A stretch of 64,000 bases of DNA, taken from positions 1-64,000 of the forward strand of contig NZ_JAILYN010000009.1 in assembly GCF_019795155.1 (NCBI RefSeq), read 5' to 3'. This document shows, piece by piece, positions 1 through 64,000 of this stretch (the first letter of the stretch is position 1; every line of letters begins with the position of its first letter). Source of the DNA: Marinobacterium arenosum. Its GTDB lineage: Bacteria > Pseudomonadota > Gammaproteobacteria > Pseudomonadales > Balneatricaceae. The translations under genes and the position numbers were made by a program. The notes under the pieces are model-generated. The model was not told where the DNA came from. It made no database searches and saw nothing but the letters and a program-made list of their open reading frames with translations.

Positions 1-120
1 GAATAGGAGCCGGGGCCTCATCTACAGGGCAGTCTTTTCGACTTCGCAGCCCGCCTGGCTCACCGGCTCCTTGCGATGGGCGGTAGCTAATCACCCATCA
101 ACGAGAGATACAAGCAGCCC

Positions 121-458
121 GCTTCGAGGGCGGCACCTTCGGGCTGTGCCAAGGCCTGTCGCGGTCAGAGCCCGCTGCTACGGATGCCGTACTCCGTAGC
201 AGTCCGCTTCGAGGGCGACACCGTTGGACTGTGCCAAGGCCTGTCGCGGTCAGAGCCCGTTGCTACGGACGCCGTGCTCCGTAGCAGTCCGCTTCGAGGG
301 CGACACCGTCGGACCATGCTAACCTGTCGCGGTCAGAGCCCGCTGCTACGGATGCCGTACTCCGTAGCAGCCCGCTCCGAGGGCGACACCTTCGGACCGT
401 GCCAAGGCCTGTCGCGGTCAGAGCCCGCTGCTACGGACGCCGTGCTCCGTAGCAGCTC
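121..458. repeat. Four tandem 83-85 bp repeats, each with a stem-loop
   Basis: Four head-to-tail copies start at 121, 206, 291 and 374; three are 85 bp and the third is 83 bp. Each copy ends with the same inverted repeat, CTGCTACGGA ... TCCGTAGCAG, around an 8-base loop. The loop alternates between TGCCGTAC (copies 1 and 3) and CGCCGTGC (copies 2 and 4), so the two differences are paired. No unique spacers separate the copies, so it is not a CRISPR array. An open frame runs through part of the array but it simply translates the repeat and has no ribosome binding site. The flanks (1-120 and 459-503) show no gene. Confidence 0.85.
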
Positions 459-503
459 GCTTCGCGAGCGAGCGGAATTGGCACCGACTTTCGTTTGTCG
501 CCG

Positions 504-1253
504 CTAAGCACTACCCAGCATTGAAATAAGCATCATCATGCCGCTGAGTACCAGCAGGGCGCTGGCGATATGGCGGAACTGCTCCCGACTGATCCGCTTA
601 AGTGCCGCTTGGCCGAGCCGGTTGCCGAACACCGCACCTATCCCCAACAACACCCCCAGCGCCAACCAATGGCCGATATCAGGCAGGAACCAGAGATAGC
701 CGGCCAGTTTGCTGAGCTGCATCAGCAGGGTGCTGATCGCCTTGGTGGCGATCATCTCCTCCTTCTCCACCCGGTAGTTCAGGTAGAACGGGTTCATCAC
801 CGGGCCGACCGCGCCGATCAGCGCCGACAGCAACGCGGTGGCGAAACCGGCCGGCAGAAACCAGGCCAGCCGCATCGGGAAACTCAAGCGGCCCTTGAAC
901 AGGTAGTCGTTAAGTCCGTTGACGATCAGGAACAGCGCCACCAGTCCGCTGAGCCAGGGCAGGCTGATCCGGCTGAACAGCCAGCTGCCGAGCAGCGCGC
1001 CGCTGATGATGCCGGGCAGCAGCCAGGCCAGGATCGACCAGTTGACCTGTTGCCGGTACAGCCAGCCACGGTGCAGGGCGCCGATTACCGAACCGACGCA
1101 GAGTACCGGGGCCACCAGGCGCAACGGCAATACCAGGTTCAACAGCGGAATGCTCAGCAGCGCACCGCCGCCGGCGGCCAGCGAACTGAACAGCCAGCCG
1201 AGGGTGCCGGCGGCGATCAGGATCAGAGCGGAGGCGAGGGTAATTTCAAGCAT
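504..1253 (-). CDS. TauE/SafE (TSUP) family membrane exporter
   Basis: This 249-residue protein is almost entirely hydrophobic, with about eight predicted membrane segments. An N-terminal glycine-rich turn (GGGALLSIPLL) follows the first helix and a related segment begins the second half (LSALIGAVGPVMNPFYLNYR), the two-repeat layout of the TauE/SafE/YfcA family. Family members export small anions such as sulfite, sulfoacetate or other organosulfur compounds from the cytoplasm. I chose the ATG at 1253 (MLEITL) over an in-frame TTG at 1271, because the extra residues are not family-like. The gene stands alone, convergent with the repeat array. The substrate cannot be told from sequence, although a sulfur anion would fit the neighbouring sulfhydrogenase-type operon. 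Confidence 0.85.
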   Translation of the reverse strand: MLEITLASALILIAAGTLGWLFSSLAAGGGALLSIPLLNLVLPLRLVAPVLCVGSVIGALHRGWLYRQQVNWSILAWLLPGIISGALLGSWLFSRISLPWLSGLVALFLIVNGLNDYLFKGRLSFPMRLAWFLPAGFATALLSALIGAVGPVMNPFYLNYRVEKEEMIATKAISTLLMQLSKLAGYLWFLPDIGHWLALGVLLGIGAVFGNRLGQAALKRISREQFRHIASALLVLSGMMMLISMLGSA

Positions 1254-1461
1254 CGGCGCAGTGTATCCCAAGGCGGCGGCCGAGGGCAGGAGTCCTGATC
1301 AGACTTGCAGCCGGATGGCGACAGGATAGGGGAGGCCTCATGAACCGGAAAAGCCGCTGCCTGCTATCTGTCCCGTGTTCCGCTTCGATATCGCTTGCCG
1401 CTCTCCGAAGGGGCATAAAATTGACTAGGCTGTAGTGGCGATCCAAAGAAGGAGTGCCGCG

Positions 1462-2574
1462 ATGGGGCAACCGGCGACAGGGTTTCTGGCCAGGGCCGAC
1501 TTGCAGCGGTTGATCGAGCTGATCCGGGCCGACGGCTACCGGCTGCTCGGTCCGCAACTGCGTGACGGCGCGCTGCAGTTTCTCGAACTGGAATCGACCG
1601 ACCAGCTGCCGCGCCGCCAGCAGGCGGAGCAGGCACCGGGCTATTACCGGCTGCAGACCAGCGAGTCGGCGCGCTGGTTCGATATCGTCAACGGCCCCCA
1701 GGCATTGAAACCGCTGCTGTTCGCGCCACGTGAAACCCTCTGGCGGTCCGAACAGCGAGCCGACGGCACGCTCTGTTTCCAGCCCCCCGAGCGCCCGTCA
1801 CAGCCGCTGGCGCTGCTCGGCGTGCGCAGTTGCGATCTGGCGGCGCTGCAACTGCAGGACCGCCACTTCCTGCGCGATGACCTGGCCGACGACGCCTACG
1901 CCGCCCGCCGTCGCGGCCTGCTGCTGGTGGCGGTCAACTGCAACGCACCGGCCGACACCTGTTTCTGCGCCTCCACCGGCGACGGTCCCAGCGCCGAGCA
2001 GGGCTACGACCTCTGTCTGACCGAGCTGGACCACGGCTTCCTGCTGCAGGTCGGCAGCGAACGTGGCCGGCAGCTGGCCAACCAGCTGCCGCTGAGTGAG
2101 GTGACCGAGACGATGCTGCAACAGCAGGCCGACCAGCACCAGGCGGCGGTGGCCTGCCAGTCGCGCCGGCTGCCGGTCATCGCCGCCGGCGATCTGCAGC
2201 AGCGCCATGCGCATCCCCACTGGCAGGCGGTGGCCGAGCGCTGCCTGGCCTGCGGCAACTGTACCCAGGTCTGCCCGACCTGTTTCTGCCACCGCGAGCA
2301 GCCGCTGGCCAGTCTGGAGTTCCGCTATACCGGCCAGCAGCGCGAGTGGGACTCCTGCTTCGGCGACGGTCACGCCTATCTGGCCGGCTTCCAGGTGCGG
2401 CCCGATATCGCCAGCCGCTACCGGCAATGGCTGACTCATAAACTGGACAGCTGGCAGCAGCAGTACGGCCGTAGTGGCTGTGTCGGTTGCGGACGCTGCA
2501 TCAGCTGGTGCCCGGTGGGGATCGACCTGGTCGTCGAAGCCGACGCCCTGATGAAGGAGCCGCCATGCAACTGA
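1462..2574 (+). CDS. hydB: Group 3b [NiFe] hydrogenase (sulfhydrogenase) beta subunit, 4Fe-4S protein
   Basis: The first gene of a five-gene operon encodes a 370-residue iron-sulfur protein. It resembles the beta subunit of cytoplasmic sulfhydrogenases and AsrA of anaerobic sulfite reductase. The C-terminal third carries two ferredoxin-type clusters, CLACGNCTQVCPTCFCH near residue 261 and CVGCGRCISWCP near residue 340. In the family this subunit relays electrons between the NAD(P)-reducing flavoprotein and the hydrogenase dimer. The ATG at 1462 is preceded by AAGGAG at 1449-1454, which decides against the upstream in-frame GTG. The stop overlaps the start of the gamma subunit by 10 bp, so translation is probably coupled. 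Confidence 0.9.
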   Translation: MGQPATGFLARADLQRLIELIRADGYRLLGPQLRDGALQFLELESTDQLPRRQQAEQAPGYYRLQTSESARWFDIVNGPQALKPLLFAPRETLWRSEQRADGTLCFQPPERPSQPLALLGVRSCDLAALQLQDRHFLRDDLADDAYAARRRGLLLVAVNCNAPADTCFCASTGDGPSAEQGYDLCLTELDHGFLLQVGSERGRQLANQLPLSEVTETMLQQQADQHQAAVACQSRRLPVIAAGDLQQRHAHPHWQAVAERCLACGNCTQVCPTCFCHREQPLASLEFRYTGQQREWDSCFGDGHAYLAGFQVRPDIASRYRQWLTHKLDSWQQQYGRSGCVGCGRCISWCPVGIDLVVEADALMKEPPCN

Positions 2575-3401
2575 ATCCGCAACTGCCGGTTAGCGCCGAG
2601 GTGATCGACCGAGTGCAGGAGTCGCCCAGCATCTTCACCCTGCGCCTGCGGCTGGTCGATCCGCAACAGCAGCGGGCCTACAGCTTCCAGCCCGGCCAGT
2701 TCAATATGCTCTATCTGTTCGGCGTCGGCGAGGTGGCGATCTCGATCGTCTCCGACCCCCAGGACGAAACCCTGATCGACCATACCATCCGGGTGGTCGG
2801 CCGGGTCACCGAGGGATTGGCGAAACTGCAGCCGGGCCAGCAGATCGGTCTGCGTGGGCCGTTCGGTCGCGGCTGGCCGATGGCCCAGGCGCAGGGACGC
2901 GACCTGCTGATTGTCACCGGCGGGCTGGGCTGCGCGCCGGTGGTGGCGGTGATCAACTACGTGCTGCTCAGGCGCGAGCAGTTCGGCCGGCTGACCATCA
3001 TCCAGGGGGTCAAGCATGCCGACGACCTGATCTGGCGTGCACGTTACGACTACTGGAGTCGGCTGCCCAATACCGAGGTGCTGATCGCCGCCGATCAGGG
3101 CGGGCCGCTGTGGCCGTTTCACCATGGCCGGGTCACCGACCTGCTGGAACGGCTGGAGCTGGTGCCGGCGCGCAGCATCGCCATGCTGTGCGGGCCGGAG
3201 GGGATGCTGAAGGCGGCCAGCGAGGGGCTCCGCCGGCAGGGGTTGGCCGGTGACGATATCTACCTGAGCATGGAGCGCAATATGCAGTGCGCGCTCGGTT
3301 TCTGCGGCCACTGCCAGTACGGCGCCGATTTCATCTGCCGCGACGGGCCGGTATTCAGTTACCGCCAGATCGCCGACCGGCTCGGCCGGAGGGGCGTCTG
3401 A
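2565..3401 (+). CDS. hydG: Group 3b hydrogenase gamma subunit, FAD/NAD(P) reductase
   Basis: A 278-residue ferredoxin-reductase-type flavoprotein. The N-terminal half is the FAD-binding barrel (QPGQFNMLYLFGVGEVAISI), followed by the NAD(P)-binding fold (TGGLGCAPVVAVINY). A C-terminal cysteine cluster (CALGFCGHCQYGADFIC, near residue 242) matches the dihydroorotate dehydrogenase electron-transfer subunit type and binds [2Fe-2S]. In the complex it exchanges electrons with the pyridine nucleotide pool. The start ATG lies inside the end of hydB with GAAGGAG ahead of it, and its stop overlaps the next start as TGATG. Family assignment is firm; NADPH versus NADH preference is not visible. Confidence 0.9.
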   Translation: MQLNPQLPVSAEVIDRVQESPSIFTLRLRLVDPQQQRAYSFQPGQFNMLYLFGVGEVAISIVSDPQDETLIDHTIRVVGRVTEGLAKLQPGQQIGLRGPFGRGWPMAQAQGRDLLIVTGGLGCAPVVAVINYVLLRREQFGRLTIIQGVKHADDLIWRARYDYWSRLPNTEVLIAADQGGPLWPFHHGRVTDLLERLELVPARSIAMLCGPEGMLKAASEGLRRQGLAGDDIYLSMERNMQCALGFCGHCQYGADFICRDGPVFSYRQIADRLGRRGV

Positions 3402-4198
3402 TGGCCGACATGATGACCGACAAACCCAGGGTGGCGGTGCACAAGTTCAGCTCCTGCGACGGCTGTCAGCTGGCGTTCCTGAACATGGGCGACGACCTGC
3501 TGACGTTGCTGGCGCAGCTGGAGGTGGTCCATTTCGCCGAGATGGGGGTGGTCGACGAGACGGCCGAGGCGGATATCGCCTTTGTCGAGGGCAGCGTGTT
3601 TACCGCCCATGACCGCGAGCGGATTCAGCGGATCCGCCGGCAGAGCCGCTATCTGATCACCATCGGCGCCTGCGCCACCAGCGGCGGTGTGCAGGCGCTG
3701 CGCAACTATGCCGACGACGGCGCCGACTGGTGCCAGGCGATCTACGCCAGCCCGCAGTATATCGACAGCCTGGCGACATCGACGCCGATCCGCCAGCACG
3801 TCAAGGTGGACTTCGAACTCTGGGGCTGCCCGATCAACTCGCGCCAGCTGGTGGCGCTGTTCAATGCCCTGCTGCGCGGTGTGAAGCCGGCCGAGCAGAG
3901 TGAGAAGGTCTGCCTGGAGTGCAAGCGCAATCTCAATGTCTGCACCCTGGTGGCCAGCGGCCAGCCCTGCCTGGGCGCGGTCACCCGGGCCGGCTGCGGC
4001 GCGCTCTGCCCCCGTTTCGGCCGCGACTGCTACGGTTGCTACGGCCCGTCGGAGCTGCCTAACGCCGCCTCGCTGGGCCGCTGGTTCGAGGGGATCGGTT
4101 TGAGCCGCGCGGCGAGCCGGCGCCGCTTCAAACTGATCCACAGCACCGCCTTTGAAGCGCAACACCGCAAGGAGGCCGACGATGGCGCGCAAAGTTGA
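3401..4198 (+). CDS. hydD: Group 3b hydrogenase delta (small) subunit
   Basis: This 265-residue protein is the hydrogenase small subunit, related to the 20-kDa (NuoB-like) subunit of complex I. The proximal cluster cysteines are seen in KFSSCDGCQLAFLNM near the N terminus, with further ligands in GACATSGG and in the cysteine-rich C-terminal half (CLECKRNLNVC; GCGALCPRFGRDCYGCYGP). There is no twin-arginine signal peptide, so the enzyme is cytoplasmic, as expected for group 3. The start overlaps the upstream stop by one base (TGATG). It ends 17 bp beyond the start of the large subunit, consistent with equimolar coupled translation. Confidence 0.9.
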   Translation: MADMMTDKPRVAVHKFSSCDGCQLAFLNMGDDLLTLLAQLEVVHFAEMGVVDETAEADIAFVEGSVFTAHDRERIQRIRRQSRYLITIGACATSGGVQALRNYADDGADWCQAIYASPQYIDSLATSTPIRQHVKVDFELWGCPINSRQLVALFNALLRGVKPAEQSEKVCLECKRNLNVCTLVASGQPCLGAVTRAGCGALCPRFGRDCYGCYGPSELPNAASLGRWFEGIGLSRAASRRRFKLIHSTAFEAQHRKEADDGAQS

Positions 4199-5474
4199 TC
4201 TCAATGTGCCGATCCTGGCGCGGGTCGAGGGGGAGGGCGCGCTGGAGCTGAAGATCCGCAAGAAGCGGATCAAGAAGCTGCAGTTGCGGATCTACGAACC
4301 GCCGCGCTTCTTCGAGAAGTTCCTCGAGGGGCGCCACTACGACGAGCTGCCGGACCTGGTGGCGCGGATCTGCGGTATCTGCCCGGTGGCCTACCAGACC
4401 AGTGCGGTCAACGCCCTGGAGAGTCTGTTCGGGGTCGAGGTCGGCCCCTGGGTGGCGGCGATGCGCCGGGTGCTCTATTGCGGCGAGTGGATCGAAAGCC
4501 ACGCGCTGCATATCCACCTGCTGGCGCTGCCGGACTTTTTCGGTTACGACAGCGGGGTGGCGATGGCCAGGGACTACCCGGAGCAGATCGGGCGCGGGCT
4601 CAGGTTGCAGGCGCTGGGCAACGACCTGATGCGGCTGCTCGGCGCCCGCTCGGTGCACCCGGTCGGTATCCGGGTCGGCGGCTTTCACCGGGCGCCGGAC
4701 CCCGGCGAGGTGGGGCGGATACTGGAGCGGCTGCACGCGGCGCTGCCGGAGGCGGCGCAGATGGTGCAGTGGCTGGCCAGTATCGAGCGGCCGCGCTATC
4801 CGCAGAGCTTCACTTCGGTGGCGCTGCGCAGCCCGCAGGGCTACGCGATCGACAACGGCGCACTGGTCAGCAGCGGCAGCCTGGCACTGAAGCCGGCGCA
4901 GTACCCGGACCATTTTGAAGAGTTCCAGGCGCCGCACTCCACCGCGCTCTGGAGCCAGCTGCATGGCGAGCCCTATCTGGTCGGTCCGCTGGCCCGCTTG
5001 AACCTCAATGCCGGCCAGTTGGCGACCGACTGCGATTGCGCCTTGAATGGAACGCTCAGCAATTTTCCGTCGCAGGATATGTTCGACAGCATGCTGGCGC
5101 GCGGTATCGAGATCTGCTGGGCGTTGAGCGAGGCCGCCCGCCTGCTGGAAAGCTACCAGCTGCCGGATCGGCCGGCCGTCGAGGTGCAGCCGCGTGCCGG
5201 CGTCGGTTGCGGTTGGAGCGAGGCGCCGCGCGGCCTGCTGTGGCACCGCTATGAGCTGGATGGCGAGGGCCTGGTACGCAGTGCCCGGATCGTGCCGCCG
5301 ACCAGCCAGAACCAGGCCCGCATCGAGCAGGACCTGCACCATGCGCTGGAGGCATACGGACTCGACCGACCGGTGGCAGAGTTGCGTCAGCTCTGCGAGC
5401 AGGTGATCCGCAACTACGACCCCTGTATCTCATGCGCCACCCATTTCCTGAACCTCAAATTGGATCGGCCATGA
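4182..5474 (+). CDS. hydA: Group 3b [NiFe] hydrogenase alpha (large, catalytic) subunit
   Basis: The catalytic subunit has 430 residues. Both nickel-binding pairs are intact: RICGICPVAY near residue 64 and DPCISCATH at the C terminus (C415, C418, H421). Residues after the second pair (HFLNLKLDRP) form the short C-terminal extension normally cut off by a maturation protease, and such a protease is encoded next door. The ATG at 4182 has AAGGAGG about 7 bases upstream, favouring it over the in-frame start at 4152. Family members oxidise or evolve H2 coupled to NADP(H), and some also reduce elemental sulfur or polysulfide to H2S. Sulfur reductase activity here is inference only. Confidence 0.92.
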   Translation: MARKVDLNVPILARVEGEGALELKIRKKRIKKLQLRIYEPPRFFEKFLEGRHYDELPDLVARICGICPVAYQTSAVNALESLFGVEVGPWVAAMRRVLYCGEWIESHALHIHLLALPDFFGYDSGVAMARDYPEQIGRGLRLQALGNDLMRLLGARSVHPVGIRVGGFHRAPDPGEVGRILERLHAALPEAAQMVQWLASIERPRYPQSFTSVALRSPQGYAIDNGALVSSGSLALKPAQYPDHFEEFQAPHSTALWSQLHGEPYLVGPLARLNLNAGQLATDCDCALNGTLSNFPSQDMFDSMLARGIEICWALSEAARLLESYQLPDRPAVEVQPRAGVGCGWSEAPRGLLWHRYELDGEGLVRSARIVPPTSQNQARIEQDLHHALEAYGLDRPVAELRQLCEQVIRNYDPCISCATHFLNLKLDRP

Positions 5475-5932
5475 CAAAGATTATCGCGATCGGCTCGCCC
5501 CACGGTGATGACCGCTTTGGCTGGGTATTGCTGCAACGGCTGGTGGCCGCCGGTGTGCCCGCCGGCCTGGAGCTGACCGCGTTGGACCGGCCCGGTCCCG
5601 GCCTGCTGCAGCAACTGTCGCCGGAGCGGCCGACGCTGCTGGTCGATGCGGTCGATGCCGGCCTGCCGCCGGGGCAATTGCTCTGGCTGACACCCGATCA
5701 GCTGCCCTCGGTCGCCGCATCAACGGGCGACAGCCATGGCATCGGCCTGCTCGACTCGCTACAGTTGGCGACGGCGCTGGGCAAGCCGTTGCCGCCGCTG
5801 CAACTGCTGCTCTGCCAACTGCAACAGGTGCAGCCGATGGCGGAGCTGAGTCCGGCGATCGAGGCGGCGCTCGAGCCGGCCTGTGCCCAGGTCGAGCAAT
5901 GGCTGACCGCCAACAACCGGTCTACTGAGTAG
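5471..5932 (+). CDS. Hydrogenase maturation protease (HyaD/HycI family)
   Basis: A 153-residue protein beginning MTKIIAIGSPHGDDRFGW. The GxGxxxxGDD-type opening (here GSPHGDDRFG) and the later acidic motif LLVDAVDAG supply the nickel-sensing acidic residues of hydrogenase-specific endopeptidases. These enzymes remove the C-terminal peptide of the large subunit after nickel insertion. The start overlaps the hydA stop as ATGA, so it is the fifth gene of the operon. The first glycine motif has serine-proline-histidine in place of the more usual GNxxxG pattern, a divergence often seen in group 3 proteases. None of the general hyp assembly genes lie in this window. Confidence 0.85.
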   Translation: MTKIIAIGSPHGDDRFGWVLLQRLVAAGVPAGLELTALDRPGPGLLQQLSPERPTLLVDAVDAGLPPGQLLWLTPDQLPSVAASTGDSHGIGLLDSLQLATALGKPLPPLQLLLCQLQQVQPMAELSPAIEAALEPACAQVEQWLTANNRSTE

Positions 5933-5942
5933 GAAACCTGCC

Positions 5943-6254
5943 GTGTATAAATTGTGCTTTTTTGTGCCCGACGAAAACCTTGATGCGGTCAAGCGTGCGT
6001 TGTTCGACATCGGTGTCGGCAAGATCGGTGATTACGACTGCTGCTGCTGGCAGACCCGGGGGATCGGCCAGTTCCGGCCGCTGGCCGGCAGCAACCCGCA
6101 TATCGGCCAGCAGGGCGAAGTGGAACAGTTGACCGAGTGGAAGGTGGAGATGGTCTGCGCCGATGACCGGATCGCCCAGGCGGTGGCGACCCTGAAGCAG
6201 GCCCACCCCTATGAGGAGGTGGCCTACGACGTCTGGCGGCTGGCGGAGTTCTAG
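5943..6254 (+). CDS. NIF3-like / YqfO C-terminal-type domain protein
   Basis: A 103-residue protein (MYKLCFFVPDENLDAV ... HPYEEVAYDVWRL). The closing HPYEEVAYDV segment and overall length match the stand-alone version of the NIF3/YqfO domain that folds like CutA and PII. These proteins are widespread and their role is unclear; metal or small-molecule binding has been proposed. The start is GTG at 5943 with a TAGGAAA upstream element that overlaps the hydrogenase protease stop. It lies 10 bp after that gene and may be cotranscribed, but the family usually has no link to hydrogenase. Confidence 0.8.
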   Translation: MYKLCFFVPDENLDAVKRALFDIGVGKIGDYDCCCWQTRGIGQFRPLAGSNPHIGQQGEVEQLTEWKVEMVCADDRIAQAVATLKQAHPYEEVAYDVWRLAEF

Positions 6255-6272
6255 GGTAGAACTCCACCCGCT

Positions 6273-7166
6273 TCAGGCCCTCTGCGGCCGGCGTAGCTGG
6301 TATAACCGGTCGCCCCAGAAAAACAGTGCCAGGCCGGCGATGATCACGCTGGTGCCGGCCCAGACCCTCGCCGTCACCAGTTCATTGTTGAGCCAGCTGC
6401 CGAGCATCAATGCGAAAACCGGCGTCATCAGGGTGACCAGTGCCACGGTGCTCGGCGGCAGGCGGCTCAGGATGTGGAAATAGCTGACGAAGCCGACCAG
6501 CGATCCGAATATCGCCAGATAGAGGATCGCCCAGGGTGAATGGCTGCTGAAATCCAGTGTGGGCGCTTGGCCGTCGAGCAGCAGCCAGAGCGCGCCGTAA
6601 CAGGGCAGGCTCATGATCAGCGCACCGACCGTCTGGGACAGCGGGTGGATATCCAGTGCCTCCCGCTTGATCAACACGCCACTCAGGCTGAACAGCACCA
6701 CCGCCAGCAGCAGCAGCGCGAAGCCGGGCCAGCTGTCGCCATTGACGGTGGCGCCGTCGAGAAAGATCCAGCCCAGCCCCGCCAGACCGACGGCACAGGC
6801 CAGCCAACGGTGCGCTGCCAGCGGTGCTTCGCGCAGTAACGGCTGGGCGAGCAGGGCCGAGATCACCGGCGACAGGCCGAACACCACCGAGATTAGACCC
6901 GAGGGGATGTAACGGACTGCCACATAGGTGGCGCTCATGGCGCCGAATATCCCCAGGGTTGCGTAGCCATAGGAGCGCAGCGCGCTGCGGTGCCATGGCA
7001 GCTCCAGGCGCAGTGCGCGTACCAGCAGCCAGCCCAACAGCGCGGCGATCGCCATGCGCAGCCAGGCGGCCATCAGCGGGTGAACGGTTTCACTGCTCCA
7101 GGCCACGCCCAGCGGGGTGGTGGCCCAGATTACCAGTACAGCCAGATAGGCGGTTGGTACGGACAT
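6273..7166 (-). CDS. EamA/DMT family transporter
   Basis: A 297-residue integral membrane protein with about ten hydrophobic segments arranged as two EamA repeats (roughly residues 5-135 and 148-280). Motifs such as WATTPLGVAWSSE near the start and GASLVGFVSYFHIL-type segments in the second half are typical of drug/metabolite exporters related to RhtA and YedA. The family exports amino acids and other metabolites; the substrate here is unknown. ATG at 7166 is preceded by AAGGAG at a good distance, while an upstream in-frame extension has no membrane character. The long 5' leader contains a terminator-like hairpin and a short ORF, described separately. Confidence 0.85.
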   Translation of the reverse strand: MSVPTAYLAVLVIWATTPLGVAWSSETVHPLMAAWLRMAIAALLGWLLVRALRLELPWHRSALRSYGYATLGIFGAMSATYVAVRYIPSGLISVVFGLSPVISALLAQPLLREAPLAAHRWLACAVGLAGLGWIFLDGATVNGDSWPGFALLLLAVVLFSLSGVLIKREALDIHPLSQTVGALIMSLPCYGALWLLLDGQAPTLDFSSHSPWAILYLAIFGSLVGFVSYFHILSRLPPSTVALVTLMTPVFALMLGSWLNNELVTARVWAGTSVIIAGLALFFWGDRLYQLRRPQRA

Positions 7167-7230
7167 CTGTGTCGCTCCTTGTCGCTCATGAGAACTCCCT
7201 GTTTCCGTCGCTGGCGCAGCCTCCCCGGCC

Positions 7231-7270
7231 CATAAATAAAGAGGCCGCAGGCGGGAGCGCTGCGGCCTCG
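7231..7270 (-). terminator. Terminator-like hairpin in the EamA leader (possible attenuator)
   Basis: On the minus strand, GAGGCCGCAG and CTGCGGCCTC form a perfect 10-bp stem around a 9-base loop and are followed at once by TTTATTTA. It sits between a 29-codon ORF and the EamA start, 65-100 bp upstream of that start. This is the position of an attenuator rather than an end-of-gene terminator. A competing stem can be drawn from CCGGTT and AACCGG just upstream. Confidence 0.55.
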
Positions 7271-7296
7271 GAAACCCGGTTACTGACTGGAACCGG

Positions 7297-7386
7297 TCAA
7301 TTCCCGACCGCGGACGGCCGCAGCCAGCGGGCCACTGGGGCCTGCAGGACGGTTGCAGCAAATCGGTGGTAGGGACGATGAATCAT
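7297..7386 (-). CDS. Candidate leader peptide upstream of the EamA exporter
   Basis: A 29-codon ORF starts with ATG at 7386 and stops at 7297, about 28 bp before the terminator-like hairpin. It would read MIHRPYHRFAATVLQAPVAR followed by WLRPSAVGN. Preceding bases (GGAAACCCTT) give only a weak ribosome binding site. There is no run of one regulatory amino acid, so a classic amino-acid attenuator is not proven. Size, position and the hairpin downstream are the only support. Confidence 0.3.
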   Translation of the reverse strand: MIHRPYHRFAATVLQAPVARWLRPSAVGN

Positions 7387-8108
7387 AAGGGTTTCCAATT
7401 CAGTGAACTCGCATCATGCGCCCGTTCTGAAGCTGCGGTCAAGCATAGGGGCTGAACGCTGGCGATGGCGCTCGGTTGCCGCGACTCGCATGGCAATCAA
7501 CAGTCCTGCGGGCTTGCACCCCGCCAAGCGCCAATATGCTGTTATCAGCTTGCAGCTTGCAGCTTGCAGCTTGCAGCTTGCAGCTTGCAGCTTGCAGCTT
7601 GCAGCTTGCAGCTTGCAGCTTGCAGCTTGCAGCTGTGAATAACCGGGTTATCCACGGCTTCTGTGGGTAACTTGTGGGGTAACGTGGGAGTAACCTTAGA
7701 ATAGCTGTCGCCACCGCCCGTTTTCGGGCACTACGGCTTTGCTGGTGGATTTTTCAGCATCCGCTGAAAATGCCTCCAGGCCCCATATGTCAAGGGCCTT
7801 CGCCGATTGTTCCGATGCTTTTCCGATGAGCCGTCAAGACTTGATTTGTAGTTTTTTTACATGAATTCGACATCCGGATGTCATCCGCTTGTTAACAGCG
7901 GTACCGGAAATCGATCCTGTTGGGCAGGTTTTAGAATGGGGCTGTGGATAAGCTGTGGTTTAAAGCCTGTGCCAGGCACAGCTTTGCATCAGCCGACGAT
8001 GCTTATTCAGACGGGGATTATCCTGGCGCGATAGCAATGCGTAGAACCGCGCGCGTGCTGGGAGTGAAACGTCCGGCAACAACTTGGCAGGCCTTCAGCG
8101 CGTTGGCT
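7387..8108. other. Gene-poor interval with repeat, hairpin and DnaA-box-like sites
   Basis: No convincing gene lies here. The interval holds the TGCAGCT heptamer array (7546-7634), a DnaA-box-like TTATCCACG at 7648-7656, a hairpin at 7742-7779 built on TTTTCAGC/GCTGAAAA, a perfect 14-bp palindrome GACATCCGGATGTC at 7869-7882, and a perfect DnaA-box sequence TGTGGATAA at 7943-7951. Open frames crossing the array only translate the repeat. Confidence 0.6.
7546..7634. repeat. Heptamer tandem array (TGCAGCT)12
   Basis: Twelve perfect copies of TGCAGCT run from 7551 to 7634, preceded by a partial CAGCT. Because seven is not a multiple of three, the same peptide pattern appears in several frames on both strands, which explains the open frames over it. 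Copy number of such perfect arrays changes readily by slippage. Confidence 0.95.
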
Positions 8109-8648
8109 TTAGCGGTTGCGGTGGATCTCGACGTGGCGGGTCGGGAATTCGCCCCGCTTGCGGTCCTCGAAATAGAACTGCAGGGCATTGCGGATCGTCT
8201 CGAACGCCAATTCGTCCCAGGGGATCTCCGTCTCGTCGAACAGCGCCACCTCCAGCGACTCCTCGCCGACGCCGAATTCGGGGCGGGCCAACTGGGCCAG
8301 GTACAGCATCTGCACCTGGTTGACGTGGGTGATCGAGGTGACGGTATACAACTGCAGCAGTTCGACCTCGGCGCAGGCCTCCTCGCGGGTCTCGCGGCGG
8401 GCGGCGTGCTCGACCGTTTCGCCGTTTTCCATAAAGCCGGCCGGCAGGGTCCAGAAACCGTAGCGCGGTTCGATGGCGCGGCGGCACAGCAGTACCCGGT
8501 CGCCATGCACCGGCAGGCAGCCGGCAACGATATTGGGGTTCTGGTAGTGGATGGTGTTGCAGGCGCTGCAGACGTGGCGGGGCCGGTTGTCGCCCTCGGG
8601 GATCATCAGCTCGACCTGGCTACCGCACTGGCTGCAGAATTTCATCAT
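8109..8648 (-). CDS. Nudix hydrolase with N-terminal zinc ribbon
   Basis: A 179-residue protein. An N-terminal zinc ribbon (C5, C8, C27, C30) is followed by a Nudix domain whose box is canonical (GFMENGETVEHAARRETREE then ACAEV). This two-part layout matches zf-NUDIX proteins, some of which hydrolyse NADH or related dinucleotides; the exact substrate is unknown. The start is ATG at 8648 (or 8645) with an AAAGGAT-type binding site upstream. The gene is isolated: repeats and the gene-poor interval lie downstream, and the MITE inserted only about 14 bp upstream of the start codon, so the MITE may carry or displace its promoter. Confidence 0.85.
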   Translation of the reverse strand: MMKFCSQCGSQVELMIPEGDNRPRHVCSACNTIHYQNPNIVAGCLPVHGDRVLLCRRAIEPRYGFWTLPAGFMENGETVEHAARRETREEACAEVELLQLYTVTSITHVNQVQMLYLAQLARPEFGVGEESLEVALFDETEIPWDELAFETIRNALQFYFEDRKRGEFPTRHVEIHRNR

Positions 8649-8661
8649 CTATCCTTTCTAA

Positions 8662-8926
8662 GAGCCTGTTCACGATCTTTTGCCTGCTGCGACGGAGGCT
8701 CTTTTCGCGCAGTGCAAGAAACGAGGAGCGTAGTGTACTTGCTGTACATAAGGGACGAGTGACGCAGCAATGCGCGAAAAGAGCCCCGTCCCTTCGGGTT
8801 GTGCCGCAAAAAGCACCATACGGCGTTGCTCGACGCTCATTTAGAGTAACTAAACGTCGCATCTCGTGCCTTGCCTGGCGCTCTTTGCGGCGACAACGCA
8901 ATTGGCACAAGATCGTGAACAGGCTC
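8662..8926. mobile_element. MITE with IS5-like terminal inverted repeats
   Basis: The element is 265 bp. Left end GAGCCTGTTCACGATCTTTT and the reverse complement of the right end GAGCCTGTTCACGATCTTGT match over about 25 bp with one difference. TAA directly flanks both ends (8659-8661 and 8927-8929), the 3-bp TNA type of target duplication reported for IS5-family elements. An internal inverted repeat, GGCTCTTTTCGCGCA, lies at about 8697 and again inverted near 8772. There is no transposase gene, so it would need one in trans. Confidence 0.85.
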
Positions 8927-9100
8927 TAAGGCGTTTGCGGCGGGCCCGTTGCTGGCAGGGTTTGCCCGGTCGTTGCCCGCCCCTGCCATTGTAGAGTCAG
9001 CCACGGCTCGACAACAAGTAACACGGACTGACCATTCGGCGCTCAACTTTTCGCCAGACCCTAGGTATGATCAGGTAAGTTCAGTAGTTAAATCAGAGAT

Positions 9101-9700
9101 ATGATTCGCCAACTCAGAGAACGCGTACAACAACATCAGCCGATCCGCTTTCGCAGCGACGGTCAGAAAGCCGGCGTGCTGGTGGCGCTGACTGATCACC
9201 CCGTCGATCCCGAAGTGATCCTGACCCGCCGTGCCGCCAAGCTGTCCACCCACAGTGGCGAGGTGGCGTTTCCCGGCGGCAAGCATGATGAGACCGACCC
9301 CGACCTGCTCTATACCGCGTTGCGGGAGGCCCAGGAGGAGGTCGGCCTGGCGCCGGAGCTGGTCGAGGTACTTGGTCCGCTCGGCCAGGTAATGTCCAAG
9401 CACCGCCTGCAGGTGACCCCCTATGTCGGTATCGTGCCGCAGCAGGTGGAGCTGGAGCCGAATCCCGGCGAACTGGATGCGGTGTTCCGGGTGCCGGTCA
9501 GCTTCTTCCTGGAACAGCAGCATTTTCGCACCCACAGTATCCGCTCCAATGGGCTGATACATGAAGTTCCCGCCTGGCGCTATGAGGAGTTCCTGATCTG
9601 GGGGCTGACCGCCTATGTGCTGGGCGAGCTGATGAACCTGGCGTTCGACGCCCGGATACCGCTGCGGGCGCGGCCCGAACATCGTGACTTGGCGGGCTGA
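9101..9700 (+). CDS. nudL: CoA pyrophosphatase, Nudix family (NudL-like)
   Basis: A 199-residue Nudix hydrolase. Upstream of the Nudix box it carries the subgroup signature (LTRRAAKLSTHSGEVAFPGG, residues about 40-60) diagnostic of coenzyme A diphosphatases. The box continues as GGKHDETDPDLLYTALREAQ then EEVGL, with catalytic glutamates intact. The predicted reaction cleaves CoA to 4'-phosphopantetheine and 3',5'-ADP. The gene starts a short + strand run with the gamma carbonic anhydrase and two small proteins. The binding site before the ATG is weak (AATCAGAGAT). Confidence 0.88.
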   Translation: MIRQLRERVQQHQPIRFRSDGQKAGVLVALTDHPVDPEVILTRRAAKLSTHSGEVAFPGGKHDETDPDLLYTALREAQEEVGLAPELVEVLGPLGQVMSKHRLQVTPYVGIVPQQVELEPNPGELDAVFRVPVSFFLEQQHFRTHSIRSNGLIHEVPAWRYEEFLIWGLTAYVLGELMNLAFDARIPLRARPEHRDLAG

Positions 9701-9745
9701 GCCCCTGCCGGCGCGCGCAACAGGATAACGGAAGGAGAGGCAGCG

Positions 9746-10270
9746 ATGCTGTATTCATTGGAGGAGCGGCGGGTCGAGCTGCTCGGCAGCGAGCATTACG
9801 TGGCCGACAACGCCACGGTGATCGGCTCGGTTCAGCTGCACGATCGCAGCAGTGTCTGGTTCAACGTGGTGATCCGCGGCGATAACGACCTGATCGTCAT
9901 CGGCGAGGGCAGCAACGTGCAGGACAGTGCGGTACTGCATACCGACCCCGGTTTTCCGCTGACCCTGGGCCGTGACGTGACCATCGGCCACCAGGCGATG
10001 CTGCACGGCTGTACGGTCGGTGACGGCTCGCTGATCGGTATCGGTGCGGTGGTATTGAACGGCGCCCGTATCGGCAAGGGTTGCCTGATCGGCGCCAACG
10101 CGCTGATCCCGGAGGGGATGGAGGTGCCGGACGGTTCGCTGGTGGTCGGCTCGCCCGGCAAGGTCAAGCGCACCCTGAGCGACGAGCAGCGGCAGGGCTT
10201 GATCGACAACGCCTATCACTATGTCGAGAATATGCGCCGCTATAACCGCGGTTTCCAGATTCAGGAGTAA
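9746..10270 (+). CDS. Gamma-class carbonic anhydrase family protein (YrdA/PaaY-like)
   Basis: A 174-residue left-handed beta-helix protein built from hexapeptide repeats (for example [40 protein letters not shown]). Zinc-ligand histidines of the family are seen in the TDPG-preceding LHTDP, in IGHQAML and in [10 protein letters not shown]. Homologues bind zinc as trimers; some are carbonic anhydrases, others (PaaY, CaiE) thioesterases or have unknown function. A strong GGAAGGAGAGG precedes the ATG at 9746. It is 45 bp after nudL and 3 bp before the DUF1289 gene, so an operon is likely. Confidence 0.88.
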
Positions 10271-10273
10271 TGG

Positions 10274-10456
10274 GTGAACGAACAACCGGTCCGCAGTCCC
10301 TGCGTCAGCGTCTGTGCGCTGGATGAGAATGATATCTGCATCGCCTGCCACCGCAGCGGCATCGAGATCGCAGAATGGGGCGTGCTCAGTAATGAACAGA
10401 AGCGCGACGTGATGCGCAAGGTGGCCCGTTGCGAACGGGGTGAGGAGGTGCGTTGA
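10274..10456 (+). CDS. DUF1289 family small cysteine protein
   Basis: A 60-residue protein with the four-cysteine pattern of DUF1289 (C10, C14, C22, C25: SPCVSVCALDENDICIACHR) and the following WGVLSNEQKRDVM helix. Such proteins are common in proteobacteria, probably bind a metal, and have no established function. The start is GTG at 10274, 7 bases after CAGGAG; an ATG at 10270 is in a different frame. The stop overlaps the next start as TGATG. Confidence 0.85.
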   Translation: MNEQPVRSPCVSVCALDENDICIACHRSGIEIAEWGVLSNEQKRDVMRKVARCERGEEVR

Positions 10457-10785
10457 TGCACGTGATGATCGATCTCTGCGTGGTGCCGATCGGCGTCGGC
10501 CTGTCGGTGTCCGAGCATGTCGCCGCCTGCCAGCGGGTGTTCGAGGAAGCCGGCCTGGCGCACCAGATGCATGCCTACGGCACCAATGTCGAGGGTGACT
10601 GGGATGCGGTGTTTGCGGCGGTCAAGCGCTGCCACGAGGTGGTGCATCAGATGGGCGCCGCGCGGATCAGCAGCTCGATGCGGATCGGTACCCGCACCGA
10701 CCGCGAACAGAACATGGCCGACAAGGTACGTAGTGTCGAACAGAAGCTGGGCCGCAAGGTGCCGGACGACACCTATATGCCTTAA
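10456..10785 (+). CDS. MTH1187/YkoF-like thiamine-binding domain protein (UPF0045)
   Basis: A 109-residue protein (MHVMIDLCVVPIGVGLSVSE ... RIGTRTDREQNMADKV). The N-terminal strand, the central NVEGDWDAVFAAVKRCHEVV helix and the SSMRIGTR motif match the DUF77/UPF0045 ferredoxin-like fold, whose members bind thiamine or its pyrimidine moiety. Its exact role is not settled. The ATG overlaps the DUF1289 stop, and GAGGAGG lies upstream, so this is the last gene of the four-gene run. Confidence 0.82.
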   Translation: MHVMIDLCVVPIGVGLSVSEHVAACQRVFEEAGLAHQMHAYGTNVEGDWDAVFAAVKRCHEVVHQMGAARISSSMRIGTRTDREQNMADKVRSVEQKLGRKVPDDTYMP

Positions 10786-10789
10786 GTAA

Positions 10790-10875
10790 GACGGGAGTTT
10801 ACAGTTGTACGTTAACAGTGGCTCGGTAAGGCTCGCTACTGTCAATTTCCAACTGTCAACTCACCACTGTTAACT
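10790..10875. repeat. Degenerate heptamer repeat with 11-bp inverted repeat
   Basis: After the UPF0045 stop the sequence falls into 7-base steps of the form xAACTxx (CAACTGT, CAACTCA, CCACTGT, TAACTCA). The perfect inverted pair GTTAACAGTGG (10811-10821) and CCACTGTTAAC (10864-10874) could form a hairpin between the convergent genes. The same units recur after cpdA and after the DUF1566 gene. Confidence 0.6.
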
Positions 10876-10888
10876 CATAACTTTTCCG

Positions 10889-12169
10889 TCAATCTTCCTC
10901 GTCGGCGCCGGCCGATTCCAGCACCGTGATCCGTACGGTCTTGATCAGGTTGTCGTTGATCTGCAGGGTTTCGATCCGGTAGTTGTCCAGCTGCAGGCAG
11001 ACGTTGGCGTCCGGGATCGCTTCCAGGGTTTCGGTGATCAGGCCGTTAAGGGTTTTCGGGCCGTCGGTCGGCAGCTGCCAGTCCTGGGCCTTATTGACTT
11101 CGCGGATATAGGCGCTGCCGTCGATAAAGTAGCTACCATCCTCCTGCGGATGGATCCCCTGGCTGTCTTCGCGGTTCTGCGCCGACAGTTCGCCGACGAT
11201 CTCCTCTAGAATATCTTCCAGGGTGACGATGCCGAGGATGTCGCCGTACTCGTCGACCACCAGTCCCATGCGGCGACTCTGCTTCTGGAAATTGAGCAGC
11301 TGGGTCTGCAGCGGGGTGCTCTCCGGCACGAAATAGGGCTCTCGGATCACCTGCATGATTGCCGCCTTGGTGACCTTGCCGGTATGGAAAATCTGCGCCA
11401 GGTTGCGCATGTGCAGCAGGCCGACCACCTTGTTCAGGTCGCCTTGGTAGACCGGTAGGCGGGTGTGATCCGACGCGCCGAGCTGCTGGATGATGGTGTC
11501 GATATCATCTTCCAGGTCGATACCGAACACCTCATTACGCGGGATCATGATGTCTTTAACGGTCACCTCGGACAGCTCCAGTACGCCGAGCAGCATCGAC
11601 TGGTTGGTCTGCGGCAGCAGCGCGCCGGCCTCGTTAACCAGGGTGCGCAGCTCTTCGGTGCTGAGGTGGTGGCTGTTGCCCTCGTTGACCTTGACGCCGA
11701 ACAGCCGCAACAGGCTATTGGTGATGCCGTTGACGATCCAGACCAGCGGATAGCTCAGTTTCAACAGCGGCTGCAGCAGGAAGCTGGCCGGAAAGGCGAT
11801 CCGTTCCGGATGCAGTGCTGCCAGGGTTTTCGGGGTGACCTCGGCGAATACCAGGATCACCAGGGTCAGCGCCGCGGTGGCGATGGCGATACCGGCGTCG
11901 CCCCATAGGCGAACCGCCAGTACGGTGGCGATCGAGGTGGCCAGGATATTGACGAAGTTGTTGCCGATCAGGATCACGCCGATCAGCCGGTCCGGGCGCT
12001 CCAGCAGTTTGCTGGCCTTGCGGGCGCCACGGTGCTTTTTCTTAACCAGATGCCGCAACCGGTAGCGGTTCAGCGACATCATGCCGGTCTCGGAACTGGA
12101 GAAGAAAGCGGAACAGAATATAAGGAAACAGAGAATGCCTGATAACAGGCCTATCGATGCGTCTTCCAA
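10889..12169 (-). CDS. CNNM/CorC (HlyC) family transporter, YfjD-like
   Basis: A 426-residue protein: DUF21/CNNM membrane domain at about residues 1-190 (FSSSETGMMSLNRYRL near the start), a CBS pair at about 205-325 (IMIPRNEVFGIDLEDD; VVDEYGDILGIVTLEDILEE) and a CorC_HlyC C-terminal domain at about 340-420. Homologues are linked to magnesium/cobalt efflux. The start is a TTG at 12169 with AAGG about 10 bases upstream; no nearby ATG keeps the conserved N terminus. It forms, with the zinc ribbon protein and ypjD, a minus-strand group divergent from ffh, an arrangement conserved in many gammaproteobacteria. Confidence 0.9.
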   Translation of the reverse strand: MEDASIGLLSGILCFLIFCSAFFSSSETGMMSLNRYRLRHLVKKKHRGARKASKLLERPDRLIGVILIGNNFVNILATSIATVLAVRLWGDAGIAIATAALTLVILVFAEVTPKTLAALHPERIAFPASFLLQPLLKLSYPLVWIVNGITNSLLRLFGVKVNEGNSHHLSTEELRTLVNEAGALLPQTNQSMLLGVLELSEVTVKDIMIPRNEVFGIDLEDDIDTIIQQLGASDHTRLPVYQGDLNKVVGLLHMRNLAQIFHTGKVTKAAIMQVIREPYFVPESTPLQTQLLNFQKQSRRMGLVVDEYGDILGIVTLEDILEEIVGELSAQNREDSQGIHPQEDGSYFIDGSAYIREVNKAQDWQLPTDGPKTLNGLITETLEAIPDANVCLQLDNYRIETLQINDNLIKTVRITVLESAGADEED

Positions 12170-12273
12170 GACAAGTGAACCTTAAGATATGGGCGAGTTG
12201 GCATTTTTAATTGCACCTGGGGCCCTGTCAAGGGAAACGCTCAAGGGGCGTGCCGTGCTGATCATCTCCGGCT

Positions 12274-12528
12274 TCAGTTGAGCGGACAGCTACCGCCGCC
12301 GCAGCGGGCGCCCATCTGGCAGGGGCGGTTGTTGTCGCCCAGGCTGCCGCTACGCACGACCTGGCCGCCGGTGGCCAGCTTCTCGACCGGACTGTCCGGC
12401 GGCGTATCGCCCACCTCCAGTCCGGCCTGTTCGCACAGTTCACCCCAGCTACTGAGTTGTTCGCTGATGCGGTGACGGACCTCTACCACCCGGTTGTTGG
12501 TCGGACAGCGGTAATCGTAGGTCGGCAT
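12274..12528 (-). CDS. FmdB-like small zinc ribbon protein (degenerate)
   Basis: An 84-residue protein starting MPTYDYRCPTNNRVVEVRHR, the characteristic opening of FmdB-type putative regulators. The usual second cysteine of the first knuckle is replaced (CPTN rather than CxxC), and remaining cysteines lie at the C terminus (RPCQMGARCGGGSCPLN). It therefore seems a divergent zinc ribbon, or binds metal differently. It begins 16 bp after the ypjD stop on the same strand and is probably cotranscribed with it. Function is unknown. Confidence 0.65.
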   Translation of the reverse strand: MPTYDYRCPTNNRVVEVRHRISEQLSSWGELCEQAGLEVGDTPPDSPVEKLATGGQVVRSGSLGDNNRPCQMGARCGGGSCPLN

Positions 12529-12544
12529 GGCAGGTCTGCTCCGG

Positions 12545-13339
12545 TTATTGGCTGCGCAAGAACAGTTCCAGCACGATCTTGGAACCGAAAAAAGCCAGCG
12601 CCAGGGTGGCGAAGCCGCCGATGGTCCAGCGGACAGCGGTGCGGCTACGCCAGCCGAACAGCGTGCGACCGGCCAACAGTACCGCGTACAACACCCAGGC
12701 AATCAATGACAGTACGGTCTTGTGCAGCAGGTGCTGGGCAAAGAAATCCTCGAAGAACAGGAAGCCGGTCAGCAGTGCGCCGGTCAGCAGCGCCAGGCCG
12801 GTGCCGAGCATCTCGAACAGCAGCTGTTCCATGGTCTGCAGCGGCGGCAGGGTAGCCACCAGGCCACGGGTGTGGTGATGCTTCAGCGCCCGTTCCTGCT
12901 GTTGCAGCAACAATGATTGGAGCACCGCGATGGTGAAGATGCTGTAGGCCAGGATCGACAGCAGGATGTGACTGATCACCCCGGCGCTGTAGGGTTTGGC
13001 AGCGCCGCTTTCCGGTATCAGCAGGTCGACCAGGGCGGTTGCTGCGGCCATCGGGAACACCCCCAGGTAGAGGTTGTCGATCGGTTGGCGCAGGCTGCTG
13101 AGCAATACCATGCCGGCGACCAGCCAGCCGATCAGCGAGGCCACGTTGAACAGGCCGAGATCGAGCCCACCCTGATGGTGTAACTGGAGATAAAGGCACA
13201 GGGTGTGCGACAGCCAGCCGATCGCGCCCAGCCATTTGGTGGTCTGCGACTGTGGCCGGGAGTTTTGCAGAATCTGCCATTGCATGCCGGTGGCAATCAG
13301 ATAACAGGCCACTGCCAGCAGGGTAAAAAACGTCAGCAT
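12545..13339 (-). CDS. ypjD: Cytochrome c assembly (CcsA/YpjD) family membrane protein
   Basis: A 264-residue protein with about eight membrane segments and the CcsA/CcmC-type central region (SHILLSILAYSIFTIAVLQS), whose histidines may contact haem. It matches YpjD, which sits beside ffh in E. coli as here. The family is related to haem-handling proteins of cytochrome c maturation, but a role for YpjD is not proven. ATG at 13339 has GGAGG four bases upstream; the much longer open frame that continues past it lies antisense to ffh and is not coding. Confidence 0.88.
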   Translation of the reverse strand: MLTFFTLLAVACYLIATGMQWQILQNSRPQSQTTKWLGAIGWLSHTLCLYLQLHHQGGLDLGLFNVASLIGWLVAGMVLLSSLRQPIDNLYLGVFPMAAATALVDLLIPESGAAKPYSAGVISHILLSILAYSIFTIAVLQSLLLQQQERALKHHHTRGLVATLPPLQTMEQLLFEMLGTGLALLTGALLTGFLFFEDFFAQHLLHKTVLSLIAWVLYAVLLAGRTLFGWRSRTAVRWTIGGFATLALAFFGSKIVLELFLRSQ

Positions 13340-13457
13340 TGATCCTCCAGAGCCCGTGGTCCGTGCGGCCGGGCCGATTCCTGAGCGGCCTAGTGTGGCA
13401 TATTTCGCTGGGGCGTGGAATGGGCCGGCGGCGCTGTGAGTGGAACCGGTGCTGTTG

Positions 13458-13463
13458 TATACT
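13458..13463 (+). promoter_or_regulatory. Candidate -10 element of ffh
   Basis: TATACT lies 75 bp upstream of the ffh start in the ypjD-ffh divergent interval. No good -35 is seen at 16-18 bp, so support is limited to the -10 match and position. Confidence 0.35.
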
Positions 13464-13537
13464 GTCGCGTTATTCCGAACCATTCTCAGGCCCGGCAGCG
13501 CCTTCGCGCCATTCGGGGCAATCAGCAGAGAGTACGC

Positions 13538-14965
13538 ATGTTTGAGAATCTTACCGAACGGTTGACGCAGACGCTGCGCTCCGTGACCGGTCAGGCCAAA
13601 CTGACTGAAGACAATATCAAGGGAACCCTGCGCGAAGTGCGCATGGCACTGCTGGAAGCCGATGTGGCGTTGCCGGTGGTGAAGGAGTTCGTCAACAGCG
13701 TCAAGGAACGTGCTGTCGGCCAGGAGGTCAGCAAGAGCCTGACGCCGGGCCAGGTGTTCGTCAAGATCGTCAACGAAGAGATGGTCAAGGTGATGGGCGA
13801 GGCCAACGAGGAGTTGGATCTGTCCGCCCAGCCGCCGGCGGTGGTGATGATGGCCGGCCTGCAGGGTGCCGGTAAGACCACCTCCGTGGCCAAGCTGTCG
13901 CGTTTCCTGCGCGAGCGCAAGAAGAAGAAGGTGCTGGTGGTGTCGGCCGACATTTACCGGCCGGCGGCGATCAAGCAGCTGGAGACCCTGGCGGCCGAGG
14001 TCGAGGTCGATTTCTTCCCGTCCAGCGCCGATCAGGATCCAGTCGATATCGTCAACGGCGCCATTAAGCACGCCCGTATCCAGCACCACGACGTGCTGCT
14101 GGTCGATACCGCCGGCCGTCTGCATGTCGACAGCGACATGATGGACGAGATCAAGCGGCTGCATCAGGCGGTCAAGCCGGTCGAGACCCTGTTCGTGGTC
14201 GACTCCATGACCGGCCAGGACGCCGCCAACACCGCCCGTGCCTTCAACGATGTATTGCCGCTGACCGGTGTGATCCTGACCAAGGCGGACGGCGATGCCC
14301 GTGGCGGTGCCGCGCTGTCGGTGCGCCATATCACCGGCAAGCCGATCAAGTTCATCGGTGTCGGCGAGAAGGTCGACGCACTGGAACCGTTCCATCCGGA
14401 CCGTGTCGCCTCGCGGATTCTCGGCATGGGCGACGTGCTGTCGTTGATCGAGGAAGCGGAACGCAAGATCGATCAGCAGAAAGCGGAGAAATTCGCCAAG
14501 AAGATCCAGAAGGGCAAGGGCTTCGACCTGGAAGACTTCCGCGAACAGATCCAGCAGATGAAGAACATGGGCGGCATGATGGGGCTGCTGGACAAGCTGC
14601 CCGGCATGGGTCAGCTGGCCGAGGCGGCCCAGTCGGCCAACGCCGAGAAGGGGATCGTCCAGATGGAGGCGATCATCAACTCGATGACCCCGAAGGAGCG
14701 TCGCAACCCGGATATCATCAGCGGTTCGCGCAAGAAGCGTATCGCCAAAGGGTCCGGCACCCAGATCCAGGACGTCAACCGCCTGCTCAAGCAGCACAAG
14801 CAGATGTCGAAGATGATGAAGAAGTTCTCCGGCAAGGGTGGCATGAGCAAGATGATGCGCGGTATGAAGGGAATGTTGCCGCCGGGCATGGGCGGCGGTA
14901 TGGGCGGGCCGGGCGGTGGTCTGCCGCCGGGCATGGGCGGTGGCGGCTTCCCGTTCAAGAAATAG
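13538..14965 (+). CDS. ffh: Signal recognition particle protein Ffh (SRP54)
   Basis: A 475-residue GTPase that, with 4.5S RNA, delivers nascent membrane proteins to FtsY. In order: helical N domain (about 1-90), G domain with P-loop GLQGAGKTT near residue 107, DTAGR and TKADGDARGG, then the methionine-rich M domain (from about 325: FREQIQQMKNMGGMMGLLD) that binds signal peptides and RNA. The tail is unusually rich in glycine, methionine and proline (MGGGMGGPGGGLPPGMGGGG), longer than in E. coli. ATG at 13538 opens the conserved MFENLTERL sequence. Confidence 0.97.
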   Translation: MFENLTERLTQTLRSVTGQAKLTEDNIKGTLREVRMALLEADVALPVVKEFVNSVKERAVGQEVSKSLTPGQVFVKIVNEEMVKVMGEANEELDLSAQPPAVVMMAGLQGAGKTTSVAKLSRFLRERKKKKVLVVSADIYRPAAIKQLETLAAEVEVDFFPSSADQDPVDIVNGAIKHARIQHHDVLLVDTAGRLHVDSDMMDEIKRLHQAVKPVETLFVVDSMTGQDAANTARAFNDVLPLTGVILTKADGDARGGAALSVRHITGKPIKFIGVGEKVDALEPFHPDRVASRILGMGDVLSLIEEAERKIDQQKAEKFAKKIQKGKGFDLEDFREQIQQMKNMGGMMGLLDKLPGMGQLAEAAQSANAEKGIVQMEAIINSMTPKERRNPDIISGSRKKRIAKGSGTQIQDVNRLLKQHKQMSKMMKKFSGKGGMSKMMRGMKGMLPPGMGGGMGGPGGGLPPGMGGGGFPFKK

Positions 14966-15014
14966 CAGCCAATCGGCCAATATCTGGCTAGGTTTTGGTC
15001 GGAATAGGCTTCTA

Positions 15015-15054
15015 AAGGGCGGCGGATTCGCGTAGAATTGCCGCCCTTGATTTT
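15015..15054 (+). terminator. Hairpin between ffh and rpsP, with rpsP promoter -10 in the loop
   Basis: AAGGGCGGC (15015-15023) pairs perfectly with GCCGCCCTT (15040-15048), followed by GATTTTATT. It could end ffh transcription. The loop contains TAGAAT (15033-15038) followed by a GC-rich stretch, which looks like a -10 with stringent-type discriminator for the ribosomal protein operon, so the hairpin may be incidental to that promoter. Confidence 0.45.
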
Positions 15055-15151
15055 ATTCGGCCCGTTTCGGGGCAGGTCTCAGGGCCGTCCCCGGTACGGT
15101 AATTCAAACAGTGGGCGATGCCAAAACCCACTCAATAAAGGGATCTAACGC

Positions 15152-15403
15152 ATGGTAACTATTCGTTTGTCTCGTGGCGGCGCTAAAAAGCGTCCTTTCT
15201 ATCACATCACCGTAGCTGACTCACGTAACGCGCGTGACGGTCGCTTTATTGAGCGTGTGGGTTTCTTCAACCCGCTGGCTCGTGGTCAGGAAGAGCGTCT
15301 GCGCCTGAGCCTGGAACGTGTTGAGTTCTGGCAGGGCAAAGGTGCTCAGCTGTCTGACCGTGTCGCTGACCTGGTTAAACAGGCTAAGAAAGCAGCTCAG
15401 TAA
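15152..15403 (+). CDS. rpsP: 30S ribosomal protein S16
   Basis: An 83-residue protein with the S16 opening [19 protein letters not shown] and the conserved [20 protein letters not shown] core. It is the first gene of the rpsP-rimM-trmD-rplS operon in its usual order. Codon choice shifts toward A/T-ending translation-optimised codons relative to flanking genes (for example CGT, GCT, GGT), as expected for a highly expressed gene. A 180-bp leader precedes it. Confidence 0.97.
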
Positions 15404-15420
15404 GTGGTGCGGGTCGGGAT

Positions 15421-15954
15421 ATGAGTGATATGTCTTCGGATAAATTGACTGTTCTGGGTCGTATCACCGCCGTCTATGGCATCAAGGGGTGGGTGAAGGT
15501 CTTCTCGCACACCCAGCCGATGGAAAATATCCTGGACTATTCGCCGTGGTTGCTGAACCTCGATGGCCGCTGGACGGAAGTCAAGCTGGCTGAGGGCAAG
15601 CGTCATGGCAAGGGCATCATCGTCAGGCTGGCCGGTGTGGACGATCGCGATCAGGCGCGCAAATACTGCAACCTGGATATCGCGGTTGAACAGAGCCGTC
15701 TTCCGGAACTGGAAGAGGGCGACTACTACTGGAGCCAGCTGGAAAAACTGAGCGTTTACACCCTGTCCGGCGAATTGCTGGGCAAGGTGCATCACCTGAT
15801 TGAAACCGGCTCGAATGATGTGCTGGTGGTTAGAAAGTGTGCAGGCAGCATCGACAAGCGCGAGCGTCTGATCCCCTATCTGCCTGATCAGGTGATCAAA
15901 GAAATTGACTTGGAAGCAGGTACCCTGCGGGTCGATTGGGACCCGGAGTTCTGA
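15421..15954 (+). CDS. rimM: Ribosome maturation factor RimM
   Basis: A 177-residue protein with the N-terminal RimM beta barrel (VLGRITAVYGIKGWVKVFSH) and a C-terminal PRC barrel (EGDYYWSQLEKLSVYTLSGE to the IPYLPDQVIKEIDLEAGTLR segment). It assists 30S head assembly and binds S19. ATG at 15421 is 18 bp after the rpsP stop; an alternative ATG lies at 15430. The 3-bp gap to trmD supports translational coupling. Confidence 0.95.
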   Translation: MSDMSSDKLTVLGRITAVYGIKGWVKVFSHTQPMENILDYSPWLLNLDGRWTEVKLAEGKRHGKGIIVRLAGVDDRDQARKYCNLDIAVEQSRLPELEEGDYYWSQLEKLSVYTLSGELLGKVHHLIETGSNDVLVVRKCAGSIDKRERLIPYLPDQVIKEIDLEAGTLRVDWDPEF

Positions 15955-15957
15955 ACC

Positions 15958-16707
15958 GTGTGGTTCGGTGTGGTGACACTGTTCCCGGAGATGTTCGAAG
16001 CGATCAAAAGCTACGGCGTCACCGGACGGGCAGTTCGCAACGAGCTGGTTGCGATCGAGAGCTGGAATCCGCGCGATTTCACTCTGGATAAACACCGCAC
16101 CGTCGACGACCGGCCGTACGGCGGCGGTCCCGGCATGCTGATGAAGGTGCAGCCGTTGCGCGATGCCATTCATGCAGCGAAGCAGGCCGCGGGCGGCGAT
16201 GCCAAAGTGATCTATCTGTCACCGCAAGGTCGCAAGCTGGATCACGCCGGCGTTCAGGAACTGGCAGGGCATAGCAAACTGATTCTGGTCGCCGGGCGCT
16301 ACGAAGGTATCGACGAGCGCCTGATCGAGACCGAGATCGATGAGGAGTGGTCCCTCGGGGACTTTGTGCTGAGCGGCGGCGAGCTGCCGGCGATGACTCT
16401 GATCGATTCCGTCTCCCGGCTGGTTCCCGGCGTACTCGGGCACCAGGATTCGGCGGCGGAGGATTCGTTTTGCGAAGGCTTGCTGGACTGTCCGCACTAC
16501 ACCAGGCCGGAACAGTTCGACGGCATGCAGGTACCTGATGTACTGCTGAGCGGCAACCACGAACAGATCAGGCGCTGGCGCCTGAAGCAACAGTTGGGGC
16601 GGACCTGGCAACGCCGGCCGGACCTGCTGGAAAACGTGGAACTGACAGCCGAGCAGCAGGCTTTGTTAACCGAATATATCCGCGAGACCGAGACGTCTGG
16701 CGGCTAA
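15958..16707 (+). CDS. trmD: tRNA (guanine-N1-)-methyltransferase TrmD
   Basis: A 249-residue SPOUT methyltransferase that forms m1G37 in tRNAs and prevents frameshifting. The start is GTG at 15958 (reading [13 protein letters not shown]), matching the family N terminus. The knotted SAM-binding site is seen in [15 protein letters not shown] and [17 protein letters not shown] near the middle, followed by the tRNA-binding C-terminal domain ([19 protein letters not shown]). It is the third gene of the ribosomal operon. Confidence 0.96.
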
Positions 16708-16729
16708 ATACTAGGATTAGGAGCGAGCG

Positions 16730-17086
16730 ATGAGCAGCAAAAACCTGATCATTCAGCAGATCGAAGCTGAACAGATGAGCAAAGAAGTGCCGGCATTCGG
16801 CCCGGGTGACACCGTTGTTGTTCAGGTTAAGGTAACTGAAGGCAACCGTACCCGTCTGCAGGCGTTTGAAGGTGTGGTTCTGGGCAAGCGTAACCGCGGC
16901 CTGAACTCTGCTTTCACCGTCCGTAAGATCTCTCACGGTGTAGGTGTAGAGCGTACTTTCCAGACTTACAGCCCGACCGTTGACAGCATCACTGTCAAGC
17001 GTCGCGGTGACGTTCGTCAGGCTAAGCTGTACTACCTGCGTGAGCGTTCCGGTAAGTCTGCACGTATCAAAGAGAAGCTCGGTTAA
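16730..17086 (+). CDS. rplS: 50S ribosomal protein L19
   Basis: A 118-residue protein with the L19 core ([40 protein letters not shown]) and the C-terminal [20 protein letters not shown]. It closes the rpsP-rimM-trmD-rplS operon and is followed at once by a strong terminator. TAGGAGCG precedes the ATG. As in rpsP, codons are biased toward highly expressed choices. Confidence 0.97.
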
Positions 17087-17105
17087 GCCTCTCTTGCGAT
17101 GCATT

Positions 17106-17140
17106 GAAAAAAGCGGCCATTGGCCGCTTTTTTTGTGTCT
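17106..17140 (+). terminator. Rho-independent terminator after rplS
   Basis: AAAAAAGCGGCC and GGCCGCTTTTTTTT pair around a short loop, a GC-rich stem with a clear U tract 20 bp past the rplS stop. It closes the ribosomal operon. Confidence 0.93.
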
Positions 17141-17207
17141 TTCGTCCGGCGGTGGATTGCTATAGCGTTAGTGCTCGATAAAAACAGAGCGCAACTTGGG
17201 AGTATGC

Positions 17208-18116
17208 GTGGCTAGAACCGCTGCGCTGCAGCCGGCCGAGGCCGATCTGCGGCTGATCGAACAGTATCTGGACAGTATCTGGATGGAGAAGGGGGTGGCC
17301 GAGAATACCCTGGCCTCCTACCGGCGCGACCTGTGTCACTTCGCCTGCTGGCTCAACCAGCATGGTGATGGGCTGCTGGATGTCGGCCGGGAGACCTTGC
17401 AGGCGCACCTGGCCTGGCGGGCCCGGGAGCTGCTCAAGGCCAGTTCGACCGCCCGGTTGCTCTCCTGTCTGCGCGGTTTCTACCGCTATGCGCTGCGCGA
17501 AAACTGGCTGGCGCAGGATCCGACCTTGCGGGTCGACAGTCCGAAACGTGGCCGGGCATTGCCGAAGACGCTGACCGAGCGGGATGTGGAGGCACTGCTG
17601 GCGGCGCCCGACCTGTCGACCGAGCTGGGGCTGCGAGACCGCACCATGCTGGAGTTGCTCTACGCCGCCGGTCTGCGGGTCAGTGAGCTGGTCGGTCTGA
17701 CCCTGTCGCAGCTGAACCTGCAGCAGGGGGTGGTGCGGGTTGTGGGCAAGGGTGACAAGGAGCGGCTGGTACCGTTGGGCGACGAGGCGATCGGTTGGTT
17801 GCAGCGCTATCTGCCGCAGCTCGATCCGCGCCTCAGCGGCGAGGTGCTGTTCCCGGGGCGGGGTGGCCGGCCGATGACCCGGCAGACCTTCTGGTACCGG
17901 ATCAAGCAGCACGCGCTGACCGCCGGCATCGACAAGCCGCTGTCCCCCCATACCCTGCGGCACGCCTTCGCCACCCATCTGCTGAATCATGGCGCGGACT
18001 TGCGGGTGGTGCAGATGTTGCTGGGTCACAGTGACCTGTCCACCACTCAGATATATACTCATGTCGCTCAGCATCGCCTGCAGGCGTTGCACCGCGAACA
18101 CCATCCGCGCGGTTGA
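17208..18116 (+). CDS. xerD: Site-specific tyrosine recombinase XerD
   Basis: A 302-residue tyrosine recombinase that with XerC resolves chromosome dimers at dif. It has an N-terminal SAM-like domain (residues about 10-95) and a catalytic domain with the expected residues: arginine in YAAGLRVSELVGL, the HTLRHAFATHLL box, the LLGHSDLSTTQIYTHV segment with second histidine and nucleophilic tyrosine. GTG at 17208 with GGGAG upstream is preferred to an in-frame TTG at 17196. XerD rather than XerC is chosen because dsbC follows, the conserved xerD-dsbC order. Confidence 0.93.
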   Translation: MARTAALQPAEADLRLIEQYLDSIWMEKGVAENTLASYRRDLCHFACWLNQHGDGLLDVGRETLQAHLAWRARELLKASSTARLLSCLRGFYRYALRENWLAQDPTLRVDSPKRGRALPKTLTERDVEALLAAPDLSTELGLRDRTMLELLYAAGLRVSELVGLTLSQLNLQQGVVRVVGKGDKERLVPLGDEAIGWLQRYLPQLDPRLSGEVLFPGRGGRPMTRQTFWYRIKQHALTAGIDKPLSPHTLRHAFATHLLNHGADLRVVQMLLGHSDLSTTQIYTHVAQHRLQALHREHHPRG

Positions 18117-18186
18117 GGAACTTTGGCCGCGACTCCGCATCGAACAGTCAATCCGTACTCTAACCGGAATTATAAAGAGAGTAATC

Positions 18187-18921
18187 ATGCGTAAAACATT
18201 GTCGACCGCCCTGCTGCTTGCGGGGATCACTGCCAGCCTGCAGGCGGCCGCGAGCGCCGAGGAGACCATCGTCGCGCAGTTGCAGAAGGTGAACAAATCG
18301 ATTCCGGTGGTCTCGGTGGAGCCAGCGCAGATGCCGGGCATGTACGAAGTCACCCTGGGCAGCGGCGAAGTGCTCTATGCCGACCCGAAGGGGGAGTACT
18401 TCGTGGTGGGCCAGATGTACCGCTACAGCGACCAGGACGGCTTCGTCAACCTGACCGAGAAGAAGCTGGCCGCCCAGCGGGCCGAAAAGCTCAAGCAGGT
18501 GGCTGAAGAGGACATGGTGATCTTCGCGCCCGAGGGCGAGGTCAAGGCGACGCTGAATGTGTTTACCGATGTCGATTGCCCGTACTGCCGCAAGCTGCAC
18601 GAAGAGGTGCCGAAGCTGAACGAGATGGGTGTCCAGGTCAACTACCTGGCGTTCCCGCGTGCCGGCTTCGGTTCGCCGGCCTACAAGAAGATGAACTCCA
18701 TCTGGTGCGGTGAGCCGGGCACGCGCACCGAACTGATGACCAAGGTGAAAACGGGCCAGAAGATCGAGGAGCTCGATTGCAAGTCGCCGGTAATGGAGCA
18801 GATGGCGCTGGGCCAGTCGGTTGGCGTGACCGGGACACCGGCGCTGCTGCTGGAGGATGGCACCCTGGTGCCGGGCTATATGCCCGCCGCCCGCCTCGGT
18901 GCCATGCTTGGCATAGAATAA
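18187..18921 (+). CDS. dsbC: Thiol:disulfide interchange protein DsbC
   Basis: A 244-residue periplasmic disulfide isomerase. A signal peptide (residues 1 to about 22, MRKTLSTALLLAGITASLQA) precedes the N-terminal dimerisation domain and a thioredoxin-like domain with the CPYC active site at C131-C134 (FTDVDCPYCRKLHEEVPKL). The cis-proline loop VTGTPALLLEDG and a second cysteine pair (WCGEP; LDCKSP) match DsbC. It follows xerD by 70 bp and ends at a terminator. Confidence 0.95.
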   Translation: MRKTLSTALLLAGITASLQAAASAEETIVAQLQKVNKSIPVVSVEPAQMPGMYEVTLGSGEVLYADPKGEYFVVGQMYRYSDQDGFVNLTEKKLAAQRAEKLKQVAEEDMVIFAPEGEVKATLNVFTDVDCPYCRKLHEEVPKLNEMGVQVNYLAFPRAGFGSPAYKKMNSIWCGEPGTRTELMTKVKTGQKIEELDCKSPVMEQMALGQSVGVTGTPALLLEDGTLVPGYMPAARLGAMLGIE

Positions 18922-18937
18922 CTTTCTGAAAATGAAC

Positions 18938-18970
18938 GGAAAAAAGGAGGATTTTGTCCTCCTTTTTTAT
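18938..18970 (+). terminator. Rho-independent terminator after dsbC
   Basis: AAAAAAGGAGGA and TCCTCCTTTTTT form a stem around a TTTTG loop, ending in a U-rich tail, about 20 bp after the dsbC stop. Confidence 0.9.
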
Positions 18971-19006
18971 TGTCTGTGGGCGATAGAGCTGAAAATGCGA
19001 TTTCGC

Positions 19007-19012
19007 TATACT
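19007..19012 (+). promoter_or_regulatory. Candidate -10 element of hom-thrC
   Basis: TATACT lies between the dsbC terminator and the hom start. No good -35 is seen at standard distance. No threonine/isoleucine leader peptide was found in the 70 bases that follow. Confidence 0.35.
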
Positions 19013-19083
19013 ATGGGGCTCTTTTTTCTCGGCGCATACTGATGCGGCCGGTTCGATCGTACTTGATGACGTGAGGTGTTGGC

Positions 19084-20379
19084 TTGAAACCGGTAAAAGT
19101 TGGAATCTGCGGGTTGGGCACCGTCGGTGGCGGTACCTTTAATGTTCTGAAGCGCAACGCGGACGAGATTAGTCGTCGTGCGGGCCGTCGTATTGTGGTT
19201 GAACAGATTGGCGCTCGTCGTGACAACCCGGACTGCGACACCAAGGGCACCCAGATTAGCCGCGATATTTTCGATGTGGCGTCCAACCCGGAAATCGATA
19301 TCGTCGTCGAACTGATCGGTGGCTACGACGTGGCGCGCGAGCTGGTCATGACCGCCATTGAAAACGGCAAGCACGTGGTGACCGCCAACAAGGCGCTGAT
19401 CGCGGTGCACGGCAACGAGATCTTCGAGGCCGCCCAGAAGAAAAACGTGATGGTCGCCTTCGAATCGGCAGTGGCCGGTGGTATCCCGGTAATCAAGGCG
19501 ATCCGCGAAGGGCTGGCCGCCAACCAGATCAACTGGCTGGCCGGCATCATCAACGGCACCGGTAACTTCATTCTGACCGAGATGCGCGACAAGGGCCGCG
19601 ATTTCGCCGACGTGCTGGCCGAAGCCCAGGCGCTGGGTTACGCCGAAGCGGACCCGACCTTCGATGTCGAGGGGATCGACGCCGCACACAAGCTGACCAT
19701 CCTGGCCTCCATCGCCTTCGGTATTCCGCTGCAGTTCGACAAGGCCTACACCGAGGGGATCAGCCAGATCACCCCGGAAGATGTCCAGTACGCCGAAGAG
19801 CTGGGCTACCGGATCAAGCACCTCGGCGTCAGCCGCCGCACCGAGCAGGGCGTCGAGCTGCGCGTACACCCGACCCTGATTCCGGCCCAGGCGCTGCTGG
19901 CCAATGTTAACGGCGTGATGAACGCGGTACTGGTGGATGGCGATGCCGTCGGCCAGACCCTTTACTACGGTGCCGGCGCCGGCGCCGAGCCGACCGCCTC
20001 GGCGGTGGTGGCCGATATCGTCGACGTGGTGCGCACGCTGACCGCCGACCGCGACAACCGGGTGCCGCACCTGGCATTCCAGCCGGGCCAGCTGTCCGAC
20101 CTGCCGGTGCTGCCGATCGAACAGACCGAAACCGCCTACTACCTGCGTATGCAGGCCGCCGAGCAGCCGGGCGTCTTGGCGATGGTCACCAAGATCCTCG
20201 GCGACCAGGGGATCAATATCGAAGCGATCATCCAGAAAGAGACCAGCGAAGAGCAGGTACCGGTGATCATCCTGACCCAGCGGGTGCAGGAACAGAAAAT
20301 GAACGATGCCATCGCCCAGATCGAAGCGCTGGACGCGATCAACGGCGCGGTAACCCGTATCCGCGTTGAGCAGCTGTAA
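19084..20379 (+). CDS. hom: Homoserine dehydrogenase
   Basis: A 431-residue enzyme that reduces aspartate semialdehyde to homoserine with NAD(P)H. The Rossmann motif GLGTVGGGTF is at residues 9-18, the catalytic core includes NGTGNFILTEM and GYAEADPTFDVEGIDAAHK, and a C-terminal ACT domain (from about residue 350, YYLRMQAAEQPGVLAMVTKI) allows feedback control by threonine. The start is a TTG at 19084 (GAGG about 8 bases upstream); no ATG would keep the conserved N terminus. It is a single-domain enzyme not fused to aspartokinase. thrC follows 15 bp later. Confidence 0.95.
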   Translation: MKPVKVGICGLGTVGGGTFNVLKRNADEISRRAGRRIVVEQIGARRDNPDCDTKGTQISRDIFDVASNPEIDIVVELIGGYDVARELVMTAIENGKHVVTANKALIAVHGNEIFEAAQKKNVMVAFESAVAGGIPVIKAIREGLAANQINWLAGIINGTGNFILTEMRDKGRDFADVLAEAQALGYAEADPTFDVEGIDAAHKLTILASIAFGIPLQFDKAYTEGISQITPEDVQYAEELGYRIKHLGVSRRTEQGVELRVHPTLIPAQALLANVNGVMNAVLVDGDAVGQTLYYGAGAGAEPTASAVVADIVDVVRTLTADRDNRVPHLAFQPGQLSDLPVLPIEQTETAYYLRMQAAEQPGVLAMVTKILGDQGINIEAIIQKETSEEQVPVIILTQRVQEQKMNDAIAQIEALDAINGAVTRIRVEQL

Positions 20380-20394
20380 GCGAAGGAGCTAACC

Positions 20395-21789
20395 GTGAAA
20401 TATATCTCGACCCGGGGCCAGGCGCCGGCTCTCAATTTCGAAGACGTGCTGCTGGCCGGCCTGGCCAGCGACGGCGGCCTGTACGTGCCGGAAACCCTGC
20501 CGCAATTCTCCACCGAGGAGATTGCCTCCTGGGCCGGCCTGCCGTACAACGAATTGGCCTTCAAGGTGATCAAGCCGTTCGTCGCCGATTGCATCGTTGA
20601 TGCCGATCTCAAGCAGATGATCGACGACACCTACGCCGGCTTCAACCATATCGCGGTGGCGCCGGTCCAGCAGCTGGGTACCAACGAGTGGGTGCTGGAG
20701 CTGTTCCACGGCCCGACCCTGGCGTTCAAGGATTTCGCCCTGCAGCTGCTGGGTCGGCTGATGGATTACGCGCTGGCCAAACGCGGCGAGCGCCTGGTGA
20801 TCATGGGGGCCACCTCCGGCGATACCGGCTCGGCGGCGATCGAAGGCTGCCGCCACAGCGAGCACCTGGATATCTTCATCCTGCACCCGCATAACCGGGT
20901 GTCCGAGGTGCAGCGTCGCCAGATGACCACCATTCTGGCCGACAACGTGTTTAACATCGCGCTGGAAGGCAACTTCGATGACTGCCAGCAGATGGTCAAG
21001 GACAGCTTCGCCGACCAGGGCTTCCTGAACGGTCTGAAACTGGGCGCGGTCAACTCGATCAACTGGGCGCGGATCATGGCCCAGATCGTCTACTACTTCT
21101 CCGCTGCGCTGGCCGTCGGCGGTCCGCACCGCGAGGTCAGCTTCTCGGTACCGACCGGCAACTTCGGCGACATCTTCGCCGGTTACCTGGCCAAGCAGAT
21201 GGGCCTGCCGATCAAGCAGCTGGTGGTGGCCACCAACCGTAACGACATCCTGCACCGGGTGATCAGCGGCAATGACATGTCCAAGGGCGAGCTGAAGCAC
21301 ACCCTGTCGCCGTCGATGGACATCATGGTCTCCTCCAACTTCGAGCGGCTGCTGTTCGACGTCTACGACCGCGACGGCGCGGCGATCGACCAGCTGATGG
21401 CGCGCTTCAAGGCTGAAGCGGTGCAGCTGGACGGCGCCCGCTGGGATAAGGTCCGCGCGCTGTTCGACAGCTACGCGGTGGACGACGAAACCACCTGCGA
21501 GGTGATCAAGGACGTGCACGCCCAGACCGGCTATCTGCTGGACCCGCACACCGCGATCGGCGTCAAGGCGGCCCGCGAATGCAACCGCGATGCCAGCGTG
21601 CCGATGATCACCCTGGCGACCGCTCATCCGGTCAAGTTCCCGGAACCGGTAGTCAAGGCCGGCCTGGAAAGTCCGCAGCTGCCGGCTCACCTGACCGACC
21701 TGTTCGAGCGCGAGGAGCGTGTCGAAGTGCTGGCCAACGACCTGGCCACCGTACAGCAGTTCGTCGCCAGCCACGTACACCGCAACTGA
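20395..21789 (+). CDS. thrC: Threonine synthase
   Basis: A 464-residue PLP enzyme converting O-phosphohomoserine to threonine. The cofactor lysine is K112 in ELFHGPTLAFKDFALQLLG, and GATSGDTGSAAIEG supplies the phosphate-binding loop. The length and the N-terminal MKYISTRGQAPALNFEDVLL identify the longer (E. coli-type) threonine synthases. GTG at 20395 is 7 bases after AAGGAG. With hom it forms a two-gene threonine operon ended by a terminator. Confidence 0.95.
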   Translation: MKYISTRGQAPALNFEDVLLAGLASDGGLYVPETLPQFSTEEIASWAGLPYNELAFKVIKPFVADCIVDADLKQMIDDTYAGFNHIAVAPVQQLGTNEWVLELFHGPTLAFKDFALQLLGRLMDYALAKRGERLVIMGATSGDTGSAAIEGCRHSEHLDIFILHPHNRVSEVQRRQMTTILADNVFNIALEGNFDDCQQMVKDSFADQGFLNGLKLGAVNSINWARIMAQIVYYFSAALAVGGPHREVSFSVPTGNFGDIFAGYLAKQMGLPIKQLVVATNRNDILHRVISGNDMSKGELKHTLSPSMDIMVSSNFERLLFDVYDRDGAAIDQLMARFKAEAVQLDGARWDKVRALFDSYAVDDETTCEVIKDVHAQTGYLLDPHTAIGVKAARECNRDASVPMITLATAHPVKFPEPVVKAGLESPQLPAHLTDLFEREERVEVLANDLATVQQFVASHVHRN

Positions 21790-21808
21790 TCCGCCCTGTG
21801 CGGCTGGA

Positions 21809-21855
21809 AAACCCGGTTAGCTCGCGCCGACAGGCGGCTGGCGCCGGGTTTTTTT
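21809..21855 (+). terminator. Rho-independent terminator after thrC
   Basis: AACCCGG near 21810 and CCGGGTTTTTTT near 21844 form the base of a longer imperfect stem with an inner GC-rich part, ending in seven T. It is 20 bp after the thrC stop. The following 200 bp to 22063 hold no recognised gene. Confidence 0.85.
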
Positions 21856-22063
21856 ATTGGATTTTTTATAGTTTGGGTTACTGGGGCAGCGTCGCCGGAT
21901 TGCCTGGCTAAGCGGCGCGCGCCTTCCTCTTGCTGTTACCTGGCTTGGTAATTCTGCTGTAACCAACTGGTTCGAGGTTTTCCCGCTAAAGTGCGAAGAG
22001 CCTTATTATTGCCCGAACACCTCTCGTAGGCCGGTTCGATAGAGAAGAATAACGAAAGCGCTG

Positions 22064-22861
22064 ATGGACCTGTTTTTTACCGCTGCCAAAATAGCCTGGC
22101 TGCTGTTGCAACCGGATCACCTGCTGCTGTTACTGTTGCTGCTGGCGACCCTGCTGCTGTGGGCCGGTCAGCGACGACTCGGCTTGGCGCTGTTGTCACC
22201 CGTTGTGCTGTTGCTGCTGGTATTGGCCGTGCTGCCGCTCGGCCAGCTGCTGCTGCGCCCGCTGGAAAGCCGCTTCCCGACGATCGCGCCGCCGCCGGCC
22301 GAACGGCTCGGCGGCATCATCGTGCTCGGTGGCGCCGAACTGCCTGGCCCCAGCGAGGCTTGGCAGCAAGCGCAGTTCAACGGCGCGGCCGAGCGGTTGA
22401 TGGCACTGGTGCCGTTGCTGCGCCGCTACCCGGATCTGCCGGTGATCTACAGCGGCGGCTCCGGCAGCCTGGCCAGGCCGGATCAACGTGGCGCCGACCT
22501 GGCTCAAGCATGGCTGGCGGAGGCTGGCCTGGCACAGCGGGTTCGGTTCGAGCGTGACTCGCGCAACACCTGGCAGAACGCCGGCTACAGCCTGGCGATG
22601 CTCGATTCGGTGCCGGACAAGCGCTGGCTGCTGGTGACTTCGGCGGCCCATATGCCGCGTGCCGTGGGCGTGTTTCGTCGGCAGGGCTGGCCGGTGATCG
22701 GCTGGCCGGTGGACTTCAACAGCGCGCCGCTGGGTGTGCGACCGCAACTGTGGCGCAACCTGAGTGAACTGTCATTGGCCAGCCACGAGTGGCTCGGCCT
22801 GAGCGTCTATTACCTGACCGGAAAGACCTCTCAGTGGTTTCCGGCCCCGGAACAGAAGTGA
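22064..22861 (+). CDS. YdcF/ElyC family membrane-anchored DUF218 protein
   Basis: A 265-residue protein with two N-terminal membrane segments (leucine-rich, residues about 12-68) and a soluble DUF218 domain: GGIIVLGGAELPGP, VIYSGGSGSL, FERDSRNTWQNAGYSLAML and LLVTSAAHMPRAVGVFRRQG. ElyC of E. coli, with the same layout, affects peptidoglycan and enterobacterial antigen carrier-lipid metabolism; the biochemical activity is not settled. recJ starts 2 bp after the stop. Confidence 0.87.
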   Translation: MDLFFTAAKIAWLLLQPDHLLLLLLLLATLLLWAGQRRLGLALLSPVVLLLLVLAVLPLGQLLLRPLESRFPTIAPPPAERLGGIIVLGGAELPGPSEAWQQAQFNGAAERLMALVPLLRRYPDLPVIYSGGSGSLARPDQRGADLAQAWLAEAGLAQRVRFERDSRNTWQNAGYSLAMLDSVPDKRWLLVTSAAHMPRAVGVFRRQGWPVIGWPVDFNSAPLGVRPQLWRNLSELSLASHEWLGLSVYYLTGKTSQWFPAPEQK

Positions 22862-22863
22862 AC

Positions 22864-24597
22864 ATGAAACAACTGATTATCGAGCGTCGCCCGGAGCCGG
22901 CGGCGGATCTGCCGATCCACCGCCAGGTGCACCCGGTGCTGGCGCGGATCTACGCCAGCCGGGGGATCGAGGATATCGCCCAGCTGGGCCGCAACCTGAA
23001 AGAGCTGCTGCCGGATGGCCAGATCAAGGGGATCGACGCTGCGGTGAACCGGCTGGTGCAGGCGGTAACCGGTGGCGAGGCGATGCTGATCGTCGGCGAT
23101 TTCGACTGTGACGGCGCCACCAGTACCACGGTAGCAATTGAGGCGCTGCGGATGATGGGCGCGGCGCAGGTCGACTACCTGGTACCGAACCGCTTCGAGT
23201 ACGGCTACGGCCTCAGTCCGGAGATTGTCGAAGTGGCCGCCAGTCAGCAGCCGCAGCTGCTGATCACCGTCGATAACGGCATCTCGTCGGTGGAGGGGGT
23301 GGCCCGTGCCGCCGAGTACGGCATCGACGTGATCGTTACCGACCACCACCTGCCGGGCAACCAATTGCCGGCGGCCTGCGCGATCGTCAACCCCAACCAG
23401 CCGGGCTGCGAGTTTATCGCCAAGTCCACCTGCGGCGTTGGGGTAATCTTCTACGTGATGATCGCCCTGCGCCGGGCGTTGAGTGAGCAGGGCTGGTTCC
23501 AGCGGATCGGCTGTCAGCCGCCCAACCTGGCCAGCCTGCTGGACCTGGTGGCGCTCGGCACGGTGGCCGACGTGGTGGCGCTGGAGCAGAACAACCGCAC
23601 CCTGGTCTACCAGGGGCTGCAGCGGATCCGCGCCGGCCATGTGCGACCCGGTATCCAGGCGCTGATCGAGGTGTCCGGCCGCGACCACCGCCGGCTGGTG
23701 GCCTCGGATTTCGGCTTTGCACTGGCGCCGCGGCTCAACGCCGCCGGCCGATTGGAGGATATGTCGATCGGCATCGAGTGTCTGCTCAGCCCGGAGCTGG
23801 AGTACGCCCGCGAGCTGGCCGCTACGCTGGACGGGTTGAACCGCGAACGTCGTGAGATCGAGCAGCAGATGCAGCAGCAGGCACTGGCGATCCTGGCCGA
23901 GCTGGAGCTGGCCGAGGATGATCTTCCGTTTGGCCTCTGTCTGTACCAGCCGGGCTGGCACCAGGGGGTGATCGGTATCCTGGCGTCGCGCATCAAGGAG
24001 CGGGTCAACCGGCCGGTGATCGCCTTCGCGCCCGGTGATGACGGCCAGCTGAAGGGCTCGGCCCGGTCGATCCCCGGTTTCCATATCCGCGACGGGCTGG
24101 ACGCCATCGCTGCCCGCCGGCCGCAACTGCTGCGCAAGTTCGGCGGCCATGCGATGGCGGCCGGTTTGACCATCGATGCCGATCGCTTCGACGAATTCAG
24201 CCAGGCGTTCGCCGATGAGGTGGCGCGCCAGCTCAGCGAAGACGACCTGCTGCTGCGGGTGGCCACCGACGGTGAACTGAACGGTGCGCAGATCAGCCTC
24301 GAACTGGCCGAACTGTTGCGTGAAAGCGGCCCTTGGGGGCATCAGTTTCCGGAGCCGCTGTTCGATGGCGAATTCAGCCTGCTGCAGCAGCGGATCGTCG
24401 GTCAGCGCCACCTGAAGATGGTGCTGATGGAGCCGGCCAGCGGGCTGGCGCTGGATGCGATCCACTTCAATGCCGACACCGAGCTCTGGCCCGACGAGGG
24501 GATCAACCGGGTACGGGTGGTTTACCGGTTGGATGTCAATGAATTTCGGGGGCAACGCAGTGTACAGTTGCTGGTCGAACAGCTGTTGCCCGCCTGA
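22864..24597 (+). CDS. recJ: Single-stranded-DNA-specific exonuclease RecJ
   Basis: A 577-residue 5'-3' exonuclease of recombination and mismatch repair. DHH-family motifs are in order: VGDFDCDGATSTTVAIEAL near residue 75, VTVDNGISSVEG-type motif, VTDHHLPGNQLPAA near residue 160, then the DHHA1 region with GGHAMAAGLTID near residue 425 and a C-terminal OB fold. All acidic and histidine metal ligands appear present. ATG at 22864 (MKQLIIERRPEP) was chosen; the longer frame overlaps ydcF. Confidence 0.95.
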   Translation: MKQLIIERRPEPAADLPIHRQVHPVLARIYASRGIEDIAQLGRNLKELLPDGQIKGIDAAVNRLVQAVTGGEAMLIVGDFDCDGATSTTVAIEALRMMGAAQVDYLVPNRFEYGYGLSPEIVEVAASQQPQLLITVDNGISSVEGVARAAEYGIDVIVTDHHLPGNQLPAACAIVNPNQPGCEFIAKSTCGVGVIFYVMIALRRALSEQGWFQRIGCQPPNLASLLDLVALGTVADVVALEQNNRTLVYQGLQRIRAGHVRPGIQALIEVSGRDHRRLVASDFGFALAPRLNAAGRLEDMSIGIECLLSPELEYARELAATLDGLNRERREIEQQMQQQALAILAELELAEDDLPFGLCLYQPGWHQGVIGILASRIKERVNRPVIAFAPGDDGQLKGSARSIPGFHIRDGLDAIAARRPQLLRKFGGHAMAAGLTIDADRFDEFSQAFADEVARQLSEDDLLLRVATDGELNGAQISLELAELLRESGPWGHQFPEPLFDGEFSLLQQRIVGQRHLKMVLMEPASGLALDAIHFNADTELWPDEGINRVRVVYRLDVNEFRGQRSVQLLVEQLLPA

Positions 24598-24661
24598 AGC
24601 ACTGCCTTTAGACTTGGCGCCTTACTAAAAAGTTACCTATTTCGAAACTGAGGTACCTGAG

Positions 24662-24844
24662 ATGAACGATTTTACGCTCGATGAGCTGAGCGCCCTGCTG
24701 GGGGTGTTCGAGAAAGCTGGCGTCGCTGAGCCGGACGGCATGGCCGGTGATCTGCTGCGTCGCCTGAAGGAAGCTCATGGAGAGCGCCAGGAACTGGAAA
24801 GTATGGATTTCGACGATTGTCTCGGTGGCGCCTGCAAACTGTAA
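24662..24844 (+). CDS. Small conserved-looking acidic protein, function unknown
   Basis: A 60-residue protein (MNDFTLDELSALLGVFEKAG ... DFDDCLGGACKL), acidic, predicted largely helical, with two cysteines near the C terminus. I do not recognise a family. Support for coding: ATG preceded by an AAACTGAGGT-type site, composition and codon use like neighbours, and tight packing, with the nfo ATG only 3 bp after its stop. It could be cotranscribed with nfo; no function is suggested by sequence. Confidence 0.65.
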   Translation: MNDFTLDELSALLGVFEKAGVAEPDGMAGDLLRRLKEAHGERQELESMDFDDCLGGACKL

Positions 24845-24847
24845 CCG

Positions 24848-25723
24848 ATGACAACACCTTATTACGTTGGCGCCCATGTCAGTGCCGCCGGTGGGGTACA
24901 GAACGCGCCGCTCAATGCGGCCGCGATCGGCGCCAACGCTTTCGCGCTGTTCACCAAGAACCAGCGTCGCTGGGTGGCCAAGCCGCTGGCGACGGCTGAT
25001 ATCGACGCCTTCAAGCGTAACTGTGAACAGCACGGTTTCAGTCCGCGCCAGATCCTGCCCCACGACAGTTACCTGATCAACCTGGGTCACCCGGAACCGG
25101 ACGCCCGAGCCAAGTCGCTGGACGCCTTTATCGACGAGATGCAGCGTTGTCAGCAGCTCGGCCTCTGCTACCTGAACCTGCATCCCGGCAGCCACCTGCG
25201 CCAGATCGACGAGGACCAGTGCCTGAGCCTGATCGCCGAGTCGATCAACCGGGCATTGGAACAGACCGATGGCGTCACCGCGGTACTGGAAAATACCGCC
25301 GGCCAGGGCAGCAACCTCGGCTACACCTTCGCCCAACTGGCGCAGATTATCGACCAGGTGGAAGACAAGAGCCGGGTCGGCGTCTGTATCGATACCTGTC
25401 ACCTGTTTGCCGCCGGTTACGACCTGCGCAGCCGCGAAGACTGTCAGCAGGCGTTCGCCGAGTTCGGGCGGCTGGTCGGCTTCGACTACCTGTGCGGCAT
25501 GCACCTGAACGACTCCAAGGGCGGCCACGGCTCGCGGCTGGATCGCCACCACAGCCTGGGCCAGGGGGAGATCGGCTGGACGGTGTTCGAATACCTGATG
25601 CAGGATGACCGTTTCCGCGGTGTGCCGCTGATCCTGGAGACCATCGACGAGACCCTCTGGGCCGACGAGATCCGCCAGCTGCGGGCGTTTGCCGGCGCAG
25701 CGGTGCAGGAGGCCGGTCAGTGA
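24848..25723 (+). CDS. nfo: Endonuclease IV (deoxyribonuclease IV)
   Basis: A 291-residue TIM-barrel AP endonuclease with trinuclear zinc site. Family motifs are intact: [18 protein letters not shown] at the N terminus, [70 protein letters not shown] and the final ILETIDE. It incises abasic sites in base-excision repair. The stop overlaps the GTG start of the next gene by 4 bp. Confidence 0.95.
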
Positions 25724-28359
25724 ATCTCTGGTGGCTGCTGCCGACGCTGGCGCTGCTGGTAGCATTGCTGCTGCTGTGGCGCAGCCATCGTCAGTTGCAC
25801 CTGACCCGGATTCGCGAGAAGGCGTTGCAGGAGGAGAAACAGCGGCTGCGGGCGCTGATCGACAACGTCCCGGACCTGATCTACGTGAAGGACAGTCAGG
25901 GCCGTTACCTGGACTGCAACCGGGCCTTCGCCGCCTTCCTCGGTCGTGAGCGCAAGGCGCTGATCGGCACCAGCGGCCACCTGATCCAGCCGGATCAGCA
26001 GCTGGAGGCGGAGGATGACAGCATCCTCAATACCAAGGTCGCCCGCCGGGTGGAGGGCTGGACCCGCTACTACGATGGCCGCCGGGTGCTGCTGGAAAGT
26101 ACCAAGCTGCCGATCCTCGGCGCGCCGGGCGAGGGTGACAGCGTGCTGTCGATCTCCCGCGACATCACCCGCCGCAAGCATGAAGAGCTGCTGCTGCGGA
26201 TGCAGACCTCGATCCTCGACCGGGTGGTGCGCGGTGCCCGGCTGCCGCAGGTGCTGCACGAGCTGGTCAGTCTGATCGAAAGTGACTTCCCGGACCTGAT
26301 CTGTTCGATCCAGCTGCTGGATCGCGACCGCCGGCGGCTGGTGCACGGTGCCGCGCCCAGTTTGCCCGAGTTCTTCAACCAGGCGGTCGACGGGCTGGAG
26401 ATCGGCCCCGGGGTCGGCTCCTGTGCCCACGCCGCGTTCACCGGCGGCTTTACCGCGGTCAGCGATATCCAGCGCCATTCCAACTGGGAGGGGCTGCGTG
26501 AACTGGCCCAGCGGGCCGGCATTGCTGCCTGTTGGTCGCAGCCGATCAGCGGCAGCAACAGCGAGGTGGTCGGGGTGTTCAGCGTCTACTACCGCGACGC
26601 CCACGAACCGGACGAGCTGCATATCGATCTGATCCAGGCCGCGGCCCGGTTGACCAGCCTGGCGCTGGAGCGCCAGCAGGCCGAGGAGAACCTGCAGAAA
26701 CTGTCGCGGGCGGTGGACCAGAGTCCCAGCATGGTGTTGATCACCGATGCCAAGGGCACCATCGAATACGTCAACGAAGAGTTCACCGAGGTGACCGGCT
26801 TCCAGCCCCAGGAGGTGATCGGCGCCGATCCGCGGGTGATCAACTCCGGCCTGTCCGATCCGGAGATGTTCCGTCATATGTGGCAGACCGTCAGCAGCGG
26901 CGAGGACTGGCATGGCGAGCTGTTGAACCGTACCAAGGACGGCCAGCATTTCTGGGCCGCGCTGTCGATCTCGCCGATCGTCAACGAGACCGGCGAGATC
27001 ACCCACTATGTGGCGATCAGTGAGGATATCACCGAGAAGAAACAAACCCAGAAGCAGATCGAGCGGCTGGCGTTCTACGATCCGCTGACCAGCCTCGGCA
27101 ACCGCCGCTTGTTCCGCGAGCAGCTGGATGTCGAGCTGCGCAAACTGAAGCGCAACAACAGCCGGCTGGGCATGCTCTATCTGGACCTGGATAACTTCAA
27201 GCAGGTCAACGACAGCCAGGGCCACGATGTCGGCGACCAGCTGCTGCGCCAGGTCGGCAAGCGGCTGCGTCAGTCATTGCGCGAGTCCGATATCATCGCC
27301 CGGCTTGGTGGTGACGAGTTCGTGGTGCTGGTGCCGGATGCGCCCAGCGCCGAAGGGGTCGGCCAGGTGGCCAGCAAACTGGTCGATGCCCTGGTGGCGC
27401 CCTACCAGTTGGAAGGGCATACCGCCAACGTCACCGCCAGTGTCGGTATCACCATGGCGCCCGACGACGGTCGCGACGCCTCTGAATTGATGAAGAACGC
27501 CGACCTGGCGATGTATCGCGCCAAGCAGAGCGGCCGCAACACCTACCGCTTCTTTACCGCCGATATGAACGACGAGGTGATGAAGCGCAGCTACATGGAG
27601 CAGGAGGTGCACACCGGTCTGGCGGAGGGCCAGTTCGTGCTGCATTTCCAGCCGCAGTGGTCGCTGCTCGGTGAGCTGCGACTGACCGGCGTCGAGGCGT
27701 TGGTGCGCTGGAACCACCCGCAGCGCGGCTGGATCTCGCCGGCCGACTTCATCCCGATGGCCGAGGAGCTGGGCCTGATCGTACCGCTTGGCGAGTGGGT
27801 GATCCAGGAGGCCTGCCGGGCCGGCCAGGAGCTCAAGCGCCAGGGCCATGACGTGCGGGTGGCGGTCAACCTGTCGTTGCGCCAGTTCCGCGACCCCAAC
27901 CTGCTCAGCTGCATCCGCCAGGCGTTGGCAGAGACCGGCCTGGAGCCGCAACGGCTGGAGCTGGAATTGACCGAGTCGATGATCATGGAGAATATCGACC
28001 GGGTACTGGCCACCCTGCAGCAGTTCAAGGAGCTGGGCATCACCCTGTCGATCGACGATTTCGGCACCGGCTACTCGTCGCTCAACTACTTGAAGAAACT
28101 GCCGGTCGACCAGCTCAAGGTGGATTCCTCGTTCGTGCGCGATATCCCGCACGACCGCAGCGATATGGAGATCACCGCGGCGGTGATCGCGATGGCCCAC
28201 AAGCTGGGGCTGGAGGTGATCGCCGAGGGAATCGAGACCCACGACCAGCTCAGCTTCCTGCGCCAGAATGGCTGCGAGATGGGCCAGGGCTACCTGCTGG
28301 CCAAGCCCGGCCCGCTGGCCGAGGTACTCGAGTTGCTGGAGTTCGAGTTGACCGAGTAA
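25720..28359 (+). CDS. Sensor protein with TM-PAS-GAF-PAS-GGDEF-EAL (c-di-GMP turnover)
   Basis: An 879-residue protein: membrane helix at residues 3-22, PAS about 40-150, GAF about 160-310, PAS about 320-445, GGDEF about 450-615, EAL about 625-875. The cyclase site is intact ([14 protein letters not shown] near residue 530) and is preceded by an RESD inhibitory I-site. The phosphodiesterase site is also intact ([11 protein letters not shown]; later [20 protein letters not shown]). Both activities are possible, with the sensor domains setting the balance. GTG at 25720 overlaps the nfo stop, which is unusual for a large signalling gene and implies coexpression. Confidence 0.93.
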
Positions 28360-28574
28360 GGGCGCTGCTGGCGCGGCACGGCCTTGCGCAGGCGAATCTG
28401 TCAGCGAATCGCGCTTTTTTTTGATCCTACCGGCGCGCCGCCGCCATCCCCCGATAGGACGTAACCCTGGGGTTACGCTTGTTGACCAATCGTCATTGCT
28501 GGGCGGTTGTCATCTGGGTGTCACTTTTTGTTCTTAATCTTTTGGGCTGACCCGAACGTTGAGAACAGCACATT

Positions 28575-30470
28575 ATGGAAATGTCAGCGGTATCGAATGT
28601 CCCCTCACTGGAGGCGCGGCTGCTCGAAATCATCAAAACGGAACAGCTGGAGCCGCACTTCCAGCCGATCGTCGACCTGAACAAGGGCGAGGTGATCGGT
28701 CACGAGGCGTTGATTCGAGGTCCGGCCAACTGTCCGCTGCAGTTCCCCGATGCACTGTTCAACACCGCCATCGAATGCGGCCGAATGCTGGAGCTGGAGT
28801 TGCTCTGCCGTAAGCGTTCGATCGAGCGCTTCGCCCAGCTCCAACTGCCCGGCAAGCTGTTCCTCAACGTCAGTGCTTCTTCGTTGGAGAAAAGCGAGCA
28901 CAAGAACGGCTATACCGTTGAACTGCTGCGCCAGCACGATATCCGTATCGACCGCTGCGTGATCGAGCTGTCGGAACAGCACCCGTTCGATCATCAGGGG
29001 CTGACCCGCGCAGCAGTGGAGCATTACCGCCAGATGGGCTTCGATATCGCCATCGACGATCTCGGCAGCGGTTATTCGGGGCTCAAGCTCTGGTCTCAAC
29101 TGACCCCGGAGTACGTCAAGATCGACCAGCACTTCATCGCCAATATCGACCGTGACCCGGTCAAACGCGAGCTGGTGCGCTCGGTCTGCAATATCGGTCA
29201 GAGCATGCGCTGCAAGGTGATTGCCGAAGGGATCGAGCGGGTCGAGGAACTGCGTACGCTGAAGAAGCTTGGCGTGTCACTGGGCCAGGGCTATCTGCTC
29301 GGCCGGCCGGAACCGCTGCCGCAGGCGGTGCTGCCCGAGGCGGTACTGAACGAGTTCAGGCGGGCCGGCAACAAGCGGCACAACGAAGTCGGCGAGACCG
29401 CCTTCCTGCTGTTGCGGCCGGCGCCGGCGGTCAGCATGGACGACCGTATCGGCCATGCCAACGAGCTGTTCCGTCAGCACCCGGAGCTGACCGCGATCCC
29501 GGTGTTGAGCGACGGCCGGCCGGTCGGCGTGGTGCGCAAGGACGACCTGCTGGAGGTGTTCTCCGCCCAGTACGGCCGGGCGCTCTATGAGAACAAACCG
29601 GTCAGCAAGCTGCTCAGTCAGCAGGCGCTGGTGGTGGAATCGGAGATGACCCTGGAGCAGGTGTCGCGGATGGTCACCGAGCAGGACGATTTCACCCTGC
29701 AGCAGGATATCGTCATCACCCAGGACGGCAGCTACCTCGGCATGGGCAGCGTGCGCGACCTGCTCAAGCGGATCACCGAGCTGAAGATCCGCAACGCCCG
29801 CTACTCCAACCCGCTGACGCTGTTGCCGGGCAATGTGCCGATCCAGCGCGAGATCGACCTGCTGCTGCAACAGACCAGCGACTTCCGGGTCGCCTATTTC
29901 GATCTCAACAACTTCAAGCCGTTCAACGACTGCTACGGCTACTCCAAGGGCGACCAGGTGATCCGCCTGCTGGGCGATCTGCTGGTGCGTTATGCCGACA
30001 GCAGCGACAACTTCGTCGGCCATATCGGCGGCGATGACTTCGTGGTGATCTTTCGCCATCCGCAGTGGCAGCAGATCTGCGAGCGGATCCTCAGCCAGTT
30101 CGACGAGCAGGTACGTGGCTTCTACAACCCGCGCGACCTGCAGCAGGGCGGCATCTGGGCCTCCGACCGCAAGGGCGAGGCGACCTTCTATCCGCTGCTG
30201 GGGCTGGCGATCGGCGTGGTCCATCCGGACCCGTACAAGTGTACCAGCCACCACGAAGTGGCCGAGCTGGCGGCGCTGGCCAAGAAAGAGGCCAAGAAGG
30301 GCAGCGCCAGCACGCTGTTCGTGTCGCGCCGACGGATGGTCGGCTACCCGTCCGGCGGCACGGAAAACCAGCGTAGAGACTCGGAAGATTGCTCTTGCGG
30401 CAGCTGTGTGATGCCGGGGGAGCTCGGCGCCGAATGGCTGCCGCAGTATCCGTCGGAGCAGTTCAACTAG
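28575..30470 (+). CDS. EAL-CBS-GGDEF protein with degenerate cyclase motif
   Basis: A 631-residue soluble protein. The EAL domain comes first (about 20-250, HFQPIVDLNKGEVIGHEALI; DDLGSGYSGLKLWSQLTPEY), then a CBS pair (about 270-400, VGVVRKDDLLEVF), then a GGDEF domain (about 410-590) whose motif is GGDDF near residue 485. The reversed order and CBS linker resemble c-di-GMP phosphodiesterases regulated by nucleotide binding; the GGDDF site may bind GTP without making c-di-GMP. A cysteine-rich tail (SEDCSCGSCVMPG) is unusual. There is no membrane segment. It is 216 bp after the upstream sensor gene, probably with its own promoter. Confidence 0.9.
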   Translation: MEMSAVSNVPSLEARLLEIIKTEQLEPHFQPIVDLNKGEVIGHEALIRGPANCPLQFPDALFNTAIECGRMLELELLCRKRSIERFAQLQLPGKLFLNVSASSLEKSEHKNGYTVELLRQHDIRIDRCVIELSEQHPFDHQGLTRAAVEHYRQMGFDIAIDDLGSGYSGLKLWSQLTPEYVKIDQHFIANIDRDPVKRELVRSVCNIGQSMRCKVIAEGIERVEELRTLKKLGVSLGQGYLLGRPEPLPQAVLPEAVLNEFRRAGNKRHNEVGETAFLLLRPAPAVSMDDRIGHANELFRQHPELTAIPVLSDGRPVGVVRKDDLLEVFSAQYGRALYENKPVSKLLSQQALVVESEMTLEQVSRMVTEQDDFTLQQDIVITQDGSYLGMGSVRDLLKRITELKIRNARYSNPLTLLPGNVPIQREIDLLLQQTSDFRVAYFDLNNFKPFNDCYGYSKGDQVIRLLGDLLVRYADSSDNFVGHIGGDDFVVIFRHPQWQQICERILSQFDEQVRGFYNPRDLQQGGIWASDRKGEATFYPLLGLAIGVVHPDPYKCTSHHEVAELAALAKKEAKKGSASTLFVSRRRMVGYPSGGTENQRRDSEDCSCGSCVMPGELGAEWLPQYPSEQFN

Positions 30471-30486
30471 CTTTTTTGATATCGTT

Positions 30487-30524
30487 CTTTCGATAGCTCC
30501 TTTCGATAGCCCCTTTCGATAGCG
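30487..30524. repeat. Three-copy 13-bp tandem repeat (CTTTCGATAGCCC)
   Basis: CTTTCGATAGCTC, CTTTCGATAGCCC and CTTTCGATAGCG follow one another directly after the EAL-CBS-GGDEF stop. No stem or function is evident. Further on, 30592-30630 resembles the left part of the palindromic element at 60596-60747. The rest of 30471-30759 shows no gene. Confidence 0.8.
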
Positions 30525-30759
30525 TGCCCGGGCCGCTGAAACGCCTGCCGGCGTTTGGTTGCCCGAATGCGATCTTACGAGGTGGCTCCGTTGTAGGGTG
30601 TCGCCTGGGGCGCCGCCGCCGAAGGCGGCCTTGATCCTGTTACCCCCTCCAGATCGGAACACCAGCGCTCCATCCGGCCCTGCCTGCACCAAAATGTCAG
30701 TACCGCCACCCAGCGCAGATGCGCATGCTATAGTTCAGCCTTCGAAGGGGGGAGAGTGT

Positions 30760-31389
30760 ATGTCGAAGGGCTGGCAACCGGAGATGAACCATCGTCACGT
30801 CAGCACACTCAAAGAGGAGATGCTGTACGATGGCTTCTTCAAGCTGAAGCGGCTGCGGTTGTGTCACCGCCGTTTCGACGGCGATCAGCTGACCATCGAG
30901 CGGGAACTGTTCCAGCGCGATGATGCGGTTGCTGTGTTGCTGTACGACCCGGACCTTGAACAGGTGGTGCTGGTGGAGCAGTTCCGCATCGGTGCTATCG
31001 ATCATCCGCATAGCCCCTGGCTGCTGGAGCTGGTGGCCGGTATCGTTGAACCGGGCGAAGCGGCCGACCAGGTGGCGCATCGTGAGGCCCATGAGGAAGC
31101 CGGTGCCGAGATTCGCCAGCTGGAGCCGCTGATGCGCTATCTGCCCAGCCCCGGCGGCAGCCGCGAGTATGTCGAGCTGTTCTGTGGCCGGGTCGACAGC
31201 AGCGGCATGGGGGGCTTGCATGGTCTGGCCGATGAGCATGAAGATATCCGGGTACACGTGTTGCCGACCGAGGCCGCTTTCGCGCTGGTCGACAACGGGC
31301 GGATCGACAATGCCGCAACCATTATTGCCCTGCAGTGGCTGCAACTGCACAGAGAGACCTTGAAACAATGCTGGGGAGTTCGTTCGTGA
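30760..31389 (+). CDS. nudF: ADP-ribose pyrophosphatase NudF
   Basis: A 209-residue Nudix hydrolase cleaving ADP-ribose to AMP and ribose 5-phosphate. The Nudix box is GIVEPGEAADQVAHREAHEE followed by AGAE, preceded by the LLELVAG strand; a proline 16 residues beyond (LPSPGGSREY) is the ADP-ribose-specificity feature. ATG at 30760 has GGGGGGAG upstream, so the longer frame is rejected. It opens the conserved nudF-yqiB-cpdA-yqiA-parE cluster. Confidence 0.93.
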   Translation: MSKGWQPEMNHRHVSTLKEEMLYDGFFKLKRLRLCHRRFDGDQLTIERELFQRDDAVAVLLYDPDLEQVVLVEQFRIGAIDHPHSPWLLELVAGIVEPGEAADQVAHREAHEEAGAEIRQLEPLMRYLPSPGGSREYVELFCGRVDSSGMGGLHGLADEHEDIRVHVLPTEAAFALVDNGRIDNAATIIALQWLQLHRETLKQCWGVRS

Positions 31390-31826
31390 AGCGCAAATAC
31401 GTACCCGATCTGAGCCGTCAGATGGCCCAGTGCGAGGCCAACTATATGCGGATCATGAAACTGTTGCCGGACCTGGACAACTGTGACAGCCGTGAATTCC
31501 AGATCAGTCGCGAGCCGCTGCGTACGCTGATCCGGCTGGAGGTAGCTGAGCGGTTCGCCTACACCAGCACCATCGCCGTGTCCCAGCAGCAGGAGGGCGC
31601 CTCTGCCTGGCTGGCTGCGCCGACCCTGGTGGTACGGCTGTACCACGACGCCGGCATGGCCGAGGTGGTCTGCACCCGGCGGCGTCAGATCTCCGGCGTC
31701 TACCCCTACCCGAACCCCGATATGCACCAGCCGGATGAAAAAGCCCAGCTCAACGATTACCTGGGTGAATGGCTCAGCCACTGCCTGAGCCACGGTCATC
31801 AGATCGAACCGGTATACGCCGGCTGA
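31386..31826 (+). CDS. DUF1249 (YqiB-like) protein
   Basis: A 146-residue protein. GTG at 31386 begins MKRKYVPDLSRQMAQCEANY, the typical DUF1249 start; GGGGAG lies upstream and the GTGA overlaps the nudF stop. An ATG at 31368 in frame is possible but less likely. C-terminal VYPYPNPDMHQPDEKAQLND is the conserved motif. No biochemical function is established, although its place between nudF and cpdA is conserved across gammaproteobacteria. Confidence 0.9.
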   Translation: MKRKYVPDLSRQMAQCEANYMRIMKLLPDLDNCDSREFQISREPLRTLIRLEVAERFAYTSTIAVSQQQEGASAWLAAPTLVVRLYHDAGMAEVVCTRRRQISGVYPYPNPDMHQPDEKAQLNDYLGEWLSHCLSHGHQIEPVYAG

Positions 31827-32584
31827 TGGCTTCCTCGCTGATCATCCAGCTGACCGACCTCCATCTGCCGCGCGTTCCCACCGATCCGTTCCGCGGTGTC
31901 GATGTCGCCGGCCGTCTGCAGCGGATGCTGGATCATCTGGCCGAACGTTTCGAGCGGATCGACCAGCTGCTGCTGACCGGCGATCTGACCGATCACGGCG
32001 ATCTGTCCACCTACCGCTGGCTGCAAACCAAGGTGCAGGGCCGAGCCGGGCGGATCAGCTGGATTCCCGGTAACCACGACTGCGCCGAGCTGATGGACGG
32101 CGAGCTCCGGCCCCGCCGCATCGAGCTGCCCGGCTGGCGGTTGGTGCTGCTCGATACCACCGCCGAACCGGACGGCCGCGGCGGCGGCTCGCTGGCCGAT
32201 AGCGAGCTGCAGGCGCTGGACGCGGAGCTGGCGGGAAGCGACCGGCCGCTGATGCTGGTGCTGCACCACAACCCGCTGGCCACCGGCAGCGGCTGGCAGG
32301 ACCCGATCATGCTCGGCAACGCCGACGCCTTCTGGCGGATCGTCGAACGTTATCCGCAGGTCAAGTTGGCGATCCACGGCCATATCCACCACGCATTCGA
32401 GCAGCGGCGCGGCCAGGTCAGGGTACTCGGTACCCCGGCGATCGCGCCCCAGTTCAAGCCCCGCCAGGCCGATTTCTGCGAGGAGGACGACCCGGCGCTG
32501 ACCGGCCCGGCCGCCCGCTGGCTGCGGCTGCACGACGACGGCCGCTTCGAGACCGGCTTGATCAGGTTGTCAGTGGGAAGTTAA
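31826..32584 (+). CDS. cpdA: 3',5'-cyclic-AMP phosphodiesterase CpdA-like metallophosphatase
   Basis: A 252-residue calcineurin-type phosphatase. Metal-binding motifs are complete: QLTDLHL, TGDLTDHGD, PGNHD, LHHNPL and IHGHIHHAF. Gene order (after yqiB, before yqiA) identifies it as CpdA/Icc, which lowers cAMP in E. coli; activity on other phosphodiesters cannot be excluded. The ATG overlaps the upstream stop as TGATG. Heptamer repeats follow the stop. Confidence 0.92.
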   Translation: MASSLIIQLTDLHLPRVPTDPFRGVDVAGRLQRMLDHLAERFERIDQLLLTGDLTDHGDLSTYRWLQTKVQGRAGRISWIPGNHDCAELMDGELRPRRIELPGWRLVLLDTTAEPDGRGGGSLADSELQALDAELAGSDRPLMLVLHHNPLATGSGWQDPIMLGNADAFWRIVERYPQVKLAIHGHIHHAFEQRRGQVRVLGTPAIAPQFKPRQADFCEEDDPALTGPAARWLRLHDDGRFETGLIRLSVGS

Positions 32585-32790
32585 CAGTTAGGAGTTAACA
32601 GTGACGGAGATTATCGGGACGATGGCGGTGAGCATATGCTCTGTGCGGCACTGTTAACTGTCAACTCAAAACTGTTTACTTAAATCTGTTAACTCCCAAC
32701 TCCCAACTCCCAACTCCCAACTCCCAACTCCCAACTCCCAACTCCCAACTCCCCACTCCCAACTGTTAACTCACCACTCCCCCAACCACT
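32585..32790. repeat. Heptamer repeat region with (AACTCCC)9 array
   Basis: AACTCCC is repeated nine times without change from 32691 to 32753, then CACTCCC. It is flanked on the left by degenerate 7-base steps (CACTGT, TAACTGT, CAACTCA, AAACTGT) and, just after the cpdA stop, by the opposite-strand form (AGTTAAC, AGTTAGG, AGTTAAC). Open frames over this stretch only translate the repeat. No gene is present between cpdA and yqiA. Confidence 0.93.
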
Positions 32791-32864
32791 GTACATTTGA
32801 CCATGGTTCTTGCACCTCTTCCTGCGCTCCGGTACCTTTCCAACACCTGCAGGGAGATGAGTCT

Positions 32865-33494
32865 TTGAAAACCCCACTGTTTATTTACGTGCATGGCTTC
32901 AACAGCTCGCCGGCCTCGTTCAAGGCGCAGCTGTTCCGTCGCTATATGGCGGCGCTGGGTCGGGAAGACCAGGTGCTGGTGCCGGAGCTGAGTCACTGGC
33001 CGAGCCAGGCGATGCAGACCCTGGAAGCTCTGGTTAAGCAGAATTTCGACCGGCCGGTGGTGCTGATCGGCAGCTCGCTGGGCGGCTACTACAGTACCTG
33101 GCTGACCGAGCGCTACGTGCATGTGCGCTCGGTGCTGGTCAACCCGGCCGTGGCACCCTACCGGCTGCTGGAAGATCTGCTGGGCGACAACCAGAATCTC
33201 TACACCCACGAAAAATACCAGTTGACCCGCGAGCACCTGTCGCAGCTGATCGTGCTGGACTGCGACGAGATCCTGCGGCCGGAAGCCTACCTGCTGTTGA
33301 CCCAGACCGAAGACGAGACGCTGGATTATATGGAGGCAGTGCAGAAGTACGCCGCCAGTCCGCAGTTCGTGCAGCCCGGCGGTAGCCACGGTTTTGAACA
33401 GTTCGACAAGCTGATCCCCGCCATCCTGGCATTTGCCGATGGACGAATTGAACTGCCCGAGGTGACGCCGGTCGCGTCCCCTCTGAGTAGCTGA
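32865..33494 (+). CDS. yqiA: YqiA-like alpha/beta-hydrolase esterase
   Basis: A 209-residue serine esterase with YVHGFNSSPASFKA (oxyanion region) near the start, nucleophile motif GSSLGGYYST near residue 68, and a late GGSHGFEQFD carrying the catalytic histidine. It matches YqiA, which hydrolyses short acyl esters in vitro; its physiological role is unclear. The start is TTG at 32865, eight bases after AGGGAG. parE begins 15 bp after its stop. Confidence 0.9.
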   Translation: MKTPLFIYVHGFNSSPASFKAQLFRRYMAALGREDQVLVPELSHWPSQAMQTLEALVKQNFDRPVVLIGSSLGGYYSTWLTERYVHVRSVLVNPAVAPYRLLEDLLGDNQNLYTHEKYQLTREHLSQLIVLDCDEILRPEAYLLLTQTEDETLDYMEAVQKYAASPQFVQPGGSHGFEQFDKLIPAILAFADGRIELPEVTPVASPLSS

Positions 33495-33509
33495 GGTAAG
33501 AAACGAGCA

Positions 33510-35402
33510 ATGGGCCAATATACAGCCGATTCCATTGAGGTACTCAGCGGTCTGGACCCGGTGAAACGCCGCCCCGGCATGTACACCGAAACCGACCGTC
33601 CCAACCACCTGGCGCAGGAGGTGATCGACAACTCGGTCGATGAAGCGCTGGCCGGTCACGCCAAGCAGATCGACGTGATCCTGAACAAGGACAACTCGCT
33701 GACGGTGACCGACGACGGCCGCGGCATGCCGGTCGATATCCACCCGGAGCAGGGCGTCAGCGGGGTCGAGCTGATCCTCACCAAGCTGCACGCCGGCGGC
33801 AAGTTCAACAACGAGAACTACAACTACTCCGGCGGCTTGCACGGCGTTGGGGTGTCGGTGGTCAATGCGCTGTCCAAGCTGCTGGAAGTACAGGTCCGTC
33901 GTGGCGGCCAGGTCTACCGGATCGGTTTCGCCGACGGCGAGAAGGTGTCCGAGCTGGAGGTGATCGACAGCTGCGGCAAGCGCAATACCGGCACCTCGGT
34001 ACGCTTCCTGGCCGACCCGAAATACTTCGATTCGCCGAAATACAGCGTCAGCCGGCTCAAGCATATGCTGCGCGCCAAGGCGGTGCTCTGCCCGGGCCTG
34101 AAGGTCACCTTCACCGACCTGACCGGCGCCCAGCGCGAGAAGGAGGAGTGGTACTACGAGGACGGCCTGACCGCCTATCTGCAGGGCAATACCCAGGCCT
34201 ACGAGGTGCTGCCGGCGGAGCCGTTCGCCGGTAACCACCAGGGTGAGGAGGACGCGGTCGAGTGGGCGGTGCAGTGGTTGCCGGACGGCGGCGAGCAGAC
34301 CACCGAAAGCTACGTCAACCTGATCCCCACCGCCCAGGGCGGCACCCACGTCAACGGCCTGCGCACCGGCCTGCTGGAGGCGATGCGCGAGTTCTGCGAG
34401 TTCCGCAACCTGCTGCCGCGCGGCGTCAAACTGACCGCCGACGACGTCTGGGACCGCTGCAGCTACGTGCTGTCGGCCAAGATGCGCGATCCGCAGTTCG
34501 CCGGCCAGACCAAGGAACGACTCAGTTCGCGCCAGATCGCCGGCTTTATCTCCGGGGTAATCAAGGACGCTTTCTCGCTGTGGCTCAACCGCCACGTCGA
34601 GGAGGGCGAGCAGCTGGCCGAACTGGTGATCAGCAACGCTCAGAAACGGCTGCGTGCCAACAAGAAAGTGGTGCGCAAGAAGGTCAGTGCCGGCCCGGCA
34701 TTGCCTGGCAAACTGGCCGACTGTACCGGCAACGATGCGATGGAGGGCGAGCTGTTCCTGGTGGAGGGTGACTCCGCCGGCGGTTCCGCCAAGCAGGCCC
34801 GCGATCGTGAATACCAGGCGATCATGCCGCTGCGCGGCAAGATCCTCAACACCTGGGAGGTGGAACCGGCCGAGGTGCTGGCGTCGCAGGAGGTGCACGA
34901 TATCTCGGTGGCGATCGGCGTCGAGCCGGGCTCCGACAACCTGGACGGGCTGCGCTACGGCAAGATCTGCATCCTGGCCGATGCCGACTCCGACGGCCTG
35001 CATATCGCCACCCTGCTGTGCGCGTTGTTCGTACGCCACTTCAAGCCGCTGGTGGCGGCCGGCCATGTCTACGTGGCGATGCCGCCGCTGTACCGGATCG
35101 ACGTGGCCAAGGAGGTCCATTACGCGTTGGATGATGCCGAGAAGGACAGCATCATCCACCGTATCCAGAGCGAGCGAAAGAACGCCAAGATCGGCGTACA
35201 GCGCTTCAAGGGCCTTGGCGAGATGAATCCGATGCAGCTGCGCGAGACCACCATGGCGCGGGATACCCGCCGGTTGGTGCAGTTGATGGTGGAGCCGGGC
35301 GACGGCACCGCCGAAACCATGGATATGCTGCTGGCCAAGCGCCGCTCCGGCGATCGCAAGAGCTGGCTGGAAACCAAGGGCGACCTGGCCGAGGTGGTTT
35401 AA
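33510..35402 (+). CDS. parE: DNA topoisomerase IV subunit B
   Basis: A 630-residue ATPase subunit, exactly the usual ParE length and much shorter than GyrB. GHKL ATP-binding motifs are present (NSVDEALAGHA, DDGRGMPVD, GLHGVGVSVVNAL), then the TOPRIM domain with EGDSAGGSAKQARDR near residue 415 and DADSDGLHI. It works with ParC to decatenate sister chromosomes. parC lies 1.4 kb downstream with one porin-like gene between. Confidence 0.96.
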   Translation: MGQYTADSIEVLSGLDPVKRRPGMYTETDRPNHLAQEVIDNSVDEALAGHAKQIDVILNKDNSLTVTDDGRGMPVDIHPEQGVSGVELILTKLHAGGKFNNENYNYSGGLHGVGVSVVNALSKLLEVQVRRGGQVYRIGFADGEKVSELEVIDSCGKRNTGTSVRFLADPKYFDSPKYSVSRLKHMLRAKAVLCPGLKVTFTDLTGAQREKEEWYYEDGLTAYLQGNTQAYEVLPAEPFAGNHQGEEDAVEWAVQWLPDGGEQTTESYVNLIPTAQGGTHVNGLRTGLLEAMREFCEFRNLLPRGVKLTADDVWDRCSYVLSAKMRDPQFAGQTKERLSSRQIAGFISGVIKDAFSLWLNRHVEEGEQLAELVISNAQKRLRANKKVVRKKVSAGPALPGKLADCTGNDAMEGELFLVEGDSAGGSAKQARDREYQAIMPLRGKILNTWEVEPAEVLASQEVHDISVAIGVEPGSDNLDGLRYGKICILADADSDGLHIATLLCALFVRHFKPLVAAGHVYVAMPPLYRIDVAKEVHYALDDAEKDSIIHRIQSERKNAKIGVQRFKGLGEMNPMQLRETTMARDTRRLVQLMVEPGDGTAETMDMLLAKRRSGDRKSWLETKGDLAEVV

Positions 35403-35432
35403 CCAGTCCGAGCACAGGATGGGAGGCAGCGG

Positions 35433-36698
35433 ATGAGCGCAACCGGCAAGGTGATTTGGCTACTGTTGTTAGCGTTGCTGCCCCCGTTGACGGCCCAGGC
35501 GGCTCAGCCGAAGGGCTGGGCCTACCAGCTGTTCGTTGACCGCGAGCTCTGGCAGCAGCAGCGGATCGATGTGGCGGCCCGGCTGCAGAGCGGCCTCAGC
35601 ATCGACAACAGCGGCAATGAGCTGTTCAGTCGCGACGGTTTCAGCCTGAACCGGATCGAGCTGCTGCTGGAGAAACCGCTGCGCAGCCGGGTGGCGCCCG
35701 GCGGCTATGCCGATGCCGGCTCACGCCGGCCGAACTGGGATTGGGGTTTTCTGGTCGAGGCCCGCTACGGCGAGGACTTCAATCCGCTGTACGGTTTCGA
35801 CGACGACTGGGGCCTCAACCGGGCCCACCGCAATAAGCTGAGTCTGCCGCAGTGGCTGCTGAAGGGCTATGCCCCGCTCGGCGGCGGTACGGTGCTGCAA
35901 CTGGGTAACTTCGTCAGCCCGGTCGGTAACGAGGGGGATGCGCCGACCGATCCGCCGCAGCCGTTCTACAGCCGCAGTCTGGCCTACGAATATGGCCCCA
36001 AACGGCATGTTGGCGGATTGCTGTCGAGCCGGCTGCCGCTGGCAGACGAGTATGGCCTGTGGAGTGTCGATCTTGGCCTGGTACAGGGGTGGGACAACCT
36101 GCAGGACAACAACGATCGTCCCAGCCTGATCGCCGCGCTGCATCGGCGCAGCCGGGATAAACGGCTGGAGCTGGATATGGAGGCGATCTGGGGCGATGAG
36201 CAGTCGCAGGACGGCATCACCGATCAGCGGCCGTTCGTGGCATTGAGCGACGATGGCCGTGGGTTGGCGCGCAGTTTCTATTCGTTGAGCCTGCGCCACT
36301 GGCCGGATGCGGATAAACGTTGGCGTTATGTGCTGAACGCGGTGCATGGCCGCCAGCAGGGCGGCGACCCGGCGTTCGATGGCGGCAGCGACGGGCTGAT
36401 CGTCGAGGACAGCGAATGGTACGGCGCCAACGCGGCATTGATCCGGCAGTTGCGCGACGACCTGCAGTTGGCCGTCCGCTACGAGTGGTTCCGCGACCGC
36501 GATGGCGCCCATGCCGAGCGGGCCACCGGTATCAACCGCAGCTGGACCCTCAACCTGAGCTGGTACCCGCAGCCCTGGCTGCGGGTCCGGCCGGAACTGC
36601 GCTATGACCGTTTCGACGGCGCGTTCGGGGTGAACGAAATTTCAGGCAGCGATGCGGATCAACTGCGCTTCTCCATCGATGCCACGGTTTTTTTATAG
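35433..36698 (+). CDS. Outer-membrane beta-barrel porin-like protein (BBP2/alginate export type)
   Basis: A 421-residue protein with a signal peptide (about residues 1-24, LLLLALLPPLTAQAA) followed by alternating amphipathic strands and many aromatic residues, ending in SIDATVFL, a C-terminal phenylalanine-type barrel end. Motifs such as FGWDWGFLVEARYGED-like strands and LQLGNFVSPVGNEG resemble OmpL-like/BBP2 or alginate-export porins. The solute is unknown. It sits between parE and parC, 31 bp after the former, an unusual insertion into that cluster. Confidence 0.7.
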   Translation: MSATGKVIWLLLLALLPPLTAQAAQPKGWAYQLFVDRELWQQQRIDVAARLQSGLSIDNSGNELFSRDGFSLNRIELLLEKPLRSRVAPGGYADAGSRRPNWDWGFLVEARYGEDFNPLYGFDDDWGLNRAHRNKLSLPQWLLKGYAPLGGGTVLQLGNFVSPVGNEGDAPTDPPQPFYSRSLAYEYGPKRHVGGLLSSRLPLADEYGLWSVDLGLVQGWDNLQDNNDRPSLIAALHRRSRDKRLELDMEAIWGDEQSQDGITDQRPFVALSDDGRGLARSFYSLSLRHWPDADKRWRYVLNAVHGRQQGGDPAFDGGSDGLIVEDSEWYGANAALIRQLRDDLQLAVRYEWFRDRDGAHAERATGINRSWTLNLSWYPQPWLRVRPELRYDRFDGAFGVNEISGSDADQLRFSIDATVFL

Positions 36699-36811
36699 TT
36701 TTTCAGATTTATGTTCCCGATGTTTGAAAAAACGGCGGGAACCTGGGATTAGCGATCGGATGGTCGCGCCGCACCGGACGGCGCGGTTATCAATGGAAAC
36801 AAGGCAACTCG

Positions 36812-39085
36812 ATGAGTGTAGAGACCACCTTTGAAGGCGGCACCGAGCGCATCGCGCTGAGAGAGTTTACCGAGAAGGCGTATCTGGATTACTCCATGTA
36901 CGTGATTCTCGACCGCGCGCTACCGCATATCGGCGACGGCATGAAGCCGGTGCAGCGCCGTATCGTCTATGCGATGTCCGAACTGGGGCTGAAAGCCAGC
37001 GCCAAGTACAAGAAGTCCGCCCGTACCGTCGGCGACGTGCTGGGTAAGTTCCACCCGCACGGCGACTCCGCCTGCTACGAGGCGATGGTGTTGATGGCGC
37101 AGCCGTTCAGCTACCGCTACCCGCTGGTGGACGGCCAGGGCAACTGGGGCTCGCCGGACGATCCGAAATCGTTCGCCGCAATGCGTTACACCGAATCCCG
37201 CCTGGCGCGCTATGCCGAGGTACTGCTGCAGGAAGTAGGCCAGGGCACCGTCGAGTGGGTACCCAACTTCGACGGCACCCTGCGTGAACCGGAGGTGTTG
37301 CCGGCGCGGCTGCCGAACGTGCTGCTGAACGGCGGCACCGGCATCGCGGTCGGCATGGCCACCGATATCCCGCCACACAACCTGCGCGAGGTCGCCGCCG
37401 CCTGTATCCATCTGCTGGATAAGCCGCAATCGACCCTGGACGAGCTCTGCGAGCATGTTCTTGGGCCGGATATGCCGACCGAGGCGGAGATCATCACGCC
37501 GCGTAATGAATTGCGCAAGATCTATGAGACCGGTCGAGGTTCGCTGCGTATGCGCGCGGTATATGCCAGGGAGCAGGGTGATATCGTGATCAGCGCGCTG
37601 CCGCATCAGGTGTCCGGCAACAAGGTGCTGGAGCAGATCGCTCAGCAGATGCAGCAGAAGAAGCTGCCGATGGTGTCCGATCTGCGCGACGAGTCCGACC
37701 ATGAGAACCCGACCCGGCTGGTGATCGTGCCGCGTTCCAACCGGGTCGACGTCGATCAGCTGATGGCCCACCTGTTCGCCTCCACCGACCTGGAGCGCAC
37801 CTACCGGGTCAACCTGAACATGATCGGTATCGACGGCCGGCCGCAGGTCAAGGATCTGCGCCGGATTCTGGCCGAATGGCTGACCTGGCGTACCGACGTG
37901 GTGACCCGCCGCCTCAACCACCGGCTGGAGAAGGTGCTCGACCGGCTGCATATCCTCGACGGCTTGATGATCGCCTACCTCAATATCGACGAGGTGATCG
38001 AGATTATCCGCAACGAGGATGATCCCAGGGCGGAGATGGTGGCCCGCTTCAATATCAGCGAGCGCCAGGCCGACGCGATCCTCGACCTGAAACTGCGCCA
38101 CCTGGCCAAGCTGGAAGAGTTCAAGATCCGCGCCGAGCAGCAGGAGCTGGAAGAGGAACGCAAGCGGCTGGAGGAGACACTGGGCTCCGACACCCTGATG
38201 CGCAAACTGATCAAGGAGGAGATCGAGGAAGCGGCGGAAACTTACGGCGATGCGCGCCGCTCGCCGATCGTCGAGCGCGAAGAGGCGCAGGCGTTCAGCG
38301 AGAAGGACCTGCTCACCGCCGACCCGGTGACCGTGGTGCTCTCCAAGCAGGGTTGGGCACGTGCCGCCAAGGGCCACGATATCGACGCCGAAGGGCTCAG
38401 CTACAAGGCCGGTGACGGCTTCAAGCTGGCCTGCAAGGGCCGCATGAACCAGCCGACCCTGCTGCTCGACAGCACCGGACGCAGCTATACCGTCGACACC
38501 CACAGCCTGCCGTCGGCGCGTGGTCAGGGCGAGCCGATCACCGGCAAGATCTCGTTGCCGAAAGGCGCTACCGTCGATGCCGCGTTCAACGGCAAGGAGA
38601 GCGACCGGGTGCTGCTGGCCTCCGACGCCGGCTACGGCTTTATCGCCAGGATCGGTGACCTGACCAGCAAGACCAAGAACGGCAAGGCTGCACTGACCCT
38701 GCCGAAGGCCGCCCAGCTGGTACCGCCGGTGCCGCTGGGTAGTCGCGAGGATGCATTGATCGCGGCGGTCTCCAACGAGGGCCGACTGTTGTTGTTCCCG
38801 CTGTCCGAGCTGCCGCAACTGGCGCGCGGCAAGGGTAACAAGATGATCAATATCCCCAGCGCCCGTGCTGCGGCCCGCGAAGAGCTGATGGTCGCGATGG
38901 CGGTGCTGAGCCGCGAGGATACTCTGCAGGTGCATGCCGGCAAGCAGCACCTGAAGCTTAAGGGTGGCGATCTGGAGCACTATATCGGCGAACGCGGCCG
39001 GCGTGGCAACAAGCTGCCACGCGGCTACCAGCGGGTCGACCTCCTGGAGGTGATTCGCAGCGAGGAGCCGGCTCAGGAGGCTTGA
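36812..39085 (+). CDS. parC: DNA topoisomerase IV subunit A
   Basis: A 757-residue DNA-cleaving subunit. [15 protein letters not shown] and [13 protein letters not shown] lie in the winged helix and quinolone region, the catalytic tyrosine is in [16 protein letters not shown] near residue 125, and the C-terminal half holds a shortened beta-pinwheel lacking a GyrA box. Length suits ParC rather than GyrA. The serine at the usual quinolone-sensitive position is present (GDSACYE). A terminator follows. Confidence 0.96.
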
Positions 39086-39119
39086 GCGACATCAAGTCTG
39101 CTGAGGATGGTAAGCCATC

Positions 39120-39159
39120 TAAAAAACCGCAGTGCGCGTCGGCCGCTGCGGTTTTTTTA
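39120..39159 (+). terminator. Rho-independent terminator after parC
   Basis: AAAAAACCGCAG and CTGCGGTTTTTTT pair around a GC-rich centre, with a seven-T tail, 35 bp past the parC stop. Confidence 0.93.
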
Positions 39160-39312
39160 ATGCTGCTATTTGTCGGTATAGGCCGAGCGGATAAGCGGGG
39201 AATACGGGAATTGCCATGAGTTCTGTCCGTGAATGTTTTCCCTGTCCGGCGACTCGGCTATGCTCGACTGATTTAACGGCGCCAGCCGAACGAAAGGAAC
39301 TGGAGGAAACGG

Positions 39313-41052
39313 ATGAGCCAATCGCTGAGCTACACCATCGTCGATACCGGACAGACCACTTACTACGATGTGGATAGCGTCATCGGCAGACCCGCCGAGG
39401 GGGCCGCGTTCTACGGTCAGGATGCCCAGTACCAGGGGGTGCAGGCGTCCTATCAGGATAACGGCGACGGTACCGTCAGCGACCTGAATACCGGCCTGAT
39501 GTGGGCCCAGGCACCGACTGGCGACATCACCTACAGCGAGGCGGTGGCCGGCGCCGATTCGTTCTCGCTGGCCGGCTACGATGATTGGCGCCTGCCGACC
39601 CTCAAGGAGCTGTACTCGTTGATGGATTTCAGCGGCTACACCGGTCAGGATGCCGACAGCTCCAGCCCCTATCTGGACAGCGGCGTGTTCGGCTTCGAAT
39701 ACGGTGATACCAGCGCGGGTGATCGCTTTATCGATGCCCAGTACTGGACTTCCACCGAGTACGTCTCTACCACCATGAACGGCGATGCGACCACGTTCGG
39801 GGTTAACTTCGCCGACGGCCGGATCAAGGGCTATCCCAACGGTCTGTCCGCCGGCAGTACCGATATGGAGCGCTACGTGCGCTATGTGCGTGGCAACGAG
39901 GATTATGGCGTTAACGACTTCACCGACAACGGCGACGGCACCGTCAGCGATCAGGCCACCGATCTGATGTGGCTGCAGGCCGACAGTGGCGAGGCGCTGA
40001 GCTGGCGGGATGCACTGGCCTGGGCGGAAAACCTGGAGTACGGCGGCTACGACGACTGGCGGCTGCCCAACGCCAAGGAGCTGCAGAGCCTGGTCGATTA
40101 CAGCCGCTCGCCGGATACCACCAACTCCGCCGCCATCGATCCGCTGTTCGAAACCACCAATATCGGCAGTGAAGCTGCGCCCGAATACGGCTTCTACTGG
40201 AGCGGCACCACCCATGTCGAGGGCAACAGCGGTGATCATGCGGTCTACCTGTCGTTCGGCCGGGCACTGGGCTGGATGGAGCAGGGCGGCGACTACACGT
40301 TGATGGATGTGCATGGTGCCGGCGCCCAGCGCAGCGATCCGAAAAGCGGTGATCCGGACGACTACCCCTACGGCTTCGGCCCGCAGGGCGACGTGATCCG
40401 GATCTACAACTACGCCCGGGCGGTACGTGACGACGACAGTCCCGACACCGGTACGGCGGGTAGTGACAGCTGGACCTCGACCATCGCCGACGAGACCTTC
40501 GATGGCGGCGATGGCACCGATACGGTGGTGTTCAGTCTGGATCGCAGCAACTATACGGTCACTCAGCAGGACGACGACAGCATTACCGTGAACGGTCCCG
40601 AAGGTAACGATACGCTGGTGAATATCGAGCGGATGCACTTCAACGACCAGGCGCTGGCGTTCGATACCGACGGCGTCGCCGGCCAGAGCTACCGGCTCTA
40701 CAAGGCAGCCTTCGACCGCCAGCCGGACAGCGAAGGGCTGGGCTTCTGGATCGACGCGATGGACAACGGCGATGCCTTGCAGGGCGTCGCCAGCGGTTTC
40801 ATCAACAGTGCCGAGTTCCGCCAGCTGTACGGCGAGGACACCAGCAACAGCGAATTCCTGACCGCGCTCTACCAGAATGTGCTGGACCGTGATCCGGACG
40901 GCGACGGCTTCGCCTGGTGGCTGGACGTGCTGGATTCGGCTGCCGACAGCCGCGAAGGGGTGCTGGTCGGTTTCAGCGAAAGTGCCGAGAACCAGCAGAA
41001 CGTTGCCAGCCAGATCGCCGACGGGATCTCTTACGACGTTTGGCTGGGTTGA
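39313..41052 (+). CDS. Double DUF1566 (Lcl-type) protein with C-terminal DUF4214, probably secreted
   Basis: A 579-residue acidic protein without a Sec signal peptide. Two DUF1566 units (about 47-195 and 200-385) each begin with a near-identical motif (DNGDGTVSDLNTGLMWAQ; DNGDGTVSDQATDLMWLQ) and contain YDDWRLPTLKEL / YDDWRLPNAKEL. A glycine/aspartate-rich linker (about 390-450) leads to DUF4214 (about 455-575: YRLYKAAFDRQPDSEGLGFW; NVLDRDPDGDGFAWWLDVLD). DUF4214 often ends type I-secreted or surface proteins, so export by a type I system is inferred; no exporter lies nearby. DUF1566 resembles a C-type-lectin-like fold. GGAGG precedes the ATG. Confidence 0.8.
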   Translation: MSQSLSYTIVDTGQTTYYDVDSVIGRPAEGAAFYGQDAQYQGVQASYQDNGDGTVSDLNTGLMWAQAPTGDITYSEAVAGADSFSLAGYDDWRLPTLKELYSLMDFSGYTGQDADSSSPYLDSGVFGFEYGDTSAGDRFIDAQYWTSTEYVSTTMNGDATTFGVNFADGRIKGYPNGLSAGSTDMERYVRYVRGNEDYGVNDFTDNGDGTVSDQATDLMWLQADSGEALSWRDALAWAENLEYGGYDDWRLPNAKELQSLVDYSRSPDTTNSAAIDPLFETTNIGSEAAPEYGFYWSGTTHVEGNSGDHAVYLSFGRALGWMEQGGDYTLMDVHGAGAQRSDPKSGDPDDYPYGFGPQGDVIRIYNYARAVRDDDSPDTGTAGSDSWTSTIADETFDGGDGTDTVVFSLDRSNYTVTQQDDDSITVNGPEGNDTLVNIERMHFNDQALAFDTDGVAGQSYRLYKAAFDRQPDSEGLGFWIDAMDNGDALQGVASGFINSAEFRQLYGEDTSNSEFLTALYQNVLDRDPDGDGFAWWLDVLDSAADSREGVLVGFSESAENQQNVASQIADGISYDVWLG

Positions 41053-41092
41053 TGGCGGGTAGGGTACGCGGAAGCGGCCCTTGGAAAGCGAT

Positions 41093-41125
41093 TTGTAAGT
41101 TAACAGCTTACAGTGAACAGATTGG
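41093..41125. repeat. Degenerate AGTTAAC-type heptamers
   Basis: AGTTAAC, AGCTTAC, AGTGAAC and AGATTGG follow one another in 7-base steps between the DUF1566 gene stop and its terminator. They match the opposite-strand form seen after cpdA. Confidence 0.5.
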
Positions 41126-41161
41126 AAAACCGCAGCGGCCCCGGTCGCTGCGGTTTTTTAT
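41126..41161 (+). terminator. Rho-independent terminator after the DUF1566 protein gene
   Basis: AAAACCGCAGCG and CGCTGCGGTTTTTT form a stem with a short GC loop and six T, 75 bp after the stop. Confidence 0.9.
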
Positions 41162-41285
41162 GGCAGGGCACTCGCCTATTTCATGACAAATGGCAGGCTG
41201 TGGCTTTGGGATGGATACCCGGGAGCCTGAACACTCGCTCCCCGATTGGCGAAATTATTTTTAGAAAAACCACAAAAATAATATC

Positions 41286-41291
41286 TATACT
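41286..41291 (+). promoter_or_regulatory. Candidate -10 of the ferritin-like/lodAB operon
   Basis: TATACT lies in a markedly AT-rich stretch (41250-41291) 150 bp upstream of the operon. No convincing -35 is seen at normal spacing. The rest of 41162-41440 shows no gene. Confidence 0.3.
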
Positions 41292-41440
41292 GGTTGGACG
41301 CGCAGGAAGCGCACTGAGATGCACCGGGCTGAGTTGTAGCGATTCGCTGACCGGGTGCGTTGGGCTGTTCAGAGCTGGCAGCGGGATGTAACAAGTCTTC
41401 GCCCCTGCGCTGTGATCGCAACCCCATAAAGGATTATGCA

Positions 41441-42727
41441 ATGACAACTCAGCCCTACCCGTCGCAGTGCCTGTGCGACGTCTTCTCGAAGCAATACACC
41501 CCGATTAGCACGCTGGAAGAGCTCCGTACCTACCTGCAAAGCGCAGTCACCCTGGAGTTCGCAACCATCCCCGCTTACCTGACCGCGCTCTACTCGATGA
41601 AAGAGGTCGATGGCGATGCCTACCGGTTGACCCGCAGTGTCGCCCTGGAAGAGATGTTCCATGTCTACCAGGCCGCCAACCTGTTGATCGCGGTGGGCGG
41701 GATTCCCCGCTTTACCGGCGAGGATACGCCGACCTATCCGACCTTCATTCCCAACGGCGACAAGGAAGCGACGCCCTATATCGGTCTGCGTGCGGCGACA
41801 CCCGAGGTGTACCGGGATGTGTTCATGCGCATCGAAACCCCGGCGCCGGCGGAGGCACCGCCGGAGGATGAAAATATCCGCACCATCGGCCAGTTCTACA
41901 AGGCGATCGAGCTGGGTCTGGAATACCTTGAAGCGCAGATGCCGGCGGGTGAGACCATCTTCCACAACGCGCCGGGCTACACCCAGACCACCGACTTCTA
42001 TATCGGCAAGGGCGGCGGCTATATCGTCAAGGTCACCGACCTGGCCAGCGCCAAGCTGGCGATCCGCCAGATCGTCGAGCAGGGCGAAGGCGCGGTCAAA
42101 CCGGGCGAGCCGCTGGTGCCGACCGAGGCTTGGGGTGCCTACAACCATTACGGCAATCGCATCGATGGCAACTATGGGCCGATTCTCGGCTCGGAGCCCT
42201 ACGAGCTGTCCCATTACTTCAAGTTCAAGCGGATCGCCGACGGCTCGGCGCCGTTGCCGGCAACCTATCCGATCGTGGCGCTGCCCAAGCGCGACAACTA
42301 TCAGGGCGATGCCGCCGAACTCTGCGATCTGTTCAACGGTTTCTATTCCGTGTTCCTGCGGGCCATGGAGCAGGCCTTCTCCGATGATCCCGCCAAGCAG
42401 AAGCTCTATTTCCAGACCGCGTTACCGATCATGCATGCCGTGTTGCCGACCCTGGCGCAGCAGATGATGCAGACCTGTGTCTGGGAACAGGGCAGCGCCT
42501 CGGCGGGGCCGAACGCCGCGCCCACCTGGCAGTACCGCGATGAGCCGCTGCTGGCGGTGCAGGCCGAGACCCAGGCGCTGGTCGCCCGACTGCAGCTGGC
42601 GGAACGTCAGGCCCGCACGGTTACGGAAACCGCCACCCTGCAGACGATGCTGGGCGTGCTGGAGTCGGTGAAAGAGCAGGCCGACCAGATGGTCGCGGTA
42701 GCCAATGTGACCGGCTGCTCGCTCTGA
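41441..42727 (+). CDS. Ferritin-like domain protein (VioB/iminophenyl-pyruvate dimer synthase-like)
   Basis: A 428-residue protein. The N-terminal half is the ferritin-like domain of PF12902 type: helix one has VTLEFATIPAYLTALYSM (E39), helix two ALEEMFHVYQAANLL (E70/E71, H74), giving an ExxH metal-site pattern. This family includes the N-terminal part of VioB, RebD and StaD, which couple imines made by an amino acid oxidase. The C-terminal part (from about 270) is helical and ends in CSL. There is no signal peptide. It is 50 bp upstream of a LodA-type oxidase and clearly in its operon. ATG at 41441 follows AAAGGA. Whether it is a catalyst or metal/electron partner is unknown. Confidence 0.8.
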   Translation: MTTQPYPSQCLCDVFSKQYTPISTLEELRTYLQSAVTLEFATIPAYLTALYSMKEVDGDAYRLTRSVALEEMFHVYQAANLLIAVGGIPRFTGEDTPTYPTFIPNGDKEATPYIGLRAATPEVYRDVFMRIETPAPAEAPPEDENIRTIGQFYKAIELGLEYLEAQMPAGETIFHNAPGYTQTTDFYIGKGGGYIVKVTDLASAKLAIRQIVEQGEGAVKPGEPLVPTEAWGAYNHYGNRIDGNYGPILGSEPYELSHYFKFKRIADGSAPLPATYPIVALPKRDNYQGDAAELCDLFNGFYSVFLRAMEQAFSDDPAKQKLYFQTALPIMHAVLPTLAQQMMQTCVWEQGSASAGPNAAPTWQYRDEPLLAVQAETQALVARLQLAERQARTVTETATLQTMLGVLESVKEQADQMVAVANVTGCSL

Positions 42728-42778
42728 GCGCAGCGGACCATGGCGAAGGAAAATAGCTAAAGGATGAATGGAACCGTT

Positions 42779-44575
42779 ATGAGCAACGTAACTTACAAGA
42801 TCTATCCGGCAATCGGTATCGCACGTGTGGGCACCAGCGACGAATATTACCTCTGTCCGACCGAGGAGGGCGCACTGCCGACCAACCTGGATGGCAGCCC
42901 GTTCGATGCCGCCAGTTTTCGCGATGGCCAGGGCCGGATGAAGCGCCAGGCCGCTCATTTCCAGATCTACCAGGTGGATGAGCAGGGTAGGGCGACGCCG
43001 CTGGACCTGACTTCGGCGGAGGTGGAACGGCTGGAATGGGATGTCCACTTGGCCAATAAAAAGCCGATCTGGTACCAGTTCCAGACCAGCCAGGGCGAGG
43101 ACGGCTACGCGTCGAACCACCCGCTGCGCAATGCCGAGGTCAGCGATCCCGAACAGCGGGTACGGCTGATCACCGATCCGGGCCCGCGGACCCTGTGGCT
43201 GGATGCCGAGGGCGGCGGGTTGAGCAGTGCCGAATTTGACCGGCAGAGCACCCCCGACGCCGCACACCGCTTCCCGCCGCAGGGGCTCAAGCCCTGGCAG
43301 ATCGACACCCTGGGCGGGATGCGGCTGATGGCGGATGGCTCGCTGCATGTGCTGGGCGGTCATGGTCACTCCGGTACCCTGAAGGAGGATCGTTCGCTGC
43401 CCGAGTACGCCAACAACGACGGCTGGTTCGATGACACGTCGGATGGCCCGGTGGCCGCCCGGCTGTGGATCAACGGCAATGAGGTGCCGGTCGAACCGGC
43501 CTGGGTGCTGGTCGGCCCGCCGTCCTATGCGCCGCAGGTCGCCAATCTGGTCACCCTGTACGACACCATTTTCGATATCGCCGTGCGCAAGCAGGGGGCG
43601 GCACCGGAGATCTTCAGCAACGGCATGTGGAACAGCGGGCCGAATGGCTTCAAGCCGAGCTTCGAAACCCATATCAAGCCGATTCTCAAACGCGGTGAAG
43701 GTTACCCCTGGGTGGTGGCGATCCCGCCCAAGCCGCACCGTTTCAACATCGACATGCTGGGCGATCCGGATACCGGCTACAACGGTCTGCGCCAGCGTAT
43801 CCTCGGTTACCTGCGCGGGCCCGGCGAAGAGAACGAACTGATCTCGTCGAAGGGCGGCACCATGATGCCCTACCTGGCCGGCGACGCCAGTATCGTGGCT
43901 GGCCAGCAAACCTCGAAGTTCCTGCGCCTGACCGATACCCAGTACTTCATACTGTCGCAGTGGGCCGAGGGGCATTTCGAACCGGGCGCGGCGGATGCGC
44001 GCAACGCCGGCGAGGCGTTGACCCGCGGCGTATTGAACAACTGCGTCGGCGGTGCGTTCTCGCCGGGCATCGAGATGACCTGGATCTCCCGCTTGCCGCA
44101 GATCTACGACGCCCCGTTCCGGATTCGGCATAAGCAGGATGTCGACTGGCCGCTGGACCTGGGCTGGGATTTTGCCGCCGGCATGGAACCGGGCGATATC
44201 ACCAAGTTGATGGCGATCCCCTGGCAGGCCGATTTCAACGAATGCTCGGCGCAGCCGATCGACGGCCGCACGCTCTGGTGGTGGCCGGCGCAACGGCCGC
44301 TCTATGTCTATCGCAAGTGTGAAGGCGTAGAGCAGCTCGAGCCGGCCGACAGCATCTACCAGATGGTGCTGGACGGGCAGATCGAGCAGAAGCCCTGGGT
44401 GGGTGTGGACTACGACATGAATGCGCCCAACTTCGTTAGCTTTGCCGACAATATCGATATGGTGGAGAAGTGGCACGACCTGGAGTTTGTGCTGGATGAA
44501 GGGGAGCCCGGCAAACCGGCGCTGGTTGCCGTAGCCGGTGCTGCCGAGGTGAAGAAGTCGCACCATGACCGTTAG
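42779..44575 (+). CDS. lodA: LodA/GoxA-family CTQ-dependent amino acid oxidase
   Basis: A 598-residue protein beginning MSNVTYKIYPAIGIARVGTS, the hallmark LodA N terminus. LodA (L-lysine epsilon-oxidase) and GoxA (glycine oxidase) carry a cysteine tryptophylquinone made from one Cys and one Trp. The best candidates here are the Cys in WQADFNECSAQPI (about residue 489) and the Trp in MVEKWHDLEFV (about 565). CVGGAFSPGIEMTW near residue 405 is also family-conserved. Reaction: oxidative deamination with H2O2 release. No signal peptide is seen. An alternative ATG lies at 42764; neither has an ideal binding site. The substrate is not predictable from sequence. The gene overlaps lodB by 11 bp. Confidence 0.88.
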   Translation: MSNVTYKIYPAIGIARVGTSDEYYLCPTEEGALPTNLDGSPFDAASFRDGQGRMKRQAAHFQIYQVDEQGRATPLDLTSAEVERLEWDVHLANKKPIWYQFQTSQGEDGYASNHPLRNAEVSDPEQRVRLITDPGPRTLWLDAEGGGLSSAEFDRQSTPDAAHRFPPQGLKPWQIDTLGGMRLMADGSLHVLGGHGHSGTLKEDRSLPEYANNDGWFDDTSDGPVAARLWINGNEVPVEPAWVLVGPPSYAPQVANLVTLYDTIFDIAVRKQGAAPEIFSNGMWNSGPNGFKPSFETHIKPILKRGEGYPWVVAIPPKPHRFNIDMLGDPDTGYNGLRQRILGYLRGPGEENELISSKGGTMMPYLAGDASIVAGQQTSKFLRLTDTQYFILSQWAEGHFEPGAADARNAGEALTRGVLNNCVGGAFSPGIEMTWISRLPQIYDAPFRIRHKQDVDWPLDLGWDFAAGMEPGDITKLMAIPWQADFNECSAQPIDGRTLWWWPAQRPLYVYRKCEGVEQLEPADSIYQMVLDGQIEQKPWVGVDYDMNAPNFVSFADNIDMVEKWHDLEFVLDEGEPGKPALVAVAGAAEVKKSHHDR

Positions 44576-45668
44576 CGATTGCGTGGTGTTTGGCGGTGGC
44601 CCGGCCGGTTGTGCCGCGGCCATCCGTCTGCGGCAGCGCGCGCAGGCGGATGTGCTGCTGGTGGACCGGGCTGCACCGGCCGGGCGCTACCAGATCGGCG
44701 AATCGGCAGCGCCGGCGGTGGTGCCGCTGTTGGCCGAACTGGGGCTGCGACAGGATCTGGCCGAGCTGGGCCATCTGCCCTGTTACGGCAACCGCTCGAT
44801 CTGGGGCGGCGACGCCGTCAACGAGCAGGACTTCCTGTTCAAGGGGCAGGGCTTCGGCTGGCATCTGGACCGTGCCACCTTCGACCGCCAGTTGCGTGAT
44901 CAAGCGCGCGAGTGTGGGGTGAAATTCCTGGACGGGCTTCAACTGCAGCGCCTGGGCTGGCTGCCCAAGCGCCAGTGCTGGGGGCTGGAACTCAGTGATG
45001 AGCTAGGCGGAAAACGGCAGCTGTTGACCCGAAGCCTGGTCGATGCCACCGGCAATCGCGCGCTGATCGCCCAACGCATGGGAGCCACACGGCGGCGGCT
45101 CGATACCCTGATGGCGGTCGCCGTACTGACCAAGCTGCCGGGTGGGCTGGACAATCTGTCGTTGATCGAAGCTACCGAGCATGGCTGGTGGTACGCGGCG
45201 GATATCCCCGGCCAGCGGCAGGTGATCGCTTTCATGACCGATGCGGATATCCTCAAGCAGCAGGAATTGGCCGAATGCGGACAGTTCAGCGAGCAGGCGC
45301 GACGCAGTGAACTGTTGCCCTCATTGCTGGCCGATCTTACCGACGGCAGTGAGCTGTTTGTCTACCCGGCACACTCCGCTTATCTGGATCGGGTGTCGGG
45401 TCCCGGCTGGCTGGCGCTGGGTAATGCCGCGATGAGCCTGGACCCGCTGACCGCCTCCGGTATCCACTGCGCGCTGCAGGACGGCATTCGCGGTGCTGAT
45501 GCGCTGCTGAGCTATCTGGATGGTGACAGCAGTGGGCTGGTGGGCTATGCGCAAGCGACCGACCAGGCGTTGCGTCATTATCTGTCGGAGCGCTTGGCCT
45601 ACTACCGGCTGGAGCAGCGCTGGCCGCAGGCAACCTTCTGGCAACGCCGCCATCAGCCAACGACCTGA
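44565..45668 (+). CDS. lodB: LodB/GoxB-like FAD-dependent flavoprotein (CTQ biogenesis)
   Basis: A 367-residue flavoprotein of the tryptophan-halogenase/PHBH superfamily. FAD motifs are CVVFGGGPAGCAAAIRL at the N terminus, IGESAAP, and GPGWLALGNAAMSLDPLTAS with GIHCAL near residue 290. In lodAB and goxAB pairs the flavoprotein is needed to form the quinone cofactor of the oxidase. It overlaps the lodA 3' end, as in known pairs. Halogenase-specific lysine positioning was not evident, which favours the LodB role. A strong hairpin follows the stop. Confidence 0.87.
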   Translation: MTVSDCVVFGGGPAGCAAAIRLRQRAQADVLLVDRAAPAGRYQIGESAAPAVVPLLAELGLRQDLAELGHLPCYGNRSIWGGDAVNEQDFLFKGQGFGWHLDRATFDRQLRDQARECGVKFLDGLQLQRLGWLPKRQCWGLELSDELGGKRQLLTRSLVDATGNRALIAQRMGATRRRLDTLMAVAVLTKLPGGLDNLSLIEATEHGWWYAADIPGQRQVIAFMTDADILKQQELAECGQFSEQARRSELLPSLLADLTDGSELFVYPAHSAYLDRVSGPGWLALGNAAMSLDPLTASGIHCALQDGIRGADALLSYLDGDSSGLVGYAQATDQALRHYLSERLAYYRLEQRWPQATFWQRRHQPTT

Positions 45669-45691
45669 TCAGTGGTCTTGGTTTCCCTCTG

Positions 45692-45713
45692 GCCCGCGCC
45701 GCCCGGCGCGGGC
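45692..45713 (+). terminator. Strong hairpin after lodB without U tract
   Basis: GCCCGCGCC and GGCGCGGGC form a perfect 9-bp stem with a GCCC loop, 24 bp after the lodB stop. The following bases (TATCATCG) are not U-rich, so it may block 3' exonucleases or act only as a weak terminator. Confidence 0.45.
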
Positions 45714-45752
45714 TATCATCGTGTTCTTGTTAGATATATCCGGAGAGAGCCG

Positions 45753-46109
45753 ATGAACCTCAACGACCCTTTTGGTCGCATGGCTAAACAACGCCAGAAA
45801 GAATACGAATCACTGTGCAGTTCGCTGCGTTCCGCCGGTATCAATACCCGACGGGAGGCTGAGCAGCTGCGCCAGTCGCTCGGCCGGCGGGCCACCGTCG
45901 GTGTGGCGGTACTGGCGCCGATCGTGCTGTTGCTGGCGATGCTGTTGCCGGAGCTGCGCGTGTTCATCTTCGGGCTCGGTGCGCTGGTGGCGGTGTGGCT
46001 GCTCAACACCAACCGGCATGCGCAACGGCATATCGAACGCTATGTCCGTGAAGAGCTGAGCGGTCAGCCGCCGCAGGATGATCAGCCCTCCCAGCCGCCG
46101 GCGGATTGA
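45753..46109 (+). CDS. Small two-helix membrane protein, function unknown
   Basis: A 118-residue protein. A charged N-terminal region (MNLNDPFGRMAKQRQKEYES, helical) is followed by two adjacent hydrophobic segments (about residues 49-84, GVAVLAPIVLLLAMLL then VFIFGLGALVAVWLLN) and a proline/aspartate-rich tail. CGGAGAGAG precedes the ATG. It follows the lodAB operon by 84 bp across a hairpin; a functional link is not shown. I do not recognise a named family. Confidence 0.7.
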   Translation: MNLNDPFGRMAKQRQKEYESLCSSLRSAGINTRREAEQLRQSLGRRATVGVAVLAPIVLLLAMLLPELRVFIFGLGALVAVWLLNTNRHAQRHIERYVREELSGQPPQDDQPSQPPAD

Positions 46110-46276
46110 TGAGGCAGGCCGGTCGTCAGCCAGGTATTGGATTTGATCTACCGGCGGCGCCCATTTACAGACGATTGCATCGACTTGCCCACAAATTTTG
46201 GAAATATCGCCCAAAAACGCCAAACATCAGGTTATGGTCGCCGCTTAGAGGCGATTTGTCAGTGAATCCGTTGTAA

Positions 46277-47191
46277 TCAGTCCGCCACTGTTTCCACTTT
46301 CACCTCGCCGGGCAGGTGAGCCAGGAAGCGCTTGATGAAGCGGTCCACCAACTCGTTCGGCGCCTGGACCGGCGGGTAGATCAGATCCAGGATAAAGCTG
46401 ATCTCCGGGCGGAATTCGCAGTATCGAAAGTCCGGATGATTGAAGTTCTGCGCGGTAAACAGGTCAACGATCGCCACCCCATGCCCCTGCGCCACGAACT
46501 GGCAGGCGGTATGAAACCAGGAGGTTTGTACCCGGTGTGCCACGTTGATGTTCTGCACGTTGAAGATCCGGCTCATCTCACGGGTGATCTGGCTCTGGCG
46601 ATAAACGTCAATCAATGACTGCCCCTGCATATCGCTGGCGGCAACGTACGGCTGGTCGGCGAACTTGTGATCCTTGTGAAACGCGCAGACACAGGGCACA
46701 TGAATGCGCATCGCCCGCTGGACGCTGCTGTAGACCGGGGTCGTCTGCGCTTCCACGAAGCCCATCTCCACCTGCTGTTCCTGCACCAGGTCGACCACCA
46801 CCTTGGAGGAGTGCACCTCCAGCGCCAGCGCGACATCGGGTTCGGCCCGCAGAAACTCGTCCATCACCAGCGGCAGCAGCGAGGCCCCCAGCGCCGGCAT
46901 CGCCGCCAGCCGCAAGCGTCCGGACTGCATCTGCTGGATCTGCTGGGCGGTCTTGCGGATCTTCTCCAGGCCGACGAACGAGCGCTCCACCTCCTCGTAC
47001 AACATCAACGCTTCATGGGTCGGCTGCATCCGCCCCTGGCGGCGTTCGAACAGCACAAAGCCGACCTCCTGTTCCAGGTCCTTCATCATTCGGCTGACGG
47101 CGGGTTGCGAGATGTTCAGGGTGAGGGCGGCGGCGGTCAGGCTGCCGTGTAACACCGCTTCGCGAAAGGCTTCTATCTGTCGAGGTGTCAT
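46277..47191 (-). CDS. LysR-type transcriptional regulator
   Basis: A 304-residue regulator. The N-terminal winged helix (FREAVLHGSLTAAALTLNIS; QPAVSRMMKDLEQEVGFVLF) is typical, followed by a periplasmic-binding-protein-like effector domain (from about residue 90). It is divergent from the ABC transporter operon across 123 bp that hold a T-N11-A palindrome, so it probably controls that operon and itself. It resembles regulators of opine and amino acid catabolism (OccR/NocR-like), but the effector is unknown. Confidence 0.9.
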   Translation of the reverse strand: MTPRQIEAFREAVLHGSLTAAALTLNISQPAVSRMMKDLEQEVGFVLFERRQGRMQPTHEALMLYEEVERSFVGLEKIRKTAQQIQQMQSGRLRLAAMPALGASLLPLVMDEFLRAEPDVALALEVHSSKVVVDLVQEQQVEMGFVEAQTTPVYSSVQRAMRIHVPCVCAFHKDHKFADQPYVAASDMQGQSLIDVYRQSQITREMSRIFNVQNINVAHRVQTSWFHTACQFVAQGHGVAIVDLFTAQNFNHPDFRYCEFRPEISFILDLIYPPVQAPNELVDRFIKRFLAHLPGEVKVETVAD

Positions 47192-47202
47192 GGTGTAAGC
47201 AA

Positions 47203-47219
47203 CATAATATTGAGTTATG
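47203..47219. promoter_or_regulatory. LysR-type operator palindrome
   Basis: CATAATATTGAGTTATG is a perfect CATAA-N7-TTATG inverted repeat and contains the T-N11-A pattern of LysR-type recognition sites. It lies 12 bp upstream of the LysR gene start and about 100 bp upstream of the transporter operon. Confidence 0.65.
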
Positions 47220-47314
47220 AAAAATATTTTAATCTTAATTTAATGTTTTGTTAGCATCCAATCAAAATCGCTGACCACCAGACCGAAACAACAATAAACA
47301 TAGGAACCTGGAAC

Positions 47315-48349
47315 ATGAAACCAACCACTCATCGAATCCTGGCAGCCGCCGGCCTCGCCGCCGCTCTCTCCACCTCTCAGGCATACGCTCAGGACACACT
47401 CTACTTCGCGGCCTATGGCGGCTCGAGTGAGAAAGCGTTCAAGGAAGATATCCTGCCGGCGTTCGAGAAGAAGCATAACGTGCGCGTCGAGTATGTCGCC
47501 GGTAACTCCACCACCACGCTGTCGCGCCTGCAGGCCCAGCGTAACAACCCTGAGATCGACGTGGCGCTGATCGATGAGGGGCCGATCGCCCAGGCGACCG
47601 GCATGGGGCTGTGCCGCCAGCTGCCGGCCGAGCTGTTCGACCAGGTGCACAAGGTGGCCCGTCTGAATAAAGACCAGGCGGTCAGTATCGGCCTGGTGGC
47701 CACCGGCCTGGCTTACAACAAGGAATACTTCGCCGCCCAGGGCTGGGATGCGCCCAGCTCCTGGCGTGATCTGGAGGACAGCAAGTACAAGGCCCGCCTG
47801 TCCATTCCGCCGATCACCAATGGCTACGGCCTGATCTCGCTGATCATGGCGGCCAGGCTGCACGGCGGCGGCGAAACCAATATCGAGCCGGGCTTCGAAG
47901 TGATGTCTGACAAGATCCGTGACAACGTGCTGGTGTTCGAACCCTCCTCCGGCAAGATGTCCGAGCTGTTCCAGAACGGCGAGATCGTGCTCTCGGTTTG
48001 GGGCAGTGGCCGCGTCAAGGCGCTGGCCGACAGCGGTTTCCCGGTAGAGTTCGCTTACCCTGAAGAAGGTGCGGTGGCGCTCGGCGTCTCCGCCTGCGCG
48101 GTGAAGGGCACCGACCAGCCGGAATTGAGCCTGGCATTGATCAACTACCTGTTGTCGCCGGAAGTGCAGAAGATCCTGGCCGAGCAGAAGGGCTGGGCGC
48201 CGACTAACAAGAGCGTTCAACTGGACGAGGCGCTGGCCGCCACGCTGCCGAACGGTGAAAACGTGCAGCGCATGATCAGTCTGGATTGGGACACCGTCAA
48301 CGAGCAGCGTGCCCGCTGGACCAAGCGCTGGAACCGCGAAGTCGAATAA
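47315..48349 (+). CDS. ABC transporter periplasmic substrate-binding protein (polyamine/spermidine type)
   Basis: A 344-residue protein with a signal peptide (about residues 1-25, ending AYA) and a PotD/PotF-like family 1 solute-binding fold (DTLYFAAYGGSSEKAFKEDI; LIDEGPIAQATGMG; late VKGTDQPELSLALINYLLSP). Related systems carry polyamines, opines or aminophosphonates, so the substrate is open. It is the first gene of a seven-gene + strand cluster: transporter (four genes) then flavin oxidase (three genes). No clear binding site preference beyond TAGGAACC. Confidence 0.9.
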   Translation: MKPTTHRILAAAGLAAALSTSQAYAQDTLYFAAYGGSSEKAFKEDILPAFEKKHNVRVEYVAGNSTTTLSRLQAQRNNPEIDVALIDEGPIAQATGMGLCRQLPAELFDQVHKVARLNKDQAVSIGLVATGLAYNKEYFAAQGWDAPSSWRDLEDSKYKARLSIPPITNGYGLISLIMAARLHGGGETNIEPGFEVMSDKIRDNVLVFEPSSGKMSELFQNGEIVLSVWGSGRVKALADSGFPVEFAYPEEGAVALGVSACAVKGTDQPELSLALINYLLSPEVQKILAEQKGWAPTNKSVQLDEALAATLPNGENVQRMISLDWDTVNEQRARWTKRWNREVE

Positions 48350-48415
48350 CCGTCCCTGACCCGCTTCCCGGCCCGCCCGGCCGGGAAGCCCTCCCGTTCT
48401 ATCCGGATGCCGACC

Positions 48416-49477
48416 ATGTCCTACTTGAGCCTGAATAACCTGTCCCGCCATTTTGGCGATTTCACCGCGGTGGATAACCTCAACCTCGACGTCAGCAAGG
48501 GGGAGTTCATCTCCCTGCTGGGGCCGTCCGGCTGCGGTAAAACCACCACCCTGCAGATGATTGCCGGTTTCCTGGAGCCCTCCAGCGGCCAGATCCTGCT
48601 CGACGGCGAAGATATCACCCGCAAGAAAGCCAGCGAGCGCCAGCTGGGCATCGTGTTCCAGAAGTACGCGCTGTTCCCCCATATGACGGTGGCGGAAAAC
48701 GTCGCCTTCGGTCTGGAGATGCGTAAGGTCGCCAAGGATGAGACGCGTATTCGGGTCCGTGAGGCGCTGGAGCTGGTGCAGCTCGACCACCTGGCGGCGC
48801 GTTACCCCAAGCAGCTGTCCGGTGGCCAGCAGCAGCGGGTCGCGCTGGCCCGGGCGCTGGTGATCCGCCCGCCGCTACTGCTGCTGGATGAGCCGCTGTC
48901 CAACTTGGATGCCAAGTTGCGCGAGGAGATGCAGCTGGAGCTGCACAAGATCCAGCGCACGGTTGGCACCACCACCATCCTGGTAACCCACGACCAGGCG
49001 GAGGCGCTCGCCCTCAGCGACCGGGTGGTGGTGTTGCAGCAGGGCAAGATCGAGCAGATCGACAGCCCGTTCAATGTTTACGAGTATCCGCAGACCCGCT
49101 TCGTCTCCTCGTTCCTCGGCAAGGCCAACCAGCTGCAGGGCCAGGTGGGGCGGATCGATGCCCAGCATGCGGAGGTCGAGCTGGATGGCCAGGCGCTGCT
49201 GACGAATGGCGACAACCTGAGCGCCGGCCAGCAGGTGCACCTGTCGCTGCGGCCGGAGAAGGTCCGCTTTGTCGCCCGCGGCGAGGGCCAGCTGGACGGG
49301 GTGGTCAGCAACCGGGTGTTCCTCGGCAACCAGTGGATCTACGAGGTCGACACCCGGCTTGGCGAATTCCTGGTGTTTGAAACCAACCACAACCACCGTG
49401 AGGGTGCCCGCGAGGGTGATCGGGTCGGCCTGACCTGGGACCCGGTGGACCTGCGGGTGATTCAGGAGGCAGTCTGA
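48416..49477 (+). CDS. ABC transporter ATP-binding protein (PotA-like)
   Basis: A 353-residue ATPase with Walker A GPSGCGKTT, the Q-loop, signature LSGGQQQRVALARAL, Walker B LLLLDEPLSNLD and the H-loop TILVTHDQAEALAL, then a C-terminal TOBE domain (from about 280). This is the long PotA/MalK-type import ATPase. The ATG at 48416 follows CCGGA at a good distance; another ATG occurs at 48407. The stop overlaps the next start as TGATG. Confidence 0.93.
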   Translation: MSYLSLNNLSRHFGDFTAVDNLNLDVSKGEFISLLGPSGCGKTTTLQMIAGFLEPSSGQILLDGEDITRKKASERQLGIVFQKYALFPHMTVAENVAFGLEMRKVAKDETRIRVREALELVQLDHLAARYPKQLSGGQQQRVALARALVIRPPLLLLDEPLSNLDAKLREEMQLELHKIQRTVGTTTILVTHDQAEALALSDRVVVLQQGKIEQIDSPFNVYEYPQTRFVSSFLGKANQLQGQVGRIDAQHAEVELDGQALLTNGDNLSAGQQVHLSLRPEKVRFVARGEGQLDGVVSNRVFLGNQWIYEVDTRLGEFLVFETNHNHREGAREGDRVGLTWDPVDLRVIQEAV

Positions 49478-50376
49478 TGAACGCAGCGAATTCCGCCAGC
49501 CCGGCCCGTCAAACCGCCAGCCGAGCCCCGCGCGGGCCCTACTGGCTGCTGTCGCCGGCCCTGCTGTTTTACACCCTGCTGCTGATCGTGCCGATCGGCA
49601 TGACCGCGCTGCTCAGCCTGTACGCCTTCGACGACATCCTGGGCATTCAGCAGCAGATCAGCTTCAACAACTATCTGGAGGTGCTGACCGACCCCTATTT
49701 CCACAAGATCTTCCTGCGCACCCTGGTAATGTCGGTGTTGGTGGTGTTGGTCTGCGTGGCGTTGGGGGTACCTGAAGCCTACATCCTCAACCGCATGGGC
49801 TCGCCCTGGAAAGGGATCTTCCTGCTGGTGATCCTCGGCCCGCTGCTGATCTCGGTGGTGGTGCGCACCCTCGGCTGGGCGATCCTGTTCGGCCGCGAGG
49901 GGCTGATCAGCGAAAGCCTGCAACTGCTCGGCCTAAGCGACGGGCCGGTGTCGCTGATGTACAGCCAGACCGGCGTGGTGATCGCGCTGGTGCATGTGCT
50001 GGTGCCGTTCATGGTGATCTCGGTCTGGGCCTCGCTGCAGCGGCTGGACCCGGATACCGAACGGGCCGCCAGTTCGCTCTGCGCCAAGCCCTGGACCATC
50101 ATGCGCCGGGTGGTGATGCCGCAGATCATGCCCGGCATCCTGTCAGGCAGCGTGATCGTCTTTGCGCTGGCCGCGACCGCATTCGCCACCCCGGCGATCA
50201 TCGGCGGGCGTCGCTTCAAGGTGGTCGCCACCACCGCCTACGACGAGTTCCTCAACACCCTGAACTGGCCGCTGGGCGCCGCCATCGCCGTAATCCTGCT
50301 GCTGGCCAATGTCGCCATCATCGCCAGCTACAACCGCTACATCGAACGTAAATACGCACAGGTGTTTGAGTCATGA
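49477..50376 (+). CDS. ABC transporter permease (PotB-like)
   Basis: A 299-residue permease with about six membrane segments and the cytoplasmic EAA-type loop (ERAASSLCAKPWTIMRRVVM) that contacts the ATPase. It overlaps the upstream ATPase gene and the next permease gene (ATGA), as in pot-type operons. Its first hydrophobic segment begins near residue 20 after a basic N-terminal tail (RQTASRAPRGPYW). Confidence 0.92.
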   Translation: MNAANSASPARQTASRAPRGPYWLLSPALLFYTLLLIVPIGMTALLSLYAFDDILGIQQQISFNNYLEVLTDPYFHKIFLRTLVMSVLVVLVCVALGVPEAYILNRMGSPWKGIFLLVILGPLLISVVVRTLGWAILFGREGLISESLQLLGLSDGPVSLMYSQTGVVIALVHVLVPFMVISVWASLQRLDPDTERAASSLCAKPWTIMRRVVMPQIMPGILSGSVIVFALAATAFATPAIIGGRRFKVVATTAYDEFLNTLNWPLGAAIAVILLLANVAIIASYNRYIERKYAQVFES

Positions 50377-51167
50377 GAAACGGATACCTAGCCCTGGCGT
50401 TCCATACGCTGTTCATCCTGTTTTCGGTCGCGCCGCTGATGGTTATCTGCCTGGTCGCCTTTACCGACAAGGGCTATCTGTCGATGCCGTTCGACGGCGC
50501 CTCGCTGCGCTGGTTCTACGCCATCCTCGATAACCCGGAGTTTATCGACGCCTTCTGGTTCAGCCTTTACCTCGGCATCGCCAGCGCCAGCATCGCCCTG
50601 GTGTTGTCGGTACCGGCGGCGCTGGCGATCAGCCGCCACCGCTTCCCCGGTCGCGACGGTATCAATGCCTTCCTGCTGTCGCCGCTGATGATTCCGCACC
50701 TGGTGCTGGGGGTGGCCTTCCTGCGTTTCTTCACCGCGCTGGACCTGAACGGCACCTTCGTCGGCCTGGTGCTGGCGCACACCCTGCTGATCATGCCTTA
50801 TGCGCTGCGGTTGGTGCTGTCCGGCGCGGTCGGCATCGACCCGACGCTGGAACATGCCGCCTCGTCGCTGGGCGCATCACGGCTGACCACCTTCCGCCGT
50901 ATCACTCTGCCGTTGCTGATGCCCGGCGTGGTCAGCGGCTGGGTGCTGGCGTTCATCACCAGTTTCGATGAGCTGACCATGAGCATCTTCCTCGCCTCGC
51001 CCAGCACGGTGACCTTGCCGGTGCGGCTGTACAACTACATCGAGGAGACGATCGACCCGCTGGTAACCTCGGTTTCCGCGGTGCTGATCATTCTCACCAT
51101 GCTGTTGATGGCGGTGCTGGACCGGATCTACGGTCTGGAGCGGCTGATGATCGGCAAGGGGCAGTGA
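50373..51167 (+). CDS. ABC transporter permease (PotC-like)
   Basis: A 264-residue permease with six hydrophobic segments and the EAA loop EHAASSLGASRLTTFRRITL. It pairs with the preceding permease to form the membrane pore. The N terminus (GYLALAFHTLFILFSVAPLM) and the late SPSTVTLPVRLYNYIEETID are typical of the PotC/spermidine-type subfamily. The stop overlaps an alternative GTG of the next gene. Confidence 0.92.
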   Translation: MRNGYLALAFHTLFILFSVAPLMVICLVAFTDKGYLSMPFDGASLRWFYAILDNPEFIDAFWFSLYLGIASASIALVLSVPAALAISRHRFPGRDGINAFLLSPLMIPHLVLGVAFLRFFTALDLNGTFVGLVLAHTLLIMPYALRLVLSGAVGIDPTLEHAASSLGASRLTTFRRITLPLLMPGVVSGWVLAFITSFDELTMSIFLASPSTVTLPVRLYNYIEETIDPLVTSVSAVLIILTMLLMAVLDRIYGLERLMIGKGQ

Positions 51168-51172
51168 ACGCC

Positions 51173-52297
51173 ATGAACGACTTCGATATTGCCGTCATCG
51201 GTGGCGGCATGCTCGGCGCGGCTATCGCCTACGGCCTGCAGTCGCAGGGCGCGAAAACCGTGCTGCTGGACAAGGGCGACCGGGATTTCCGCGCCGCGCG
51301 GGGCAACTTCGGCCTGGTCTGGGTGCAGAGCAAGGGGATCGAGTTCCCCGAATACGCCGCCTGGACCCGCTACTCGACCCAGCGCTGGCCGCAGTTTGCC
51401 GCCCGCCTGGAGGCGCAGACCGGTCTCGATCTTGGTTTCCAGCAGCGCGGCGGCATCCATTTCTGCCTCAGCGAGGCGGAGCTGGAGCAGCGCGACCGTG
51501 ACCTGGCCAGACTGGCGGCGGGTGCCGACGGCCAGTTCCGCTACCAGATGCTTTCGGCCGCCGAGCTGAAAAAGCTGGTGCCGGCAGTCGGCGCCAGCAT
51601 TCCCGGCGCCAGCTACTCCGAGCACGATGGCCATGTGAACCCGCTCTACCTGCTGCGCGCGCTGCACGATGCGTTTCAGCAGCAGGGCGGCAGTTACCGG
51701 GCCAACCACGGCGTCGACAGCATCACCCCGCTGTCGCCCGGTTTCCGGCTCGATAGCACAGCCGGCAGCCTGACATGCGCCAAGGTGGTGCTGGCGGCCG
51801 GACTCGACAACCACCGGCTGGCGGCGATGGTCGGTCTGCAGCAACCGGTGCGGCCGCAGCGTGGCCAGGTACTGGTGACCGAACGCCTGCCGGAGCCGCT
51901 GCTGCACTATCCCAGCAACTACCTGCGCCAGACCCAGGAGGGAACGATCCAGATCGGCGACTCCAAGGAGGAGGTCGGCCTGGACGACGGCACCAGCGCC
52001 GAAGTTATCGCCCGGCTGGCGCAGCGCGCCCAGCGCATCCTGCCCCGGCTGGCGAACTACAACGTCGTCCGTGCCTGGGGGGCGTTGCGGGTGCTGACGC
52101 CGGACGGCTATCCGGTTTACGAACAGTCCGAGAGCTGTCCGGGCGCCTTCGCCTTTACCTCTCACAGCGGGGTTACCCTGGCGGCGGCCCACGCCGAGGC
52201 GCTGGCCGCCCAGATCATTGCCGGCCGGCTCAGCGGCGATGCCGCGGCCTTTGACTGCACACGTTTTGCGGAGGAATCCCATGTTCACGTCTGTTGA
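51173..52297 (+). CDS. FAD-dependent oxidase subunit (OoxB/HcnC/DadA-like)
   Basis: A 374-residue DAO-family flavoprotein with GxGxxG motif VIGGGMLGAAIAYGL at the N terminus and FAD-binding SHSGVTLAAAHAEALA near the end. Together with the next two genes it matches the three-part flavin dehydrogenases that include octopine/nopaline oxidases, HcnABC and D-hydroxyproline dehydrogenase. It is the amine/amino acid oxidising subunit; the substrate is not identified. ATG at 51173 was chosen; GTG at 51164 is an alternative that would overlap the permease stop. It overlaps the next gene by 17 bp. Confidence 0.9.
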   Translation: MNDFDIAVIGGGMLGAAIAYGLQSQGAKTVLLDKGDRDFRAARGNFGLVWVQSKGIEFPEYAAWTRYSTQRWPQFAARLEAQTGLDLGFQQRGGIHFCLSEAELEQRDRDLARLAAGADGQFRYQMLSAAELKKLVPAVGASIPGASYSEHDGHVNPLYLLRALHDAFQQQGGSYRANHGVDSITPLSPGFRLDSTAGSLTCAKVVLAAGLDNHRLAAMVGLQQPVRPQRGQVLVTERLPEPLLHYPSNYLRQTQEGTIQIGDSKEEVGLDDGTSAEVIARLAQRAQRILPRLANYNVVRAWGALRVLTPDGYPVYEQSESCPGAFAFTSHSGVTLAAAHAEALAAQIIAGRLSGDAAAFDCTRFAEESHVHVC

Positions 52298-52583
52298 AAA
52301 CGCCAGCAACCTGCCGATGGTGCAGCTGCAGATAGAGGGCGAAACGGTCAGCGTGCCGGTCGGCTACACGGTGGCGGCTGCGCTGCTGGCCCAGGGCCAC
52401 CGCCGGACGCGCCAGTCGCCGGTGGACGGCGGGCCGCGCGCGCCCTACTGCATGATGGGCGTCTGCTATGAGTGCCTGGTGGAGATCGACGGCCAGCGCA
52501 ACCAGCAGGCCTGCATGCGCGAGGTCAGCCAGGGGATGCAGATTAGGCTGCAGTGTGCCGATGAAGGGGAGGGCGCCGCATGA
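52281..52583 (+). CDS. [2Fe-2S] subunit of the flavin oxidase (HcnA-like)
   Basis: A 100-residue ferredoxin-like protein with cluster cysteines in APYCMMGVCYECLVEIDG and QQACM. It corresponds to the small iron-sulfur subunit (HcnA or the N-terminal part of SoxA/OoxA). ATG at 52281 follows GGAGGA. It lies between the two flavoprotein subunits, overlapping both, so the order is C-A-B rather than the A-B-C of hcnABC. Confidence 0.9.
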   Translation: MFTSVENASNLPMVQLQIEGETVSVPVGYTVAAALLAQGHRRTRQSPVDGGPRAPYCMMGVCYECLVEIDGQRNQQACMREVSQGMQIRLQCADEGEGAA

Positions 52584-53968
52584 CCTACGACCTGATCATC
52601 GTCGGTGCCGGCCCGGCCGGCATGGCGGCGGCGGCCCAGGCCGCCGAACGGGGGCTGAGCATCCTGGTACTGGATGAACAGCCGCGCCCGGGCGGGCAGA
52701 TCTACCGCAATATCGAGACCACCTCCAGCCGCCTGCGCGATCTGCTGGGGCCGGACTACCAGGCCGGTGACGCGCTGGTATCGGCCTTCCGCAACAGCCG
52801 GCTGGAATATCTGGAGCAGGCGGTGGTGTGGCAGCTGAACGCCGCCGGCGAGGTCTGCTTCTCCCGCCGCGGCCACTCCTACCAGGCGCAGGGCAAGCAT
52901 ATCCTGCTGGCCACCGGGGCCCAGGAGCGGCCGTTCCCGGTCAAGGGCTGGCAGCTGCCCGGCGTGATGACCGCCGGTGCCGCCCAGATCCTGCTTAAAT
53001 CGCCCGGCCTGGCCTGTGACGACGCGGTGTTCGTCGGCAGCGGCCCGTTGCTCTACCTGATCGTCTGGCAGTACCTGCAGGCCGGCAAAACGGTCAAGGC
53101 GCTGATCGACACCACGCCGCGGCGGCACTATTTCACCGGCCTCGGCAAACTGCCGGCCGCCCGCCACGGCATCGGCTACCTGTGGAAGGGGCTGAATATG
53201 ATCCGCGCCATCCGGCAGGCCGGCATACCGTTCATCAGCGGTGTCGAGGCGGTGGAGATCGAGGGTGAGCAGAGCTGCAGCGGGGTGCGCTGGCAGCGTA
53301 ACGGCCAGTGGCAGGCGCTACCGACCTCACAGGTCTTTCTTCACCAGGGGGTGGTGCCCAACGTCAACCTGGCGATGGCCAGTGGCTGCGAACACCATTG
53401 GAGTCCGCTGCAGGCCTGCTGGCAGCCGGTCACCGACGAATGGGGTCAGAGCAACCTGGAGCGGGTCAGTCTGGCTGGCGACGGTATGGGGATCGGCGGG
53501 GCGAAGGCGGCCGCGCTGCGCGGCCAGCTGGCGGCGTTGCAGATCGCCTGTCGGCAGCAGCGGCTGGACAACGCTGAGCGCGACCGGCAGGCGGCGCCGC
53601 TGCGCCAGTGGCTGGATAAGGAGCTGGCCTTCCGGCCGTTCCTGGATACCCTGTACCGTCCGGCGGACCGTTTCCGTGCCCCTGAGGACGGCGCCACGCT
53701 GGTCTGCCGGTGCGAGTCGGTCACCCGGCAGGCGGTCGCCGACGCGGCGGCGGCCGGCTGCATGGGCCCTAACCAGCTGAAGAGTTTCAGCCGTTGCGGC
53801 ATGGGGCCCTGCCAGGGGCGCCAGTGCGGCCTGACGGTAAGCGAGCTGATGGCGCAGCTGCAACAGCAGCCGCCGGAAGCGACCGGCTACTACCGCCTGC
53901 GTGCACCGGTTAAACCGGTACAGCTGGCGGAGCTGGCCTCCCTGTCACCCTGGCCGGCGCAGAGCTGA
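52580..53968 (+). CDS. Flavin oxidase large subunit with C-terminal [2Fe-2S] (OoxA/HcnB-like)
   Basis: A 462-residue pyridine nucleotide-disulfide-type flavoprotein. FAD motif LIIVGAGPAGMAAAAQAAER opens it, a second dinucleotide region lies near residue 140, and a BFD-like cysteine-rich segment near residue 375 (VCRCESVTRQAV; then RCGMGPCQGRQCG) holds a [2Fe-2S] cluster. It passes electrons from the oxidase subunit, probably to the respiratory chain. The ATG overlaps the small subunit stop. The gene ends 37 bp from a convergent decarboxylase gene. Confidence 0.92.
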   Translation: MTYDLIIVGAGPAGMAAAAQAAERGLSILVLDEQPRPGGQIYRNIETTSSRLRDLLGPDYQAGDALVSAFRNSRLEYLEQAVVWQLNAAGEVCFSRRGHSYQAQGKHILLATGAQERPFPVKGWQLPGVMTAGAAQILLKSPGLACDDAVFVGSGPLLYLIVWQYLQAGKTVKALIDTTPRRHYFTGLGKLPAARHGIGYLWKGLNMIRAIRQAGIPFISGVEAVEIEGEQSCSGVRWQRNGQWQALPTSQVFLHQGVVPNVNLAMASGCEHHWSPLQACWQPVTDEWGQSNLERVSLAGDGMGIGGAKAAALRGQLAALQIACRQQRLDNAERDRQAAPLRQWLDKELAFRPFLDTLYRPADRFRAPEDGATLVCRCESVTRQAVADAAAAGCMGPNQLKSFSRCGMGPCQGRQCGLTVSELMAQLQQQPPEATGYYRLRAPVKPVQLAELASLSPWPAQS

Positions 53969-53970
53969 TC

Positions 53971-54000
53971 GGCCGGTTGCCGTTTAACCGCAAACCGGCC
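53971..54000. terminator. Hairpin between convergent oxidase and decarboxylase genes
   Basis: GGCCGGTT (53971) pairs with AACCGGCC (53993) across a 14-base loop in the 37-bp gap between convergent stops. U tracts are weak on both strands, so a bidirectional terminator role is only likely from position. Confidence 0.4.
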
Positions 54001-54005
54001 AAGTT

Positions 54006-55652
54006 TCATTTCGCCGCGGCCTGCTGGCGCATCCGGGTGATGCCGGCGACGAACCGACTCAGGGTGTTGGACAGCACCCCCTTGTCGATGATCGCCTCGA
54101 TCAGCTGGAAGCGCCCGGTATCGGCGGCGGCTTCTGCCAGCGCCTGCTGCAGTTCGCGGCGACTTGTCACCCGGCGGCCGGTGCCGCCCAGCTCGTCGGC
54201 GAGGCGGGCGTAGTTCAGTTGCGGCAGGTCGTTGAATTTGGACTCCGGCTGGAAGGTGCGCAGCATCTCCCAACTACTGTTGTTCTGCACGATCACGATC
54301 GGGTTCCAGCCGTAGCGGCCGGCGTTGAGCAACTCCCAGCCGGTCATCTGGAAGGCGCCGTCGCCAACCAGGATGATTGGCCGCCGGCCGCTGGCGACCT
54401 GCATGCCGAAGCCGGCCGGCACGCCGAACCCCATGGTGGCGTAGAAGCCGGGCGCCACCAGATCGGTGTATTCGATATCCAGGGTGGTGAAGAAGCAGTC
54501 GCCCATATCGGCGGCGATCGGCATCGGCCCCTGCTGGTGGAACAGGTCGTTGATCGCGGTGGCGATATCGGTCGGGCTGATCGGTTGTTCGTCCGCTGGC
54601 AGGTCGCGCGGGTAGCGGGCGGGTACGGCGGCCGGTGCTTTGCGCGGCGGCAGGCTGTCGGCCCGGCTGTTCAGCTCGTTGATGAAATCGGCCAGCGCGA
54701 TCTCCGGGTAGAGGTGATAACCCATCGATACCTGGCCGTCGCAGGCCAAGACCACCTTGCGGAAATCCAGCTGCTTTTCCGAGACGCCGAAGTTGCCGTC
54801 GGTCAGGATGGTGCCCAGCAGGATCGGTGCGTCCGACTCCTCGACCAGCTTGGTCAGTTGCGGGTCGCCGGCCGCACCCAGGTAGGTGCCCTGCAGCGGC
54901 AGCTCCATACCGTTCAGCAGGCCGCGCCCCATCAGCGTGGTGACCACCGGGATGCCGAGCCGGCGGGCCAGTTCCGCGGTTTGCTGCTCGATACCGAAGC
55001 GGCGGATCTCCACCCCCACCACCAGTACCGGCGACTGGGCCTGCCGCAGTAGCGCCAGGGTTTCGTCGACGCAGGCGTCCAGGGTGGCCTGTTGCTGCGC
55101 ACTGGGCGGCGCGGCTGAAATCGGCTCGACCGGCGCGCAGGGCTGGAATACCAGGTCGCGCGGCAGCTCGATATAGACCGGCCGCGAGTGGCGGATACAG
55201 CTGGCCAGCACCCGGGCGATATCGGCCGGCGCCCGCTGCAGATCGTTGAGGATCACCTGATCGCAGGTGACCTCCTTGTAGACCTCCAGCTGCGAGTTCA
55301 ACCGCTTGGCCTGGTGATGGACCAGTAGGCCGGTGTTGCGGTCGCCTTCGCCGGGGCCGCCGGAGATTACCACCACCGGCGATTTCTCGGCATAGGCGGC
55401 GGCGATCGGGTTGACCATATTGAAGCCGCCGGCGCCGTAGGTGATCGCCGCCACCGACGGCTTGCCGTGGCAGCGCGCCGCCGCATCGGCGGCGTAGCCG
55501 ACGGTCGGTTCATGGCTGAAGGTGTACAGCGGCAGGATGGCGGACTCCTCCGCCACCTTGAAGAATGGCAGGGCGAAGTCGCCCGGGATGCCGAATATCT
55601 CCTGTACCCCGTGGGCTTTCAGCGCGTGGAGCAGTACTTCTGCAAGATTCAT
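54006..55652 (-). CDS. Phenylpyruvate/indolepyruvate-type 2-oxo acid decarboxylase (ThDP)
   Basis: A 548-residue thiamine diphosphate enzyme. It opens MNLAEVLLHALKAHGVQEIF and has the catalytic glutamate in TFSHEPTVGYAADAAARC. The cofactor motif is VGDGAFQMTGWELLNAGRYG followed by NPIVIVQNN. Overall it resembles Azospirillum PPDC/IpdC, which decarboxylates phenylpyruvate and indole-3-pyruvate to aldehydes. ATG at 55652 follows GAGGTGG. The convergent position next to the amino acid/opine oxidase suggests it acts on the oxo acid that enzyme forms, though it has its own promoter region. Confidence 0.87.
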   Translation of the reverse strand: MNLAEVLLHALKAHGVQEIFGIPGDFALPFFKVAEESAILPLYTFSHEPTVGYAADAAARCHGKPSVAAITYGAGGFNMVNPIAAAYAEKSPVVVISGGPGEGDRNTGLLVHHQAKRLNSQLEVYKEVTCDQVILNDLQRAPADIARVLASCIRHSRPVYIELPRDLVFQPCAPVEPISAAPPSAQQQATLDACVDETLALLRQAQSPVLVVGVEIRRFGIEQQTAELARRLGIPVVTTLMGRGLLNGMELPLQGTYLGAAGDPQLTKLVEESDAPILLGTILTDGNFGVSEKQLDFRKVVLACDGQVSMGYHLYPEIALADFINELNSRADSLPPRKAPAAVPARYPRDLPADEQPISPTDIATAINDLFHQQGPMPIAADMGDCFFTTLDIEYTDLVAPGFYATMGFGVPAGFGMQVASGRRPIILVGDGAFQMTGWELLNAGRYGWNPIVIVQNNSSWEMLRTFQPESKFNDLPQLNYARLADELGGTGRRVTSRRELQQALAEAAADTGRFQLIEAIIDKGVLSNTLSRFVAGITRMRQQAAAK

Positions 55653-55965
55653 AGCCACCTCGTCGATAACTGATCTGAAAAGGATAAAAGCTGAAAAGCT
55701 CGAATCGGACGGGCAGTGGCCTGTGGGCGGCCTTGCCCAAAAATTCACCAATAGCCACGAGTCTAGTGCGGATTTTGATCGATAAATATCGGATAAATCG
55801 AATCTGGTCGATCAGGTATTTTGATGGGGTGGTGGCATGAGAGAGCATGTAGAGTCGGGTCCGGCCCTACATTGGCGTGGTGAAGAACCAGCAGGAGCTT
55901 CAGCCACAAGAAAAGGCTGTTGTGGCCGGAATCGAGAGATGGTATCTACAAATGCGAGGCATTGC

Positions 55966-56008
55966 ATAAAAAAAACAAAAAACGCGGCGCCGGGAGGCGC
56001 CGCGCTGG
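55966..56008 (-). terminator. Rho-independent terminator after the I42 inhibitor gene
   Basis: On the minus strand GCGCGGCGCC and GGCGCCGCG form a perfect stem around TCCC, followed by TTTTTTGTTTTTTTTATG. It is 30 bp past the stop of the chagasin-like gene. The interval 55653-55965 otherwise shows no gene. Confidence 0.93.
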
Positions 56009-56035
56009 CTTCGGTCAGGGTTCGATCAGTCCTGA

Positions 56036-56344
56036 TCAGGACTCGACGATCACGAAGCGGTTTTCCATCGGGGTCGGTTCCTGCACGGTCGGCTCCGGAT
56101 GGGTGAACTTGATCTGGTTGAATAGCAGCGGGCCTTCGCACGGGGCGAGGGCGATGAAGGTGAAGCGGCGGGTGCCCGGTACGCCGACCATGCCCGGCAG
56201 CGCCTGGCCCGGCAGGTAGCTCACGTCCGCCAGCGCAATTCCTTGCGGCATTTCGGTCAGGCAGACGTTGAAACCGGTTGACGGGTTGTCTTCCAGCTGA
56301 ATTACGATCGGTTCGCCGACTTTCACTTTGATGGGAGGTAGCAT
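56036..56344 (-). CDS. Chagasin-like (I42) cysteine protease inhibitor domain protein
   Basis: A 102-residue protein. The L2-loop motif NPSTGF (LEDNPSTGFNVCLTEM) near residue 19 and a late FTFIALAPCEGPLLFNQIKF, with the FxALxxG-like segment of the L4 loop, fit the chagasin family of papain-type protease inhibitors. Unlike most bacterial I42 proteins it has no signal peptide. The GTPG-like loop appears as VGVPGTRRF. AAGGAGAT precedes the ATG. It has its own terminator and sits between the decarboxylase and psp genes. Target protease unknown. Confidence 0.75.
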   Translation of the reverse strand: MLPPIKVKVGEPIVIQLEDNPSTGFNVCLTEMPQGIALADVSYLPGQALPGMVGVPGTRRFTFIALAPCEGPLLFNQIKFTHPEPTVQEPTPMENRFVIVES

Positions 56345-56580
56345 CCTGTTATCTCCTTGATTTGATTGAAAATACTGGGCTGTTTGTGCACTCAGTGAAA
56401 GCCAGTTTAGGCCCGTATCAACGGCCCGGTCAGTATCATCTCGGTATCAAAGCGGTATCAGTTGCTGCTGTGATAGAGGGAGGGGCAGGTGCAGTTAATG
56501 AGAATTTTGACGGCCCGCCGCCGCTGGCGATTGTTAATACAAAACCAGTGAACGCTGAAGTTTTTCTCCAGTATTAAAAA

Positions 56581-57603
56581 TTATTCCGCTTGCGCGGCCA
56601 GGTAGCGTTTCAGCGGCAGCATCCGGTGCTTGCGCAGCTGGGCGCGCAGCTGGTGGTAGCTCAACCCCAAAGCATCGGCGGTATCGCGCTGGTTGTAGCG
56701 GTGCTTTTTCAATGCCTGCTCGATCAGCTTTTTCTCCAGCGCCCGCACCTGGGTCGGCAATTCTTCTGCTGTTGCCGGGGCGGTCTCGGCCTCTGTCGAC
56801 GGTTGTGGTGGCTGGGTCTGCTGCCAGGGGGGCTGGAACGGGTCCAGCGCGATCTCGTCGAGCGGCTGCTCGCTGTCGCCGGCGCGGTATACGCTGCGCT
56901 CGATGACGTTTTTCAGTTCGCGCACATTGCCCGGCCAGTGGTAGTCCATCAGGCTGGCCAGTGCCTGTTCGCCGAAGCCGGGGAAGTAGGCGCGCCGCAG
57001 TTCGCGGCACATCGCCACCGCGAAATGCTCCGCCAGCAGCCGGATATCCTCGCCCCGGTAGCGCAGCGGCGGCAGGTGCAATACTTCGAACGCCAGCCGG
57101 TCGAGCAGGTCGGCGCGGAACTTGCCCTCGTCCGCCAGCTGGCGGATATCGGCGTTGGTGGCGGCGACCAGCCGCACGTCGACCTGGATGCTCTGGTGAC
57201 CACCGACCCGCTCCAGCTCGCCGTATTCGATCACCCGCAGCAGCTTCTCCTGCACCCGTGGCGAGCAGGTGGCCAGTTCGTCGAGGAACAGGGTGCCGCC
57301 ATCGGCCCGCTCGAAACGCCCCCGGTGCAGGCCGGTGGCGCCGGTGAAGGCACCGCGCTCATGGCCGAACAGCTCCGACTCCAGCAGGCTTTCACTCATC
57401 GCCGCGCAGTTCAGTTTGATGAACGGCTGATCCCAACGGTTGGACAGGTAGTGCAGCCGCTCGGCGATCAGCTCCTTGCCGGTGCCGCGCTCGCCCAGCA
57501 CCAGCACCGGTTTGTCCAGCGGCGCCAGCCGTGAGAGCTGGTCGGTCAGGTCCATCAACAGCGGCGACTGGCCGACCAATGTTTGTCGTTTTATCGGTTC
57601 CAT
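56581..57603 (-). CDS. pspF: Sigma-54 activator PspF
   Basis: A 340-residue enhancer-binding protein without an N-terminal receiver domain. The AAA+ domain (about 10-245) has Walker A GERGTGKE, the sigma-54 contact loop GAFTGA (ESELFGHERGAFTGATG) and GGTLFLDEL; a Fis-type helix-turn-helix ends it (YNQRDTADALGLSYHQLRAQ). It is divergent from pspABC, so it is PspF, normally held inactive by PspA. A proline/glutamine/threonine-rich linker (about 260-285) separates the two parts. No strong binding site is seen before the ATG. Confidence 0.93.
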   Translation of the reverse strand: MEPIKRQTLVGQSPLLMDLTDQLSRLAPLDKPVLVLGERGTGKELIAERLHYLSNRWDQPFIKLNCAAMSESLLESELFGHERGAFTGATGLHRGRFERADGGTLFLDELATCSPRVQEKLLRVIEYGELERVGGHQSIQVDVRLVAATNADIRQLADEGKFRADLLDRLAFEVLHLPPLRYRGEDIRLLAEHFAVAMCRELRRAYFPGFGEQALASLMDYHWPGNVRELKNVIERSVYRAGDSEQPLDEIALDPFQPPWQQTQPPQPSTEAETAPATAEELPTQVRALEKKLIEQALKKHRYNQRDTADALGLSYHQLRAQLRKHRMLPLKRYLAAQAE

Positions 57604-57728
57604 ACGCTAAATATTAGTTCTAATAACTGGTGTTTAGTCAATAAAGCTATTTATTTGAACGATTGCTTGTTATATGGCCAGCCTAAAAGCGCGGAAGAAA
57701 CAACGACTTGTCGATTTTTGCGCCGAAT

Positions 57729-57744
57729 TGGCATGCCGTTGGCA
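57729..57744 (+). promoter_or_regulatory. Sigma-54 promoter of pspABC
   Basis: TGGCATGCCGTTGGCA has GG and GC at the -24/-12 spacing (12 bases apart) and matches TGGCAYG-N4-TKGCA. It is 51 bp upstream of pspA, in the pspF-pspA divergent interval, exactly where PspF would act. Confidence 0.8.
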
Positions 57745-57794
57745 ATAAACCGGGTAGCTGAAAAACGCAGTCATCTAAAAAAGGAGACGAGATC

Positions 57795-58466
57795 ATGGGG
57801 ATTTTTTCGCGCTTTCAGGACATCGTGAACGCCAACCTCAACGCCCTGCTGGACCGGGCGGAGGACCCGGAAAAGATGATCCGGATGATGATTCAGGAGA
57901 TGGAGGAGACGCTGGTCGAGGTGCGTACCACCTCGGCGCGGGTGATCGCCGACCGCAAGGGGCTGGAACGCCGCATCCGCCACCTGCAGGAGGAGGCGGA
58001 GGAGTGGCAGGGCAAGGCCCGGCTGGCTCTGAGCCGCAGCCGCGAGGATCTGGCCCGCGCCGCGCTGGCCGAGCAGTCCAGCCTCGAGGAGCTGCGCCAG
58101 CAGGCAGAGCGGGAGCTGGCGCAGGTCGGCGAGCACCTGGAAGAACTGAACGACGAGATCGGCCAGCTGCAGCGCAAATTGGATGATGCCAAGAGCAAGC
58201 AGAAGGCGCTGCTGGCACGCGAGCAGAGCGCCCGTTCGCGGCTCGATATCCGCCGCCGCTTCAGCCGCGACAAATTGAACGAGGCGTTCCAGAAGTTCGA
58301 GCAGTACGAGCGCCGGATGGACGATATGGAAGGCGAGGTGGAGAGCTACGATCTGGGCGCCAAGGACCTGGCTGACGAGATCGCCGATCTGGCCCGCGAC
58401 GAGAAGGTCGACGAGGCGCTGGAGAAGCTCAAGGCGAGCATGAAAAAAGACAGCAAAGGTAACTGA
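57795..58466 (+). CDS. pspA: Phage shock protein A (PspA/IM30)
   Basis: A 223-residue, almost fully coiled-coil protein (MGIFSRFQDIVNANLNALLD; EDPEKMIRMMIQEMEETLVE) of the ESCRT-III-like PspA/Vipp1 family. It binds PspF to repress the regulon and, on inner-membrane stress, assembles on membranes. AAAAAAGGAGACGAG precedes the ATG. pspB follows 2 bp after the stop. Confidence 0.96.
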   Translation: MGIFSRFQDIVNANLNALLDRAEDPEKMIRMMIQEMEETLVEVRTTSARVIADRKGLERRIRHLQEEAEEWQGKARLALSRSREDLARAALAEQSSLEELRQQAERELAQVGEHLEELNDEIGQLQRKLDDAKSKQKALLAREQSARSRLDIRRRFSRDKLNEAFQKFEQYERRMDDMEGEVESYDLGAKDLADEIADLARDEKVDEALEKLKASMKKDSKGN

Positions 58467-58468
58467 TC

Positions 58469-58744
58469 ATGTCTGGCCTGGTGTTCTTTTTCGTGCCGAC
58501 GGTGATCTTCATGGGGCTGGTGGCGCCGCTCTGGCTGCTGCTGCACTACCTCAGCAAGTCGCGCGCCGCCAAGGGACTGTCGGCGGAGGACCGGCAGGAG
58601 CTGGAGGCCGCGCTGGCGGTGGTCGACAAGCTGGAAGATCGGATACAAACGCTGGAGGCCATTCTGGATGCCGACCATCCGGGCTGGCGCCAGCAGCAGG
58701 CGCCGCGCAACGGCGCCGGGGGGGATTACGATGTTCGAGGGTAA
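58469..58744 (+). CDS. pspB: Phage shock protein B
   Basis: A 91-residue protein with one N-terminal membrane helix (about residues 4-29, VFFFVPTVIFMGLVAPLWLL) and a cytoplasmic coiled coil (ELEAALAVVDKLEDRIQTLE AI). It works with PspC to sense membrane stress. It overlaps pspC by 14 bp. Confidence 0.92.
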   Translation: MSGLVFFFVPTVIFMGLVAPLWLLLHYLSKSRAAKGLSAEDRQELEAALAVVDKLEDRIQTLEAILDADHPGWRQQQAPRNGAGGDYDVRG

Positions 58745-59213
58745 ACGCAACGGCTACGACATGGACCTGTACCGCAGCCGCGACGACCGCTGGATCGCCG
58801 GGGTCTGCGGCGGCATCGCCGAAAACCTCGGCTGGCCCTCCTGGCTGGTGCGGCTGCTGGCACTGACCCTGTTTGCCTTCACCGGCAGCCTGGCGGTGAT
58901 CGCCTACCTGGTGGCGGTGGTGATGCTGGCCAACCGGCCGGTTTCGGCCAGGAAGGGATACGGCAAACCGGGGTACGGCCAACCGGGATACGGCCAACCG
59001 GAGTACGAGAGATCGAGCTGCCGGCGACAGGGCCGCCGGGACAGCGGCCATAACCTGAAAGACCGGGTATTCAACTACGGCCCGTCGCCGGCCGGCCGGG
59101 TGACCGAGGTGCGCCAGCGGATGGAACAGCTGGAACAGCGCTTGCGGGCGATGGAGCGCTACGTCACCTCGCGCAAGTACCAGTTCGATCAGGAGCTGAA
59201 CCGCCCGCGTTGA
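58731..59213 (+). CDS. pspC: Phage shock protein C with GYG-P repeat linker
   Basis: A 160-residue protein. The PspC domain (about 12-68) includes DDRWIAGVCGGIAENLGWPS and a hydrophobic helix. A short tandem repeat follows (GYGKPGYGQPGYGQPEY, about residues 79-95), then a basic stretch and a C-terminal coiled coil (EVRQRMEQLEQRLRAMERYV). The repeat comes from a near-perfect 15-bp DNA repeat and is not part of standard PspC. ATG at 58731 follows GGGGGGA, inside pspB. Confidence 0.92.
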   Translation: MFEGKRNGYDMDLYRSRDDRWIAGVCGGIAENLGWPSWLVRLLALTLFAFTGSLAVIAYLVAVVMLANRPVSARKGYGKPGYGQPGYGQPEYERSSCRRQGRRDSGHNLKDRVFNYGPSPAGRVTEVRQRMEQLEQRLRAMERYVTSRKYQFDQELNRPR

Positions 59214-59265
59214 TTAATACGACTAATACGAACGGTCCGATGGTCTTGATCTCCGTTCCTCCCGC

Positions 59266-60456
59266 TCAGCGCTGGGCGGCCGGCTGAGCGGCGGGCGCCG
59301 CTCGGTTGCTGTGCTGCAGATAGTGCACCAGCAGTCCGACCAGCAAGCCCCAGAACGCGGCGCTGATGTCGAACAGGCTCAGCCCGGAGGCGGTGACCAT
59401 AAAGGTCAGCAGTGCCGCCTCGCGACCGCTCTCCTCCCGCAAGGCATTGGCCAGGCTGTTGCCGATGGTGGCGAACAGCGCGATACCGGCCAGCGCCATC
59501 ACCATGCCGGCCGGGCTGGCGGCGAACAGTGCCACCACGGTGGCGCCGAACAGTGCGGTCAGCAGGTAGAAAAAGCCGGCGCAGATGCTGGCCAGGTAGC
59601 GCTTCTTCGGATCGGCGTCGGCATCCTCGGTCATGCAGATCGCGGCGGTGATCGCCGCCAGCCCCATCGAAAAGCAGCCGAACGGCGCCAGCAGCAGGTT
59701 GATCAGGCCGGTGCTGGTGATGATCGGCGACACCGGCGGCTGGTAGCCGTTGGCGCGCAGGGTCGACAGGCCGAGAATGTTCTGCGAGCTGAGCGTTACC
59801 AGGAACAGCGGCAGCGCCACCCCGATCATCGCCGCCAGGCTGAACTCCGGCATCACGAACACCGGCCGGGCGATGCTCAGCGCCACCGTCTGCCAGCCTA
59901 ACAGGCCGAGCTGCCAACTGACCAACAACGCCACCACCAGTACCAGCGGAATCGCGTAACGGCCGCTGAGCCGCTTGCCGATCAGGTAGGTCAGCAGCAT
60001 CAGGCCGATCAGCAGCGGCTGCTGCTCCAGTTCGGCGAACACCCCGATACCGAGATTGATCAATACCCCGGCCAGCATCGCACTGGTGATATTGCCGGGG
60101 ATCAGCCGCGCCAGCCGCTCGATCCAGCCGAGCAGCCCGCACACCACCGTCAGCAATGCGGCGGCGATAAAGGCGCCGACCGCCTCGCCCGGCGTGCTGC
60201 CGCTGAGGCTTGAGGCCAGCAACGCGGCGCCCGGCGTCGACCAGGCGGTCAGCACCGGCATCCGGTAGTACCAGGACAGGCCGATGCTGGTCACCCCCAT
60301 GGCGATACCCAGTGACAGCAGCCAGGAGTTGATCAGCGCCGGATCGGCCCCGGCCGCTTCGGCGGCCTGGAACACCAGCGCAACCGAGCTGGTAAAGCCG
60401 ACCAGTACCGCGATAAAACCGGCACTAACGTGGTTCAGGCGAAGTTGGCTCAGCAT
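59266..60456 (-). CDS. benE: BenE family benzoate:H+ symporter-like transporter
   Basis: A 396-residue membrane protein with about twelve hydrophobic segments. MPVLTAWSTPGAALLASSLSG (about 66-86) and the repeated alanine-rich GAFIAAALLTVVCGLLGWIE segment are characteristic of BenE. The family is linked to benzoate uptake, but many members lie outside aromatic degradation clusters, and none is seen here. ATG at 60456 follows GGAGG. Two palindromes upstream and a divergent XRE-cupin regulator suggest regulated expression. Confidence 0.9.
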   Translation of the reverse strand: MLSQLRLNHVSAGFIAVLVGFTSSVALVFQAAEAAGADPALINSWLLSLGIAMGVTSIGLSWYYRMPVLTAWSTPGAALLASSLSGSTPGEAVGAFIAAALLTVVCGLLGWIERLARLIPGNITSAMLAGVLINLGIGVFAELEQQPLLIGLMLLTYLIGKRLSGRYAIPLVLVVALLVSWQLGLLGWQTVALSIARPVFVMPEFSLAAMIGVALPLFLVTLSSQNILGLSTLRANGYQPPVSPIITSTGLINLLLAPFGCFSMGLAAITAAICMTEDADADPKKRYLASICAGFFYLLTALFGATVVALFAASPAGMVMALAGIALFATIGNSLANALREESGREAALLTFMVTASGLSLFDISAAFWGLLVGLLVHYLQHSNRAAPAAQPAAQR

Positions 60457-60500
60457 AGCAACAGCCTCCGTTTTTTTTATTTCTTAATAGCTAGATCTGT

Positions 60501-60512
60501 GCGTTATAACGC
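60501..60512. promoter_or_regulatory. Operator-like palindrome 1 upstream of benE
   Basis: GCGTTATAACGC is a perfect 12-bp palindrome 45 bp upstream of the benE start. It shares the GCGYTATARCGC pattern with the palindrome at 60550-60561. Confidence 0.6.
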
Positions 60513-60547
60513 TCAATTGTCGGCTGACTATAACGGCTTTTTGGGTT

Positions 60548-60563
60548 GTGCGCTATAGCGCAC
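60548..60563. promoter_or_regulatory. Operator-like palindrome 2 upstream of benE
   Basis: GTGCGCTATAGCGCAC is a perfect 16-bp palindrome with core GCGCTATAGCGC, matching palindrome 1 at 10 of 12 positions with symmetric differences. The core starts 49 bp from that of palindrome 1. A possible half-site (TATAACGG) lies between them. Confidence 0.6.
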
Positions 60564-60595
60564 AAGGTTGATCGTAAGCATGGTAGGGAGGGTTG

Positions 60596-60747
60596 CTGTA
60601 GGGCGTCACCCGGGACGCCACCGCCGCAGGCGGTAAGGGTATGTAGAACGATGCAGGGTTGGCTCCTGCCGGGCAGGTTCAGCCGCCCAGGAGCCCGAAG
60701 GGCTCCGAACCGCCTGCGGCGGTGGCGCACTAAAGTACGCCCTACAG
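60596..60747. repeat. Imperfect-palindromic dispersed element with nearby direct repeat
   Basis: CTGTAGGGCGT at 60596 and ACGCCCTACAG at 60737-60747 are perfect inverted ends, and the inner CACCGCCGCAGGCGG / CCGCCTGCGGCGGTG also pair. A further 36-bp segment (60650-60685, CAGGGTTGGCTCCTGCCGGG) recurs directly at 60770-60805. The left end resembles 30592-30630. No ORF of note; no gene is present in 60457-60919. Confidence 0.7.
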
Positions 60748-60919
60748 GGTAATGCCGTTCGATCAAGCGAATGTAGGGTTGGCTCCGGCCGGGCAGGTTC
60801 AGCCGACCAATAGCACCTCCACGCAACACACTTCAGCCATAATCCTGTACGAAGGCATTGCCTTCCCCGCCCAGCACCCCACAATAGGCCGAAGCGTTAT
60901 CAGGCAGTAAGGAACAACG

Positions 60920-61474
60920 ATGGAACAGGTACAGCAACAGATCGGCCAACGACTGCGTCAGGCCCGCCAGCAGCGCGGCTGGAGTCTGGATCGCACGGCG
61001 CGGGAAACCGGCGTCAGCAAGGCGATGCTGGGCCAGATCGAGCGCGGCGAATCCAGCCCGACGGTGGCCACGCTGTGGAAGATCGCCACCGGCTTCAAAC
61101 TGTCGCTGTCCAGCTTCCTGGAGGTCGCCGAGCCGGCAGGAGAGCGACCGGTGATCCGCCGGGTGGCCGAATCCTCATTGCAGGAGAGCGAACAGCTGCA
61201 GTTCTTCCCGCTGTTCCCGTTCGACCCGGCGTTCGGCTTCGAACTGTTCCAGATCGCCCTGGAACCCGGCCAGGAACACCTGTCGGAACCGCATGACGAA
61301 GGCGTCACCGAACATGTGATTGTGGTCAGCGGCGCTATGGAGGTGCTGGCCGGTGGCGACTGGCATCCTCTGGCCTGCGGCGAGGCGATCCGCTTCGCCG
61401 CCAACCAACCGCACGGCTACCGCAACCTGGGGGCGGAAAAGGCGCTGTTTCATAACCTGATCCACTATCGCTGA
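60920..61474 (+). CDS. XRE-type regulator with C-terminal cupin domain
   Basis: A 184-residue protein. The N-terminal HTH (about 8-62: IGQRLRQARQQRGWSLDRTA then VSKAMLGQIERGESSPTVAT) is followed by a cupin barrel (about 105-180: EHLSEPHDEGVTEHVIVVSG; FAANQPHGYRNLG). Such HTH-cupin proteins are small-molecule-responsive repressors or activators. It is divergent from benE, with paired palindromes between, so it probably controls benE. AAGGAAC precedes the ATG. Confidence 0.9.
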   Translation: MEQVQQQIGQRLRQARQQRGWSLDRTARETGVSKAMLGQIERGESSPTVATLWKIATGFKLSLSSFLEVAEPAGERPVIRRVAESSLQESEQLQFFPLFPFDPAFGFELFQIALEPGQEHLSEPHDEGVTEHVIVVSGAMEVLAGGDWHPLACGEAIRFAANQPHGYRNLGAEKALFHNLIHYR

Positions 61475-61638
61475 GCTTTTTGCCGGGACGCTTTGAATAG
61501 GGGCGTTGGCGGCTTGATGCGCTTCATCCGCCGGGTTAGGCACTAATCCGACGGGGCTTCAACTCCCGGCGGGATTGCTCTATTTTACTGAAGTTGGCAT
61601 ACCGGCCGACCTGTTCGCATACGCCTCCGGCCGGTTCA

Positions 61639-63108
61639 ATGGAGTGGCAAATTTTGACCAAAAAATACCAGATCCTGATCGTACTCGGCTTGATTCTGTT
61701 CGCCGGATTCACTACGACCAGCCTGGTCAGTTACTTCACCGCCCACGATAGCCTGGCTCGGCAGATAGAGGAGAACACGCTGCCGCTGACCGGGGACAAC
61801 ATCTATTCCGAAATTCAGCGCGATCTGTTGCGACCGATCTTCATCTCGTCGCTGATGGCCCAGGATACGTTCCTGCGGGATTGGGTGATCGCCGGCGAGC
61901 AGGACTCGACGGCGATCGCCCGTTACCTGAAGGCGATTCAACAGCGTTACGACACTGAGACCAGCTTCTTCGTTTCGGACAGGACACGCAATTACTATCA
62001 CCCGCAGGGTGTAATCAAAACCGTCAGCAAAGACGATCAGCAGGATGGCTGGTATTTCCGTTTTAAAAGCGGCATCGCCCCTTACGAGATCAATATCGAC
62101 CGGGACACCGCCGACCCCAGTCGCATTACCGTGTTCATCAACTACAAGGTCTTCGATTACGACGGCAATCTGATCGGCGTGGCCGGCGTCGGTCTCTCCA
62201 CCTCAATGGTCAAACAGTTGATCGACGACTACCAGCGCCGCTATAACCGGGAGATATTCTTCATCAACCGCTTCGGTCGCGTGATGATGCACAGCGATAC
62301 CTACAGCGGTACCGACCAGATCCGTAGCAGCCCCGAACTAGGCCTGTATGCCACCCGTATTCTGACGTCGCCAAGCAGCGCGTTCAGCTATGAAGCCAAC
62401 GGGCGTACGGTCTTCGTCAACAGCCGGCTGGTTCCGGAGTTCAACTGGTACCTGATCGTACAGCAGGCCAGCAACCCCAGCTCAGAGAAGATCTACAATA
62501 CGTTGGTGCTGAACCTGATCGGTTCCGGCGTCGTCACGCTGGTGGTGCTGTCGCTGGCCTGGCTGACGGTCAGCGGATTTCAGCGTCGGCTGGAAGCCCT
62601 GGCGCATACCGACAAGCTGACCGGGCTTGCCAACCGGCAGATGCTCGACCAGATGTTGCCGCAACAGGTTGCCCTGGCGCGACGTCGCAAGGAGCCGCTC
62701 AGCTGCGTGATCGCCGACCTGGACGGTTTCAAGCAGATCAACGACACCTACGGCCACCCGGCCGGCGATCTGATGATAAGCTCCATCGCCGAACTGTTTA
62801 CCGCCGTGACACGTGAGGCGGACCTGATATGCCGCTGGGGAGGGGATGAGTTCCTGTTCATCCTGCCCAATTGCGACCAGGCGCAGGCCTGCCGGTTTGC
62901 GGAAAAACTGCGCACCGCGGTCGAAAACCACCGCATCCGGGTGGACAAGGCGCTGGTCGGGCTCTCGTTGAGCCTCGGTGTGTCCGAACTCGGTGAACAG
63001 GAAAGCCCGGACGATATGATCCTGCGCGCCGACCATGCCCTGCTGGCGTCGAAGAGCGGCGGCCGTAACCGGGTCAGCGAGCCGGATACGGCCTTACTGG
63101 TCAATTAA
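61639..63108 (+). CDS. Membrane-bound dCache-GGDEF diguanylate cyclase
   Basis: A 489-residue protein: membrane helix (about 13-35), periplasmic dCache-like sensor (about 40-295, including WYFRFKSGIAPYEINIDRDT and VAGVGLSTSMVKQLIDDYQR), second membrane helix (about 300-325), GGDEF domain (about 335-485). The active site is GGDEF (CRWGGDEFLFIL, near residue 402) with an intact READ I-site upstream, so active and product-inhibited cyclase is expected. ATG at 61639 lacks a binding site; a TTG at 61654 has GGAG nine bases upstream and may be the true start. Confidence 0.88.
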   Translation: MEWQILTKKYQILIVLGLILFAGFTTTSLVSYFTAHDSLARQIEENTLPLTGDNIYSEIQRDLLRPIFISSLMAQDTFLRDWVIAGEQDSTAIARYLKAIQQRYDTETSFFVSDRTRNYYHPQGVIKTVSKDDQQDGWYFRFKSGIAPYEINIDRDTADPSRITVFINYKVFDYDGNLIGVAGVGLSTSMVKQLIDDYQRRYNREIFFINRFGRVMMHSDTYSGTDQIRSSPELGLYATRILTSPSSAFSYEANGRTVFVNSRLVPEFNWYLIVQQASNPSSEKIYNTLVLNLIGSGVVTLVVLSLAWLTVSGFQRRLEALAHTDKLTGLANRQMLDQMLPQQVALARRRKEPLSCVIADLDGFKQINDTYGHPAGDLMISSIAELFTAVTREADLICRWGGDEFLFILPNCDQAQACRFAEKLRTAVENHRIRVDKALVGLSLSLGVSELGEQESPDDMILRADHALLASKSGGRNRVSEPDTALLVN

Positions 63109-63112
63109 ACGA

Positions 63113-63331
63113 CTAATGATGTGCAGAGCGGGAACGGGCCTTGCGTGCCGGTGCCTTGGCCTGAGCTGGCTCAGGCACGTGCACGCCGTTATTCCCGTTG
63201 CGTTTTAGCTCCCGGTAGACCGTCGAACGATGGATTCCCAGGTTGTTTGCGATCGCCGTTGGCGAACATCCTTGCGCAAGGAGAGCCGATATCTGATATC
63301 GTTTCCCCACGGTCAACTGCTGATAGCTCAT
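63113..63331 (-). pseudogene. IS30-family transposase N-terminal remnant
   Basis: A 72-codon frame with the IS30-type helix-turn-helix (MSYQQLTVGKRYQISALLAQ; GCSPTAIANNLGIHRSTVYR) and then EPAQAKAPARKARSRS before a stop. Intact IS30 transposases are over 300 residues with a DDE domain, which is absent here and in flanking DNA. No terminal inverted repeats were found. It abuts the diguanylate cyclase stop by 4 bp. It could also be a domesticated DNA-binding protein. Confidence 0.7.
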
Positions 63332-63517
63332 GGTGATACTGCATCTACTTTGGCGAGAAGAAGCGTACCACTGTCAGCCGTTGACCTCCTTCCGCCGTTC
63401 AACCATGAGTGTCGCACTTATTATCTGAATTCCCGCCGCCACCACTAAAACTTGCTACACACAACTAAATGCAGAGAAGTAACTTCGATGTTTCTCGACC
63501 CTTAAAAGGTATTGGGT

Positions 63518-63937
63518 GACCAACCAAAGTACTAAATTTGTTTTCTAGCCTCTTTGGCGCAATTTATGAATCAATCATCATCTTGCATAGGTATTGAATA
63601 CTTACCTGAATCAAGACCTGATAACCTCTCAGCAATACTTGATTTTTCTAAACTTGATAAGGCTATTGATTCATTGTCAGGGTAGAATATGTGCTTGTCT
63701 TTAGAAGCATCAAACTTTATCTTCCCGAGAATATGACCACTACCATTAATGCAATCAAGTTCTTGTTGGACTGGCAAGAACAGCACCATCTGAAACCTCT
63801 TTTTTAAACATTTCTTTCAGTGGATGATAACCGTAGATAATATTCGATTCAACGTTTCGATAGACTGACGCCGAATTTACTAATTGTCTTGTGAATTTAG
63901 CGTTTTTATTTGGAAAAGTTTAGTACTTTTCTTGGTC
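63518..63937. mobile_element. AT-rich segment bounded by 19-bp inverted repeats
   Basis: GACCAACCAAAGTACTAAA (63518-63536) and TTTAGTACTTTTCTTGGTC (63919-63937) are inverted copies with two mismatches in 19. They enclose 382 bp of markedly AT-rich DNA with one small ORF. The base composition is unlike the rest of the window. A mobile or cassette-like unit is inferred; no target duplication is evident. Confidence 0.45.
63571..63789 (-). CDS. Small hypothetical protein in AT-rich segment
   Basis: A 72-residue protein (MVLFLPVQQELDCINGSGHI ... GKYSIPMQDDD) with no family that I recognise. Support for coding is AAGAGG a few bases before the ATG and a clean frame in AT-rich DNA where stops are common. 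GC content is far below neighbours, which suggests recent acquisition. It lies within the inverted-repeat-bounded segment. Confidence 0.5.
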   Translation of the reverse strand: MVLFLPVQQELDCINGSGHILGKIKFDASKDKHIFYPDNESIALSSLEKSSIAERLSGLDSGKYSIPMQDDD

Positions 63938-63956
63938 GACTAGGCATAACGCTTAA

Positions 63957-63991
63957 ATCATGGGTGATCGCTGCGTAGTAGCGACCATGAT
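63957..63991. other. Long bulged hairpin near window end
   Basis: ATCATGG/CCATGAT (7 bp) and TCGCT/AGCGA (5 bp) stack with a four-base bulge GTGA and a seven-base loop. GCATAAC lies just to the left. It may be part of a recombination site or simply a structured repeat; the window ends too soon to judge. Confidence 0.4.
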
Positions 63992-64000
63992 CTTCCCCCG

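What the first reader, a model, noticed from the sequence alone, without database searches (positions are those of the whole stretch)
121..458. Tandem 85-bp repeats with an apparently covarying hairpin
All four copies keep a 10-bp inverted repeat, and loop changes T-to-C and A-to-G occur together, alternating between copies. With one bulged C they would extend the stem as T-A or C-G. A G-U pair replaces the G-C pair at the base of the stem in copy 2. This suggests selection on RNA or cruciform structure rather than a neutral repeat.
Basis: seen in the sequence. Interest (0 to 1): 0.5.

Follow-up and report, generated by a model that had tools for sequence, protein, structure and literature searches.

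The report
REP/BIME repeat array beside an IS110
The tandem repeats are an ordinary array of paired REP palindromes, a well-known kind of bacterial mobile repeat, with the end of an insertion sequence beside them; the apparent covarying hairpin does not hold up when other copies in the genome are compared.

Summary
The repeats are real: 85 bp, 4.2 copies, 113-471. They are not a new structured RNA. Each unit is a BIME: two GTAG-headed REPs facing each other, REP-B on the minus strand and REP-A on the plus strand. The genome holds about 440 REP-A and 320 REP-B sites, with 0 control matches. The likely cognate RAYT (Y1_Tnp) gene lies inside such arrays at C13:544-999; its nearest relative outside this genome, in Pontibacterium granulatum, is flanked by the same REP pair.

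Its T-A/C-G covariation fails: unpaired C..A is the commonest state (9 of 24 comparable spacers), also in the array's probable other half. Swapping spacer halves among 38 loci changes nothing.

All 19 left junctions lie in REP-A-type sites, with a CT core. Its predicted bridge-RNA target loop matches REP-A over 9 nt. Both are new members of known kinds.

The parts
1..112 (-). Left end of an IS110-family insertion sequence (the IS gene would read leftwards, beyond the contig end)
   Evidence: Identical at 18 contig ends plus one 50-base piece; followed by a REP-A-type site in 19 of 19; homologous to left ends of IS110 elements in relatives
5..71 (-). Predicted target-binding stem-loop of a bridge RNA: stem arms 63-71 and 5-13, left guide 46-54 (GCGGGCTGC), right guide 22-29 (CCCTGTAG)
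   Evidence: Fold; stem kept in 4 of 4 homologues, 36 of 36 cells. Prediction only
113..133 (+). Rest of the first REP-A, whose GTAG head is replaced by CAAG at the IS junction (AG at 113-114 is the CT core on the other strand)
159..181 (-). REP-B, unit 1
   Evidence: 1 mismatch to REP-B
196..218 (+). REP-A, unit 1
   Evidence: 2 mismatches to REP-A
244..266 (-). REP-B, unit 2
   Evidence: 2 mismatches
281..303 (+). REP-A, unit 2
   Evidence: 2 mismatches
327..349 (-). REP-B, unit 3
   Evidence: 1 mismatch
364..386 (+). REP-A, unit 3, exact consensus
   Evidence: 0 mismatches
412..434 (-). REP-B, unit 4
   Evidence: 1 mismatch
449..471 (+). REP-A, unit 4, a diverged copy with a perfect 6-bp stem
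   Evidence: Found by the looser scan; fold of 443-472
182..448 (.).

Best explanation
The array is a BIME-2-type tandem array of heterotypic REP doublets. Each unit is REP-B (minus strand), a 14-nt spacer and REP-A (plus strand), followed by 23-25 nt of outer spacer. Shown here: the alternating two-REP anatomy, its genome-wide copy number, and linkage to one RAYT gene that keeps the same REP pair in another genus. Inferred from published work on other RAYTs: the RAYT binds the single-stranded GTAG hairpin and cuts at nearby CT dinucleotides, which spreads REPs and builds BIMEs. Inferred: units within an array are homogenised by tandem duplication or recombination, which gives each locus its own spacers and copies chance variants such as T..A and C..G. 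An IS110-family element inserted into this array at a REP-A head; its predicted bridge RNA matches that site, and the window begins inside that element.
For: 456 REPs in the 39 fetched stretches; 376 of 395 neighbouring pairs are A next to B or long B in opposite orientation; 3 control hits. Genome-wide 443 A and 319 B sites, controls 0. Seven Y1_Tnp genes; the C13 one lies among exact REP-A, REP-B and long REP-B on both sides. Its two nearest relatives outside this genome, in two genomes of one other genus (64% and 60%), are flanked by the same or matching A/B pair. Within-array spacer identity 0.93 inner and 0.85 outer, against 0.55 and 0.58 between arrays. CT just 5' of GTAG in 30 of 38 loci on the A side (shuffle 13.2) and 19 of 38 on the B side (6.3). 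IS junctions: 19 of 19 left and 16 of 16 contig-end right junctions in register.
Against: No biochemistry or transcript data. Within each REP class the pair counts give little support for the stem, and single REP-A or REP-B hairpins fold only weakly as DNA (z -0.45 and -0.75). Which of the seven RAYTs acts on these REPs is inferred from position. That C33 and C105 are two sides of one insertion is inferred from 95% array identity, not from reads across it. The left guide does not match the second core base.
Confidence: 0.9

Rival explanations
1. A transcribed array of RNA (or cruciform) hairpins in which the 85-bp unit hairpin itself is under selection, with compensatory loop changes.
For: The array folds better than shuffles; compensatory spacer changes are reported for P. 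fluorescens REPINs (PMC3116915).
Against: C..A is the commonest state of the supposed pair and fills the probable other half of the array; no energy gain over swapped spacer halves; spacer pairs not above shuffles except position 3 with G-T allowed; no Rfam match.
Confidence: 0.04
2. REP arrays kept for a host function such as gyrase or IHF binding, or mRNA 3'-end protection of the neighbouring TauE-like gene, rather than as mobile repeats.
For: BIME-2 of E. coli bind gyrase (PMC2817692, passages); the array lies just past the 3' end of the gene at 504-1271.
Against: Hundreds of copies at unrelated places, period and spacers specific to each locus, and linkage to a RAYT gene fit spread by a transposase. 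Not exclusive: a mobile repeat may be used by the host.
Confidence: 0.1
3. An integron attC array, a CRISPR array or a simple minisatellite.
For: Tandem imperfect palindromes of constant period.
Against: No cassettes and no unique spacers between identical repeats; every unit resolves into two facing GTAG REPs shared with tens of other loci.
Confidence: 0.01

Closest known systems
E. coli BIME-2 (Y and Z2 REPs) with the RAYT yafM (TnpA-REP)
   Same: Two REP types alternating in opposite orientation in tandem; RAYT gene flanked by BIMEs on both sides; GTAG head; conserved stem mismatch (PMC2817692 and PMC8266576, passages)
   Different: Different REP sequences with a short 4-bp plus 1-bp stem; far more and longer arrays in the fetched set; a long REP-B variant
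REPINs of Pseudomonas fluorescens SBW25
   Same: REP doublets facing each other and able to fold as one hairpin; tandem clusters; RAYT linkage (PMC3116915, passages)
   Different: Two different REPs per doublet; no compensatory change found in the spacers here
IS621, and the REP-targeting IS110 elements ISPpu9, ISPpu10, ISPa11 and ISRm19
   Same: Insertion at one position of a REP; for IS621 also a CT core, a bridge RNA in the left end and a target ending in CTAC (PMC11208160, PMC1525189, passages)
   Different: Other target guides (GCGGGCTGC and CCCTGTAG); second core base not matched by the left guide; recombinase gene and donor loop missing from this assembly

Membership tests
REP (GTAG class) | GTAG or GTGG head followed by a GC-rich imperfect palindrome | tested here: met
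   Consensus from 456 copies; window copies
REP (GTAG class) | High copy number in the genome | tested here: met
   443 and 319 sites at up to 3 mismatches, controls 0
REP (GTAG class) | Extragenic position | tested here: inconclusive
   The window array lies between the IS end and the 3' end of a TauE-like gene; other loci were not annotated
BIME-2 | REPs in alternating orientation in tandem modules | tested here: met
   390 of 395 neighbouring pairs within 60 bp are in opposite orientation
BIME-2 | Binds DNA gyrase | not testable with these tools
   Needs an experiment
RAYT / REPtron | Y1_Tnp protein with HUH and catalytic Tyr | tested here: met
   PF01797 46.7 bits; HLH and ARYIVANP in P0001, motifs recognised from memory; weak match to solved TnpArep 4er8, E 0.0015
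RAYT / REPtron | Gene flanked by two inverted cognate REPs that are abundant in the genome | tested here: met
   L051 flanks; relatives
RAYT / REPtron | Single-stranded REP cleavage at CT, dependent on GTAG | not testable with these tools
   Only the CT dinucleotides were counted
IS110 family | DEDD_Tnp_IS110 plus Transposase_20 recombinase | tested here: inconclusive
   Present in three relatives' elements; own copies show only the last 26-36 codons, no PF02371 in the assembly
IS110 family | Insertion at a fixed target around a short core | tested here: met
   19 of 19 left and 16 of 16 contig-end right junctions; CT core
IS110 family | Left-end bridge RNA whose target loop matches the site | tested here: met
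   9-nt match, 35 of 20000 shuffles; G124 8 nt at its own site, 111 of 20000; G008 6 visible nt. Predicted, not detected as RNA
IS110 family | Donor-binding loop matching the IS ends | not tested
   Lies beyond the contig ends in this genome; not examined in relatives

The most novel reading that the evidence does not exclude
Two unrelated mobile systems share one 4-base handle. The REP head GTAG is the guide motif of the RAYT and part of the target of an RNA-guided IS110 element. Insertion changes the head of one half-REP from GTAG to CAAG, so that REP should no longer be cut by the RAYT; as IS110 elements excise without scar this may be reversible. The hundreds of REPs would be a safe landing field that lets the IS reach about 18 copies while sparing genes.
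Probability: 0.25. Interest if true: 0.45.

Novelty: new member of a known kind. Interest (0 to 1): 0.27.

Why it matters
It removes a false lead and shows how two variants copied within one short array can mimic covariation. It adds a dense, heterotypic REP/BIME system with its RAYT, and an IS110-family element whose predicted target guides match those REPs: 19 left and 16 right junctions in one genome are a natural test of bridge-RNA targeting.

Tried and rejected
Rfam at gathering scores gave nothing; at E up to 5 five matches far below their gathering scores. PF02371 in the own assembly: none. A fuzzy-regex REP scan missed many copies and was replaced by a Hamming scan; no count is taken. 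MAFFT on four left ends put a gap inside the stem, so the stem was compared by position, with stem arms chosen by eye. Covariation inside each REP class is weak (A pair 8-20, 10 of 1000 shuffles; B pair 10-18, 55 of 1000; others no better than shuffles), so I do not rest on it. A generic GTAGGAG pattern in the window found nothing. The 24 spacers are those that fit the pattern of the window spacers, out of 183 parsed; the others differ too much to compare base by base. The attC, CRISPR and small-RNA readings were rejected as given under rivals.

Full report
What was reported and whether it is there. The window starts at base 1 of contig C105 of a 4.8-Mb draft genome in 115 contigs. An 85-bp tandem repeat runs from 113 to 471. 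The hairpin, the G-U in copy 2 and the alternation of T..A with C..G in the loop are as described.

What the unit is. A search of the same genome gave 101 matches. I fetched the places as 39 stretches, the window's own included. An iterated profile matched nearly every unit on both strands, so the unit is an imperfect palindrome; period and spacers differ by locus. Each unit resolves into two elements facing each other: REP-A, GTAGCAGCCCGCTCCGAGGGCGA, and REP-B, GTAGCAGCGGGCTCCGACCGCGA, with an 18-nt longer form of REP-B at some places. The 39 stretches hold 456 of these: 227 A, 201 B, 28 long B, against 3 hits in reversed sequence. Of 395 neighbouring pairs within 60 bp, 376 are A beside B or long B in opposite orientation, 14 are opposite but of one type, and 5 have the same orientation. 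Genome-wide counts at up to 3 mismatches are 443 for A and 319 for B, with 0 for the reversed patterns; A and B differ at 4 positions, so some sites may be counted twice. These are the marks of REPs arranged as BIMEs (PMC2817692, passages read).

The transposase. The genome has seven Y1_Tnp genes. The one at C13:544-999 sits among REP-A, REP-B and long REP-B on both sides. A second, at C36, is flanked by another class, GTAGCAGCCCACTCTGTGGGCGAC. The C13 protein contains HLH and ARYIVANP, which I recognise from memory as the HUH and tyrosine motifs; it matches PF01797 (46.7 bits) and, weakly, the solved TnpArep 4er8 (E 0.0015). Of 57 genomes searched, 18, own included, have a relative at E 1e-20 or better. 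The two nearest outside this genome (64% and 60%) are in G024 and G010, of one other genus. G024 is Pontibacterium granulatum, judged from equal contig length and coordinates; its RAYT has REP-A and REP-B type repeats on both sides. G010 has GTAGCAGCCCTCTCCGAGGGC and GTAGCAGCGGTCTCCGACCGC beside the gene. REP-A at up to 2 mismatches occurs in 7 of 57 genomes, own included. A scan of one genome for each of 84,980 species found the exact 23-mer in 33 stretches, all of P. granulatum or Pseudomaricurvus alkylphenolicus (that scan may leave out the window's own genome).

The covariation claim. Seven of the ten stem pairs are the facing REP heads. The other three come from the 14-nt spacer; all three are Watson-Crick in 3 of 38 loci and in 8 of 183 spacers. 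For the two 'covarying' bases, the 24 comparable spacers, in seven loci, give C/A 9, C/G 8, G/G 3, T/A 2, T/G 1 and A/G 1. Contig C33 begins in an array 95% identical to the window array, and its three comparable spacers all read C..A; the third is cut by the IS end. T..A and C..G are therefore most simply two separate transitions from an unpaired C..A state, then copied within the array. Pairing at the first five spacer positions is not above shuffles, except position 3 when G-T pairs count (29 of 2000 shuffles reach it). Exchanging right halves of spacers among 38 loci leaves the mean folding energy unchanged (127 of 300 swaps as low with RNA parameters, 203 of 300 with DNA parameters). This differs from the report that compensatory changes are common in P. 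fluorescens REPINs (PMC3116915, passages read). A simpler constraint on the spacer is a CT dinucleotide just 5' of GTAG: in 30 of 38 loci on the A side against 13.2 in shuffles, and 19 of 38 on the B side against 6.3. RAYTs studied in vitro cut at CT near the REP (PMC8266576, passages read).

Where structure may be selected. REP-A and REP-B differ at four positions that form two stem pairs, CC/GG against GG/CC, so each keeps its stem. The last REP-A in the window has a perfect 6-bp stem. Most copies keep a G.A mismatch in the stem (47 of 78 distinct A, 51 of 60 distinct B), which recalls the bulge that the E. coli RAYT needs (PMC8266576). Within each class the pair counts give little support, and the single hairpins fold only weakly.

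The sequence before the array. Window 1-112 is found at 18 contig ends and once as a 50-base piece inside C44. In 19 of 19 cases it is followed by AAGCAG and the rest of a REP-A-type palindrome. The other end of the same element ends 16 contigs, and all 16 continue with CTAC; diverged relatives of that end lie at other places, not all followed by CTAC. The two junction types point to an empty site GCGGGCTG-CT-AC with CT as shared core; 16 of 19 left sides read GCGGGCTGCT and 3 have one mismatch. The last codons at that end match genes in relatives (5 of 116 genomes of the family have a match, own included). Three such genes carry DEDD_Tnp_IS110 and Transposase_20. The gene itself is not in this assembly, as expected of a collapsed repeat.

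Guidance. Read on the minus strand, 71 to 5 folds as a stem that encloses GCGGGCTGC, a small hairpin and CCCTGTAG. In four homologous elements the nine stem pairs are kept in 36 of 36 cells (2 of them G-T), with both-sided changes at seven of nine positions (the arms were chosen by eye). GCGGGCTGC equals the left side of the target over 9 nt including the first core base; 35 of 20000 shuffles of the loop do as well. The second core base is not matched. The right guide pairs with CTAC and then with G or A. The G124 loop matches that element's own, different site over 8 nt (111 of 20000 shuffles), and in G008 the six visible bases match. This is the layout described for IS621, whose target ATCAGGCCTAC also has a CT core (PMC11208160, passages read). 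IS110 elements inserted at one position in REPs are known from Pseudomonas and Sinorhizobium (PMC1525189, passages read).

Verdict. The array is a REP/BIME array of a RAYT system, probably one half of an array split by an IS110-family element. Both kinds are known and the members appear new; I saw no paper on them in three searches by system name, which do not test the sequences themselves.

Noticed in passing
window 55874-55950: Diverged remnant of the right end of the IS110-like element (82% over 42-124 of L019), ending GAATCGAGAGATGGTATCTAC exactly; several similar remnants elsewhere start at the same base and are preceded by GCCGGGTCCGGCCCTACATTGG, like a MITE.
   Followed up: partly
window 7546-7634: Perfect heptamer repeat CAGCTTG x 12.7; three or more copies in a row also occur on contigs C1, C25, C58, C72 and C83, and with one mismatch on C31.
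   Followed up: partly
window 32691-32764: Heptamer repeat AACTCCC x 10.6, next to a 14-mer AACTGTTAACTCAA repeat.
   Followed up: no
window 1435-5932: Frames that look to me like a NiFe (sulf)hydrogenase cluster with a maturation protease, named from the sequence alone without a family search.
   Followed up: no
L054 (C36): A second RAYT with its own REP class, GTAGCAGCCCACTCTGTGGGCGAC, on both sides; that palindrome also appears in arrays L026 and L037 beside REP-B, so arrays can be hybrid.
   Followed up: partly
L010, L016, L030, L038, L051: Long REP-B with 18 extra nt (CTTGGCATGCCCCTTGGGTACCGA in place of CTCCGA), 28 copies in the fetched stretches; function unknown.
   Followed up: partly
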